From Sulfurovum sp. (GTDB taxonomy: Bacteria; Campylobacterota; Campylobacteria; Campylobacterales; Sulfurovaceae), in contig JALSUP010000018.1 of the NCBI GenBank assembly GCA_027071315.1, forward strand, positions 1 through 45,226: a stretch of 45,226 bases of DNA. Direction: 5' to 3'. Positions within the stretch are counted from its first letter, which is position 1, and every line of letters starts with the position of its first letter. The notes below the pieces were generated by a model that was not told the origin of the DNA, ran no database searches, and worked only from the letters and a program-made list of their open reading frames with translations. A program made the translations under genes and the position numbers. Positions 1 through 45,226 of the stretch are shown here, one piece after another.

Positions 1-49
1 TTTTTTTGGAGAGGTTTTTTAAGAGTTCACCGTATTCATATGCATCCAT
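1..49 (-). CDS. prfB: Peptide chain release factor 2 (N-terminal fragment, probable)
   Basis: Only the first 16 codons of this minus-strand gene are in the window; it runs off the left edge. The visible start reads MDAYEYGELLKNLSKK. It is preceded by an AAAGGAA ribosome-binding site about seven bases from the ATG at 49. The opening resembles, from memory, the start of Campylobacter/Helicobacter release factor 2, which recognises UGA and UAA stop codons. The gene is divergent from panC. The fragment is too short for a firm name: that a gene starts here is likely, and the prfB identity is a recollection-based inference. Confidence 0.5.
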   Translation of the reverse strand, partial: MDAYEYGELLKNLSKK

Positions 50-77
50 GTGAAAAGTTCCTTTGTTATTTAACTTT

Positions 78-86
78 TGGTATGAT
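78..86 (+). promoter_or_regulatory. Extended -10 promoter element for panC
   Basis: The bases TGGTATGAT fit the extended -10 pattern TGnTATAAT with one mismatch and lie about 34 bases before the panC start at 120. No convincing -35 box is visible, as is common in Campylobacterota. Confidence 0.4.
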
Positions 87-119
87 TTTACCAAAATATT
101 ACAAAATAGAGGGTTAGCC

Positions 120-944
120 ATGATCATCGCCACAACGATAGAAGCACTGCAGGAAGCAAAAGAGTCATTGAAGGGAAGTATCGGTTTTGTGCCTACCATG
201 GGTGCTTTGCATCAGGGGCATCTCTCTCTCATACAGCAGGCCAGGGCTGAAAATGAGCATTTGATCGTGTCCGTTTTTGTGAACCCGACACAGTTTCTGG
301 AGGGAGAAGACCTCGATGCTTACCCAAGACGTGAGCAGGCCGATATCAAGATCTGTGAACTGGCAGGTGTGGACATACTCTTTATGCCAGGCATCGATGT
401 AATGTATGAGAAAGATGAACTCTCCATAGCTGCGCCTGCTATCCGCGGTTATGTGCTGGAGGGAGAACGCCGTCCCGGACACTTTGACGGTATGCTGCAG
501 GTGGTAATGAAACTGCTCAACCTCTCTTCTGCGGACAGAGCGTACTTTGGTAAAAAAGATGCACAGCAGCTTTCACTCATTGACCAAATGGTGAAGCACT
601 ATTTTATGGATGTTCAGATCGTACCCTGTGAAATCGTGCGTGATGAAAAAGGACTGGCTCTGAGTTCACGCAATGTCTACCTGAGTGAAGAGGAGAAGGA
701 GCGGGCTTTGTCTCTCTCCAGAGCACTCAAAACAGCGACCAGAATGGTCATGGCAGGAGAGTTGAATTGTGAGCGTCTTAAAACAGAAATGAGAGAAGTG
801 TTGGCCGTCACAGATGAAGTAGAGTATGTCGCCATTGTCGACCGTTCATTTGGACTTTTGGAAGAGGTAGAGATAGGCAATACCATCATCCTCATTGCTG
901 CGAGAGTCGGTAAGCCAAGACTCATAGACAACCTCTGGATCTAA
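120..944 (+). CDS. panC: Pantothenate synthetase
   Basis: This enzyme condenses pantoate with beta-alanine using ATP to make pantothenate, in the cytoplasm, for coenzyme A synthesis. The protein has 274 residues, normal for the family. Family signatures visible are [10 protein letters not shown] at residues 25-34 (nucleotide-binding HxGH), [18 protein letters not shown] and SSRNVYLS. The frame is open from 63, but I chose the ATG at 120. It has an AGAGGG-like ribosome-binding site, and the family normally begins only a few residues before the first helix. It converges on ftsI with only a hairpin between them. panB, panD and other pathway genes are not in the window. Confidence 0.97.
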
Positions 945-968
945 GGGCACCTATTATTAGAGGTGCCC
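945..968. terminator. Hairpin between convergent panC and ftsI
   Basis: GGGCACCT and AGGTGCCC form a perfect 8-bp stem around an 8-base loop exactly between the two convergent stop codons; its last base is the first base of the ftsI stop. Neither side has a good U tract, so it may be a factor-dependent or processing hairpin, or a remnant of the palindromic repeat family found elsewhere in the window. Confidence 0.5.
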
Positions 969-2989
969 TAAAAGAGGTCTTCTATATTTTCAAACTTCGG
1001 TTTTGGAAGCGGTACCGGTTTGGTGGTTGGCAGTGCAGGTTCCACCGGTATTTTCTTCTTCTTGACCTTTTTCTTCCCTTTTTTTGGCTTTTTCCTGACA
1101 GTATTTTTCAAGATCTCATTTCTGACAGCATCCTGAACAGTTTTTGGTTCCTCATCATGCATATGCGCTTCTTCTATTTTCTTCAAAACTTCCGGATCAG
1201 GAATGAGTGCTCCCTGTTCTACCAATATTTGTACAATGTTTTTAAAGGTAGGCACTGCTGATTGTGATGCAAAATACTTGTATTTCTTTTTTGCTTTGAT
1301 GACCAGTACGCCAATCGTATATTTGTGTCCGAATTTGTCATTGGCAAAACCGTAAAAAGAACTGTGGTACTGACGGACATAGCGTCCACCGACTGCCATG
1401 TGTGCTGTTCCCGTTTTCCCTCCTATCTCCAGACCGGGGTATTGTGCTGCAACACCGGTACCGCGCTTGACGACTTCCAGCAGAATGTTATGCATCATGT
1501 GGGCTGTTTTTTTGCTTGTGGCCTGCATGTCATTGACTTTTGGCTGGAGTTTATAGTGTGTTCCCCTGGGTGTTTCAAGGTAGTCGACGATGCGTGGTGT
1601 GACTGCAATACCGTCATTGTTGAATGCCGAGTAGGCTTTAAAGAGTTGTGCAAAGGTCACGGTCAGTCCATAGCCATAGGCACTGTTGGCACGGTGCAGT
1701 TTGTTGTTGAGAAGATGGACAGGTTTCAGACTTCCCGGCAGATCCCGGGAGAGGTCAATACCTGAATGTTTTGCAAGACCGAACTTGAGTAGACCTTCTC
1801 TGAATTCCTGGCCGTTCAACAGCCAGGAGATCTCCGAAGTACCGACATTGGAAGAGTGTACAATAATGTCAGTCACTGTCATAGACGCAAATTTGTCATC
1901 ATCGGAAATTCTGTGTCCTTTTCCGATCATCAAGTACCCATTGTGGGTATTAAACCACTTGTTTGGTGTGACCAGGTTGTGATCCATGGCTATGGAGATA
2001 GAGAGTGGCTTGAGTACAGAACCCGCTTCGTAAGGGTATTCTGAAAACTTTGGGTTGAGTGCAGGTATGTCTTTTTGCCTAATATGTGAGGGGTCATAAC
2101 GCTCTGAAGTTGCCAGTGCGATGACTTTACCGGTATGACTCTCCATCGCACCCACAATGATCTCGTCTGCATCGAGTTTCACTTTCATTTGGTCAAGCAT
2201 CACTTCGACTCTTCGCTGTACAGACAGTGGAATATTCAGGTGCAGGTCCATCCCGTCGACACGCTGTTTCTTAATACTGTTCTTGTCATGAATAATGCGC
2301 GAATTGACATCTCTCTTCCCCTGAAAGAAACCGTCTTTTTTAGAGGTAATGTACTTTTCATAGTTACGTTCAAGCCCTTTTTTCCCTCTGGGACGGATGT
2401 AATTGTGTTCATCTTTTTTACCGACATAACCAAGTATGGGAGAGAGGACATCTTTGAGCGGGAAACGTCTGCTTTCACCGTTTTCAATGATGTCAAGACC
2501 ATACATCACTTCAATACCTGCGCGTGTTTTGGTAGAGCGGAAGACATGCAGTTTTCGCAGTTTGTAGGCTAAAGATTTTAACTGCATGGCGTGTCGGGCA
2601 TCGATGTTTCTTGAAAGGACAATGTTGCCTTTGATCGCTTTACCCTTTTTTTTGAACTTTTTCTCTATATCGGCAGCAGGGATTCCGCTGTAAATACTGA
2701 AAAGCTTCACGAACATCTCTTTTTTCCCCGGGTCGATACTCTCTCCCCGTATCACCGCCTGATAGGTTTTGAGTGAAGAGCTGAGTGTATAGTCGTCTTT
2801 AGAAATGATACTTCCACGAAAAGAGCGGTCATGGATGATGGAGTTGTGACTGGGAATACGTCTCTCTGTTGAGATGGTCTTGAGTACAGAGAAGAGGAAA
2901 ACAGAAATAATGGCAATAAGTATAATAAACAGACCTGTGATCTTGTAGGTACGCTTATCGTTGACTTTGTTTCGTTTCTTTTTTTCCAT
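968..2989 (-). CDS. ftsI: Division penicillin-binding protein, class B (FtsI/PBP3)
   Basis: This is a class B transpeptidase that cross-links septal peptidoglycan in the periplasm. The 673-residue protein has a cytoplasmic lysine-rich start, one membrane anchor (about 17-36) and a pedestal region beginning with RGSIISKD (58-65). It carries the three transpeptidase motifs: S324-V-L-K327 within YEAGSVLKP, S379-S-N381 and K525-T-G-T528. The C-terminus is unusual, with a long Lys/Pro-rich tail from about 635. The start has an AAGAGGGA ribosome-binding site. The gene is divergent from ftsW-murG, its functional partners. FtsI is preferred over PBP2 because of its partner genes and the motif context; the alternative is an MrdA-type enzyme. 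Confidence 0.88.
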   Translation of the reverse strand: MEKKKRNKVNDKRTYKITGLFIILIAIISVFLFSVLKTISTERRIPSHNSIIHDRSFRGSIISKDDYTLSSSLKTYQAVIRGESIDPGKKEMFVKLFSIYSGIPAADIEKKFKKKGKAIKGNIVLSRNIDARHAMQLKSLAYKLRKLHVFRSTKTRAGIEVMYGLDIIENGESRRFPLKDVLSPILGYVGKKDEHNYIRPRGKKGLERNYEKYITSKKDGFFQGKRDVNSRIIHDKNSIKKQRVDGMDLHLNIPLSVQRRVEVMLDQMKVKLDADEIIVGAMESHTGKVIALATSERYDPSHIRQKDIPALNPKFSEYPYEAGSVLKPLSISIAMDHNLVTPNKWFNTHNGYLMIGKGHRISDDDKFASMTVTDIIVHSSNVGTSEISWLLNGQEFREGLLKFGLAKHSGIDLSRDLPGSLKPVHLLNNKLHRANSAYGYGLTVTFAQLFKAYSAFNNDGIAVTPRIVDYLETPRGTHYKLQPKVNDMQATSKKTAHMMHNILLEVVKRGTGVAAQYPGLEIGGKTGTAHMAVGGRYVRQYHSSFYGFANDKFGHKYTIGVLVIKAKKKYKYFASQSAVPTFKNIVQILVEQGALIPDPEVLKKIEEAHMHDEEPKTVQDAVRNEILKNTVRKKPKKGKKKVKKKKIPVEPALPTTKPVPLPKPKFENIEDLF

Positions 2990-3011
2990 TATTCCCTCTT
3001 GATTAGCTGTA

Positions 3012-3020
3012 ATTTTATCA
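3012..3020 (-). promoter_or_regulatory. Extended -10 element for ftsI
   Basis: Read on the minus strand the bases are TGATAAAAT, an extended -10 (TGn plus TAAAAT) about 22 bases upstream of the ftsI start codon. The same nonamer occurs on the plus strand 18 bases away for ftsW. Confidence 0.45.
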
Positions 3021-3037
3021 AAGTTATCTATTAAATC

Positions 3038-3046
3038 TGATAAAAT
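3038..3046 (+). promoter_or_regulatory. Extended -10 element for ftsW
   Basis: The bases TGATAAAAT form an extended -10 about 30 bases before the ftsW ATG. This mirrors the identical element that drives ftsI in the opposite direction within an 87-base spacer. Confidence 0.45.
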
Positions 3047-3076
3047 ACTAATTAATATAATAAAAGAGAAAACGAT

Positions 3077-4261
3077 ATGATAGATAAACCGCTTTTAGCA
3101 GCAGTGATGGCACTTTTAACACTTTCACTTGTGATGGATTATTCTCTCTCTGTCTATACTGTTTCTCATTTTGGATATAACGACTTCCATTTTTTCATAC
3201 GACAGAGTGCTGCTGTCTTCATAGGCTTCATTGCCATGGTGGTTTTGAGTAAAATGAACCCCGATACCTGGTTCACAAGGGTAGGGTTGACGCTTTTCCT
3301 GCTCTCTTTTCTCCTGATGATCGTCATGCAGTTCCTTCCGGCTTCGCTGGTCAATGCTGTTGGTGGTGCGAAACGCTGGATTCACATAGGACCCATGTCC
3401 ATTGCCCCTGTAGAGTTCTTTAAAGTCGGTTTTGTCTTCTTTCTGGCCTGGAGTTTTTCCCGTAAGTTCATGAAGTCAAAGAAAATGAACTTCATTGAAG
3501 AGATACGTGCTTACACGCCATACCTCATTCTTTTTGTGGTCGCTGTGGTGATCATTGCTGTTTTTCAGAAAGATCTTGGGCAAGTGGTTGTGTTGGGAGC
3601 GACACTCATGGTGATGTTTCTTTTTATTGGCTCCTCTATGAAGTTTTTCTTTATGCTTTTAAGTTCTGCTGTACTGGCTGTGATGACCCTTATTTTCATA
3701 GCGCCGCACCGTATGGCAAGGATCAAAAGTTGGTGGAGTACGGTACAAAATGACATCCTTTCTCTTTTCCCTTTTGAAGAGTTGCAGGGACTGCGTGTAG
3801 AAACCACAGTCAAAGAGCCTTACCAGATTTCCAATTCCCTCAATGCCATTCACAACGGTGGTTTTTTCGGACAGGGTTTGGGTAACGGGCAGTTTAAACT
3901 GGGCTATCTGTCGGAAGTCCATACCGACTTCATTCTGGCAGGTATTACCGAAGAGTTGGGCTTTGTCGGTTTGACTTTGGTGACGCTGACCCTGCTGTTC
4001 ATCATTTTCCGTATTTTCAAGATCGCCTCTAAGGTCAGCAACCCTATGTACTATCTTTTCTCCATTGCGGTGGGGCTCTTGTTTGCCTTTGCATTTATTT
4101 TGAATGCTTACGGTATATCGGGGATCACTCCTATTAAGGGAATTGCTGTACCATTTTTGAGTTATGGCGGGTCACACATTTTGGCAGCCTGTATTGCCAT
4201 AGGAATGGTGCTGATGGTGTCTAAAAAAGTACCAAGAGATATGCACGGAAATATTTTATAA
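3077..4261 (+). CDS. ftsW: SEDS peptidoglycan glycosyltransferase FtsW
   Basis: FtsW polymerises lipid II at the septum together with FtsI. The 394-residue protein has about ten hydrophobic segments. SEDS signatures are GGAKRWIHIGPMSIAPVEFFK (about 96-116), QKDLG (164-168), HTDFI with the conserved catalytic-loop aspartate D284, and PFLSYGGS (359-366) near the C-terminus. RodA is the alternative paralogue; FtsW is favoured because murG follows 9 bases later and ftsI is divergent. The ATG has a purine-rich site (AAAAGAGAAAA) upstream. Confidence 0.92.
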   Translation: MIDKPLLAAVMALLTLSLVMDYSLSVYTVSHFGYNDFHFFIRQSAAVFIGFIAMVVLSKMNPDTWFTRVGLTLFLLSFLLMIVMQFLPASLVNAVGGAKRWIHIGPMSIAPVEFFKVGFVFFLAWSFSRKFMKSKKMNFIEEIRAYTPYLILFVVAVVIIAVFQKDLGQVVVLGATLMVMFLFIGSSMKFFFMLLSSAVLAVMTLIFIAPHRMARIKSWWSTVQNDILSLFPFEELQGLRVETTVKEPYQISNSLNAIHNGGFFGQGLGNGQFKLGYLSEVHTDFILAGITEELGFVGLTLVTLTLLFIIFRIFKIASKVSNPMYYLFSIAVGLLFAFAFILNAYGISGITPIKGIAVPFLSYGGSHILAACIAIGMVLMVSKKVPRDMHGNIL

Positions 4262-4270
4262 GGAGTAGAG

Positions 4271-5281
4271 ATGAGTATTGTTATGACCGGAGGCGGCACA
4301 GGTGGGCATTTGGCCATCATTAAAGCCGTTAAAGAGCAATTGAGAGGGGAAGAACTTATTTATGTCGGTTCGACCAAAGGGCAGGACAAGCAATGGTTTG
4401 CGGACGATGATGACTTCAAAGAGAAGTACTTTTTCGATACCCGTGGTGTCGTCAATCAAAAGGGTTTAGGTAAACTAAAATCACTCTGGATGATGTTTCA
4501 GGCCATGCGTGAAGCACGTAAACTCTTGAAAAAACATGATGCCAAAGTAGTCTTCTCTGTGGGTGGTTTCTCTTCTGCTGCCACAGCGTTTGCAGCCAAA
4601 TCTTTGGGTATTCCTTTAGTCATTCATGAACAAAATGCCGCACTCGGCTCTCTCAATAAACTGATGAGACCCTACGCAAAAGAGTTCATCTCCTCTTATC
4701 TGGATGAGAGTCCCATCCATGCCTATCCGATCAAAGAAGTCTTCTTCGACAATGCCCATGTCCGTCATGAAGTGAAGACCATTATGTTCCTTGGCGGTTC
4801 ACAGGGTGCGAGAGCCATCAACGAACTGGCACTTTCGCTTGCCCCGGAACTCAAAGAGAGAGGCATCAGGATCATCCATCAGGCGGGTGTCAATAACATT
4901 GAAGCGGTAGAAAAAGCCTATGCCGATCTTGGTATTGAAGCAGAGGTCTTTGGCTTTACGACGAAGCTGGCAGACTATATGAATGAAGCGGACTTCGCCA
5001 TAGCCAGAGCAGGTGCTTCTACACTCTGGGAACTCTCAGCCACAGCACTGCCGACACTTTACATTCCCTACCCTTACGCTGCTTCTGACCACCAGTATTA
5101 CAATGCACAGTTCCTTGTGGAAAAAGAGCTTGCCTGGCTTATGAGAGAAGATGCCATTGACGTTGACAAAGTACTCTCCATGCTTGATGAAAACATGGAA
5201 AGTAAAAGTAAGGGGCTCATGGAAATCGTTGAAAAGGACGGAAGTCAAAAAATTGCAACTCTGTTGAAAAATTCGATATAA
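4271..5281 (+). CDS. murG: UDP-GlcNAc:lipid I N-acetylglucosaminyltransferase
   Basis: MurG adds GlcNAc to lipid I to give lipid II on the inner face of the cytoplasmic membrane. The 336-residue protein belongs to glycosyltransferase family 28. GGGTGGH (7-13) is the diphosphate-binding loop, followed by HEQNA (119-123), GGSQGA (175-180) and the donor-site stretch RAGASTLWEL. It is slightly shorter than the E. coli enzyme. It is probably co-transcribed with ftsW: the spacer is 9 bases and holds an AAGGAG ribosome-binding site. Confidence 0.96.
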   Translation: MSIVMTGGGTGGHLAIIKAVKEQLRGEELIYVGSTKGQDKQWFADDDDFKEKYFFDTRGVVNQKGLGKLKSLWMMFQAMREARKLLKKHDAKVVFSVGGFSSAATAFAAKSLGIPLVIHEQNAALGSLNKLMRPYAKEFISSYLDESPIHAYPIKEVFFDNAHVRHEVKTIMFLGGSQGARAINELALSLAPELKERGIRIIHQAGVNNIEAVEKAYADLGIEAEVFGFTTKLADYMNEADFAIARAGASTLWELSATALPTLYIPYPYAASDHQYYNAQFLVEKELAWLMREDAIDVDKVLSMLDENMESKSKGLMEIVEKDGSQKIATLLKNSI

Positions 5282-5282
5282 T
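5253..5282 (+). promoter_or_regulatory. Promoter for the small cytochrome c gene, inside the murG end
   Basis: TTGCAA (5253-5258) and a perfect TATAAT (5277-5282) are 18 bases apart and end at the murG stop codon, 25 bases before the next start. The cytochrome gene may therefore be expressed independently of murG. Confidence 0.45.
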
Positions 5283-5307
5283 AAAAATATAACTTATAGG
5301 AGTAGTG

Positions 5308-5697
5308 ATGAAAAAAGTAATGTGGGCAGTTTTAGCTGCAGGATTGTTAAATAGTAATGCCTTTGCGTATGACCAGGCAGACCGTATAAAAGATATGCAG
5401 AGCATGGAGAAGGCCATGTCCGAAATACAAAAAGGTATTCTCTACAATGACAAAAAAACGGTACTTGACGGTGTAGAAAAGCTTAGAAAATCTGCTTTTT
5501 CTGTCGAGATAACGCCAAAATCAACCATGGAGTTCAGCGGTTCTTTTGCAAAAAGAAAGTCCGATAACATTAAGAAATATGCCGATAAAATTGAAGAAAA
5601 TATTAAATCAGGACATAAACATGGCGCGGCCAGACATTATTCCAATGTTCTGGGAGAGTGTATCTCCTGTCATAATAAAATAAGAAAGTGGAATTAA
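5308..5697 (+). CDS. Periplasmic monoheme cytochrome c (c'-like helical fold)
   Basis: The 129-residue protein begins with a signal peptide (about 1-20, ending NSNAFA). The mature part is highly charged and mostly helical. One heme-binding motif, CISCH, lies a few residues from the C-terminus, where cytochrome c' and c-556 proteins carry theirs. It probably carries or senses electrons, or binds gas, in the periplasm; nothing nearby gives a specific partner. A GTG lies directly before the chosen ATG; ATG is preferred because TAGGAG is correctly spaced from it. Cytochrome identity is well supported; the c'-type fold is inferred from heme position and helicity. Confidence 0.75.
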   Translation: MKKVMWAVLAAGLLNSNAFAYDQADRIKDMQSMEKAMSEIQKGILYNDKKTVLDGVEKLRKSAFSVEITPKSTMEFSGSFAKRKSDNIKKYADKIEENIKSGHKHGAARHYSNVLGECISCHNKIRKWN

Positions 5698-5711
5698 AGA
5701 ATCACACAAAG

Positions 5712-5741
5712 CTGACACAGTTTTAAGATAGAATTATCTTA
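5712..5741 (+). promoter_or_regulatory. Possible promoter and small dyad before the lipoprotein gene
   Basis: CTGACA (5712-5717) and TATCTT (5735-5740) are spaced by 17 bases. The perfect dyad TAAGATA-gaat-TATCTTA (5724-5741) overlaps the -10 position. It may be a promoter with an operator or a weak terminator for the cytochrome gene; the sequence alone cannot decide. Confidence 0.3.
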
Positions 5742-5761
5742 TATAAAAAGAGGAGAACAGG

Positions 5762-6199
5762 ATGAAAAAGAAAATATTGGGACTAATGGTATCGGCGGTA
5801 GCTGTGTTTGCATTGAGCGGATGTGGCGGAAGCAGCGGTGGGGGTGACTATGTGGTTGTTAATCCTCCTGTAGATCTGACTACATTATTAATCGTTGATG
5901 GATCCAATGCCGGTGTAGACGGGATTTACTATGAATGCGATTCTTATACAGGTATTACGGGTGACGGTCCGGTCGCTGGAGAATTTTCATTTATTCCGGG
6001 AGATGACTGTACCTTTTATCTGGAAGATGCTGTTGTACTTGGAGATAATCTTTTTCTTGTAGATGTTACAAATCTTGGTGTAGATGATAAGTATTATTAT
6101 TGCGATTCAAGTATAGATGGTTTTACTGGAGATACTGGGATTAGTGGTGAATTTGTATATGATTACTTTTTCGATGATACATGTACATTTGAATTATAA
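5762..6199 (+). CDS. Lipoprotein with two internal cysteine-containing repeats, function unknown
   Basis: I do not recognise a family. The 145-residue protein has a lipoprotein signal (lipobox LSGC, Cys20) and a Gly/Ser linker. Two tandem repeats of about 47 residues follow, each with the order VD-x-x-N-x-G-V-D, YYxCDS, TGD, GEF and ending in CTF-x-L. Each repeat has two cysteines, which suggests one disulfide per repeat. The protein is strongly acidic and would sit in the outer membrane or periplasm. An AAGAGGAG ribosome-binding site precedes the ATG. No neighbour indicates a role. Confidence 0.7.
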   Translation: MKKKILGLMVSAVAVFALSGCGGSSGGGDYVVVNPPVDLTTLLIVDGSNAGVDGIYYECDSYTGITGDGPVAGEFSFIPGDDCTFYLEDAVVLGDNLFLVDVTNLGVDDKYYYCDSSIDGFTGDTGISGEFVYDYFFDDTCTFEL

Positions 6200-6213
6200 A
6201 TAATCTTAAAATT

Positions 6214-6241
6214 GCGTAGGGTGTTGTCCCCCGACAACACC
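6214..6241 (+). repeat. REP-like palindrome, head on plus strand
   Basis: A GCGTAGG head is followed by a perfect 9-bp stem (GGTGTTGTC / GACAACACC) around a four-C loop. It is one of several elements here with the same head and different stems. The spacer 6200-6537 contains three such elements and no gene I can support. Confidence 0.65.
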
Positions 6242-6285
6242 AAAAATACAATCGAAAAAATCATTTTTAAATCATGCAAATATCT

Positions 6286-6312
6286 GGTGCTGTGAGGGCA
6301 CAGCACCCTACG
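6286..6312 (-). repeat. REP-like palindrome, head on minus strand
   Basis: A 9-bp stem (GGTGCTGTG / CACAGCACC, loop AGGG) is followed by CCTACGG, the reverse complement of the head. It is inverted relative to the element at 6214. Confidence 0.65.
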
Positions 6313-6392
6313 GATAAAAGCTATTTTTTTAAATGTATTTTTTGCCAGCCCTTACGGCGAAAATTTCATGGCATGCATGGTTTGTGTATGCG

Positions 6393-6417
6393 GTGCGTTG
6401 GAAACAGCACCCTACGG
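6393..6417 (-). repeat. Degenerate REP-like palindrome
   Basis: GGTGC and GCACC arms, followed by CCTACGG as in the neighbouring element. The inner stem has mismatches, so this copy appears decayed. Confidence 0.5.
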
Positions 6418-6537
6418 TTACAATCTCGTTATAAAAAACATAAAAATCCTTCCATTAACCCCACATTGTCACAATTTTGCTAAAATATCTCTAATTATTT
6501 CATGGGGTTTCTGCCTCATATTTTAGGACATATGATC

Positions 6538-9111
6538 ATGGATATCAGACAATCATTTTTAGACTACTTTCAAAGCAAAGGGCATGCACTTGTTCCTTCT
6601 TCTCCACTTGTTCCGGACGATGCAACACTTATGTTCACCAATGCAGGTATGGTACAGTTCAAGAACATCTTTACGGGGGAAGCACCGATCCCTAACCCGC
6701 CGAGAGCCACCTCTTCACAAACCTGTCTGAGAGCAGGGGGGAAGCACAATGACCTTGACAATGTCGGGTACACAGCACGTCACCATACACTTTTTGAAAT
6801 GCTGGGTAACTTCTCTTTTGCAGATTATTTTAAAAAAGAGGCCATCGCCTATGCCTGGGAATTCATTACTTCCGAGAAGTATTTGAACCTGCCTGTTGAG
6901 AAGATCTGGGTGACGGTACATGACTCTGACAAAGAAGCATTTGACATGTGGAAAGAGCATATTGCGGAAGACCGCATTGTCTACTTCGGTGATGCAGACA
7001 ACTTCTGGCAAATGGGTGATACCGGTCCCTGCGGTCCCTGTTCGGAAATCTTTTATGACCAGGGTGAAGAGCACTTTAACGGCCCTGAAGACAAAATGGG
7101 CGGAGAGGGTGACCGTTTCCTTGAGATCTGGAACCTGGTATTCATGCAGTATTTCAGAGACGAAACAGGTGCTTTGACACCACTGCCTAAACCAAGCATC
7201 GACACCGGTATGGGGCTTGAACGTGTGGTTGCCATCAAAGAGGGGAAACTCAACAACTACCACTCTTCACTCTTTATGCCGTTCCTTGACAAAATTGGAG
7301 AACTGGTCGGTACACCGTATGATTTTGATGCAGCGAACTCTGCGTCTTACCGTGTCATCGCTGACCACTTGCGTTCCTGTTCTTTCCTTCTTGCACAGGG
7401 GATCAACTTTGACAAAGAGGGGCGCGGGTATGTCCTGCGTCGTATTATGAGACGTGCCATTCGTCATGGTTACCTCCTTGGACTGCGCGAACCGTTCATG
7501 TATAAACTGGTCGATACATTGGTTGATCTGATGGGTGAGCAGTATGACTACCTTGTTTCCAAATCTGAAGCCATTAAAGCTTCTATGAAACTCGAAGAAG
7601 AGCGTTTCTTTGACACCATCGAAGCGGGGATCAAACTCTTTAATGAAGAGTTGAAGAACACAGACGATGTCTTTAACGGAGAAGTGGCCTTTAAACTGTA
7701 TGACACTTTTGGATTCCCTCTGGACCTGACAGAAGATATGCTGCGTGAAAAAGAGATCAAACTCGACATCGATGCTTTTAATGCCAAAATGGAAGCACAG
7801 AAAGCACAGTCGAAAGCCAACTGGAAAGGGACGGGAGATGCCGCAACCACAGGTGACTTTAAAGCCTTGAAAGAGAAGTTCGGTGAAAATAAGTTTGTCG
7901 GATATGAAAAAACCTCAGTCAAGACAAAAGTCCTTGCCCTGCTTGATGAAAACTTTAAAGAGGTCGGCAAGATCGATGGCAAAGGCTGGGTCATGCTGGA
8001 AGAGACACCGTTCTATGCAGAGTCCGGTGGACAGACGGGTGACCATGGTATTATCTGTACAAAAGACTGTGTCATCTCGATGACGGTTTCAGATACAAAA
8101 AAATTCTTAGATATGAATTTGTCAGAAGTAGAGGGAAAACTCTCTGTGAACGATAAAGTAGAAGCGGTGGTTTCCGAAGACCGTCATGAGATAGAAAAAC
8201 ACCACTCAGCGACACACTTGCTTCATGCAGCACTAAGAGAACTTCTTGGAGAGCATATTTCCCAGGCCGGTTCACTTAACGATGCCAGAAGACTGCGTTT
8301 TGACTTCTCTCACCCTAAAGCGATGACAGCAGATGAATTGACAAGAGTTGAAGCCTGGGTGAACGATAAAATTCTGAGAAGCCTGCCTGCTGAAACAAAA
8401 GTAATGACTGTCGATGAAGCAAAGAATTCAGGTGCTATGGCTCTCTTTGGAGAGAAATACGGTGATGAAGTGCGTGTGGTGAATATTGGTGATGCGTCTG
8501 TTGAACTTTGTGGAGGTACCCACGTACGCAACGCTTCCGAGATAGGTCTCTTCATGATCATCAAAGAGTCCGGTGTTTCTGCAGGTGTGAGACGTATTGA
8601 AGCGATCTGTGGCCGTGCTGCTGTTGAAAAAGTCAACGGTTTCAGAGCAGAGATCAACAAAATACAGGAAGAGGTGAAGCACTTGAATCCGTTGGCGGGG
8701 ATCAGTAAACTCAAAGAGCAGGTGAAAATGCTTAAGTCTGAAGTGACAGCAGCACTCGCTTCCAGCAAAAAAGAGTTGACAGCCGTTGAAGTGAACGGAG
8801 TGCATGTCATTGTTGATGAGGTAGAAGCCGGAGACATTAAAGAGCTCATTGACGAAGCAAAGAACAAGTATGAAAACCTTGCCATTATGCTTTTCCAGAA
8901 AAAAGGTGAGAAGGTGATGCTGGCTGCCGGTGTGAAAAATGCCCCACTCAAAGCCGGAGACTGGATCAAAGCCATTGCTCCTATTGTCGGTGGCGGCGGC
9001 GGTGGTCGTCCTGACTTTGCACAGGCAGGCGGAAAGGACCCGAGCAAGATACAAACTGCACTTGAAGAGTCAAAAGTGTATCTTTCGGACATCTTAGAGG
9101 GTGGCAACTAA
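6538..9111 (+). CDS. alaS: Alanyl-tRNA synthetase
   Basis: This enzyme charges tRNA-Ala and edits mis-charged Ser/Gly. The protein has 857 residues from the chosen ATG, a normal length. An N-terminal class II catalytic domain ([32 protein letters not shown]) is followed by the editing domain with HHSATHLLH and CGGTH, a coiled coil, and a C-Ala domain with a glycine-rich GGGGGGRPD segment. The frame is open from 6502. The ATG at 6538 has AGGA nine bases upstream and gives the usual family start MDIRQSF. The next gene starts within two bases of the stop. Confidence 0.97.
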
Positions 9112-9112
9112 G

Positions 9113-9640
9113 ATGGGTGACTTCTTTGGTACCTATGGGCATCTGCTCGTCTTTTTACATGTCATCTCTGCCTTTATCTGGGTAGGGGGGATGATCGCTA
9201 TGCGTGTGGCCGTACACCCTGTCATCAGCAGGGGCGGCGTCACAGAAAATGAAATGTTACAGTCTGATGTGATGTCCAAAATGCTGGAGCCTATTCAGAG
9301 ACTGGGGATCACCCTGCAGACGACAGGCAGACTTTTTAACCTGGTCATGCCTTTTATTGTTTTACTCTTTGTCACAGGGTTGACCATGGCCATCGCAACA
9401 GGCGGTCACCATACTGATTTAAAATCACTTTTCCTTTCCAAAGAGATCATCTGGACGATCATGGCGGTCAATTACACGTATATGTATGTGCAGCGTCACA
9501 AAGCATGGAAGTTCTTTAGAAAAGGCAAGCTTAAAGAGGCAAAAGCACAATTGACATGGATACCTAATGTATTGCTGCCTCTGAATATTGTTTTAGGTAT
9601 TGTGGCACTCTGGTTAGGTGTAAGCCTTAGAGGTCTCTAA
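9113..9640 (+). CDS. CopD-like four-helix integral membrane protein
   Basis: The 175-residue protein has four hydrophobic segments. The first contains LHVISAFIWVGGM, a pattern shared with CopD/YebZ-type copper-resistance and related heme- or copper-binding membrane proteins; conserved histidines lie near membrane faces. The role is uncertain: copper handling, or a small membrane cytochrome-like protein. The chosen ATG has AGAGGG upstream in the end of alaS; an in-frame GTG at 9101 would overlap alaS. The stop overlaps the maf start by one base (TAATG), so translation of the two is probably coupled. Confidence 0.7.
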   Translation: MGDFFGTYGHLLVFLHVISAFIWVGGMIAMRVAVHPVISRGGVTENEMLQSDVMSKMLEPIQRLGITLQTTGRLFNLVMPFIVLLFVTGLTMAIATGGHHTDLKSLFLSKEIIWTIMAVNYTYMYVQRHKAWKFFRKGKLKEAKAQLTWIPNVLLPLNIVLGIVALWLGVSLRGL

Positions 9641-10185
9641 TGATCTGTTTGTGTTCCTCTTCTGAAAGTCGTGCTTTACTGTTGAAGAGGTTTGGCATTG
9701 ACTTTGTACAAAAGTCACCCGATTATGATGAAGAGCAGATCACTACAACCGTAGCAAAAGACTTCGTCTACACGGCAAGCAAAGGCAAGATGGAAGCAGC
9801 AGTCAGGGAGTTCGGACTTGAGCTTCCTCTGCTCTGTGCCGACTCTGTCATTATGGCAGCAGACGGAAGCATTTTGCGTAAAGCCAAAAACATTGAAGAT
9901 GCCCGACGCATTTTAAAAATTCAAAGCGGCTCTAGCATTTCCATCGTCTCCTCTTTACACTTTAAAACCAAAGCGTTACTCCTGGTAGATACTTCTGCCA
10001 CCCATTACCACTTTGCCGATTTTGAAGAAGAAGACCTTGAAGCCTACCTTGCATCCGGACTCTGGAAAGGGAAAGCAGGGGCCTGCATGGTCGAAGGATT
10101 TTGTAAAAAGTACATCAAGTCTGTAGAGGGTTTTGAGAGTACAGCTATGGGTTTGCAGGTTGAGGTACTTTTACCTTGGTTATAA
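9640..10185 (+). CDS. maf: Maf-family nucleoside triphosphate pyrophosphatase
   Basis: Maf proteins hydrolyse non-canonical or modified nucleoside triphosphates, and some affect septum formation. The 181-residue protein has the family opening with SSESR (usually SxSPRR) at 7-11, the central ADSVI (usually ADTxV), and a C-terminal GFESTAMGLQ stretch (usually GLP). The first motif is divergent from E. coli but acceptable for Campylobacterota homologues. It is translationally coupled to the upstream membrane gene. Substrate preference cannot be predicted. Confidence 0.85.
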   Translation: MICLCSSSESRALLLKRFGIDFVQKSPDYDEEQITTTVAKDFVYTASKGKMEAAVREFGLELPLLCADSVIMAADGSILRKAKNIEDARRILKIQSGSSISIVSSLHFKTKALLLVDTSATHYHFADFEEEDLEAYLASGLWKGKAGACMVEGFCKKYIKSVEGFESTAMGLQVEVLLPWL

Positions 10186-10196
10186 TTTTTCAAAAG

Positions 10197-10254
10197 GTAC
10201 CCACAAGGGGCACCTCTACGATTGTTTTGTAGGGGCAATGCCTTGTGCTTGCCC
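10197..10254. repeat. Head-to-head pair of REP-like palindromes
   Basis: The left element (10197-10220) ends in CTCTACG, the head on the minus strand. The right element (about 10229-10254) starts TGTAGGGGC with GGGCAA / TTGCCC arms. The two point away from a short AT-rich centre, a BIME-like arrangement in the spacer before the bioF-type gene. Confidence 0.55.
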
Positions 10255-10282
10255 AAATGTATAGATGAGAGGAAGAAAATAG

Positions 10283-11377
10283 ATGTATAAAAGTGAATTA
10301 GAAGCCCTTAAAAAAGCCGGGCGTTTTAGAGAGAGACATGTGTATGATGTGACTTTGGATGATCTTGCGTCCAATGATTACCTGGGACTTTCACGCAATA
10401 AAAAGCAGTTTAAAAAAGCAGTGAAGCTGGTGAATGAGTTTACTGTGCTAAGTTCCAAAGCGAGTATGCTTGTCAACGGCTACCATCCTATACATCGGAT
10501 TTTTGAAAAAGAGATGGCTGAAGTGAACGGTTTTTCTGAAGGACTCGTCGTGGGTTCAGGTTTTCTTGCCAATATGGCACTCATTGAAGCACTGGTACGC
10601 AAAGGCGATATGCTTTTTATGGATGAAGAGTACCACGCCTCGGGAGTAATGGCTTCCAAACTCTTAGGGGAGCGTGTGGTGACCTTTAAGCATAACGATG
10701 TGGCTGACTTGAAAGAAAAAATGGAAGCACACCCCGGAAAGAGACAGATCCTTGCTGTGGAAGGCATCTACTCTATGAGCGGTGACCTCTGTACCAAAGC
10801 CATCTTTGACCTTGCCGAAGAGAGTGAAGCCATCATGATCGTTGATGAAGCACACTCAGCAGGGGTACTGGGAAAAAAACTTTTGGGTATTTTTGAACAC
10901 TACCACATCAGACCGACTGAACGACACATTAAAATGGGTACTTTAGGTAAAGCCTATGGCTCTTACGGTGCGTATATTCTGGCTTCAAAAACGGTGATCT
11001 CTTTTCTGGAGAACAGAGCCAAACCTGTTATCTACTCAACGGCACCTTCTGTGTTCGACACAGCCTTGGCAATGGTCAACTTTGAATACATTCAGGAAAA
11101 TGCCAAAGCACTCAGAAAGAAGATGGCAAAAAGACAGGAAGTGGTGAAAAATATGCTTGACAGAGAGATAGAAAGCCTCATTTTACCCATAGAGATGAAG
11201 AGTAATGACTTTGCCATGTTCATGCAAAAAGGATTGATGGAACAGGGCTATCATGTGGGTGCCATTCGTCAGCCTACGGTTGAAAAACCCATACTCCGTG
11301 TGATCCTCAATTTGTCTGTCTCTACGCAGAAACTTCGCCATGTATTGGCACTCATCAAGCATAACACGGTACAATAA
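10283..11377 (+). CDS. bioF: 8-amino-7-oxononanoate synthase (BioF/Kbl family)
   Basis: This PLP-dependent alpha-oxoamine synthase condenses an acyl thioester with an amino acid; for BioF, pimeloyl-ACP with alanine in biotin synthesis. The 364-residue protein has SNDYLGL (30-36), VNGYHPIH (64-71), DEAHSAGVLG (188-197) with the PLP-contacting Asp188 and His191, and the PLP-lysine motif GTLGKAYG with K223. At the sequence level 2-amino-3-ketobutyrate ligase is hard to exclude. BioF is preferred by general resemblance to the Campylobacterota enzyme. GAGAGGAAG precedes the ATG. No other biotin genes are in the window. Confidence 0.75.
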   Translation: MYKSELEALKKAGRFRERHVYDVTLDDLASNDYLGLSRNKKQFKKAVKLVNEFTVLSSKASMLVNGYHPIHRIFEKEMAEVNGFSEGLVVGSGFLANMALIEALVRKGDMLFMDEEYHASGVMASKLLGERVVTFKHNDVADLKEKMEAHPGKRQILAVEGIYSMSGDLCTKAIFDLAEESEAIMIVDEAHSAGVLGKKLLGIFEHYHIRPTERHIKMGTLGKAYGSYGAYILASKTVISFLENRAKPVIYSTAPSVFDTALAMVNFEYIQENAKALRKKMAKRQEVVKNMLDREIESLILPIEMKSNDFAMFMQKGLMEQGYHVGAIRQPTVEKPILRVILNLSVSTQKLRHVLALIKHNTVQ

Positions 11378-11415
11378 GTCTAAAAATACAGTCGCAAAAC
11401 TAAAAAAGGGTTTCC

Positions 11416-13557
11416 GTGTTCAACAGTCTCATCAAGGGTTCTATTATTTTGACCCTGCTCTTCATTGTTGCCTTGACCGCAGCGTTCATTTATGCGTATG
11501 AAGAGATCTCCCTTGATGCAGATAAACTCATAAACTACAAACCTGAAACCTCGTCCGTTATTTTAGACCGTAACGGTAATAAACTGGCCTATGTCTATAA
11601 GCGGCAGCACCGGCTTTACGCCACCTATGATGAGATACCCGGCATTCTTGTCGAGGGTCTCGTCGCTATGGAAGATACGCAGTTCTTTGAACATAACGGT
11701 GTGAACCCCGATGCGATCATTCGCGCCCTGGTCAAAGACATTAAGGCAGGAAAATTCGTAGAGGGCGGGTCTACCCTGACGCAGCAGCTCATTAAGAACA
11801 AGATCCTCTCCAATGAAAAGAAATTGGCACGTAAGCTTAAAGAAGCGATACTGGCAATGAAGATCGAGCATGAACTCTCCAAAGAAGACATCATTGAGCG
11901 TTACCTTAACGAGATCTCTTACGGTAATAATTACTTTGGGGTAAAGACAGCGGCAAACGGCTATTTTCATAAAGAGTTGAATGAATTGACCCTGAAAGAG
12001 TCAGCCATGTTGGTCGGTCTGCCGAATGCACCAAGTTACTATAACCCTTTACGCCATTACAAACGTGCACTCAATCGTGCGAACAATGTGCTTTACCGTA
12101 TGAAAAGTATTGGCTGGCTGACGGAGAGTGACTACCTGGCTGCGGTAAAAGAGTCACCGAAAGTCTATAAAACACCACTTGCACAGAATATTGCACCCTA
12201 TATCGTCGATGAAGTCGTGAGACGTTTCAAGGGCAGACTGGGAGATATCCGTACAGGCGGATACAAGATCTATACGACGATCGATATGAAACAGCAGGAG
12301 ATCGCACGTGATGCGGTGAGTTTCGCTTATAAAAAAGCATTGAAGAAATACAAAGAGAGTCCGAAGAAGTCTACTTTGAATGCCGCTTTTGTTGCCGTAG
12401 AAAGCAGTACAGGAGATGTTCTGGCCATGGTAGGCGGTGTGGACTATCATACCTCTGCCTTTAACCGTGCGACACAGGCTGAACGGCAGCCGGGTTCAGC
12501 CTTTAAACCCTTTATTTACCAGACGGCGCTTGATATGGGGTATAACCCTGCCTCACCATTGACTGACCTGGCACGTACCTTCCACTACTACTTAAACGGT
12601 AAACCGAAAGTCTGGGCACCGAAGAATTATGAGCGTGACTTCAAGGGATTCATGCCGCTCAGAGAAGCGCTTGTCCATTCCCGTAACCTGGCGACGATCA
12701 ACCTTGTCTCTGATCTGGGCGTGGCGACTATCCGTAAAAGACTGGCTTTTCTGGATGTACCCCACATCCCAAGAGACATGTCTATTGCCTTGGGTAACCT
12801 TGGTCTCAGTCCTATGAAAATGGCACAGATATTTTCTGTGTTCGCCAACAAAGGACATATGATCGAGCCGAGACTGGTCAGTAAAGTGATCTCCCGAGAG
12901 GGGGCGGTTCTGTATGAAACACGCCCTAAAGAGATCAGTGATTTTACACAGCCTGAACAGGCTTACCTGATGACCGATATTCTCAAAGATGTGATAAAAA
13001 GAGGTACGGGTAGAAATGCACAGGTCAAAGGCATAGAACTTGCCGGTAAAACAGGTACGACCAACAAAAATGTCGATGCCTGGTTCTGTGGCTATTCCCC
13101 GACGATCGAAGCCATTGTCTGGTTTGGACGGGACAACAACAAGCCCATAGGACGGGGTGCAACAGGCGGTGCCATTGCTGCCCCGGCTTTTGCCTATTAC
13201 TACCGGGAACTTCTCAAGGCTTACCCTGAGACCAAACGCTCTTTCGATATTCCCCAAGGAGTGTTCCGAGGTACTTACGAGGGGAAGCCTGAGCTTTATA
13301 CGGAACAGTCTCCTCTGCCGAACAGTAAAAAGAAATCAGATGATCCGACTTTGAATATTATGACCAGTGAGTATGTCGATGACGGCTATGTGATCGATGA
13401 TTCTGAAGATATCAGACCTGAAGAAGACATTGGTATGGCAGAAACGGTCAATATTGACGATGATCCTGATGAAATGATGGATGATGATGACCCGCTTCAC
13501 CCAAGAAAAGTTGCCCCTGAAGTCCCTGTCTCCAATGACAGCGGGACAATGTTTTAG
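11416..13557 (+). CDS. pbpA: Bifunctional class A penicillin-binding protein (PBP1A)
   Basis: This enzyme polymerises and cross-links peptidoglycan. The 713-residue protein has a membrane anchor (about 6-28). A glycosyltransferase 51 domain follows with EDTQFFEHNG (E86 catalytic), GGSTLTQQ (117-124) and ERYLNEISYG. The transpeptidase domain carries S361-A-F-K364, S422-R-N424 and K545-T-G-T548. The C-terminal tail from about 650 is very acidic (runs of Asp) and of low complexity. Translation starts at a GTG with AAAGGG five bases upstream. The symbol follows Campylobacter usage; mrcA or ponA are equivalents. Confidence 0.93.
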   Translation: MFNSLIKGSIILTLLFIVALTAAFIYAYEEISLDADKLINYKPETSSVILDRNGNKLAYVYKRQHRLYATYDEIPGILVEGLVAMEDTQFFEHNGVNPDAIIRALVKDIKAGKFVEGGSTLTQQLIKNKILSNEKKLARKLKEAILAMKIEHELSKEDIIERYLNEISYGNNYFGVKTAANGYFHKELNELTLKESAMLVGLPNAPSYYNPLRHYKRALNRANNVLYRMKSIGWLTESDYLAAVKESPKVYKTPLAQNIAPYIVDEVVRRFKGRLGDIRTGGYKIYTTIDMKQQEIARDAVSFAYKKALKKYKESPKKSTLNAAFVAVESSTGDVLAMVGGVDYHTSAFNRATQAERQPGSAFKPFIYQTALDMGYNPASPLTDLARTFHYYLNGKPKVWAPKNYERDFKGFMPLREALVHSRNLATINLVSDLGVATIRKRLAFLDVPHIPRDMSIALGNLGLSPMKMAQIFSVFANKGHMIEPRLVSKVISREGAVLYETRPKEISDFTQPEQAYLMTDILKDVIKRGTGRNAQVKGIELAGKTGTTNKNVDAWFCGYSPTIEAIVWFGRDNNKPIGRGATGGAIAAPAFAYYYRELLKAYPETKRSFDIPQGVFRGTYEGKPELYTEQSPLPNSKKKSDDPTLNIMTSEYVDDGYVIDDSEDIRPEEDIGMAETVNIDDDPDEMMDDDDPLHPRKVAPEVPVSNDSGTMF

Positions 13558-13586
13558 TCAACTATTTAAGTCCATAAAGGAACCCT

Positions 13587-14894
13587 ATGCACAGTTTTGC
13601 ACCCGAGATCATGCTCATTACCATTTTGAGTCTGGTGGTTTTTTCAGATGCCCTTGCCAATAAGATGAAAATACCTTCTGTATTTCTGCTTCTGATAGGT
13701 TCCTACCTCATTTACACCTATGTGAAAGTGGCAGTTCCCATCAATATGGCGGAACATTTTGACACTATCATTCTCTTTTGTATCCCGCTTATTTTTATGG
13801 GTGACGCATTGCATTTGCATTGGTCCGATATCAAAAAACATGCCTGGAGTATTTTTTACCTGGCTGTGGTTGCTGTGGCACTCTCCATCACTGCAGGTGC
13901 AAGTCTGTATCATTTTAATGTGTTTGAAGGTTTGACACTGGGTGCCTACGTCTCTCTTTTTGCCATCAACATGGCAACCGATGCGGTTTCTGTCCAGTCT
14001 GTACTTTCACGCTTTGAAGGTATCAGTCATGACATTAAAGTACTCATAGAGGGAGAGTCATTAGGTAATGATGCGACAGCAGTCATTGCTTTTTTCTTCA
14101 TTGGTCTGCCCTGGATGCTCTCCGGAGAGATCGATGCCACAAAGGCAGCTCTGGATGCACTTAGGGTCTTTGCTGTCAGCATCGGTATGGGGCTTGTGAT
14201 AGGGTATGTATTCTACATGATTATGAAGCTTTTTTCTGACAAACGCGGGGAACTGTTCACTTTTATCATTGAAGGGTATCTGGCGTATGTATTGGCAGAA
14301 GAGTTACATGTCTCCGGCATCTTGACCCTGATCGTTGCCATCATCGCAACCAAAGCCTGGGTCGATATGGATATTGAAGCTTCCTGCAGTACAGAAAAAC
14401 CGGTCAGTAAAAGTTTTTTAAGTAAAATGCGTCTGCAAAATATTTGTGCGACCACCAATGAAAGACTGGAATACATTTATGAAATGGCAAAAGAGTTCGG
14501 GTATATTGCAGCGGTCATGATATTTTTTGTGTTGGCTGAAATGGTTGACTTTGAAAAACTCTGGCTGTACAAAAATGAGATTCTCATCATGTTTTTGCTG
14601 ACCACACTCATACGTGCACTCTCCATGGCAAAATTCGCCTTCTTTGGAAAAACCATCGATTCCATTAAGCCTGTCGGTTCGGAGGGATGGTTCATCCTGA
14701 CCTTCTCTGGTATGAAAGGGGCGCTCTCAATCATCTTAGTGCATATGATCCCTGCATCATACGAGTATAAAGCGCTCTTCGAAGCCGTGACCATCGGTGT
14801 CGTCGTTCTCTCCATCTTTGTGTACGGAACGGTGTTATGGACCTATTTTACTTTCTTTAAAAAAGAGGAAGAGAAGAAGCTGTTCACGCATTGA
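13587..14894 (+). CDS. CPA1-type cation/proton antiporter
   Basis: The 435-residue protein has about 12 membrane segments and the arrangement of sodium/hydrogen exchangers. INMATDAVSV (an aspartate in an unwound helix) and EGESLGNDATAV contain the acidic pair expected at the ion-binding site, and GMKGALS near the C-terminus is also typical. It would exchange Na+ or K+ for protons across the inner membrane for pH and salt balance. TAAAGGA precedes the ATG. It lies 29 bases after pbp1A and may share its transcript. Confidence 0.85.
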   Translation: MHSFAPEIMLITILSLVVFSDALANKMKIPSVFLLLIGSYLIYTYVKVAVPINMAEHFDTIILFCIPLIFMGDALHLHWSDIKKHAWSIFYLAVVAVALSITAGASLYHFNVFEGLTLGAYVSLFAINMATDAVSVQSVLSRFEGISHDIKVLIEGESLGNDATAVIAFFFIGLPWMLSGEIDATKAALDALRVFAVSIGMGLVIGYVFYMIMKLFSDKRGELFTFIIEGYLAYVLAEELHVSGILTLIVAIIATKAWVDMDIEASCSTEKPVSKSFLSKMRLQNICATTNERLEYIYEMAKEFGYIAAVMIFFVLAEMVDFEKLWLYKNEILIMFLLTTLIRALSMAKFAFFGKTIDSIKPVGSEGWFILTFSGMKGALSIILVHMIPASYEYKALFEAVTIGVVVLSIFVYGTVLWTYFTFFKKEEEKKLFTH

Positions 14895-15079
14895 TATTTT
14901 GGATCTTGAAGATGAGATGACCTGCTATTGTATTTTTGCTCAGAGACTGATATAGGCCGGGCTTATTCCTGCTTTCTTTTGCCTTTCATTGGTATTTCAG
15001 AAAATTATAACTTATAAAAAAGTATCATTAAGAGATGGGTTTATGAAACAAGCCCTACTATCGCAATAAAAGGAGTGTT

Positions 15080-16255
15080 ATGAATGATTTAATGAAAATG
15101 TCTATTGGGTTGAGTCTCGGAGTGGTGTTGGCTTTTCCGACAGCGAATGCAGATACTGTCCAAGGTAATGTCAGTATACATGTCGAGAAGTCCACATCTG
15201 AGAATAAAATTGATTTTAAAAATGCAAAGCCGATGGGGTTGCCTGCGGTAAACAGAAATACCCGCATTTCAGCATTGGAAACGGATGCAGCGCCGATTTT
15301 AAGTGTGTCGGGTTCAGGTTACAGTCCGGGAGCGGCAGGTCCGGCAAAAATATCACGTAGACTTGCTACGCATGTGCCTGTGTCAAAAGCCAATACGTCA
15401 ATTGAGAGTGAAATAACACCTCAGGAGTATGGAACATTAAATCATCCGTTTTCCACATCAAGAGTAGATATGTATGGTCTTCCCGTATCCAGAATATATC
15501 CTTATCGTGCTGCCGGAAAGCTTTTTTTCAGAGACGGTATTTATACCTACGTATGTTCCGCTTCTCTGATCAAGCCCGGTGTTGTGGTAACGGCGGCCCA
15601 CTGTGTATCTGAATATGGAGGCAACCGTTACTATTCGGACTTTAAATTTGTACCGGCATACAAAGACGGGAGTGCTCCTTATGGAGAATGGAGTGCGACC
15701 CACGCTTTGGCACCAACAGGTTACCTGACCGGTTCTGATGGATGTAATGTGGTCTGTCCCAATGATGTTGCCGTCCTGATTCTGGAGCCAAAGGTCGATG
15801 AGAGTACAAGTAACCCATTTTATGCAGGAGATCTGACAGGATATCTTGGGTATGCCTGGGGTGGATACAGTTTTAGTGATTTTGGAGGCTATACTGTCGC
15901 TCAATTAACACAGTTGGGATATCCTGTATCACATGACAGTGGTTTAAAAATGCAGCGTACTGAATCGATCGGGTATGTTGCGTCATCAGCGAATGCGTAT
16001 AATACGACTATTGGATCAAGACAAACAGGTGGAAGCAGCGGAGGACCATGGGTAGTCAATATCGGACAGGTCGCTTCACTGAGCGGTGCCTCCGTAGGAA
16101 GTGATGCCAACTCCAATGTGGTTGTCGGTGTTACGAGCTGGGGATATACCCTGGACAGTTTGAAAGAGCAGGGTGCCAGCCCTTTTACCAGTGACAATAT
16201 CGGTGCACTGGTTGATACAGCATGTACTCTTAATCCGGATGCCTGCGTGCAATAA
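15080..16255 (+). CDS. Secreted trypsin-like serine protease (S1 family)
   Basis: The 391-residue protein has a signal peptide (about 1-24, ending TANA), a low-complexity region of about 100 residues and a chymotrypsin-fold domain. The catalytic triad is visible: His174 in TAAHC, Asp229 in NDVAV and Ser320 in GGSSGGPW. Cysteines at 159/175, 222/226 and near the C-terminus suggest three disulfides, Cys159-Cys175 being the classical histidine-loop pair. It is probably exported to the periplasm or outside; the substrate is unknown. AAAAGGAGTG precedes the ATG. The 185-base spacer upstream holds no other gene I can support. A hairpin follows. Confidence 0.87.
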   Translation: MNDLMKMSIGLSLGVVLAFPTANADTVQGNVSIHVEKSTSENKIDFKNAKPMGLPAVNRNTRISALETDAAPILSVSGSGYSPGAAGPAKISRRLATHVPVSKANTSIESEITPQEYGTLNHPFSTSRVDMYGLPVSRIYPYRAAGKLFFRDGIYTYVCSASLIKPGVVVTAAHCVSEYGGNRYYSDFKFVPAYKDGSAPYGEWSATHALAPTGYLTGSDGCNVVCPNDVAVLILEPKVDESTSNPFYAGDLTGYLGYAWGGYSFSDFGGYTVAQLTQLGYPVSHDSGLKMQRTESIGYVASSANAYNTTIGSRQTGGSSGGPWVVNIGQVASLSGASVGSDANSNVVVGVTSWGYTLDSLKEQGASPFTSDNIGALVDTACTLNPDACVQ

Positions 16256-16261
16256 GGTGTA

Positions 16262-16288
16262 CAAACACTATCATGATGATAGTGTTTG
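16262..16288 (+). terminator. Hairpin downstream of the S1 protease gene
   Basis: CAAACACTATCA and TGATAGTGTTTG form a perfect 12-bp stem with a TGA loop just after the stop codon. The following bases are AT-rich but lack a continuous U run. It also lies between convergent genes, so it may serve both. Confidence 0.6.
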
Positions 16289-16306
16289 ATATTTGAATTT
16301 CATCTT

Positions 16307-16353
16307 GACGGCGGATGCACCCTAAGGGCATTCCCGGTGGGCAATCCACGCTA
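16307..16353 (-). repeat. REP-like element abutting the lipoprotein gene end
   Basis: On the minus strand the head TGTAGCG is followed by GTGG...CCAC and further imperfect arms. The TAG in the head is also the stop codon of the minus-strand lipoprotein gene. Confidence 0.45.
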
Positions 16354-16752
16354 CAGATCAGCCCCTACAACACAGGCTTTTTCACCCTCTAAAACACCAA
16401 TGTCTGCAATGGTTTCATGGTTTGCATCATCCAGCCAGTCTGCTAAATACTCTTCTGTACATTCTACATTCAGATTACCGGGTATACCGGCAGTTTTTCC
16501 ATAAGTGGCACAGGTCACACCCATTTCTGTGACCAGTGTTTCCGCATTGACTAGATTGTCAGCATCTACAAGACCATTTTTGATGAGCACACATCCGCTA
16601 AGAGAAACATCGTTGATGATGATGACTTTTTCTTTTGCAGAAATATCCTCTGCTGAAACACCGGCACTTGCAATGTTATTGATCGCATCATCAATAGCAC
16701 TACAGCCAAGAAACAGAAATGCACTGAGAGAAAATAGAATTGTTTTTGTCAT
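16351..16752 (-). CDS. Small lipoprotein, function unknown
   Basis: I do not recognise a family. The 133-residue protein has a lipoprotein signal (LFLGC, Cys17). The mature acidic part has four further cysteines. The middle reads VIIINDVSLSGCVL and the end VLEGEKACVVGADL. A longer in-frame extension upstream would overlap glnA; I chose the ATG at 16752 because AAAGGA precedes it and the lipoprotein signal starts there. It is separated from glnA by the glnA terminator, so it likely has its own promoter. Its stop codon lies in a REP-like element. Confidence 0.65.
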   Translation of the reverse strand: MTKTILFSLSAFLFLGCSAIDDAINNIASAGVSAEDISAKEKVIIINDVSLSGCVLIKNGLVDADNLVNAETLVTEMGVTCATYGKTAGIPGNLNVECTEEYLADWLDDANHETIADIGVLEGEKACVVGADL

Positions 16753-16825
16753 TGTTTTATCCTTTGTTGCAAAGATTATATCAAGTGGAAAAGAGAAAAA
16801 ACTTAATTGTGAATGTGAAAAAGAA

Positions 16826-16866
16826 AAAAAAAGGGGGAAAAGAGACTCCCGAACCGAAGTTCGGGA
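16826..16866 (-). terminator. glnA: Rho-independent terminator of glnA
   Basis: On the minus strand the 8-bp stem TCCCGAAC / GTTCGGGA with a TTCG loop is followed by a strongly T-rich tract (TCTCTTTTCCCCCTTTTT). It sits seven bases past the glnA stop, a classical intrinsic terminator. Confidence 0.85.
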
Positions 16867-16873
16867 AGAGGGG

Positions 16874-18307
16874 TTAGCAAGAGTAAGTTGCGATGAACTC
16901 AAATGCTGTTGGTCTACCTTCAACCGGGTAAACGTGTCTGTCGAACATGTATGTGGAATATTCCATAACATAGTCGCTGTCCATGATAGGTGCAAGGAAT
17001 GCATGGTCTTTTTCAAGTCCTTCAAGAGAGTCTCTGAATGTACTTGGAAGTTCAGGAATACCACGCTCAGCAAGCTCTTTTCTTGAAATTTCAAAGAGGT
17101 CTTCGTTGACTGGACCAACAAGCTCATATCCGCCTTTTTCAATACCGTCAAGACCAGCCATCATCAATACAGAGAATGCAAGGTAAGGACAGGCAGTTGA
17201 GTCTGGGAATCTTGTTTCAATTCTAGTTGCCGGAGCACCTGCACCATAAGGAATACGACATGCAGCAGAACGGTTCTGGCTGGAGTAAGTAAGGATTCTT
17301 GGCGCTTCAAAACCTGGAAGCAGTCTCTTGTAAGAGTTTGTACTTGGGTTTGTAAATGCTGCAACCGCTTCTTTGTGTGCAAAGATACCTGAAAGGTAGT
17401 CAAGTGCAGTTTTAGAAAGGTTCGCGTATGCTCCCTCTTCGTAGAAAAGGTTTGTTCCGTCTTTCCAGAGTGACTGGTGTACGTGCATACCGTTTCCGTT
17501 ATCGTTATAGATAGGCTTTGGCATGAATGTTGCTGTTTTACCGTTAAGGTGTGCAACCATTTTTACAACATACTTGTACTTCTGTACGTTATCTGCTGCC
17601 GTAATGATGTCAGAGTAAACAATACCGATCTCGTGCTGCCCTTGAGCAACTTCGTGGTGACCAAGTACCACTTCAAGACCTACTTCTTCAAGAAGCAACA
17701 TCATTTCAGCTCTCAAGTCTACCGCAGGATCTGTTGGCATTACAGGGAAGTAACCACCTTTAACTCTAGGTCTGTGACCCATGTTTCCGATATCTTCATA
17801 GACTTTGTCATCAGCCCAGTGCCCTTCATCAGTCTCTACTTTGAATGACTGGTGGTTGTCTTTGTCTGTGATCTGAACGTCATCAAAGATGAAGAATTCA
17901 TTTTCAGGACCAAAGTAAGCAGCATCTGCAATACCTTTTTCATCCAATGTTCTAAGTGCTTTTTTAGCGATCGATCTTGGACATTTTGCATAGAACTCAT
18001 TTTTGTAAATGTCATAAACATCACAAATAATGATCACAGTGCTGTCTGCTGTGAACGGGTCAAGGAATGCTGTTGGGACATCCGGTCTAAGAAGCATATC
18101 TGATTCATTGATCGGCTGCCAGTTCTCGATTGAAGAACCGTCAAAAGGGATACCTGCTTCAAGCATCTTGTCATCTACAGCGTGTGCTCTATATGAAATA
18201 TGGTGCCAAGCCCCTTTAATATCTGTAAATCTAAAGTCAATGAATTCTACTTCATTCTCTTCACAAAACTTGTTGAACTCTGCAATGTTGTTAACGAATT
18301 TACCCAT
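16874..18307 (-). CDS. glnA: Glutamine synthetase type I
   Basis: GlnA makes glutamine from glutamate, ammonia and ATP and is the entry point for nitrogen. The 477-residue protein has FDGSSI (55-60), the metal-binding GPENEFF (133-139), GHHEVAQGQHEI (216-227), NGNGMHVHQS (270-279) and the Arg/active-site region RIPYGAGAPATRIE. At the place of the adenylylation tyrosine (NLYDLP in E. coli) it has EDLFEIS with F405. Covalent GlnE-type control is therefore not expected, as known for H. pylori GlnA. TTTAGGAG lies eight bases before the ATG. It has a strong -10 and a terminator of its own. Confidence 0.97.
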   Translation of the reverse strand: MGKFVNNIAEFNKFCEENEVEFIDFRFTDIKGAWHHISYRAHAVDDKMLEAGIPFDGSSIENWQPINESDMLLRPDVPTAFLDPFTADSTVIIICDVYDIYKNEFYAKCPRSIAKKALRTLDEKGIADAAYFGPENEFFIFDDVQITDKDNHQSFKVETDEGHWADDKVYEDIGNMGHRPRVKGGYFPVMPTDPAVDLRAEMMLLLEEVGLEVVLGHHEVAQGQHEIGIVYSDIITAADNVQKYKYVVKMVAHLNGKTATFMPKPIYNDNGNGMHVHQSLWKDGTNLFYEEGAYANLSKTALDYLSGIFAHKEAVAAFTNPSTNSYKRLLPGFEAPRILTYSSQNRSAACRIPYGAGAPATRIETRFPDSTACPYLAFSVLMMAGLDGIEKGGYELVGPVNEDLFEISRKELAERGIPELPSTFRDSLEGLEKDHAFLAPIMDSDYVMEYSTYMFDRHVYPVEGRPTAFEFIATYSC

Positions 18308-18341
18308 GTGTCACACTCCTAAATTAATTTTTATAGTGAAT

Positions 18342-18347
18342 ATTATA
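18342..18347 (-). promoter_or_regulatory. glnA: -10 box for glnA
   Basis: On the minus strand a perfect TATAAT (preceded by CGC) lies about 35 bases upstream of the glnA start. No clear -35 box is visible at the usual spacing. Confidence 0.5.
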
Positions 18348-18382
18348 GCGAGTAATAATTAATGGTTAGTGTACTTATATGC

Positions 18383-19171
18383 TTAAAAAATAAGCAATTG
18401 TTTCTCTCTGTCTTTAAAGGTAACAGCTTGCGTGTAGCCAACACTTTTTGCAAGTGAAGTTGTTGCTTCATACCCAAAGCCAACCTGATCGACCGCATGG
18501 GCATCGGAAGAGAAGGTAATAGGGATGTCCAACTCATAAGCCACTTCAAGAAGTGCTTTGGAAGGGTAGATCTCTCCCACTGGTTTACGCAGTCCTGCGG
18601 CATTGAGTTCCATGACCATACCAGACTTTTTAATGGCTTTGAGTACATCCCGGGCTAAGACTCTGACATCCTGTTTGGGCATATACTTAAAGACTTTTAT
18701 AAGGTCAAGATGTCCCACGATGTCAAATTTTCCTGTTTTTACCATGGCTTCTGTGGCTTCAAAATAAGCTTTCCAGATCTCATCAATATCTTTGCTTTTC
18801 CAGCCACCAATGAACTCAGGGTTGTCAAAACTCCATTTGTCAATGAAATGCACAGAGCCTATAAGGTAGTCGACCTTTGCAGAAAGCACACGTTCATCCA
18901 TATGCCCCGGAAGGTAGTCCACTTCGTACCCAAGCAGGATCTCCAGGTCATTTTTGTAACGCTCTTTGGCTTCAAGCACATCATTGACATAGGCATCCAT
19001 ATCGCAAAAGGACAGCCTGTACTTTTCGTCAAAATCCATAGGGGCATGTTCAGAGAAACCGTAAATGTCAATACCCAGTTCAATAGCCCGCTGAATGTAT
19101 TCGTCTATGGTACCTTCGGCATGGTTACAGCGTGTGGTGTGGTTGTGGAGGTCAATACGTGTTGTTTTCAT
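18383..19171 (-). CDS. PHP-domain histidinol-phosphatase (HisJ/HisK type)
   Basis: The 262-residue protein belongs to the PHP phosphoesterase family. Metal-binding motifs are DLHNHT (His9, His11), FSEHAP, GSVHFID, GHLDL and SSDAHAV near the C-terminus. The likely reaction is dephosphorylation of histidinol phosphate in histidine synthesis, though PHP proteins are diverse. The frame extends upstream into the HlyD gene; I chose the ATG at 19171, which gives the standard family start although its ribosome-binding site is weak. It is the last gene of the minus-strand run before glnA. A weak 6-bp dyad (18380-18396) overlaps its stop. Confidence 0.8.
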   Translation of the reverse strand: MKTTRIDLHNHTTRCNHAEGTIDEYIQRAIELGIDIYGFSEHAPMDFDEKYRLSFCDMDAYVNDVLEAKERYKNDLEILLGYEVDYLPGHMDERVLSAKVDYLIGSVHFIDKWSFDNPEFIGGWKSKDIDEIWKAYFEATEAMVKTGKFDIVGHLDLIKVFKYMPKQDVRVLARDVLKAIKKSGMVMELNAAGLRKPVGEIYPSKALLEVAYELDIPITFSSDAHAVDQVGFGYEATTSLAKSVGYTQAVTFKDREKQLLIF

Positions 19172-19215
19172 AAAAAGAATTTTAGCATAAATAGATGAAC
19201 GCAGTCTATGCGTCT

Positions 19216-20091
19216 CTATTTTGTTTTTTTCTTTATCATGACGGAAGCAGTTAAACCAAAGCGTAATTTGACATTGTCCGGCAGGGTATCGAGTTGGATG
19301 CGTACCGGGATTCTTTGTGCCAGTCTGATCCATTGAAAGACGGGTTTAACGGAGGGTAAGAGGTTATTTCCAGGGTTTCCGTCTGCGTGGGCAATACCCC
19401 AGGCGATGGATTCTACTTTTCCTTTAAGGGGTGTGTCCGGGTAGGCTAAGAGTGTGACAATGGCATCATCTCCCACTTCGACTTCAGGAATGGCATCTTC
19501 TCTGAAGAAACCAAAGACCCAGAAAGTATTTTCATCGACCAGTGCCAAAATAGGCTTGTTGGCAGAGGCTTGTGAGCCTGTTTGGAAATTGATGTTGGAG
19601 ACATAGCCGTCTACTTCGGCATAGACTTTGGTATAGGAGAGGTTGAGTTTGGCGGTGTTGAGTGACTCTTCCGAAGAGTCAATGTCTGCGAGTGATTTAT
19701 AATAGTTGGTTTCATTTCTTACCAGGTCTTTTTGAGAAACGGCACCTTTGTCTTTTTTGTAAATACTCTGCACACGTTCGTACTCGATCTTGGTTCCTTT
19801 GGCAGCTTCAAGGGTACGTTTGAGTCTTGCTTCTGCCTGATTGACTTTGATCTGATACTGTGAAGGGTCAATTTCAAAGAGGATATCGCCTTTTTTTACT
19901 TTCTGGTTGTCCACAATGTGTATTTTGGTGACCATACCGTTGACCCGTGGAGTGATCTGAATGACTTGTGTCCGCACCTGCCCGTCGCGTGTCCATGGGT
20001 TTTCAATATAGTCAATGTATTTGTGGTAGGCAAAATAGATGGCAGATCCGACAATGGCGAGCGTAAGCAGGAGTTTGATAAGTTTTTTCAT
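19216..20091 (-). CDS. HlyD/EmrA-family periplasmic adaptor (AaeA-like)
   Basis: This is the membrane-fusion subunit of an efflux pump. The 291-residue protein has an N-terminal membrane anchor (about 5-24) and the family signature ENPWTRDGQVR followed by ITPRVNG. A lipoyl-like hairpin comes next, then a coiled-coil hairpin (about 75-150) and a beta-barrel region with FFREDAIPEVEVGD. It would bridge the FUSC inner-membrane protein and the NodT-type outer-membrane channel, encoded just upstream. An AAAGG ribosome-binding site lies in the 9-base spacer after the DUF1656 gene. Confidence 0.88.
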   Translation of the reverse strand: MKKLIKLLLTLAIVGSAIYFAYHKYIDYIENPWTRDGQVRTQVIQITPRVNGMVTKIHIVDNQKVKKGDILFEIDPSQYQIKVNQAEARLKRTLEAAKGTKIEYERVQSIYKKDKGAVSQKDLVRNETNYYKSLADIDSSEESLNTAKLNLSYTKVYAEVDGYVSNINFQTGSQASANKPILALVDENTFWVFGFFREDAIPEVEVGDDAIVTLLAYPDTPLKGKVESIAWGIAHADGNPGNNLLPSVKPVFQWIRLAQRIPVRIQLDTLPDNVKLRFGLTASVMIKKKTK

Positions 20092-20100
20092 AAATAACCT

Positions 20101-20316
20101 TTAAAATTTGATCCAGAATGTGTCTATGAGAAGGACATAGAATATGAGTATAGAGATGAAAACATAGGGTGGTGCCGCCAGATAACGTGAAAGCTTGATC
20201 TTGTTGAGGATCATCACCGTTACCAATGCTCCGATGAATGCCATAAAGAGTACCGCAAGCAGAGGAGAGAAGTAGACATCACCCAGTGAAAGTTCATGAG
20301 GATAAGCGTTCGTCAT
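20101..20316 (-). CDS. DUF1656 small membrane protein (AaeX-like)
   Basis: The 71-residue protein has two membrane segments and the start HELSLGDVYFSPLLA typical of DUF1656/AaeX. These proteins almost always sit between a FUSC efflux gene and a HlyD-type adaptor gene, as here. The exact function is unknown; an accessory subunit of the pump is the usual assumption. The start overlaps the NodT stop by one base (TAATG). Confidence 0.85.
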   Translation of the reverse strand: MTNAYPHELSLGDVYFSPLLAVLFMAFIGALVTVMILNKIKLSRYLAAPPYVFISILIFYVLLIDTFWIKF

Positions 20317-21926
20317 TATTCCAAACCTTTTGGAAGACGTGTCATCTCTGGGTCGAGGTAGTGGTCCCAGTCAACACGTTTTTTCATTTTGGCTGCGGTT
20401 TCCTGTGACAGATAGGCTTTGCCTTTAGAAATTTGCCATCCGCCACCCAGTGCTTTGTAAAGTGCAATGGCATTGAGTGCCAAATTCCCTTTAATGCTGG
20501 CATAGCGGTCCTGTGTGGATGTCAGCTTCTCTACGGTGGTCAAAAGCCTCTGATACGAGACCAGACCGTCATTGTACTGAATGACCGAAATGTTAAAGGC
20601 ACGCACGGTGGCATCGACGGCTTTCCGGTTCTCAACCTGCTGTTTTTGTGTGTAGATGTAGCCGTTGAGTGCATTGGAGACTTCTGCGACGGCAGAGAGT
20701 ACTTTCTTGTTGTAATTTACCAGACTCTCTTCAAACTGAGCATCTTTGAGACGGATCTGGTTCTTGATACGCCCGTACTGGAAAATATTCCAGGAGAAGG
20801 AAGGTCCTACGGTGACACCCAAAGCATTGGAAGCTGAAACCCAGGAGCCTGTCGCATTGTTGCTGTTAAGACCGATGTTTCCAAAGAGAGAGAAACTCGG
20901 GTAAAGTTCCGCTTCTGCCGCACCGATAAGTGCACTCTTGGCGTGTACCTGATACTCCGCTACTTTAAGGTCCGGTCTTCTCGTAATCAGTTCCGCATCG
21001 ATCTTGTTATAAGGGTTCAAACGTGCATAAGGGATGATCTTGACATTGAGAAGGTTCTGCTTATTCACTTTAAGCTGTATGGCACCGTGTTTCTCTTGAC
21101 CAATATAACGTGAAATCTTGTCCTGGTACTGTCTACTGCTCTTGTTGAGTATATTGTCTATGCTGCTGTCAGAGCTTGCCAGAAGCAGGGCAAGGGCATT
21201 ACGGGCCTTGACCTTCGAAAGCTCCAAAGAGGGAATGAGAGAACGTGTATTGTAGAGTTGTGAACGTGCCTGCTGCATATCAAGTTCAGAGACATTCCCT
21301 GAGTTGAACTGTATTTCAGTCATTTTGGTCACACGCTCCTGTATGACGACGTTCCGCTTGGCATAGGCAAGTCGCTCTTCGGAGGTACGGTAGTTGATGT
21401 AGTTGCGTGCCACTTCTGAAATAACACTGACCATAATGTCATTATACGAGGCAACGGAAGCATAAACCTGTGCTTCTGAAGACTCGATGCCTCTGGCATA
21501 TTTACCCCAGAGGTCCAGTTCCCATCCCATATCGAAGCCAAGTGAGGTGGTGGCGATGTCTTTTTGTTTCCCGTAGGAGGAAGAGGCAGAGGCATTGACC
21601 TGCTGCACTTGAGGAAAGGCCAGACCTTCTGAGATGCCAAGGATGCTGCGTGCCTGTGCAATGCGCAAGCCTGCCGCTTTAATGTCAAGGTTCTGTGCAT
21701 AGGATTTGGCAACGAGCTTGTTGAGGGTAGGATCATGGAAAGTCTTCCACCATTGGGCAATGGCTTTGTCACTTTTCTTGCCTTTGTGTACCCATTTTTG
21801 AGGTACAGGTGCTTTCCCCACACCCATAAAGTCCGGTCCTACGCTGGTACAGCCGCTTAGTACTGCAATGGTCAGAACAGAGAGTCCCAGGCGTGATACT
21901 TGTTTTTTCATACGGTTTTCTTTCAT
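20316..21926 (-). CDS. NodT-family outer-membrane efflux lipoprotein
   Basis: This TolC-like outer-membrane channel completes the tripartite pump. The 536-residue protein has a lipoprotein signal (LSGC; CTSVGPDF is typical of NodT/OprM) and two outer-membrane-efflux repeats rich in long helices, with motifs such as RRPDLKVAEYQV and AELYPSFSL. Two starts are possible: the ATG at 21926, directly after the FUSC stop, and the ATG at 21911, which gives a more usual signal peptide. I list the longer. The tight junctions on both sides indicate one transcript. Confidence 0.92.
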   Translation of the reverse strand: MKENRMKKQVSRLGLSVLTIAVLSGCTSVGPDFMGVGKAPVPQKWVHKGKKSDKAIAQWWKTFHDPTLNKLVAKSYAQNLDIKAAGLRIAQARSILGISEGLAFPQVQQVNASASSSYGKQKDIATTSLGFDMGWELDLWGKYARGIESSEAQVYASVASYNDIMVSVISEVARNYINYRTSEERLAYAKRNVVIQERVTKMTEIQFNSGNVSELDMQQARSQLYNTRSLIPSLELSKVKARNALALLLASSDSSIDNILNKSSRQYQDKISRYIGQEKHGAIQLKVNKQNLLNVKIIPYARLNPYNKIDAELITRRPDLKVAEYQVHAKSALIGAAEAELYPSFSLFGNIGLNSNNATGSWVSASNALGVTVGPSFSWNIFQYGRIKNQIRLKDAQFEESLVNYNKKVLSAVAEVSNALNGYIYTQKQQVENRKAVDATVRAFNISVIQYNDGLVSYQRLLTTVEKLTSTQDRYASIKGNLALNAIALYKALGGGWQISKGKAYLSQETAAKMKKRVDWDHYLDPEMTRLPKGLE

Positions 21927-24104
21927 TTAAAATCTACTCTCTTTCAAGGCTGTAAACTGCAGGACTTGCATCTGCTTTTGACAGGTTAAAAAAGAGATCC
22001 ATACATTTCTGCGCAGGGCAATATTTTCATAGAATGCTATGATATCGGATTGTGAATAGTCATCTGCTTTCAAAAAGGAGAGGGCTGTTTCCAAGTGCTG
22101 CTCTATCTTCTGTTCTATCCCTGTTTCATCATGCCAGTAATCATCGACTTCATGCACAGATTTCCCTTTGGCATAGTTCTCCAGGAGTTCAGAGATGGAG
22201 TGTTCGACATGGTCGGAAAGAAAGCGTTTGAGCAGAGGGTTGTTGACGTTATTTTTGTCGTGTCTATACATCATTTGCAGCAGATAAGCAAAGGTTTCAC
22301 AGTTCTTTGTAAATAGCATAAGAGTCCCTTTGTCGATCTCATGGAAGTAGCTTTCATCGACTTTACTTGCCCAGAGTTGCATTTTTTTGACGCTGTTGAA
22401 GAGTTGTGTTTCACTGTAGCGTGCTTCAAGGTTACCCCAAAAGGTTCCTTGACCCCGTACAAGGTTTACACTTCTTCTGATGAGGTTTGAAGAGAGTCTG
22501 AAAAATCTGTTCTTGAGTTTTAAAAAGAGTACTTCGGGTTTGGTGGAGAAGGGGATGTAGTAGAAGAGAAGAAGCACAAATAAAAAGAGGTAAAAGACAA
22601 AGAGTATGAGTAAAAAAAGATTGAAGTTGTAATACATAGGATTTCCCAGACCCAGTACGGCCATACCCAGTAAAAAGAAGATACTCAGCATCGGTTTGAT
22701 GAAGTAGAATCCTATAAAAGCATAAAAAAAGAGAAAAAGAAACAACTCCCAGCTATAAAGCACATGGGGTAACACAAAAATGTACATGAGCGTGGCAAAA
22801 ATAAAAGAGAGTGTAAATATAATGATCAGCAATGAGGGTTTGAGTGGTGAAAAGGTCGTCAGTACACTCATGACCGTTGCCAGTGTCACCACAAGAAAGC
22901 CTGCAGGAGGATTGACAAGTACCCAGAAAGCAGTGGTCGCCCAGAAGATGAAAAAGCTGATGAGTGTGCCTTTCATGTCTTCCACATCGAACCAGCTGAA
23001 TTTGGAAGGACTTGCCTTAGAGCTTAAGGCAAACGTTGTCGGGTAGGGGGAAGTAACAGCGTTAATTTTTATGGCAAGCGTTCGGAGAGCTTGATGCAGT
23101 TTGGAGATATCAAGGATCGTAGCAGTAAAGGCTGCACGGTCAATGTAAGAGAGTTCAGCGATCTTTTCGCTGTCATAGTCCGCTACCCATTTTTCAGGGA
23201 TCCCAATAGGCTTTTGCTTTGGGATGGCCTCGTTTAAGGCTTCAAAAAGTCTCTGTATCTCTGCATCGGCTCTCTTGAAGTTTGAAACATAATATGTATA
23301 GTCGCTTGCAAAATGTGCCTCATCATGGTAAGAGAGAAGTATGAGCAGTTCATTGATCTTTTTTTGATCTTGAAGCAGGGTATTTTTCTGTTCAGATGAG
23401 AGCGATTCTGTTTCATTTATGGCAGCCGTGACTGCTGTTTCCAAAGCCTTTTCCTGTGTCTGAAGGGCTTCATAGTATGTTTTTCGTTTTGCAGCTTCAT
23501 CATCCTGATGCCTGTAGAGTTCAGACTGTGCTGCGATCATGGCATGGGTCTGTTCAAGTGTGTTGTCTTTGACTCTCACAGGCCAGAGAAAAATACCGAT
23601 AAAAGTATAGAGTGCGATCCCAAAGATGGTCATGAAGGTTTTGTTTATACCGTAAATAAAGACATCATCAACTTTTCCGTTCTGGAACACCATCATCATG
23701 GTCACGGCGGTAAGCATGAAGATGGTATTGTCTCCTTTGTAGGCACGGGTCAGGTAGAGTGCCATACTCACACAGAGGGACAGGGCAATGAGGTAGAGTT
23801 CACGGTCTTGGGGAAAGAGTGCAATAAGTGACATCCCTATGATCGCACCGATGATGGTACCAATGACACGCAACAGTCCTTTTGTGATGGAGTCCGAAAC
23901 AGGCCCGGCAACCGCAATAAGCATAATGGTAATAGCTGCCGTTTGTGCCTGTGCCCAGCCCTGAGAAAAAGGGATGATATAGGCAAGTGCCATTGCCAAT
24001 GACGTTTTGACGGCAAATTTGAATTTATCGGAGAGGGTAAAAGAGAGTAAAATGTCCAGTCTGTCGGACAAAGAGGGTTTCACTTCTTGTACCGCTTCTC
24101 TCAA
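21927..24104 (-). CDS. FUSC-family inner-membrane efflux protein (AaeB-like)
   Basis: The 725-residue protein has the FUSC layout: an N-terminal block of about six membrane segments (30-180), a long cytoplasmic helical region (about 180-375), a second membrane block (about 385-530) and a C-terminal helical domain. AaeB-type proteins export aromatic carboxylic acids; the substrate here is unknown. Translation probably starts at the TTG at 24104, because AGGA lies seven bases upstream in the end of the channel gene and no ATG occurs before residue 37. It abuts the channel gene stop directly. Confidence 0.88.
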   Translation of the reverse strand: MREAVQEVKPSLSDRLDILLSFTLSDKFKFAVKTSLAMALAYIIPFSQGWAQAQTAAITIMLIAVAGPVSDSITKGLLRVIGTIIGAIIGMSLIALFPQDRELYLIALSLCVSMALYLTRAYKGDNTIFMLTAVTMMMVFQNGKVDDVFIYGINKTFMTIFGIALYTFIGIFLWPVRVKDNTLEQTHAMIAAQSELYRHQDDEAAKRKTYYEALQTQEKALETAVTAAINETESLSSEQKNTLLQDQKKINELLILLSYHDEAHFASDYTYYVSNFKRADAEIQRLFEALNEAIPKQKPIGIPEKWVADYDSEKIAELSYIDRAAFTATILDISKLHQALRTLAIKINAVTSPYPTTFALSSKASPSKFSWFDVEDMKGTLISFFIFWATTAFWVLVNPPAGFLVVTLATVMSVLTTFSPLKPSLLIIIFTLSFIFATLMYIFVLPHVLYSWELFLFLFFYAFIGFYFIKPMLSIFFLLGMAVLGLGNPMYYNFNLFLLILFVFYLFLFVLLLFYYIPFSTKPEVLFLKLKNRFFRLSSNLIRRSVNLVRGQGTFWGNLEARYSETQLFNSVKKMQLWASKVDESYFHEIDKGTLMLFTKNCETFAYLLQMMYRHDKNNVNNPLLKRFLSDHVEHSISELLENYAKGKSVHEVDDYWHDETGIEQKIEQHLETALSFLKADDYSQSDIIAFYENIALRRNVWISFLTCQKQMQVLQFTALKESRF

Positions 24105-24779
24105 TTATTTTTCCTGTTTTTTATTTTGCATGGCAGAAAGACGAAGGCTGATCAGACTGGAAACAATAATTGCCATGTAGAAAACACCGATGATCGCTTC
24201 CATGGAAACAAAAAATTCTGCAATATGGTTGGTAGGCAGGATATCTCCATATCCCAGTGTGGTCAGCGTGACAAAACTGTAGTAAGAGACACGGGCAAAG
24301 ATCTGCTGCCAGCTCCCTGCTTCTATGCCTGAAAATGCCTGTGGATCCATGGTGAGGATGATGAGGTATATCATCGCCCAGATGAGACCCAGCAGCAGAT
24401 AGAGGGTCAAGGAACCAATGATCTTGTTTCCGTCTATGTCTCCCACAAAAAGTACCTGTTTAAAGGCTGTCACAAAAGCACCCACGAAGAAAACAAGCAA
24501 GGTAATGAGTAGAAAGTAGACATAGAAGTGATGTGGAAAGAATTTCCCCAATATTGTCAGTAAGACAAAGGCAGCTGTCAGCACATAGATCGACCACTTG
24601 ATGGTAACATCGGTTTTGAGACTTTTAATGCTTGTAAAGAGCATTACAACAGTCATAATGGAAAATATATCTTCCATCAGACTTCCCTGTACTTCAGCCA
24701 TGACCGCTGCTGAAAAGATCAGAGCGATCAGAGAAAAGAAGAGGTAGACAAAATTGTTGTGTTCAGAGATCTGCTTCAT
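24105..24779 (-). CDS. Two-TM pore-type potassium channel with extra N-terminal helices
   Basis: The 224-residue protein has about six hydrophobic segments. The selectivity filter TLGYGD is at 174-179, preceded by a pore helix and followed by the last membrane helix. There is no arginine-rich S4 helix, so voltage gating is unlikely, and no RCK domain is fused. It would conduct K+ across the inner membrane. It lies between the AI-2E gene (8-base spacer) and the FUSC gene (no spacer), which suggests co-expression with the efflux operon. Confidence 0.85.
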   Translation of the reverse strand: MKQISEHNNFVYLFFSLIALIFSAAVMAEVQGSLMEDIFSIMTVVMLFTSIKSLKTDVTIKWSIYVLTAAFVLLTILGKFFPHHFYVYFLLITLLVFFVGAFVTAFKQVLFVGDIDGNKIIGSLTLYLLLGLIWAMIYLIILTMDPQAFSGIEAGSWQQIFARVSYYSFVTLTTLGYGDILPTNHIAEFFVSMEAIIGVFYMAIIVSSLISLRLSAMQNKKQEK

Positions 24780-24787
24780 GAAATGGT

Positions 24788-25879
24788 TTATTTCTGCTCC
24801 ATTTTATCTTGTGCATCATCGTCATCATGGAGCATATTCATCCAGAATCCAAAGAGGGTATAACTCAAGGCAAAGATCACGGCACCCACAAAGAGTCCTA
24901 TCATTCCCATAAGCATCATACCGCCGATAGCACCAATAAGGATGACCAGCATCGGTACATCGACACCACGTCCCATAAGGATAGGTTTAAGGACACCGTC
25001 AGAAGCACCTACAAGTATCATATAGACAGCAAAGATGATTTCAGCTGTGCCTGAACCCTGAGAGAAGACATATGCGATCACCGGTCCGATAATAAGAAGA
25101 GCCGGTACCTGAATGATGGTCAGGAACATAATACCTACGGCCCAGACCATCGCCAAAGGAACACCCATGAGTGCCATACCTATGAGTGCAAAAAATGACT
25201 GTATGACTGCCACACCGATGACACCGTTCACGACAGAACGTATGGTAAGGGTTGAGAGTGTTGCCCACTCGTCACCTTTGGGACCCATAAGACGACAGGA
25301 GAAGTCTCTGTAGAACTGGCTGGCTCCTTCACGCCCTATGAGGAACATGGCCGCAATGATCATGGAACCCACGAACATGAGTACCGTACCAATAAGCCCG
25401 CCAAGAGAGGAGAGAAGAGATTTAATAGCACTTTGAATTTCATCGGAGAAAGGTGCCAGTGTCTTTTTGAGGTTGTGTGAAGCATCATCCCAGAAGGCAT
25501 AGGCTTTGTTTCCGATGACAGGCCACTCTTTGACCTTTTCTGTCGGAGGAGGAATCGTGATGTTTCCCTCTTTCATCATTTGCATGATGTTTTGTGAAGA
25601 TGTATAGGTTTTTCCTGAGAGTGCATAGGTAGGGAGTATCAATGCAGCGATTATGGCTACAGTAATAGCAATAATGATCTTCTTACGATTCCCGAAACGC
25701 TTTTCAAGCATATTCACAAGCGGGTCTATGGCCACAGCAATGATCACGCCCCAAACAACAATAGCCATAAAAGGTTTGGCAATGAGGTAGGAGAGGTAGA
25801 TGACCAGTGCAATAATACCGATCTTAATGGCGATCTCTATGGCCAGACTGACTTTCTCGTCTCGTTCTTTGATGTTCAT
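24788..25879 (-). CDS. AI-2E family transporter
   Basis: The 363-residue protein has about eight membrane helices in the arrangement typical of AI-2E/PerM-family permeases: two pairs at the N-terminus, a soluble insertion (about 90-155), then a membrane block with GVPLAMVWAVGIMFLTIIQV and GASDGVLKP. Family members export signals or work as Na+(Li+)/H+ antiporters; the substrate cannot be assigned. The C-terminus is Asp-rich. AGGGAAA precedes the ATG. It is the first gene of the minus-strand run that includes the channel and the pump. Confidence 0.85.
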   Translation of the reverse strand: MNIKERDEKVSLAIEIAIKIGIIALVIYLSYLIAKPFMAIVVWGVIIAVAIDPLVNMLEKRFGNRKKIIIAITVAIIAALILPTYALSGKTYTSSQNIMQMMKEGNITIPPPTEKVKEWPVIGNKAYAFWDDASHNLKKTLAPFSDEIQSAIKSLLSSLGGLIGTVLMFVGSMIIAAMFLIGREGASQFYRDFSCRLMGPKGDEWATLSTLTIRSVVNGVIGVAVIQSFFALIGMALMGVPLAMVWAVGIMFLTIIQVPALLIIGPVIAYVFSQGSGTAEIIFAVYMILVGASDGVLKPILMGRGVDVPMLVILIGAIGGMMLMGMIGLFVGAVIFALSYTLFGFWMNMLHDDDDAQDKMEQK

Positions 25880-25921
25880 GAAATTTCCCTAATGTAGTTT
25901 TATAATTTATTGTATGTATTA

Positions 25922-25981
25922 TATCGGAAAAAACTGTATCGGAAAAAACTGTATTGGAAAAAACTATATCGATTGAAACTG
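25922..25981. repeat. Four tandem copies of a 15-bp repeat
   Basis: The unit TATCGGAAAAAACTG occurs twice exactly (25922-25951), then with two changes (25952-25966) and with further changes in a fourth copy (25967-25981). It lies in the 215-base spacer between the divergent AI-2E and U32 genes, close to where both promoters must be. Confidence 0.85.
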
Positions 25982-26094
25982 TCAAAATTCTATCAGTATG
26001 AAATGAAAGGCAGCGTTAGCTATGTGATGGTATAAAACTCTTTATTACAACTATTTAGATAAAATAAGTTCAAATTTATCACAAATGGAAGTAG

Positions 26095-27438
26095 ATGTCA
26101 GAGAAAAACAGAGTAGAACTTTTAGCACCCGCAGGTAATCTGGAGAAGATGAAGATCGCTCTGAATTATGGTGCCGATGCTGTGTATGGGAGTACCAGTA
26201 CTTTTTCACTTCGTATTCGTTCAGGTAAAGAGTTTGACATGGACTCATATGCTGAAGGTATTGCCTATGCCCATGCAAGAGGGAAAAAAGTTTACTCAAC
26301 GGTCAACTCTTTTCCTTTTAATTCTCAGATCAAACTCTACAAAAACCATATTGCCAAAATTGCAGAACTGAAGCCTGATGCACTCATTGTCTCTTCTCCG
26401 GGTGTGGTTAAACTCGCAGCAGAAATCGCACCCGACATCCCTATTCACCTCTCTACCCAGGCCAATGTGATGAATGCGTTAGATGCACAGGTCTATTATG
26501 ACTTAGGTGTGAAGCGTATTATCGTGGCACGTGAAATTTCTTTGAAAGACTGTGAAGCGATCAAATCGGTCATCCCTGACCTGGAATTGGAAGTCTTTGT
26601 ACATGGTTCGATGTGTTTTGCCTACTCCGGGCGCTGTCTTATCTCTTCTCTTCAAACGGGGCGTGTACCGAACCGCGGTTCCTGTGCCAATGACTGTCGT
26701 TTCCCTTATGAAATTTACGCACATAACCCTGAATCAGGTACGACATTCAGACTTGATGAAGAAGAGGGAATCGGTACCTACATCATGAATGCAAAAGATA
26801 TGAACATGGCATCGCATGTCGATGAAATACTTGCTTCGGGTGTCATAGATTCCCTCAAAATTGAAGGGCGTACCAAGTCACCGTACTATGCGGGCGTGGT
26901 CACCAAAGCCTACAGACATGCCATCGATGACTTTTATGCCCATGATTTTGATAAAAAGCGCTATCAGGCTGAGTTGAATACCACACAGAACCGTGGTTTT
27001 TCAGATGCCTATCTGCTTTCACGTCCTTTTGACCGAAACGATACAGAGTCGCATGATTTTACCATTCAGAATGGGACACATCAGGTGGCAGGTCTTGTGG
27101 GTGAAGATGGAAAAACATGGAAGTGTAAAGACAAAACCTGCGTGGGCGACTCAGTTGAGATCGTGTTGCCGGTAGGTGCCCATGTGGATGAACAGGAAAA
27201 CGAAGTAGGAAAGATAGACGAAGTGGCAGGACGCTACTGGTTGACGTTCAAAAAGCTGGTTTCCACGACCGGAAAAGAGTTTGAGTGTATTCATTCAGGT
27301 GACTTGAATGACATCCTGTTGCCCGTCACCTTACCCGGCTATACCATCTTAAGACGCGATATTACGGAAGCGTTGGAGAAAAAGGGTTTGACCGAAGATT
27401 CAACCCCGATGCATCTGACACCAAAAGAAAAAAATTAA
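26095..27438 (+). CDS. trhP: U32-family protein, probable tRNA 5-hydroxyuridine synthase (TrhP/YegQ type)
   Basis: The 447-residue protein has the U32 opening LLAPAGNLEKMKIAL with NYGADAVYG (24-32). The cysteine signature spans C174, C181, C197 and C201 within VHGSMCFAYSGRC and RGSCANDCR; in this family these cysteines probably hold an iron-sulfur cluster. In E. coli the YegQ/TrhP protein is needed for prephenate-dependent hydroxylation of U34 in tRNA, and the length here matches YegQ. Collagenase-like peptidase is the older name. The subfamily is inferred from length and similarity by eye. GGAAG lies just before the ATG. purE follows after 16 bases. Confidence 0.82.
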   Translation: MSEKNRVELLAPAGNLEKMKIALNYGADAVYGSTSTFSLRIRSGKEFDMDSYAEGIAYAHARGKKVYSTVNSFPFNSQIKLYKNHIAKIAELKPDALIVSSPGVVKLAAEIAPDIPIHLSTQANVMNALDAQVYYDLGVKRIIVAREISLKDCEAIKSVIPDLELEVFVHGSMCFAYSGRCLISSLQTGRVPNRGSCANDCRFPYEIYAHNPESGTTFRLDEEEGIGTYIMNAKDMNMASHVDEILASGVIDSLKIEGRTKSPYYAGVVTKAYRHAIDDFYAHDFDKKRYQAELNTTQNRGFSDAYLLSRPFDRNDTESHDFTIQNGTHQVAGLVGEDGKTWKCKDKTCVGDSVEIVLPVGAHVDEQENEVGKIDEVAGRYWLTFKKLVSTTGKEFECIHSGDLNDILLPVTLPGYTILRRDITEALEKKGLTEDSTPMHLTPKEKN

Positions 27439-27454
27439 AATTTAAAGGAATAAA

Positions 27455-27949
27455 ATGAAATTCGTATCTATCGTCATGGGCTCTAAAAGTGACTACACTA
27501 TTATGTCTGAGTGTGCAGAGACACTTAAAAAGTTTGGAGTACCCTATGAACTCATTATCTCTTCAGCGCACAGATCTCCGGAGAGAACCAAGAACTACAT
27601 GAAAGAGGCAGAGGCAAAAGGTGCGCAGGTATTCATTGCCGCTGCAGGAATGGCAGCACACCTTGCCGGTGCCTTGGCTGCGTCTACAACAAAGCCTGTT
27701 CTGGGTGTACCAATGGAGTCCGGACCGCTTAAAGGAGAAGATGCACTCCTTTCAACTGTGATGATGCCGGCAGGTATGCCTGTGGGTACTTTGGCCATTG
27801 GTAAAGCAGGTGCTGTGAATGCTGCGTATCTGGCAATTCAAATTATGGCATTGCAGGATGATGAGTTGAAAGTGAAACTTCAGGAAGACCGTATCAGCAA
27901 AGCAAAAAAAGTAGAGCTTGACTCTTCTGAGATCGAAACGATCCTGTAA
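27455..27949 (+). CDS. purE: N5-carboxyaminoimidazole ribonucleotide mutase
   Basis: PurE class I converts N5-CAIR to CAIR in purine synthesis. The 164-residue protein has GSKSD (9-13), SAHRSPER (36-43) with the catalytic histidine, GMAAHLAG and [17 protein letters not shown] precedes the ATG. The partner purK is not in the window. It is probably co-transcribed with the upstream U32 gene. Confidence 0.96.
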
Positions 27950-27953
27950 AAAT

Positions 27954-27975
27954 GTAGGGTGCGTAGTCACGCACC
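27954..27975 (+). repeat. REP-like palindrome between purE and glyQ
   Basis: A GTAGG head precedes a 7-bp stem GGTGCGT / ACGCACC with an AGTC loop. It follows the purE stop by four bases and could act as a transcript-end hairpin. Confidence 0.6.
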
Positions 27976-28004
27976 AAAAATAAACCATAAAGAGAAAATG
28001 AGAA

Positions 28005-28898
28005 ATGAATAAAGATGCCATTACTTTTAGCACGATGTTACTAAAACTACAACAATTCTGGGCAGAGCAGGGGTGTAATATTGTACAGCCTTATGATATT
28101 CCATCGGGAGCAGGGACATTTCACCCTGCTACACTACTGAGAAGTCTTGACTCTAAACCCTGGTCAGCAGCCTATGTTGCTCCTTCACGCCGTCCTACCG
28201 ATGGACGCTACGGAGAGAACCCAAACCGTTTGGGTGCCTACTATCAGTTTCAGGCACTCATTAAACCAAGTCCTGACAACATTCAGGAGCTTTACCTGAA
28301 GTCTTTGGAGTATTTGGGCTTAAATCTTCAAGAGCATGACATCCGTTTTGTAGAAGACAACTGGGAGTCTCCGACACTGGGTGCCTGGGGGCTTGGCTGG
28401 GAAGTCTGGCTCGACGGTATGGAAGTAACACAGTTCACCTACTTTCAACAAGTAGGGGGAATTGCCTGTGACCCGGTAGCCGTTGAAATTACCTATGGTA
28501 CAGAGCGTTTGGCAATGTATCTGCAGGGTGTTGAGTCTGTGTATGACCTGGTATGGAACAAAATGGGCGATACAGTGACCACGTATGGTGACGTACACAA
28601 AGAGACAGAGTATGAATTTTCCAAATACCACTTTGAAGTGGCCAATGTAGAGAATTTGTTCCAGCATTTTGAAGATGCTTCCAATGAGTGTAAAGTCTGC
28701 CTCGATGCCGGGCTTCCATTGCCTGCCTACGACCAGTGTATGGTTGCTTCTCATGCCTTCAACGTTCTGGATGCGAGAAAAGCGATCTCTCAGGCGCAAC
28801 GTCAGAATTATATTTTGAAGGTGAGAGAGCTTTCTATTGGGTGTGCTCAACTTTATAAGGCTCAGGAAGATGAGCGTAATGCGAGGGTGAACGCGTAG
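28005..28898 (+). CDS. glyQ: Glycyl-tRNA synthetase alpha subunit
   Basis: GlyQ is the catalytic class II subunit of the tetrameric bacterial glycyl-tRNA synthetase. The 297-residue protein is highly conserved: [48 protein letters not shown] and [29 protein letters not shown] precedes the ATG. The beta subunit gene glyS is not in the window, as usual in Campylobacterota, where the two are apart. It begins the block glyQ-NIF3-FlgZ-WaaA. Confidence 0.97.
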
Positions 28899-28949
28899 GT
28901 TCGATTTTATCGAACGGGTATATTGATGTCTATCTGATATTTTAACACA

Positions 28950-29047
28950 GCGTAGGTCGGGGTGCCCTCACCCCGACATTCAATATGCATACAATATATC
29001 TATATCCATTTGAATTTTTGTCGGGGTAAGGGTACCCCGACCTACGG
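28950..29047. repeat. Composite inverted pair of REP-like palindromes (BIME-like)
   Basis: Two 9-bp hairpins, GTCGGGGTG / CACCCCGAC (28956-28977) and GTCGGGGTA / TACCCCGAC (29020-29041), face each other. Their outer 12 bases, CGTAGGTCGGGG and CCCCGACCTACG, are perfect reverse complements, so the whole unit can also fold as one large hairpin. The spacer 28899-29396 holds this element, a T-rich inverted repeat and no gene I can support. Confidence 0.75.
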
Positions 29048-29233
29048 AAGCATAATATATAATAAACCAAATTGTGAACTTGGTAGAGCAATTGATGGCT
29101 TGGCTTTCGCCGGATGTCTAACTGTACATTAAATCAAATTATCTTCTGTGGGGAAAACGGATGCCTGTAGAAGTATGAATTGTTATAAAACCTTCTGAGG
29201 CACGCCAGCAGTTTGTGCTTTTTTCTTTTTTGG

Positions 29234-29277
29234 TTACTTTTTTCTTTTTTTGCGCATTGCAAAAAAGAAAAAAGTAA
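29234..29277. repeat. Long T-rich/A-rich inverted repeat
   Basis: TTACTTTTTTC plus a seven-T run and GC pairs with GC, six A, GAAAAAAGTAA (one-base bulge), giving a stem of about 19 bp with a short GCATT loop. A second T-rich copy lies just upstream (29218-29231). The flanking wording (CAGTTTGTGC... GGTTAC) resembles a common intergenic repeat in Proteobacteria, from memory. Confidence 0.6.
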
Positions 29278-29396
29278 TGAAGAGAAACAACGCCACAAAT
29301 GTGATGAATAGGAATTTTAGAAAACAATTTACAATATGCATTCTCACGTACAGCATGGGAACGAGTCGATTTATAAAAAATGATAAAAGGTATAAA

Positions 29397-30128
29397 ATGA
29401 TCTTACAAGAAGTATATGATTTTCTGGACAAAATCAGCCCCTTTGAATTGCAGGAAAAATGGGACAACTCCGGTCTCATCGTTGGTGACATGAGCAGAGA
29501 AGTCACACAAACCATCCTTTCTCTGGATGTCGATGAAGAGATAATCGCTTCAGCAAAAGAGGGCACACTTTTTATTGTGCATCACCCCCTTATTTTCGGG
29601 AAACTCACCCAGCTTGATTTTGCCAAATACCCCTCGAATCTCATTGAAAAGATGATCCTCAAAAAGCAGTCACTTATTGCCATGCATACCAATTTTGACC
29701 AGACACATTTGAACAAATATGTCTTTGAAAAAGTATTGGGCTTTAAACTTGCATCACAAAACCCTTTTGTCTGCATTGCAAAAGGTGAGTGGAAATATAA
29801 AGCCTTATTGACGCTTCTAAAAGAGAAACTTGGGCTTCCGACACTTAAAGTCATTGGTAAAAAAGAGAGCATTAAAACCATTGCCTTGACAACAGGTGCA
29901 GGGGCATCTCTGATGGATGAGGTAGAGGCCGACTGTTTTCTTACCGGTGACATTAAATACCATGATGCTATGAAAGCCATGAGTGAAAATTTGATGATGG
30001 TGGACATCGGTCACTATGAATCTGAACGCTATTTTGCTGAGATTTTACTGGATGAATTGAAAGTTTTACCTATTTTGGCTATAATTGCGAATTCTAAAAA
30101 CCCATTTCATATTGAAACAATAGAATAG
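29397..30128 (+). CDS. NIF3/DUF34 family metal-binding protein
   Basis: The 243-residue protein is a member of the NIF3 (GTP cyclohydrolase I type 2-like) family, conserved but of unclear function. Metal-site residues are VHHPLIF (His62, His63), MHTNFD (Asp101) and GHYESE near the C-terminus; the start FELQEKWDNSGLIVG is typical. The frame is open from within the upstream inverted repeat; the ATG at 29397 has AAAGG upstream and fits the family start. The glyQ-NIF3-FlgZ order matches H. pylori HP0960-HP0958. Confidence 0.9.
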   Translation: MILQEVYDFLDKISPFELQEKWDNSGLIVGDMSREVTQTILSLDVDEEIIASAKEGTLFIVHHPLIFGKLTQLDFAKYPSNLIEKMILKKQSLIAMHTNFDQTHLNKYVFEKVLGFKLASQNPFVCIAKGEWKYKALLTLLKEKLGLPTLKVIGKKESIKTIALTTGAGASLMDEVEADCFLTGDIKYHDAMKAMSENLMMVDIGHYESERYFAEILLDELKVLPILAIIANSKNPFHIETIE

Positions 30129-30184
30129 TGGGCTAAATACGCTCAAATAAATTGAGAACCCCGTAAACTCCTAAAGGACATAGA

Positions 30185-30910
30185 TTGAACAAACACTTAC
30201 AAGAACTTATTGACCTCTCTAAAATCGATAAGGCGATAGACAGCTATAATCCACAGTTGGAAGCAGCAGATAAAAAATTAAACAAAGTACAAAAAAAGAT
30301 CGATATGGCTCAGGCTGAATTCGATGACTTGACTGCTGGCATTGCAGACAATGAAGAGAAAGTCAAAACATTTGAAGAGCAGTTGACACTTTTAAATGAG
30401 CAGCTTGCATCAAATGTTAAAAAATCTAAAGAGATCACGACAGAAAAAGAGATGAAAGCACTCTCTCTGGAAGAAGATATTGCAAAAGAGAAAATGACTT
30501 TTGCCAATGAAGAGATCGAAAGACTTCAGGGTATGAATGAATCAAAAAAAGAGCTATTGACTGAGTCAGAGTCAAAGGTCAATTTGTTGACAGCTGAATT
30601 TTCAGAGATCAATAGTGAAATTTCTGTTGAAAAAGCAGTCATTGAAAAAAGTAAAAGTGAGCTTTTTATTAAAAGAGAAGAGTTGAGCAGAAATGTTGAA
30701 CAGAAAGTGCTCTCATTTTATGAAAAGATCCGTATCTGGGCAGGAAACACAGCAGTTGTTCCTGTGAAGAAGCAGGCATGTTACGGTTGTTACATGAAAC
30801 TCAATGACAAGACATACTCAGAAGTGATCAAAGCAGACGAAATCTGTAACTGTCCTCACTGTGGTCGTATTCTTTACATTGAAACTGAAACTGAGACTGA
30901 AGAAGCGTAA
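30185..30910 (+). CDS. Coiled-coil zinc-ribbon protein, FlgZ/HP0958-like
   Basis: The 241-residue protein is a long coiled-coil hairpin (about 20-180) followed by a C4 zinc ribbon with CYGC (199-202) and CPHC (223-226). H. pylori HP0958 (FlgZ) has this design. There it stabilises sigma-54 and binds flagellin mRNA, linking it to flagellar gene expression. Here the same role is inferred from fold and gene order. Translation starts at a TTG with AAAGGA six bases upstream. The C-terminus is a short Glu/Thr run. A REP-like palindrome follows the stop immediately. Confidence 0.82.
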   Translation: MNKHLQELIDLSKIDKAIDSYNPQLEAADKKLNKVQKKIDMAQAEFDDLTAGIADNEEKVKTFEEQLTLLNEQLASNVKKSKEITTEKEMKALSLEEDIAKEKMTFANEEIERLQGMNESKKELLTESESKVNLLTAEFSEINSEISVEKAVIEKSKSELFIKREELSRNVEQKVLSFYEKIRIWAGNTAVVPVKKQACYGCYMKLNDKTYSEVIKADEICNCPHCGRILYIETETETEEA

Positions 30911-30981
30911 GCGTAGGGTGGGTTTACCCACCTTCAATAAGACAATTTGAGTCGATGGGGGGGAGATCCCACCTTGCGCGA
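30911..30981. repeat. REP-like palindrome plus degenerate inverted partner
   Basis: GCGTAGG is followed by GGTGGGT / ACCCACC (30917-30932) with a two-base loop. About 25 bases on, GATGGGGGGGAGATCCCACC resembles a decayed inverted copy. The pair fills the spacer between the FlgZ-like gene and waaA. Confidence 0.55.
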
Positions 30982-30993
30982 ATGGAGACAACA

Positions 30994-32154
30994 TTGTTTT
31001 TTTATTTTTACACACTTGTCTCCTTTCTCCTCTATTTTTTAGCCCTTCCCTTTTTATTTTTATTCTCTTTTAAAACAAAATACAGAGCATCTATTCCCGC
31101 ACGCTTTTTTTTATGGAAAAATCCTCCATTGAAGTCTGACGGTATCTGGTTCCACTCCTGTTCATTTGGAGAAGCCAAAGCCATTAAACCTCTGGTAGAC
31201 AAACTCCCCTCAGAACTTTTACATATGAGTACCACCACACAGACAGGTTATCAGGCGATCTCGGAGTACACGGATCAAAGTCGTTATCTGCCGTTTGAGT
31301 CGCTGCTTTTCTTTTGGGTGAAACCTCAAAAAGTCTTAGTGGTCATGGAAGCGGAGTTCTGGTATCTGCTTTTTGCTCTGGCACAGAAAAGAGGTGCCAA
31401 GACACTGCTTATCAACGCGCGTATGTCTGACCGCTCTTTCCCGAAGTATCAGCGTATAGGCTGGCTTTACAGAGAGATATTTAAATATATCGATGAAGTC
31501 TATGCCCAGACGGCATTGGATAAAGAGCGTCTGGAGTCATTAGGTGCCAAAAATGTAAAGGTCACGGGGAATATCAAGCTCTCTGAACTTCCTGAAGTCT
31601 CTAAAAAACTGGAAAAACCAAACGGTCTGCTGCTTTGTGGTGCAAGTACCCATAAGGGTGAAGAGAGTTTAATACTGAAGGCTTTTTCTGATTTTAGAAA
31701 AGAAAATCCGGAGGCCAAACTGGTGCTGGTCCCCCGACATCCTGAACGTTTCGATGAAGTTTCCCGCATGGTGGAAGATTTTAGTAGAGAAGAAGCATTC
31801 AGCTGGCAAAGATACTCTCAAAGTGCAGATTTTACCAGGGATGTTATTGTAGTTGATACCTTAGGTGAGTTGGTCAATATCTACACTATTTCAGATATTG
31901 TCATCCTGGGAGGTGCCTTTGAACCCATAGGCGGACACAATGCAGCAGAAGCCGCCCAGTTCGGCTGCAAGATCATCTCCGGCAAACACTACTTCAACCA
32001 GAAAGATATTTTTGATGCGATAGAAGGCATCGCCGTGGTAGAAGCCTCAAACCTCTCACGCAGATTATCACAGTATGGACTGTTAAAGCCGACACGGATC
32101 AAGCATCACTCTGATATTTCAGCCATTATGGAGAGTATTAAAGAAGCTTTATAA
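30994..32154 (+). CDS. waaA: 3-deoxy-D-manno-octulosonic acid (Kdo) transferase
   Basis: WaaA adds Kdo to lipid IV-A in lipopolysaccharide synthesis at the inner membrane. The protein is about 386 residues with a hydrophobic N-terminus. Family signatures include HSCSFGEAKAIKPL with the catalytic glutamate, EAEFWYLL, NARMSDRSF, GASTHKGEE, LVPRHPERF and GGAFEPIGGHNAAEAA. Two starts compete: ATG at 30982 with no visible ribosome-binding site, and TTG at 30994 with GGAG six bases upstream; I prefer the TTG. It follows the FlgZ-like gene, as in H. pylori (HP0957). Confidence 0.93.
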   Translation: MFFYFYTLVSFLLYFLALPFLFLFSFKTKYRASIPARFFLWKNPPLKSDGIWFHSCSFGEAKAIKPLVDKLPSELLHMSTTTQTGYQAISEYTDQSRYLPFESLLFFWVKPQKVLVVMEAEFWYLLFALAQKRGAKTLLINARMSDRSFPKYQRIGWLYREIFKYIDEVYAQTALDKERLESLGAKNVKVTGNIKLSELPEVSKKLEKPNGLLLCGASTHKGEESLILKAFSDFRKENPEAKLVLVPRHPERFDEVSRMVEDFSREEAFSWQRYSQSADFTRDVIVVDTLGELVNIYTISDIVILGGAFEPIGGHNAAEAAQFGCKIISGKHYFNQKDIFDAIEGIAVVEASNLSRRLSQYGLLKPTRIKHHSDISAIMESIKEAL

Positions 32155-32157
32155 AAG

Positions 32158-32188
32158 TGACAGAAAAGGGTTAACACCTTTTCTGTCA
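32158..32188. terminator. Bidirectional terminator between waaA and the glycine-rich gene
   Basis: TGACAGAAAAGG and CCTTTTCTGTCA form a perfect 12-bp stem with a seven-base loop between two convergent stops. The T-rich inner arm and the flanking AT-rich DNA suit termination from either side. Confidence 0.75.
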
Positions 32189-32198
32189 GGATACTGTA

Positions 32199-32561
32199 TT
32201 ATTTCTTGTTTCTGGAAACGACTTCTTTGCCTTTCCCGGCACCTTTTTCAGCGCCCTTTTCAGCACCTTTGACCGTACCTTCAACAGCTCCCGCTACGGC
32301 ACCTACTGCACCACCGACAACATCACCCACTACAGGGACGACCTCATGGCCTTCTTTAGCGCCTTTCTCAATACCTTTCCCTGTACCTACCACGGCACCG
32401 GTAGCCGCACCTGCCGCTGTACCGATCGTTCCGCCTGCCAGACCGGCTGCACCTTCGGCACTTTTCTCTACAACCTGTTTAGCTTCGTTCGCGAAAGCCG
32501 AGCCTGTAAGTCCGATGAGCAGAGTGGCTGCTATTAATGATCCTATAATAATTCTTTTCAT
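32199..32561 (-). CDS. Exported glycine-zipper-like protein, function unknown
   Basis: The 120-residue protein has a signal peptide (about 1-24, ending SAFA). The mature part consists of small residues: GxxxG-type repeats such as GGTIGTAAGAATGAVVG, then a KGAEKGAEKGAGKGKE tail. Glycine-zipper segments usually pack in or on membranes; the Lys/Glu tail is probably soluble. No family is assigned. AAAGGA precedes the ATG. The plus-strand open frame over the same bases is a low-complexity shadow. Confidence 0.7.
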   Translation of the reverse strand: MKRIIIGSLIAATLLIGLTGSAFANEAKQVVEKSAEGAAGLAGGTIGTAAGAATGAVVGTGKGIEKGAKEGHEVVPVVGDVVGGAVGAVAGAVEGTVKGAEKGAEKGAGKGKEVVSRNKK

Positions 32562-32672
32562 GTAAAATCCTTTTATTGAAGTGATATGTATTTCTACACC
32601 TTATATTTTACATAATTTATGGTTAATAGTCAAGAAAATTGAGTGACCTGTTGGTATAATCTAAACTAAAAC

Positions 32673-32727
32673 TTGCATTATTATCATAAAATATGATACA
32701 ATATAATAAATGTACGGATATCGTACA
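32673..32727 (+). promoter_or_regulatory. Promoter region with two dyads upstream of the riboswitch
   Basis: A perfect TATAAT (32702-32707) lies just before the riboswitch. TTGCAT (32673-32678) is a possible -35, though its spacing (23) only suits the alternative -10 GATACA (32695-32700). Two perfect dyads flank the -10: TATCATA-aaa-TATGATA (32682-32698) and TGTACG-gatat-CGTACA (32711-32727). They are plausible operator sites. A further TATAAT lies at 32655-32660. Confidence 0.5.
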
Positions 32728-32728
32728 A

Positions 32729-32804
32729 ATTGATGTGCCAAACCTATCGTGAGATAGGGACGGAAAGCCACGAGTCTGAGGTTTCAGAAAGTCGGGTTGC
32801 CAAT
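32729..32804 (+). ncRNA. Cyclic di-GMP-I (GEMM) riboswitch
   Basis: The segment matches the GEMM-I consensus closely. GCCAAACC is followed by P2 CCTATC / GATAGG capped by a GTGA (GNRA) tetraloop. The conserved linker GGACGGAAAGCCACGAG comes next, then P3 with an inner perfect stem TCTGA-ggtt-TCAGA, and finally GTCGGGTTGCC. ATTG (32729-32732) and CAAT (32801-32804) close P1. The family binds the second messenger c-di-GMP and controls motility, adhesion and surface-protein genes. It precedes the DUF1800/DUF1501 genes by about 175 bases. No U-tract terminator follows, so control may be at translation or RNA stability. The identification is from consensus memory, without a covariance search. Confidence 0.88.
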
Positions 32805-32891
32805 ACTCTCATAAAGCTGCAAACATAGCAAAGTATTTGCTCACCTCATTATCTTTAACCTTGTATATTTTAAAAGTGCGAGGAGATATGA

Positions 32892-32993
32892 ATGAATTAT
32901 ATTACATTAAAAAAACTTTTAATGACATTAGGATCAAATATTGGAGCAGCGGGCTCATTATGTGACCGGAGGAGTATGAGATGCGCGATTTAA
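32892..32993 (+). CDS. Possible 33-residue leader peptide between riboswitch and DUF1800 gene
   Basis: An ATG at 32892 has GAGGAG six bases upstream, better than many real genes here. It opens a 33-codon frame (start MNYITLKKLL, end RRSMRCAI) that overlaps the first 13 bases of the DUF1800 gene in another frame. The N-terminal half is basic-hydrophobic. It may be a translated leader that couples the riboswitch to the large gene, a remnant, or chance. No homology is claimed. Confidence 0.4.
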   Translation: MNYITLKKLLMTLGSNIGAAGSLCDRRSMRCAI

Positions 32994-35900
32994 AACATCT
33001 TATATGGATTTTTGTGGCATTAAGTACTTTTGGCTGGTCAGCTGCACCTACCATAGAAGGTGTACCGGATACCAATGCCATACCGGGTCAGAATTATGTG
33101 TATCAGCCTACTGCAGCCGATGCGGACGGTGATACACTGACATTCGTCATTAAAAACCAACCTTCATGGACGAACTTCGACAGTACAACAGGGAGATTGA
33201 GTGGTATCCCGTCGGTATCGGACAGGGGAGAATATTCGAATGTCAATATAGGTGTGACTGACGGTACGACGACGACCTGGGGTAATCCGATGGTGAACAT
33301 CGGTTTCACCCTTGTGGTCGATACACCTCCGACGATAGAAGGTGTCCCCGAAACACATGTTATTCCCGGAGAAGCATATGTTTTTCAGTCTACTGCTGCA
33401 GATGCGGATGGCGATCCTCTTACCTTTGTGATAAACAATAAGCCGGTCTGGGCGAACTTCGACAGTACGACAGGCAGGTTGAGCGGTACTCCGTCCACAT
33501 CGGACAGGGGGGAATACCCGAATATCAATATCGGGGTCAGTGACGGTCTGAGAACGACCTGGGGCAACCCTGTCATCAACAGTGGTTTCACTCTTGTGGT
33601 CAATACACTGCCTGTGATCAGCGGTACACCGCTGACATCCATACGGGCGGGGCAGACATACAGCTTCACTCCTACCGCCAGTGACAGCGACAATGATACT
33701 CTGATCTTTATGATCAGGAACAAACCCTCCTGGGCAACTTTCGATCCGGCTGACGGTACACTCTCCGGTACACCGCAGGCGGATGACCGTATGCAATATA
33801 ATGAGGTCATCATTGCCGTCAGCGACGGTCTGGAAGAAAGCTGGATACCCGCGTTCAACCTCAGGGTCGAGAACAATCCGCCGGTGATCTCCGGTACGCC
33901 GGACCCTGTAGCGCTGGTAGGTACCCAATACCGTTTTACACCGACCGTGAGTGACAGTGATGGGGATGCGATCCATTTCCGTATCATCAATAAACCGCCG
34001 GGTACGACGTTCAATACGGAGACAGGGGAATTAAGTGCCTATGCCCCAGAGACAGCTATTGATATGACAGCAAAAGATATTACCATCATAGCGATCGATG
34101 AAAAATATGCGCAGGCACAACTGCCACCCTTTTCTGTTACTGTGAGAAATGCAAAGTATTTCGATGCACCTGAACTCCTGGGTACGCCGTCTACGTCAGC
34201 GATAGAAGGCGAGAGCTACAGTTTTTTGCCCAAAGTACATTATTATGGTGAGGGAAGGGTGGTCTACAGTATCGAGAACAAACCTTCCTGGACGGAGTTC
34301 AGTACCAATACAGGTAAACTCAGTGGTATTCCCCATGCGGAAGATGTAGGTACATCAGACGATATTGTCATCACTGCCCATGCCGGGAACGGTACTACCT
34401 CGAGTTATGCACCGTTCAAGATCACGATCACCTCGACACAGGCATCCAGTCGGGAAGCATTCAACCTTTTACTGCATGCAAGTTTCGGTCCTACGGAAGC
34501 ATCGATCCGGGAAGTGATGGATATGGGGATTGAAGCATGGGTGGAGAACCAGTTATCCCTTCCTTCGGCATACGACAGCAAAACGGATGGATACCTGACT
34601 TATCTTGAACGTTATATTCAAATCGCACAAACAGTGGACCCAGACAACAGTGCCTGGAACAGTGCAACGATCGCAGAATATACGGCTGAACGCACGGATG
34701 AGGCACCAGATGTAGCGGTCTTTAAGTTCGGACCGAAAATATTCCCTTCTGTCTGGTTCGAAAATGTACTGCATGATGAAGACCAGCTTCGTCAAAGAGT
34801 CGCATTTGCGCTCAGCCAGATCCTGGTGATAGACGGAGTGAGAGAGGGTGCTGCATCATTCTATGATATTTTGGTGAAAGACGCTTTTACGAACTACAGG
34901 GACCTGTTGATCGATGTCACTTTCTCCGCGGAAATGTGCAAACACCTGACATACAGCGGTAGTAGAGGAGATGACCCCAAATACCATGCGGATGAAAATT
35001 ATGCGAGAGAACTGATGCAGCTTTTCACCATAGGACTGCATAGAATGTATCTTGACGGAACACCGGTCTATAATAACGGTGCATTGATAGAGAACTACAC
35101 CTCTTCGGATATTGAACAGATCGCGAGGGTCTTTACCGGGTGGGATCTGTACGGCAATCAGCAATTTGGCAGGTACTCTGTGGAATTTGCTGACAATACC
35201 CGGCCGATACATCTTTTTTCAAATGGTATATATCATGACTATGGTGAAAAAGAGATCACGTTGGAGGGCTACGGTACTACCATTTCCGGTGCGGATCCAC
35301 GTCAGGAGATCACAGATGTTATTGATAATCTGATGCAGCATCCCAATACCGCCCCCTTTATTTCAAAGCAGTTGATCATGCGTCTGGTCACATCGAATCC
35401 AAGCCCGGCTTATGTGGCGAGGATAGCCAGTGTATTCAATGATAACGGTCGGGGGGTCAAAGGCGATCTCAAATCGGTCGTCCGTGCCATTCTTCTCGAC
35501 CCGGAAGCACGCAGTATCGATCCGTTGATCGCCAAAAAAGTCAAAGAGCCGTTACTGGCATATACACAGTTTCTCCGTACATTCGATGTAGGATACGCCC
35601 CTGTAGCCTGTGATGCCTCACTGCTTGGAGGAAAATCCGGATTAAAGGTCAGTAACATTTATGTGTTCAAGAGTGATTTTCAGATGGGACTTGGAGAAGG
35701 GCCTTTGACGTCACCTACGGTATTTAACTTTTATGACAACAGTTTCGTACCGAATGATGCCGGCTTCCGTGACAATGCTTTGGTGTCACCCGAGTTCCAG
35801 ATCGTCAACGAGCAGAGTATCACGTTCCTCTCCAATCTGTTTTTTGAGGCACTTTATGCGTATAACAAAGATGACCATATGGTATCACGCGGTCTTCTCC

Positions 35901-36196
35901 CTATTGATTGGTTCTCACTCTCTTTTGATGATGAACTTGCCATTGTCCTGGATGCATTGGATGGTGACTATGCAAACCTGACAGATGAAACCTATGGTGA
36001 AAAAGCACTGGATGCGATCATTGCGCACTTCAATACGAAACTGGTGAAAGGTACATTGAAAGCGGCACAGATAGTAATGATCAAAAGTTATATTGTGACA
36101 CTGCCGACAGATGGGACTGAAAAGAATGCAAGAAGATTGATATCGATAGTTGCAAGGTTGATTCTGGCCACCCAGAATTATATGATTCAAAAATAA
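32981..36196 (+). CDS. Secreted DUF1800 protein with five cadherin-like (CADG) repeats
   Basis: The 1071-residue protein has a signal peptide (about 1-21). Five dystroglycan-type cadherin-like/He-PIG repeats follow (about 23-116, 117-210, 211-299, 300-390, 397-485), each with PxIxGxP, DxDxDxLxF and FDxxTGxLSGxP signatures. The DUF1800 region (about 490-1071) contains YARELMQLFTIGLHRM and TGWD. DUF1800 has no established activity but typically pairs with a DUF1501 gene, as here, 10 bases downstream. The protein is probably periplasmic or on the surface; CADG repeats often bind sugars or other proteins and may bind Ca2+. GGAGGAG precedes the ATG. The c-di-GMP riboswitch lies upstream. Confidence 0.88.
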   Translation: MRDLKHLIWIFVALSTFGWSAAPTIEGVPDTNAIPGQNYVYQPTAADADGDTLTFVIKNQPSWTNFDSTTGRLSGIPSVSDRGEYSNVNIGVTDGTTTTWGNPMVNIGFTLVVDTPPTIEGVPETHVIPGEAYVFQSTAADADGDPLTFVINNKPVWANFDSTTGRLSGTPSTSDRGEYPNINIGVSDGLRTTWGNPVINSGFTLVVNTLPVISGTPLTSIRAGQTYSFTPTASDSDNDTLIFMIRNKPSWATFDPADGTLSGTPQADDRMQYNEVIIAVSDGLEESWIPAFNLRVENNPPVISGTPDPVALVGTQYRFTPTVSDSDGDAIHFRIINKPPGTTFNTETGELSAYAPETAIDMTAKDITIIAIDEKYAQAQLPPFSVTVRNAKYFDAPELLGTPSTSAIEGESYSFLPKVHYYGEGRVVYSIENKPSWTEFSTNTGKLSGIPHAEDVGTSDDIVITAHAGNGTTSSYAPFKITITSTQASSREAFNLLLHASFGPTEASIREVMDMGIEAWVENQLSLPSAYDSKTDGYLTYLERYIQIAQTVDPDNSAWNSATIAEYTAERTDEAPDVAVFKFGPKIFPSVWFENVLHDEDQLRQRVAFALSQILVIDGVREGAASFYDILVKDAFTNYRDLLIDVTFSAEMCKHLTYSGSRGDDPKYHADENYARELMQLFTIGLHRMYLDGTPVYNNGALIENYTSSDIEQIARVFTGWDLYGNQQFGRYSVEFADNTRPIHLFSNGIYHDYGEKEITLEGYGTTISGADPRQEITDVIDNLMQHPNTAPFISKQLIMRLVTSNPSPAYVARIASVFNDNGRGVKGDLKSVVRAILLDPEARSIDPLIAKKVKEPLLAYTQFLRTFDVGYAPVACDASLLGGKSGLKVSNIYVFKSDFQMGLGEGPLTSPTVFNFYDNSFVPNDAGFRDNALVSPEFQIVNEQSITFLSNLFFEALYAYNKDDHMVSRGLLPIDWFSLSFDDELAIVLDALDGDYANLTDETYGEKALDAIIAHFNTKLVKGTLKAAQIVMIKSYIVTLPTDGTEKNARRLISIVARLILATQNYMIQK

Positions 36197-36206
36197 AGGA
36201 GTAATG

Positions 36207-37769
36207 ATGAAAACAGAACGAAGAGACTTTTTGCGGAAAGCGTATCATGCTTCTGTAGTAGCTGCACTGGCCCCAATGGTAGCTCCCCAGGAGATCTATG
36301 CGGCAACAGGCCCCAGCGGTGAATATAAAGCGTTGGTCTATATTATGCTGGAAGGAGGGAATGATGCCTGGAATATGGTTCTGCCCACGTTGAGACAGAG
36401 TGATCTTTCAGCGGTAGACTACCCTGGAAGTTATGATAACTATGCTGCAAATCGTGGACCGGGACTCTCCGTGCTTTATAATGACCTATCCCCAGCACTT
36501 TCCAGTAAGCTGGTAGATGGGAAACTGGATTTCAGTACAGGCAATCCATACCCTGCGAACACAGATACGAACCCGACCTATTTAAGTGGTATGTATCATA
36601 CCGATACGGGACTTGCGGTCAATGCGGTGATGCCTGAACTTGCCCAGATGATGAATGACGGAAAGGTGGCGGCCATAGCATCCGTCGGTACGTTGATAGA
36701 ACCGGCGATGGACGCCGAAAACAAAAAAATACCGGATAGTACTATCCCCGGCTTTATGGGATCACACAATACCCAGAGACGTTATCAGGAAATGGGACAG
36801 GCAAGCAACGTTACGACGAAGGGATGGATAGGACGTCTTTTTGACGAGTGGGGAACCCTGAACGGCAGTGATATGATGGGTAAGAATATTTCATTTGCAG
36901 ATAACAATTATTCTCTGAACGGTGTAAATACTTCGCCCCTTGTCATGTCCACGATACCCAATGCATACAAGGGAGAGATCCGTTCAGTTTATGTAGATGG
37001 AGAATGGCAGGATATAGATACATTGAGTGAAGAGGAGGTAGCTGTACGTAAAAATATGGCGTCAGAAGCGACGCAGAAGCCATTTGAAGACTTCTTCAAC
37101 CGTATGGTGGGACGTTCTTTCGATCTGGACAATCAAATAAAGGGTATCTGGGACAATGCACATCAGTTCTCCGCAACCAACTCCTATGGTGTACCGCTGT
37201 TCTCCGAGCCTGAGCTTCAACTTTACATCGGGAAACATTTGGATACCTCTCTTTTCAAACAGCTCGAAGCGATCTTGAAAATGATTGAGTATGGAAAGAA
37301 CAACGGTATGACCAGACAGGTTTTTTATGTACGGTTCGGGGTCTTTGATACGCACAGTGATCATATAATGCGAAATACGGCCTTGCTGCGTGAGTTGAGT
37401 ATGGGCCTCTATGATTTCCAGAATGCCCTTGAAGAGTTGGGCGCGGCGGATAATGTCACGACATTCACGCTTTCGGACTTCGGCCGCAGTCTCGGTGATA
37501 ACGGAGATGGTACGGATCATGCATGGGCCGGTCTGAACCTGGTTCTTGGCAATGCGGTGAACGGAGGTCTGTACGGAGAATTCCCTGATTGGACGATGGG
37601 TGGTAAACAGGATTACAAGATGAACGGAACGTTCGTCCCGACCTTGAGTGTGGAGCAGCAGCTTGCAACAATCACGAAGTGGTTCGGTGCGGATGATGCT
37701 ATGAACGATATACTCTTTCCGAACCTGAAGAACTTCAATGAACGCGATCTTGGCTTCATGAAGGCATGA
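36207..37769 (+). CDS. Tat-exported DUF1501 protein
   Basis: The 520-residue protein starts with a twin-arginine signal (ERRDFLRK, then a hydrophobic stretch to EIYAA), so it is exported folded. DUF1501 belongs to the alkaline phosphatase/sulfatase-like fold. Family stretches are LEGGNDAWNMVLP near the N-terminus, GVFDTHSDH, LSDFGRSLGDNGDGTDHAW and GGLYGEFPD, whose Asp/His residues could bind metal. The enzymatic activity of the family is unproven. It is almost certainly co-transcribed with the DUF1800 gene. The second of two adjacent ATGs (36207) is better spaced from AAGGAG. Confidence 0.9.
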   Translation: MKTERRDFLRKAYHASVVAALAPMVAPQEIYAATGPSGEYKALVYIMLEGGNDAWNMVLPTLRQSDLSAVDYPGSYDNYAANRGPGLSVLYNDLSPALSSKLVDGKLDFSTGNPYPANTDTNPTYLSGMYHTDTGLAVNAVMPELAQMMNDGKVAAIASVGTLIEPAMDAENKKIPDSTIPGFMGSHNTQRRYQEMGQASNVTTKGWIGRLFDEWGTLNGSDMMGKNISFADNNYSLNGVNTSPLVMSTIPNAYKGEIRSVYVDGEWQDIDTLSEEEVAVRKNMASEATQKPFEDFFNRMVGRSFDLDNQIKGIWDNAHQFSATNSYGVPLFSEPELQLYIGKHLDTSLFKQLEAILKMIEYGKNNGMTRQVFYVRFGVFDTHSDHIMRNTALLRELSMGLYDFQNALEELGAADNVTTFTLSDFGRSLGDNGDGTDHAWAGLNLVLGNAVNGGLYGEFPDWTMGGKQDYKMNGTFVPTLSVEQQLATITKWFGADDAMNDILFPNLKNFNERDLGFMKA

Positions 37770-37901
37770 TGCTGGCATTGCGACAATAAAGTGCAGTAGA
37801 AAGAGATCCCGGGGTACTACCTCGAACATCATCAAGTATGCGGATGAACTGCATGAAATTTATATTTTAAGATTTGGAGTAAAAAATTTAATTTATTAAA
37901 A

Positions 37902-37910
37902 TGCTATAAT
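37902..37910 (+). promoter_or_regulatory. Extended -10 promoter for the S74 fibre gene
   Basis: TGCTATAAT is a perfect extended -10, about 66 bases before the ATG at 37977. The S74 gene is therefore likely to have a promoter of its own downstream of DUF1501. The 207-base spacer 37770-37976 holds no gene I can support. Confidence 0.55.
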
Positions 37911-37976
37911 ATATCGGAGTAAGTTCTTTGGGTTTTTCAGGGGATTTATTTAACATATATTCATAGGAGGGAATAG

Positions 37977-39797
37977 ATGAAAAAGCAAAAAGAAATATTC
38001 AGTCTTGTAGCAGCAATAGCAGTGATGGGAAATGTTTCACTGTATGGAGGAAGTGAAGGGAAGACGGGAGGCAATGTCTATTACGGAGATGGTACCGGAA
38101 GCAGCTTGGATGCAGGCGCGAATGGAGGTAATGTGTTCATGGGCTACTATACCGGTTACAATACGGACTGGGGGAGGCGCAACACTTTCAGCGGTTACCA
38201 GAGTGGCTATAGCAACACATTTGGATCGGACAACACATTCAGCGGCTATCTAAGTGGTTACTTTAACACTGATGGTGGCATTGCGAATACCTTTTTCGGC
38301 TCTCAGAGCGGCTACAGCAACACGATAGGCATCTGGAACACCTTCCTCGGTGCGGGCAGTGGCTACAGTAACACGACTGGCTGGCGAAACACTTTCATCG
38401 GCATGGGCAGTGGCTACAACAACACGACCGGTTTGCGAAATACCTTCCTGGGTGTGGGAAGCGGCTACTACACCACGACCGGACGGCGAAATACCTTCTG
38501 CGGTGCAGGTAGCGGTCATGACAACACGAACGGACAGCGAAACACTTTCTGCGGTGAGGCCAGTGGCTTCCATCACACGAGCGGCGACTACAATATCTTC
38601 GTTGGTTATCGCTCCGGATACAATGCCGATATCAACGGAAGCGTCCTTCTCGGATATGAAGCTGGCTACGATGCAACAAGAGACAATACCCTCTATATCT
38701 CCAACAGTGATACCAATAACTCCCTCATCTATGGAGAGTTCGATACCAAGATGCTGAGAGTCAACGGGGTAATGGAGATCAATTCAACAAAATTTCTTGT
38801 AAGTCAGGCGGATAAAGGTCCCATTTACGGATATCCTGCTTTAAGACTCAATTCTTTTGATCTTCCCAGAACACAGATGGACTGGATAATTGGTTTGCGA
38901 TATGAACCAGAAGTTTTGCCAACACCAAAAGGGGCACTTGCATTTTACAATGCTGCAACCGGTAAAGTTCCATTGCGAATTACCAATGGGGCAAAAGATG
39001 CTCTGCTTGCGTTGATCAAGAGCACTGTTGTAGTAAAGGGGGACCTCAATACTACAGGAGTCATCTCTTCATACCTGGATGTAAACAATACCTTTACAAG
39101 TGAGTTTGCCATGGAACTCTCAAGAGAGAACATTGGTACAGGGTACTCAGATGTCGGATTTACGCTTGAGAACAAAACAGACAGGGGAGGATTTAAATGG
39201 GCGTTGCAAACGGATTATCAAAATGAAGGTTTGGTTGCCTCAAAGATCGGTACGAATGGATATGAGTTTGCAGTAAATAATCCTACAGACAATGTTGACA
39301 ATGTAGAATTGTCAGCAGCCGGTAAAGTCTTTTTTACAGGCGGACACCTGCAGGATCCTTCAAGCAGAAGTTATAAAGATGATATTAAAACACTTGATAT
39401 CAAAACCGCACTGAAAGCTTTCAATAAACTTGAGCCGGTCACCTTTGTCTATAAAGGGCACAAAGAGGATAAAGTGGTCGGTTTCATCGCTGAAGATGTA
39501 CCTGAACTGCTTGCAATGAAGGGAAGAAAAGGTATTAACCCGACCGAGATAGTCGCTGTGTTGACAAAGGTGCTGCAGGAACAGGATAAGGTATTGGCTG
39601 AGACTAGAGCTGAGATGAAAGCTAAAGATAAACAAATAGCCTTGCTTGTAGAAAAACAAAAAGAGCAGTCTCTCAAAATCACTCAACTTGAAACCATGAA
39701 GAAAAAGGTCGCTATGATGGAATCTATTTTGACAAATTTGACTTTAGATACTTCTCACACCAAACAAAAGAAAGTCTCTTTTCAATTTTTGTACTAA
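37977..39797 (+). CDS. Tail-fibre-like repeat protein with C-terminal S74 self-cleaving chaperone domain
   Basis: The 606-residue protein has a likely signal peptide (about 1-25). Ten 17-residue repeats follow (about 52-222, consensus NTFxGxxSGYxNTTGxR), expected to stack as a trimeric beta-structure. A spacer region (223-455) leads to a peptidase S74/intramolecular chaperone domain. That domain has PSSRSYKDDI, where S462 and K467 have the Ser-x4-Lys spacing of the self-cleavage dyad, and VGFIAEDVPEL. A trimerising coiled coil lies at 530-588. Similar domains mature phage tail spikes and some bacterial surface fibres. No phage genes surround it, so a cell-surface fibre or adhesin is favoured. 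A strong AGGAGGG precedes the ATG. Confidence 0.85.
   Translation: MKKQKEIFSLVAAIAVMGNVSLYGGSEGKTGGNVYYGDGTGSSLDAGANGGNVFMGYYTGYNTDWGRRNTFSGYQSGYSNTFGSDNTFSGYLSGYFNTDGGIANTFFGSQSGYSNTIGIWNTFLGAGSGYSNTTGWRNTFIGMGSGYNNTTGLRNTFLGVGSGYYTTTGRRNTFCGAGSGHDNTNGQRNTFCGEASGFHHTSGDYNIFVGYRSGYNADINGSVLLGYEAGYDATRDNTLYISNSDTNNSLIYGEFDTKMLRVNGVMEINSTKFLVSQADKGPIYGYPALRLNSFDLPRTQMDWIIGLRYEPEVLPTPKGALAFYNAATGKVPLRITNGAKDALLALIKSTVVVKGDLNTTGVISSYLDVNNTFTSEFAMELSRENIGTGYSDVGFTLENKTDRGGFKWALQTDYQNEGLVASKIGTNGYEFAVNNPTDNVDNVELSAAGKVFFTGGHLQDPSSRSYKDDIKTLDIKTALKAFNKLEPVTFVYKGHKEDKVVGFIAEDVPELLAMKGRKGINPTEIVAVLTKVLQEQDKVLAETRAEMKAKDKQIALLVEKQKEQSLKITQLETMKKKVAMMESILTNLTLDTSHTKQKKVSFQFLY
38130..38642 (+). repeat. 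Ten in-frame repeats of about 51 bp within the fibre gene
   Basis: Repeats begin at N-T-F/N-V-F/N-I-F codons every 51 bases (one unit is 54). The middle units (about 38337-38591) are the most alike, suggesting recent duplication or gene conversion. The array lies wholly inside the S74 gene and is not a CRISPR. Confidence 0.85.
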
Positions 39798-40693
39798 AAC
39801 ACCAATTTGAGAACGGTATCGGAGAAAAGGATCTCTTCCACCGGAGAGAGCATGCCGTGCCATTCAAATCCGTAAACAGTATCTTTCCCTCTGGCAACTT
39901 CCTGGATGCCGTAATCTTTTGTCAAAAGCAGACCATCGGTTCTGCTGCTGAAGATCATGACATTGTCGATCGTGTCGATGTGCTCAAAGAGGTAAAGGTA
40001 GGCTTCTACATTGAGCAGGGCGGCGATTTTTGGGTTGCAGCCGTAGAGGGCGTGGACATAGTAGCTGCCTTTTTCCCTGATGCTGCAAAAATCTTCTTCC
40101 TGAAGTGAGAGTTCACTTCTTCTGTGGTGGGCGATATCTTCTGCCACGCTGTTTTTGATCTTGAGCATGACAAAGTGCCCCAGATGCTGTTGTTTTCGCT
40201 CACATATCATGGCAAAACTGGAAGGGTAGCGGCACCACTGTTCCAGTTTTTGGTGAGAGACCGTGTAGTAGCCCTGGGCATTGCTTGCCTTTTCAATGTC
40301 TACGACATGTTCCACATACGTTTTATAGGAGTCTTCCTGGTTGAGAACGTGAAAACGGTACTCCTCTTTTTTCTGTTCCGGCAGGTTCCCGATGATGTAC
40401 TGGTAGTTGTCGGTGAAGATCTTTTGAAGAGAATCATACAGATTGTTATAACAGCTTTTGATGATCTTCCGGCATTCATCAGAGCGAAGACAATGGTGGG
40501 AGAGCAGGAAGTGGAGTATTTTTTTCTTTTTCTGAAGACTGGGCGTGGTCATGCTGTTTTCCCACCTGCTGAGTGTGACCACATTGAGTGCCCTGAACTC
40601 TCTGTCATACTCCGAGAGCATCTCCACAAGTACTTTTTGTGTCAGCTTCATCTCTTTGCGGTAGTGTTGTAGCAGTGTGGCAATGGGGTTCAA
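39794..40693 (-). CDS. Helix-turn-helix (XRE-type) regulator with a C-terminal sensor-like domain
   Basis: The 299-residue protein begins with a helix-turn-helix of XRE type (about 4-60: LLQHYRKEMKLTQKVLVEML then LSRWENS). About 230 residues without a recognised domain follow. The C-terminal part contains HLGHFVMLKIK and YGCNPKIAALLNVEAYLYLF, which could be a GNAT-like or ligand-sensing fold; this is a guess. Translation probably starts at a TTG with CAGGAGA upstream; the frame continues to 40798. The gene converges on the fibre gene and overlaps its stop by four bases, so antisense interference is possible. Confidence 0.65.
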   Translation of the reverse strand: MNPIATLLQHYRKEMKLTQKVLVEMLSEYDREFRALNVVTLSRWENSMTTPSLQKKKKILHFLLSHHCLRSDECRKIIKSCYNNLYDSLQKIFTDNYQYIIGNLPEQKKEEYRFHVLNQEDSYKTYVEHVVDIEKASNAQGYYTVSHQKLEQWCRYPSSFAMICERKQQHLGHFVMLKIKNSVAEDIAHHRRSELSLQEEDFCSIREKGSYYVHALYGCNPKIAALLNVEAYLYLFEHIDTIDNVMIFSSRTDGLLLTKDYGIQEVARGKDTVYGFEWHGMLSPVEEILFSDTVLKLVF

Positions 40694-40877
40694 AACTTCT
40701 CCTGGAATTGTTATGCCGATTATAACATATTCATACATTTTGGCCATAATTTTATCAAATTGAAAAGGAAAAAAATTAAATATGATAAATCGAAACACTT
40801 TTAGATATTTTTTATAGTTTTATTGTCCGGTTTTTGTTATGCTTTGAAAAATATATATGATCAAAGGAGTAAGAAAG

Positions 40878-41216
40878 ATGAAAAATATAAGAATGATAGC
40901 ATTGGCAGGTGCAGCTGTTTTGGCATTAGGATTGGGCGGATGTGCAAGTACCGCAGAGAATATGAGAGCTCAGGGATACGGACCAGATTACTCCCAGGGG
41001 TATGGAGACGGTTGTGACAGCGGAAGAAAAGCGGGTGGTTCCATGTTTGACCAGTTCAAGAAAGATGTCAGACGTTATGACAGTAACCATAAATACAAAG
41101 AGGGCTGGGATGACGGATATAAAGAGTGTAGATCGGAAGAGAAGCAGTTGATGAAAAATATCAATGAATCCTCCCGTGAACAGGCCATTAGAGACAGCGT
41201 AAAATACAGATATTAG
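40878..41216 (+). CDS. Small lipoprotein, function unknown
   Basis: The 112-residue protein has a lipoprotein signal with lipobox GLGGC (about Cys23). The mature part has two copies of a short motif, SQGYGDGCDSGRK and KEGWDDGYKECRS, each with DG and one cysteine, and a charged C-terminus. No family is recognised. AAAGGAG lies eight bases before the chosen ATG; an in-frame ATG at 40857 is poorly placed. The next gene follows after 22 bases and may be co-transcribed. Confidence 0.72.
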   Translation: MKNIRMIALAGAAVLALGLGGCASTAENMRAQGYGPDYSQGYGDGCDSGRKAGGSMFDQFKKDVRRYDSNHKYKEGWDDGYKECRSEEKQLMKNINESSREQAIRDSVKYRY

Positions 41217-41238
41217 AAAAAAGATACAAAGGGATACG

Positions 41239-41568
41239 ATGAAAAAAACAGTAATAACAGCAATTTTGGTTGCCTTGACAGGAACACTCTGCGCAGGAAA
41301 TGTCTACTCTCCGGATCAGGGGATCATCTGTGACAAAAAGTCTCAGTTCTGTGCAGACAGTGAAGGTATCTCTCTGGAATGGACCAAAGAGTACCTGGGT
41401 GCCAAAGCAGAGGCCAGATGGACAAAACACATCACAAAAGATTTCGACACGACGATCTTCACCATGTCCAACGGACTCTATTGTGATACCAATAAAAAGA
41501 TATGTAAAAAATCAAAATGGGATGATAATGCAGATCCGCACTGGACAAAAATAATGTTCGGAAAATAA
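41239..41568 (+). CDS. YcgJ-like exported protein
   Basis: The 109-residue protein has a signal peptide (about 1-19). The mature part follows the E. coli YcgJ pattern as I remember it: VYSPDQGIICDKKSQFCADSEGISL, KEYLG, then FDTTIFTMSNGLYCDTNKKIC. Four conserved cysteines likely form two disulfides. The function of the family is unknown. It lies 22 bases after the small lipoprotein gene. A GATACAAAGGGATACG stretch provides the ribosome-binding site. Confidence 0.65.
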   Translation: MKKTVITAILVALTGTLCAGNVYSPDQGIICDKKSQFCADSEGISLEWTKEYLGAKAEARWTKHITKDFDTTIFTMSNGLYCDTNKKICKKSKWDDNADPHWTKIMFGK

Positions 41569-41595
41569 TTCTGAATTATCCAACAATGCTTCTAT

Positions 41596-41623
41596 AGCAA
41601 AGTGTGCTGCAATGCACTTTGCT
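41596..41623 (+). terminator. Hairpin after the YcgJ-like gene
   Basis: AGCAAAGTG and CACTTTGCT form a perfect 9-bp stem with a ten-base loop, and outer TATAG/CTATA bases can extend it. No U tract follows. It separates the two small exported-protein genes from the M16 peptidase gene. Confidence 0.5.
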
Positions 41624-41638
41624 CTATACTGCTATTTT

Positions 41639-41663
41639 CACTACACTACACTACACTACACTA
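41639..41663. repeat. Pentanucleotide microsatellite (CACTA x5) before the M16 gene
   Basis: Five uninterrupted copies of CACTA end 18 bases before the chosen M16 start. The unit length is not a multiple of three, so copy-number change would shift any frame read through it and alter promoter or leader spacing. Confidence 0.85.
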
Positions 41664-41681
41664 TATAGACAAGGCTTATTA

Positions 41682-44471
41682 ATGCAACGATTTCTTTTAC
41701 TCCTCATTCTTTTTCTGACATTTTCTGCTGCGGAGGTTATGCCTACTGACAAGCGTCTGATCGAGGGGATGCTTCCAAACAGCTTTAGCTACCTCATTAT
41801 GCACAACGAAAAACCCAAAAAGAGTGTGGTGATACAACTGCTTGTCCGAGCCGGTTCGCTCGATGAGGAGGAGGATCAGCGCGGACTTGCACACTTCATC
41901 GAGCATATGGCGTTCAACGGTATCGAACACTTCAAAAAGAACGAACTGGTAGGTTACCTCGAATCCATCGGCATGCGTTTTGGCGGCGACCTCAATGCTG
42001 AAACCACTTTTGGGCACACTCTCTACAAACTGACCGTGCCTGTGACCGGAAACAATGTTGACAAGGCACTGCTTATCGCACACGATTGGGCAAACGGGCT
42101 GACTTTCGATGCGAAAGAGTTCGAGAACGAGCGCGGCGTGGTACTCGAAGAGAAACGCCTGCGCAACAACCCGGGATTCCGTCTCTACAAACAGTTCTCA
42201 CCGCTCTTCTACAACGGAAGCCGATATGAGAAAAGAGAGACCATCGGGAAAGAATCGGTGCTCAAACACGCACCCGTATCGCGTGCTGTGGACTTTTACA
42301 AAAAGTGGTACCGTCCCGAATTGATGACGCTTGTGGTGGTCGGCGACATCGACCCCAAAGCGATGGAACGAAAAATAAAAACCGCGTTTGGCGATTTGGT
42401 AAACAACAATCATACCACGCCCTTTACACGGCTAATTCCCGACAGCAACGTCACGCGTACCCTCTCGGTGAGCGACAAAGATATTGGGGATAACTCCCTT
42501 CAGATCAACTACCTCTCGCGCGAATTTGGCACCGTCACTCCCGATGAGTTCAGAAGCGATATGCTCGATATGATGGTCGAACTGATGTTCAAACAGGAGG
42601 TGCCCAGACATCTACTTACTCCCGGTACGAAACTGCTCGGGCTTTCGATGGACACGCAGTGGATCACAGCACTGAGACGCAGCATCGCCTTCGCTGCCGA
42701 CTACGCGAAGGGTAATACCAAAGCGGCACTGGGTGAAGTGGGGCGCATCATTGCCGGCTATGCTGCTCACGGCTTTGACAAAACAATCTTCGAAGCGGTG
42801 AAGCGACAACTTTCTGCAGCCAACGAAAACAATCACAAAAAGCGTACGGACATCCCCTCTGAGGTGCATGTCGCACAGCTGGTCAAGGCAGAGGAGAACG
42901 GCGGTGTATTTATTGACGAGGGGTACAATTATCGTTTCTCAAAACAGTTTCTCGACAGCGTGACACTCGAAGAGGTCAACAAACGATTTAAGGAGATCAT
43001 CTCCAACCCGAACAGGGTCATTCTCTTTTTAGGTCCAAAGCAGGTAGATATAGATACCAAAGAGGCGGTCTCTATTCTTGAGGACGCCGCCAAAGAGACC
43101 AATGCCACACACAAAAGCACCCGAAGTGCCCCTGTTTTCCCTCCCCGGCCGAAACAGTGCGGCAGCATTGTCTCCAAACATTTTGATAAAAGACACGGTA
43201 TGTATCACTATGTACTGGAAAACAATGTCTCTGTCGATTTCAAGCCGACAGACTTTGCAAAGAACCAGGTGCTTTTCTCTGCCGTTGCATTGGGAGGAGA
43301 CTCCATTGTTCCGGTGAAAGAGATTGACAACCTGCACAAGGCCGCCCGCTGGGTCGTTTCATCGGCTCCCGGAGAGGTAAAGGCCTGGGAGTTACCCGAA
43401 CTGCTTTCGGGTAAGCAGCTCCACTTCGAGTTTGACATAGACCGTTTCGATGAGAGTATCAAGGCAAGCAGTGCAAGCAAAGATTTCGAGACAGTGCTCA
43501 AGCTTATCCACTGGCAGCTCATGATGCCAAAGATCGACCCGGCTGTCGCCAAACAGCAGCGTGACAGCCTGCTGGCCGTACTGCCTGTGAAAGAGCGTGA
43601 TCCTGCCTACCGCTTCGACAAGGCGTTTCAGGAGTATTTCTACAGTAACAACCCGCGCATACAGTTCGACACTGCCCAAAGCATTGCCAAACTCAAGCCT
43701 GAAGCAATGCTGCAGGGATTCAAGAGAGCCTTTTCAGGCTTCAACCGTTTCCATATCGCCATTATCGGTGACATTGATCCAAAAACCGTTGAGAAGCTGC
43801 TGCCATGCTACTTTGGTACACTGCCTGCCGGTGCAAAACAAACGCCTTACGACAGTACGCCTTACCCCTACAAAAAAGGGCATTTGCAGTTCAGTCGCGC
43901 CTACAACAGTGCAAATATTACCAATGTGACGATGCAGTACCGCACACAGCTTCCCGCTTTCTCCGTACATACTGCAGCCGCAGTCAAGCTGCTTCAGAGT
44001 GTGCTCAACATCCGTCTTCGCAACGAGATACGCGAGAAGAAGTCGGGCACCTACGACATCAGTACCGCCTGTACACTGACACGTGAGACCAACAACACAC
44101 TTGTCTGCAGCATCTCTTTTGCCGCAGACCCTAAAAGAAGTGATGCGCTCATCGAAGATGTGCAGACACAGCTTGCCGCGTTCATCAAAGAGGGACCCGA
44201 TGCCAAAACGCTTCAGCACGCCAAAAAAGAGTTTTCTGTCGGCTATCAGCAGCTTCTGCGTAAGAACGAATACTGGCTCTCTCTGATGCAGCTTACAAAC
44301 CGCTTCGATACGCCGATGGATGCCTATCTGAAGCTGGATACCGAAATGGCATCGGTCACGGCAGAGGAGCTGAAACGTCTTGGGAAAGAGGTCTTTGAGA
44401 GTGACAGTATCATTGCCACAAGGGTGCCTGTTGCGGAAGAACAGGCAGATAAAACAAACCGTAAGGAGTAA
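41682..44471 (+). CDS. M16-family zinc metallopeptidase (PqqL-type, two M16 halves)
   Basis: The 929-residue protein has a short hydrophobic signal (about 1-17). The N-terminal M16 domain holds the inverted zinc motif HFIEH (His71, Glu74, His75), with a downstream glutamate in FENERGVVLEEKR (about 150). A long second half starts near 500 and is homologous but inactive-like, with FHIAIIGDIDP repeating the VVVGDIDP of the first half. Length and layout match PqqL-type periplasmic proteases of about 930 residues. The ATG at 41682 has AAGG upstream; a longer in-frame start at 41604 would read through the CACTA repeat. The DNA is markedly G+C-rich compared with the core genes. Confidence 0.88.
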   Translation: MQRFLLLLILFLTFSAAEVMPTDKRLIEGMLPNSFSYLIMHNEKPKKSVVIQLLVRAGSLDEEEDQRGLAHFIEHMAFNGIEHFKKNELVGYLESIGMRFGGDLNAETTFGHTLYKLTVPVTGNNVDKALLIAHDWANGLTFDAKEFENERGVVLEEKRLRNNPGFRLYKQFSPLFYNGSRYEKRETIGKESVLKHAPVSRAVDFYKKWYRPELMTLVVVGDIDPKAMERKIKTAFGDLVNNNHTTPFTRLIPDSNVTRTLSVSDKDIGDNSLQINYLSREFGTVTPDEFRSDMLDMMVELMFKQEVPRHLLTPGTKLLGLSMDTQWITALRRSIAFAADYAKGNTKAALGEVGRIIAGYAAHGFDKTIFEAVKRQLSAANENNHKKRTDIPSEVHVAQLVKAEENGGVFIDEGYNYRFSKQFLDSVTLEEVNKRFKEIISNPNRVILFLGPKQVDIDTKEAVSILEDAAKETNATHKSTRSAPVFPPRPKQCGSIVSKHFDKRHGMYHYVLENNVSVDFKPTDFAKNQVLFSAVALGGDSIVPVKEIDNLHKAARWVVSSAPGEVKAWELPELLSGKQLHFEFDIDRFDESIKASSASKDFETVLKLIHWQLMMPKIDPAVAKQQRDSLLAVLPVKERDPAYRFDKAFQEYFYSNNPRIQFDTAQSIAKLKPEAMLQGFKRAFSGFNRFHIAIIGDIDPKTVEKLLPCYFGTLPAGAKQTPYDSTPYPYKKGHLQFSRAYNSANITNVTMQYRTQLPAFSVHTAAAVKLLQSVLNIRLRNEIREKKSGTYDISTACTLTRETNNTLVCSISFAADPKRSDALIEDVQTQLAAFIKEGPDAKTLQHAKKEFSVGYQQLLRKNEYWLSLMQLTNRFDTPMDAYLKLDTEMASVTAEELKRLGKEVFESDSIIATRVPVAEEQADKTNRKE

Positions 44472-44474
44472 AAA

Positions 44475-45086
44475 ATGAAAAAAATTATATGCACAGCACT
44501 TCTTGCAGGCAGCTGTTTAACAGCGGGGCAGACAGCATCAATACAGGAGAATGCCAAGCAAATGGAGCAGGTAATCGTTGAAGCGGGGAAAAGACTCGAT
44601 GCCGACTACATGAAGTTCGGTGTCTTCAATGCACGTGTCGCTGAAGACTACGCAGCGCTTTCCCAGGCTTATTATAAATCCGGAAAATTCGATGAAGCCA
44701 TCGAGTATGCGCTGCGTGCGCTGAAGGTGGAGATGAAACTTCGCAAGGAAAATGACCCAAAGTTAGCCAAGCTCTATTTTGATACCGGGAACAAGTACTA
44801 CATGCACAAAGAACATCCTACGGCACTGCTTTATATGCAGAAAGCTGTAGAAATATACAAAAACAGTGGAGAGAAGGAGAGTAAAGAGCTGGGAGATACC
44901 TATGAGGCGATCGCGAGTATCTATATCAACCTCGAGGATTTTGAAAAATCAAAAAGTAATCTTGAAACATGCCTTGCCATTCGAAAAAAAGTATTGTCTC
45001 CACATGATGTTACAGTGAAGCGTACAGAGGAGAATCTAAAGTTCGTTGAGCAGGAGATTGCTAAGAAAAAAGGCATTACAAAGTGA
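44475..45086 (+). CDS. Exported tetratricopeptide-repeat protein
   Basis: The 203-residue protein has a signal peptide (about 1-19). Three to four TPR-like helix pairs follow: DYAALSQAYYKSGKFDEAIEYALRAL, then KLYFDTGNKYY...HPTALLYMQKAVEIY, then DTYEAIASIYINLEDFEKSKSNLETCL. It probably acts as a periplasmic protein-binding scaffold. It starts three bases after the M16 stop, with AAGGAG inside the peptidase end, so the two are surely co-transcribed and may work together. Confidence 0.82.
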   Translation: MKKIICTALLAGSCLTAGQTASIQENAKQMEQVIVEAGKRLDADYMKFGVFNARVAEDYAALSQAYYKSGKFDEAIEYALRALKVEMKLRKENDPKLAKLYFDTGNKYYMHKEHPTALLYMQKAVEIYKNSGEKESKELGDTYEAIASIYINLEDFEKSKSNLETCLAIRKKVLSPHDVTVKRTEENLKFVEQEIAKKKGITK

Positions 45087-45159
45087 AGCAAAAAGTTATA
45101 AAAGGGCACCTCTAAAAATACCCTCCCAATTCCAAAATCAGAACCTAAAGTCATTATTC

Positions 45160-45186
45160 CTCAAATGATGCCTTCATTCATTTGAG
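45160..45186. terminator. Hairpin near the right edge
   Basis: CTCAAATGA and TCATTTGAG form a perfect 9-bp stem with a nine-base loop, 73 bases after the TPR gene stop. It lacks a U tract but could end the M16-TPR transcript. The tail 45087-45226 otherwise shows only a GGGCACCTC fragment resembling the palindrome family. Confidence 0.4.
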
Positions 45187-45226
45187 AGAAATTCTATAAA
45201 ATCAATAGAAAAAATTCTTCCATAAA

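Follow-up and report, generated by a model that had tools for sequence, protein, structure and literature searches.

A c-di-GMP-I riboswitch aptamer ahead of the DUF1800 and DUF1501 genes of a Sulfurovum sp.

Background

The expression of surface genes is often raised by c-di-GMP. Both directions of control have been described for riboswitches of the c-di-GMP-I (GEMM-I) class: Cd1 switches OFF (PMC9262584), while Vc1 of Vibrio cholerae, located ahead of the surface-attachment gene gbpA, acts positively (PMC4744006). The numbering of the ligand-contacting bases used throughout is that of Vc2 and, like the geometry of the receptor pairs in P3, is taken from PMC3764141. A subgroup of GEMM-I aptamers that senses c-AMP-GMP is marked by A20 (PMC7288161, together with established knowledge).

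The locus described here lies within the window, that is, the whole 45,226-nucleotide stretch of Sulfurovum sp. DNA that was analysed. In it an aptamer of this class is followed by a DUF1800 gene and a DUF1501 gene. DUF1800 and DUF1501 occur as a pair in many bacteria and, to our knowledge, have no assigned function. In published work the pair shares an operon with chitin synthases of bacteria (PMC5122149). No description of c-di-GMP-I riboswitches in Sulfurovum was found in a limited literature search.

Results and discussion

Identity of the aptamer

A scan of the whole window against all 4227 Rfam families gave one match, to RF01051 (c-di-GMP-I), with a score of 60.5 bits where the gathering score is 35. 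The match covers the full length of the model (positions 1-87), with an E-value of 1.7e-9 in the window and 2.3e-11 at genome scale. A search with this GEMM-I covariance model had been named by the initial annotation as its decisive test, and the outcome bears the annotation out. Its coordinates, 32729-32804, are exact at the end, while the start lies two bases inside the match. Chance resemblance to the model has a negligible probability, given these E-values and the conserved counterpart at locus L098 of genome G064; it is already refuted by the model match together with the conservation. The sequence at 32727-32804 is therefore a true aptamer of this riboswitch class, placed in the leader upstream of an operon of DUF1800 and DUF1501 (Table 1).

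Table 1. Coordinates of the features of the riboswitch and its operon in the window
Feature	Position	Strand	Evidence
c-di-GMP-I (GEMM-I) aptamer	32727..32804	+	RF01051 60.5 bits, gathering score 35, full length
P1 5' strand AUUG, pairs with 32801-32804 CAAU	32729..32732	+	Sequence; hand-set structure folded
G20 (32737; contacts one ligand guanine), C21, C22; C21-C22 pair with G46-G45	32737..32739	+	RF01051 alignment; Vc2 numbering, PMC3764141
P2 hairpin CCUAUC-GUGA-GAUAGG, GNRA tetraloop	32743..32758	+	RF01051 alignment, sequence
G45, G46 (consensus C), A47 (32764; stacking between both ligand guanines)	32762..32764	+	RF01051 alignment; RF03167 has G47
P3 with internal loop; C-G and U-A tetraloop receptor pairs (Vc2 C59-G79, U60-A78)	32766..32798	+	RF01051 alignment; PMC3764141
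C92, Watson-Crick partner of the ligand's other guanine	32800	+	RF01051 alignment
Putative anti-aptamer strand, complementary to 32778-32807 (P3 and P1 3' strand)	32832..32862	+	Fold of 32727-32870 and L098 equivalent, same register
Hairpin CCUUGUAU/GUGCGAGG, holds part of the Shine-Dalgarno sequence 32880-32885	32859..32883	+	Folding
33-codon ORF, MNYI... start, overlaps DUF1800 start	32892..32993	+	ORF translation
DUF1800 protein, 1071 aa, signal peptide (by eye), He_PIG/Big_9 Ig domains, C-terminal DUF1800 domain	32981..36196	+	PF08811 247.9 bits, cut-off 26.1
DUF1501 protein, 521 aa, twin-arginine signal RRDFLRK	36204..37769	+	PF07394 81.4 bits, cut-off 27

The bases that recognise the ligand, G20, A47 and C92, are all canonical in the RF01051 alignment. 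P2 ends in the GNRA tetraloop that had been proposed for it, here GUGA, and the corresponding receptor position in P3 holds C50-G61 and U51-A60 (aptamer numbering), from which docking is predicted. The two-part P3 and the GTCGGGTTGCC 3' end that had been described from the sequence are likewise both present. The linker had been called near-invariant and this has to be corrected, as it is not the consensus: it reads GACGGAAAG here and GACGCAAAG in Rfam, a change from C to G at Vc2 position 46. This change is compensated at position 21, giving C21-G46 for G21-C46 in a pair that adjoins the ligand pocket, with G45-G46 paired to C21-C22. The swap was also considered as a change in the ligand base G20, which was ruled out because the numbering of PMC3764141 places it at 21-46 and leaves G20 intact.

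The locus is thus a further example of a known riboswitch class, and the gene pair that it precedes is the interesting part of it. Support for the c-di-GMP-I reading comes from the model match, from the canonical ligand-contact bases, from a gene order that recurs in other species and from an aptamer that is more conserved than the genes behind it. On this sequence evidence the aptamer is expected to bind c-di-GMP.

The inverted 21-46 pair and variant aptamer families

About 120 aptamers were extracted from genomes of the same family, the remaining extracted rows, judged by eye, being non-aptamer stretches or a mis-parse. All but one of these aptamers have C21-G46, where the Rfam consensus is G-C. 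The inversion is therefore a family-wide trait, as usual in these bacteria as the consensus pair is elsewhere in the class is not required to explain it. In about ten of the aptamers C22-G45 is in addition replaced by U22-A45, so that pairing is kept.

An inverted pair beside the pocket could also mean a variant aptamer that uses the same scaffold for another ligand, either of the RF03167 (c-di-GMP-I-GGC) type or of the c-AMP-GMP-sensing subgroup. The genome-wide E-value of the window aptamer is lower with RF03167 than with RF01051, and RF03167 is the best-scoring Rfam model for four related loci, scoring 59.2 bits at L097 and L098 and about 70 bits at L213 and L214. Against this, the window itself scores 55.7 bits with RF03167, below the cut-off of 59, and position 47, which is A in the window and in L098, is G in the printed RF03167 consensus. 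The matches at L097 and L098 are borderline, since 59.2 is barely over the cut-off and the consensus has G47. The c-AMP-GMP-sensing subgroup is excluded because position 20 in the window is G and not its marker A. Furthermore, C21-G46 is shared by the roughly 120 family aptamers, which precede ordinary envelope and chemosensory genes. A variant ligand is therefore very unlikely. A related proposal treats the Campylobacterota aptamers with an inverted pair at 21-46 as a subgroup with a ligand preference unlike that of Vc2, for another cyclic dinucleotide or with a markedly different affinity, and assigns DUF1800/DUF1501 to the regulon of the signal concerned; this is likewise very unlikely.

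The matches at L097 and L098 were also considered as members of a 'GGC' variant defined by G46, and this was ruled out because the variant carries G47, which both loci lack. L213 and L214 also have GACGGAAAG, and hence A47. The RF03167 cut-off may admit ordinary aptamers of Campylobacterota, as A47 is found at L097, L098, L213 and L214.

Conservation and recurrence ahead of DUF1800

Between the window and L098 the aptamer and its 3' edge (32730-32815) are identical at 79 of 86 bases (92%). The DUF1800 domains of the same two loci have 51% amino acid and 56% nucleotide identity. Identities of 47% for DUF1800 and 49% for DUF1501 mark the two loci as clear counterparts. The aptamer is therefore constrained much more than the genes that follow it.

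DUF1800 is present in 31 of 175 genomes of the family. Thirty DUF1800 loci of the family were scanned, with twenty further regions from the rest of the order, making 51 loci including the window. An aptamer is located ahead of the DUF1800 operon at six of these 51, the window among them, in three families; this is a lower bound, because some of the scanned regions are cut by contig ends. Within the family, the two loci besides the window that have a c-di-GMP-I-type aptamer before DUF1800-DUF1501 are L098 and, in genome G121, L097. Elsewhere in the order the aptamer lies 69 bases ahead of DUF1800 at L208 (G526) and 46 bases ahead of it at L213 (G206), and at L214 (also G206) it heads a longer operon in which DUF1800 is the third gene. 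The aptamers in G121, G526 and G206 are on the same strand as the genes, and a DUF1501 partner is found downstream in G526 and G206. The operon at L214 (G206:C2:49300-58000) encodes in succession a lipoprotein, a protein with a Tat signal, a DUF1800 protein carrying long GNT repeats, DUF1501 and another DUF1800-like protein.

Setting aside the window, there are four direct cases, or five in all, where 0.22 would be expected (Poisson 8e-5 for four and 4e-6 for five). The expected number uses a generous ten aptamers per 2300 genes; the rate is rough and the loci are treated as independent. G121, a genome of the same genus, has just one c-di-GMP-I aptamer in total, which is the one linked to DUF1800, and G526 has three. 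When the GTDB contigs were scanned for relatives of the DUF1800 that bears the riboswitch, the G121 locus was the only one found.

The six aptamer-bearing loci do not group together in the DUF1800 tree, whose well-supported branches require the trait to have changed at least three times. Control by the aptamer has therefore been gained or lost more than once. As 45 of the 51 loci are without an aptamer, such control is not general to the DUF1800/DUF1501 pair. Because the arrangement recurs in related bacteria, the pair at these loci is probably under c-di-GMP control, and the recurrence makes this functional clue firmer than one taken from a single locus. A recurrent aptamer, gained or kept in several Campylobacterota lineages, would place DUF1800/DUF1501 in the motile/sessile regulon and offers a direct route to testing when the pair is made.

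The downstream genes and their products

The DUF1800/DUF1501 gene pair named in the initial annotation is found downstream of the aptamer on the same strand, with both domains scoring well above their cut-offs (Table 1). The AlphaFold2 model of DUF1501 has a pLDDT of 80, and the solved folds listed as closest to it are those of sulfatases, alkaline phosphatases, related transferases and phosphoethanolamine or lipoteichoic-acid enzymes, with E about 1e-4 and probability up to 1.0, at whole-chain TM-scores of just about 0.2-0.35. This model suggests that DUF1501 may be an alkaline-phosphatase/sulfatase-like enzyme. The C-terminal DUF1800 part was modelled with a pLDDT of 82, and no significant structural relatives of this model were found in the PDB. 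Neither protein yielded a useful match when its sequence was searched against solved structures. A role of the pair at the surface is tentatively suggested: its exported members, perhaps polymer- or lipid-modifying proteins, would be switched with the motile/sessile state.

A third gene on the plus strand, at 37977-39797, begins 207 bases 3' of DUF1501 and encodes a 606 aa protein in which NTF-G-SGY-NT motifs recur and a Peptidase_S74 chaperone domain is present, resembling phage tail-spike and virion proteins. It was considered as a member of the operon and rejected, since it is not conserved; L098 has a leucyl-tRNA-synthetase-like gene (identified by eye) in this position.

Proposed switching mechanism

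No terminator-like site (intrinsic terminator) was found on the plus strand between 32500 and 33100. Translation is therefore the likelier level of control, and a translational mode is proposed that would act on both genes. When the transcript is shortened to stop ahead of the ribosome-binding site, both the window and L098 have as their lowest-energy fold a long helix of 32778-32807 with 32832-32862, in the same register, in place of the aptamer. The anti-aptamer strand contains AACCUU, which is able to mask the Shine-Dalgarno sequence. The hairpin over this region (Table 1) has equivalents at the same place in L098 (CUUGUA/UACAAG) and in L208 (CCUACUUU/AAGUAGG). With the anti-aptamer helix imposed, the ribosome-binding site is unpaired with a probability of 0.60-0.74 in the window and 0.55 in L098, against 0.19 and 0.15 respectively with the aptamer imposed.

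A strand complementary to both the 3' half of the aptamer and the ribosome-binding site suggests an OFF switch. When c-di-GMP is low, the 3' half of the aptamer (32778-32807) would pair with the downstream strand (32832-32862) and leave the ribosome-binding site open. When c-di-GMP is high, the aptamer would fold around the ligand, held by G20, A47 and C92, and P1 would close; the masking strand would then be released, AACCUU would cover the ribosome-binding site, and translation of the operon would fall.

Compared with shuffled downstream sequence, the anti-aptamer pairing is weak in the window (14 of 300 shuffles at best, with no excess at 80 bases) and strong in L098 (3-6 of 300, for the two longer stretches); it is clear in L097 as well (3-4 of 300, for the two shorter stretches). 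Because this support is weak in the window, OFF is taken as just somewhat likelier than ON, and confidence in the OFF direction itself stands at about the midpoint. The same aptamer may instead be an ON switch, with c-di-GMP raising expression as Vc1 does ahead of gbpA. The positive action of Vc1 (PMC4744006) and the unconstrained fold of the window, in which the ribosome-binding site is paired either way and so is masked without ligand, point to this, as does the established tendency of surface genes to be raised by c-di-GMP. Set against it, the ribosome-binding site of both the window and L098 is less often paired when the anti-aptamer helix is formed than when the aptamer is, and the masking strand of both loci complements the aptamer. 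An ON switch is a possibility to be taken seriously, although a doubtful one. The explanation as a whole, in which a c-di-GMP-I aptamer would control a DUF1800-DUF1501 operon for exported proteins, is considered very likely.

The 33-codon ORF before DUF1800

The Shine-Dalgarno sequence that the riboswitch would mask belongs to a 33-codon ORF, which begins MNYITLKKLLMTLG, while a separate GGAGGAG precedes the start of DUF1800 at 32981, so that either start may be the controlled one. At L098 the equivalent MNYI start is read in frame with DUF1800. The ORF is either a leader ORF coupled to DUF1800 or a remnant of its N-terminus that has been split by an indel, whether real or generated in the assembly.

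The presence of a separate GGAGGAG raises the possibility that the aptamer is real but a relic, which no longer regulates DUF1800 or regulates the 33-codon leader ORF alone. This is improbable, since the aptamer has kept 92% identity to that of L098 while the gene has diverged to 51%, and since the equivalent start in L098 runs straight into DUF1800.

The c-di-GMP-I regulon of the genome and family

The host assembly, a 2.59 Mb genome of Sulfurovum-type Campylobacterota, has ten c-di-GMP-I matches over the cut-off. It also has six matches to GGDEF domains and three to EAL domains, and c-di-GMP can therefore be made and broken down. The nine further aptamers in this genome, G000 (L041-L049, on contigs C126, C171, C120, C65, C141, C77, C148, C202 and C4), precede a LysM-like protein, a PilJ-like sensor, outer-membrane-type proteins and thiamine-type genes, among others; several are near contig ends.

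At least one c-di-GMP-I match is present in 106 of the 175 family genomes. Among the first genes after these aptamers are ones that encode PilJ-type sensor domains, CAP, PAS, LysM, NlpC/P60 and Ig domains, outer-membrane barrels and efflux channels. The c-di-GMP-I regulon of the family is one of envelope, surface and sensory proteins, and the locus points to a large c-di-GMP-I regulon in Sulfurovum of exported, envelope and chemosensory proteins. In several genomes of the family two c-di-GMP-I aptamers appear to lie in tandem before a single gene, at L157, L163, L165, L168, L175, L176, L178, L039 and L051.

Comparison with described systems

The DUF1800/DUF1501 pairs linked to chitin synthases resemble the pair described here in that both domains are adjacent in one operon and DUF1501 has a Tat signal; a riboswitch is not mentioned in the sections of that source drawn on (PMC5122149). 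In contrast to those pairs, no chitin synthase was seen among the genes adjoining the pair in the window.

The c-AMP-GMP-sensing GEMM-I aptamers of Geobacter have the same scaffold, with A20 there and G20 here. Likewise, c-di-GMP-I-GGC (RF03167) shares the scaffold and belongs to the same clan, but differs from the window in having G47 for A47. Vc1 is similar in that a c-di-GMP-I aptamer is located before an exported, surface-linked protein (PMC4744006), although the genes are unrelated and its control is positive, whereas negative control is predicted here.

Relative to Vc2 of Vibrio cholerae, the structural type of RF01051, the aptamer has C21-G46 for G-C, a GUGA tetraloop, a P3 that is shorter than the consensus and a J1/2 that is apparently one base shorter. 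Its three helices, its G20, A47 and C92, and a GNRA loop that would dock to the C-G and U-A pairs of P3 are those of Vc2.
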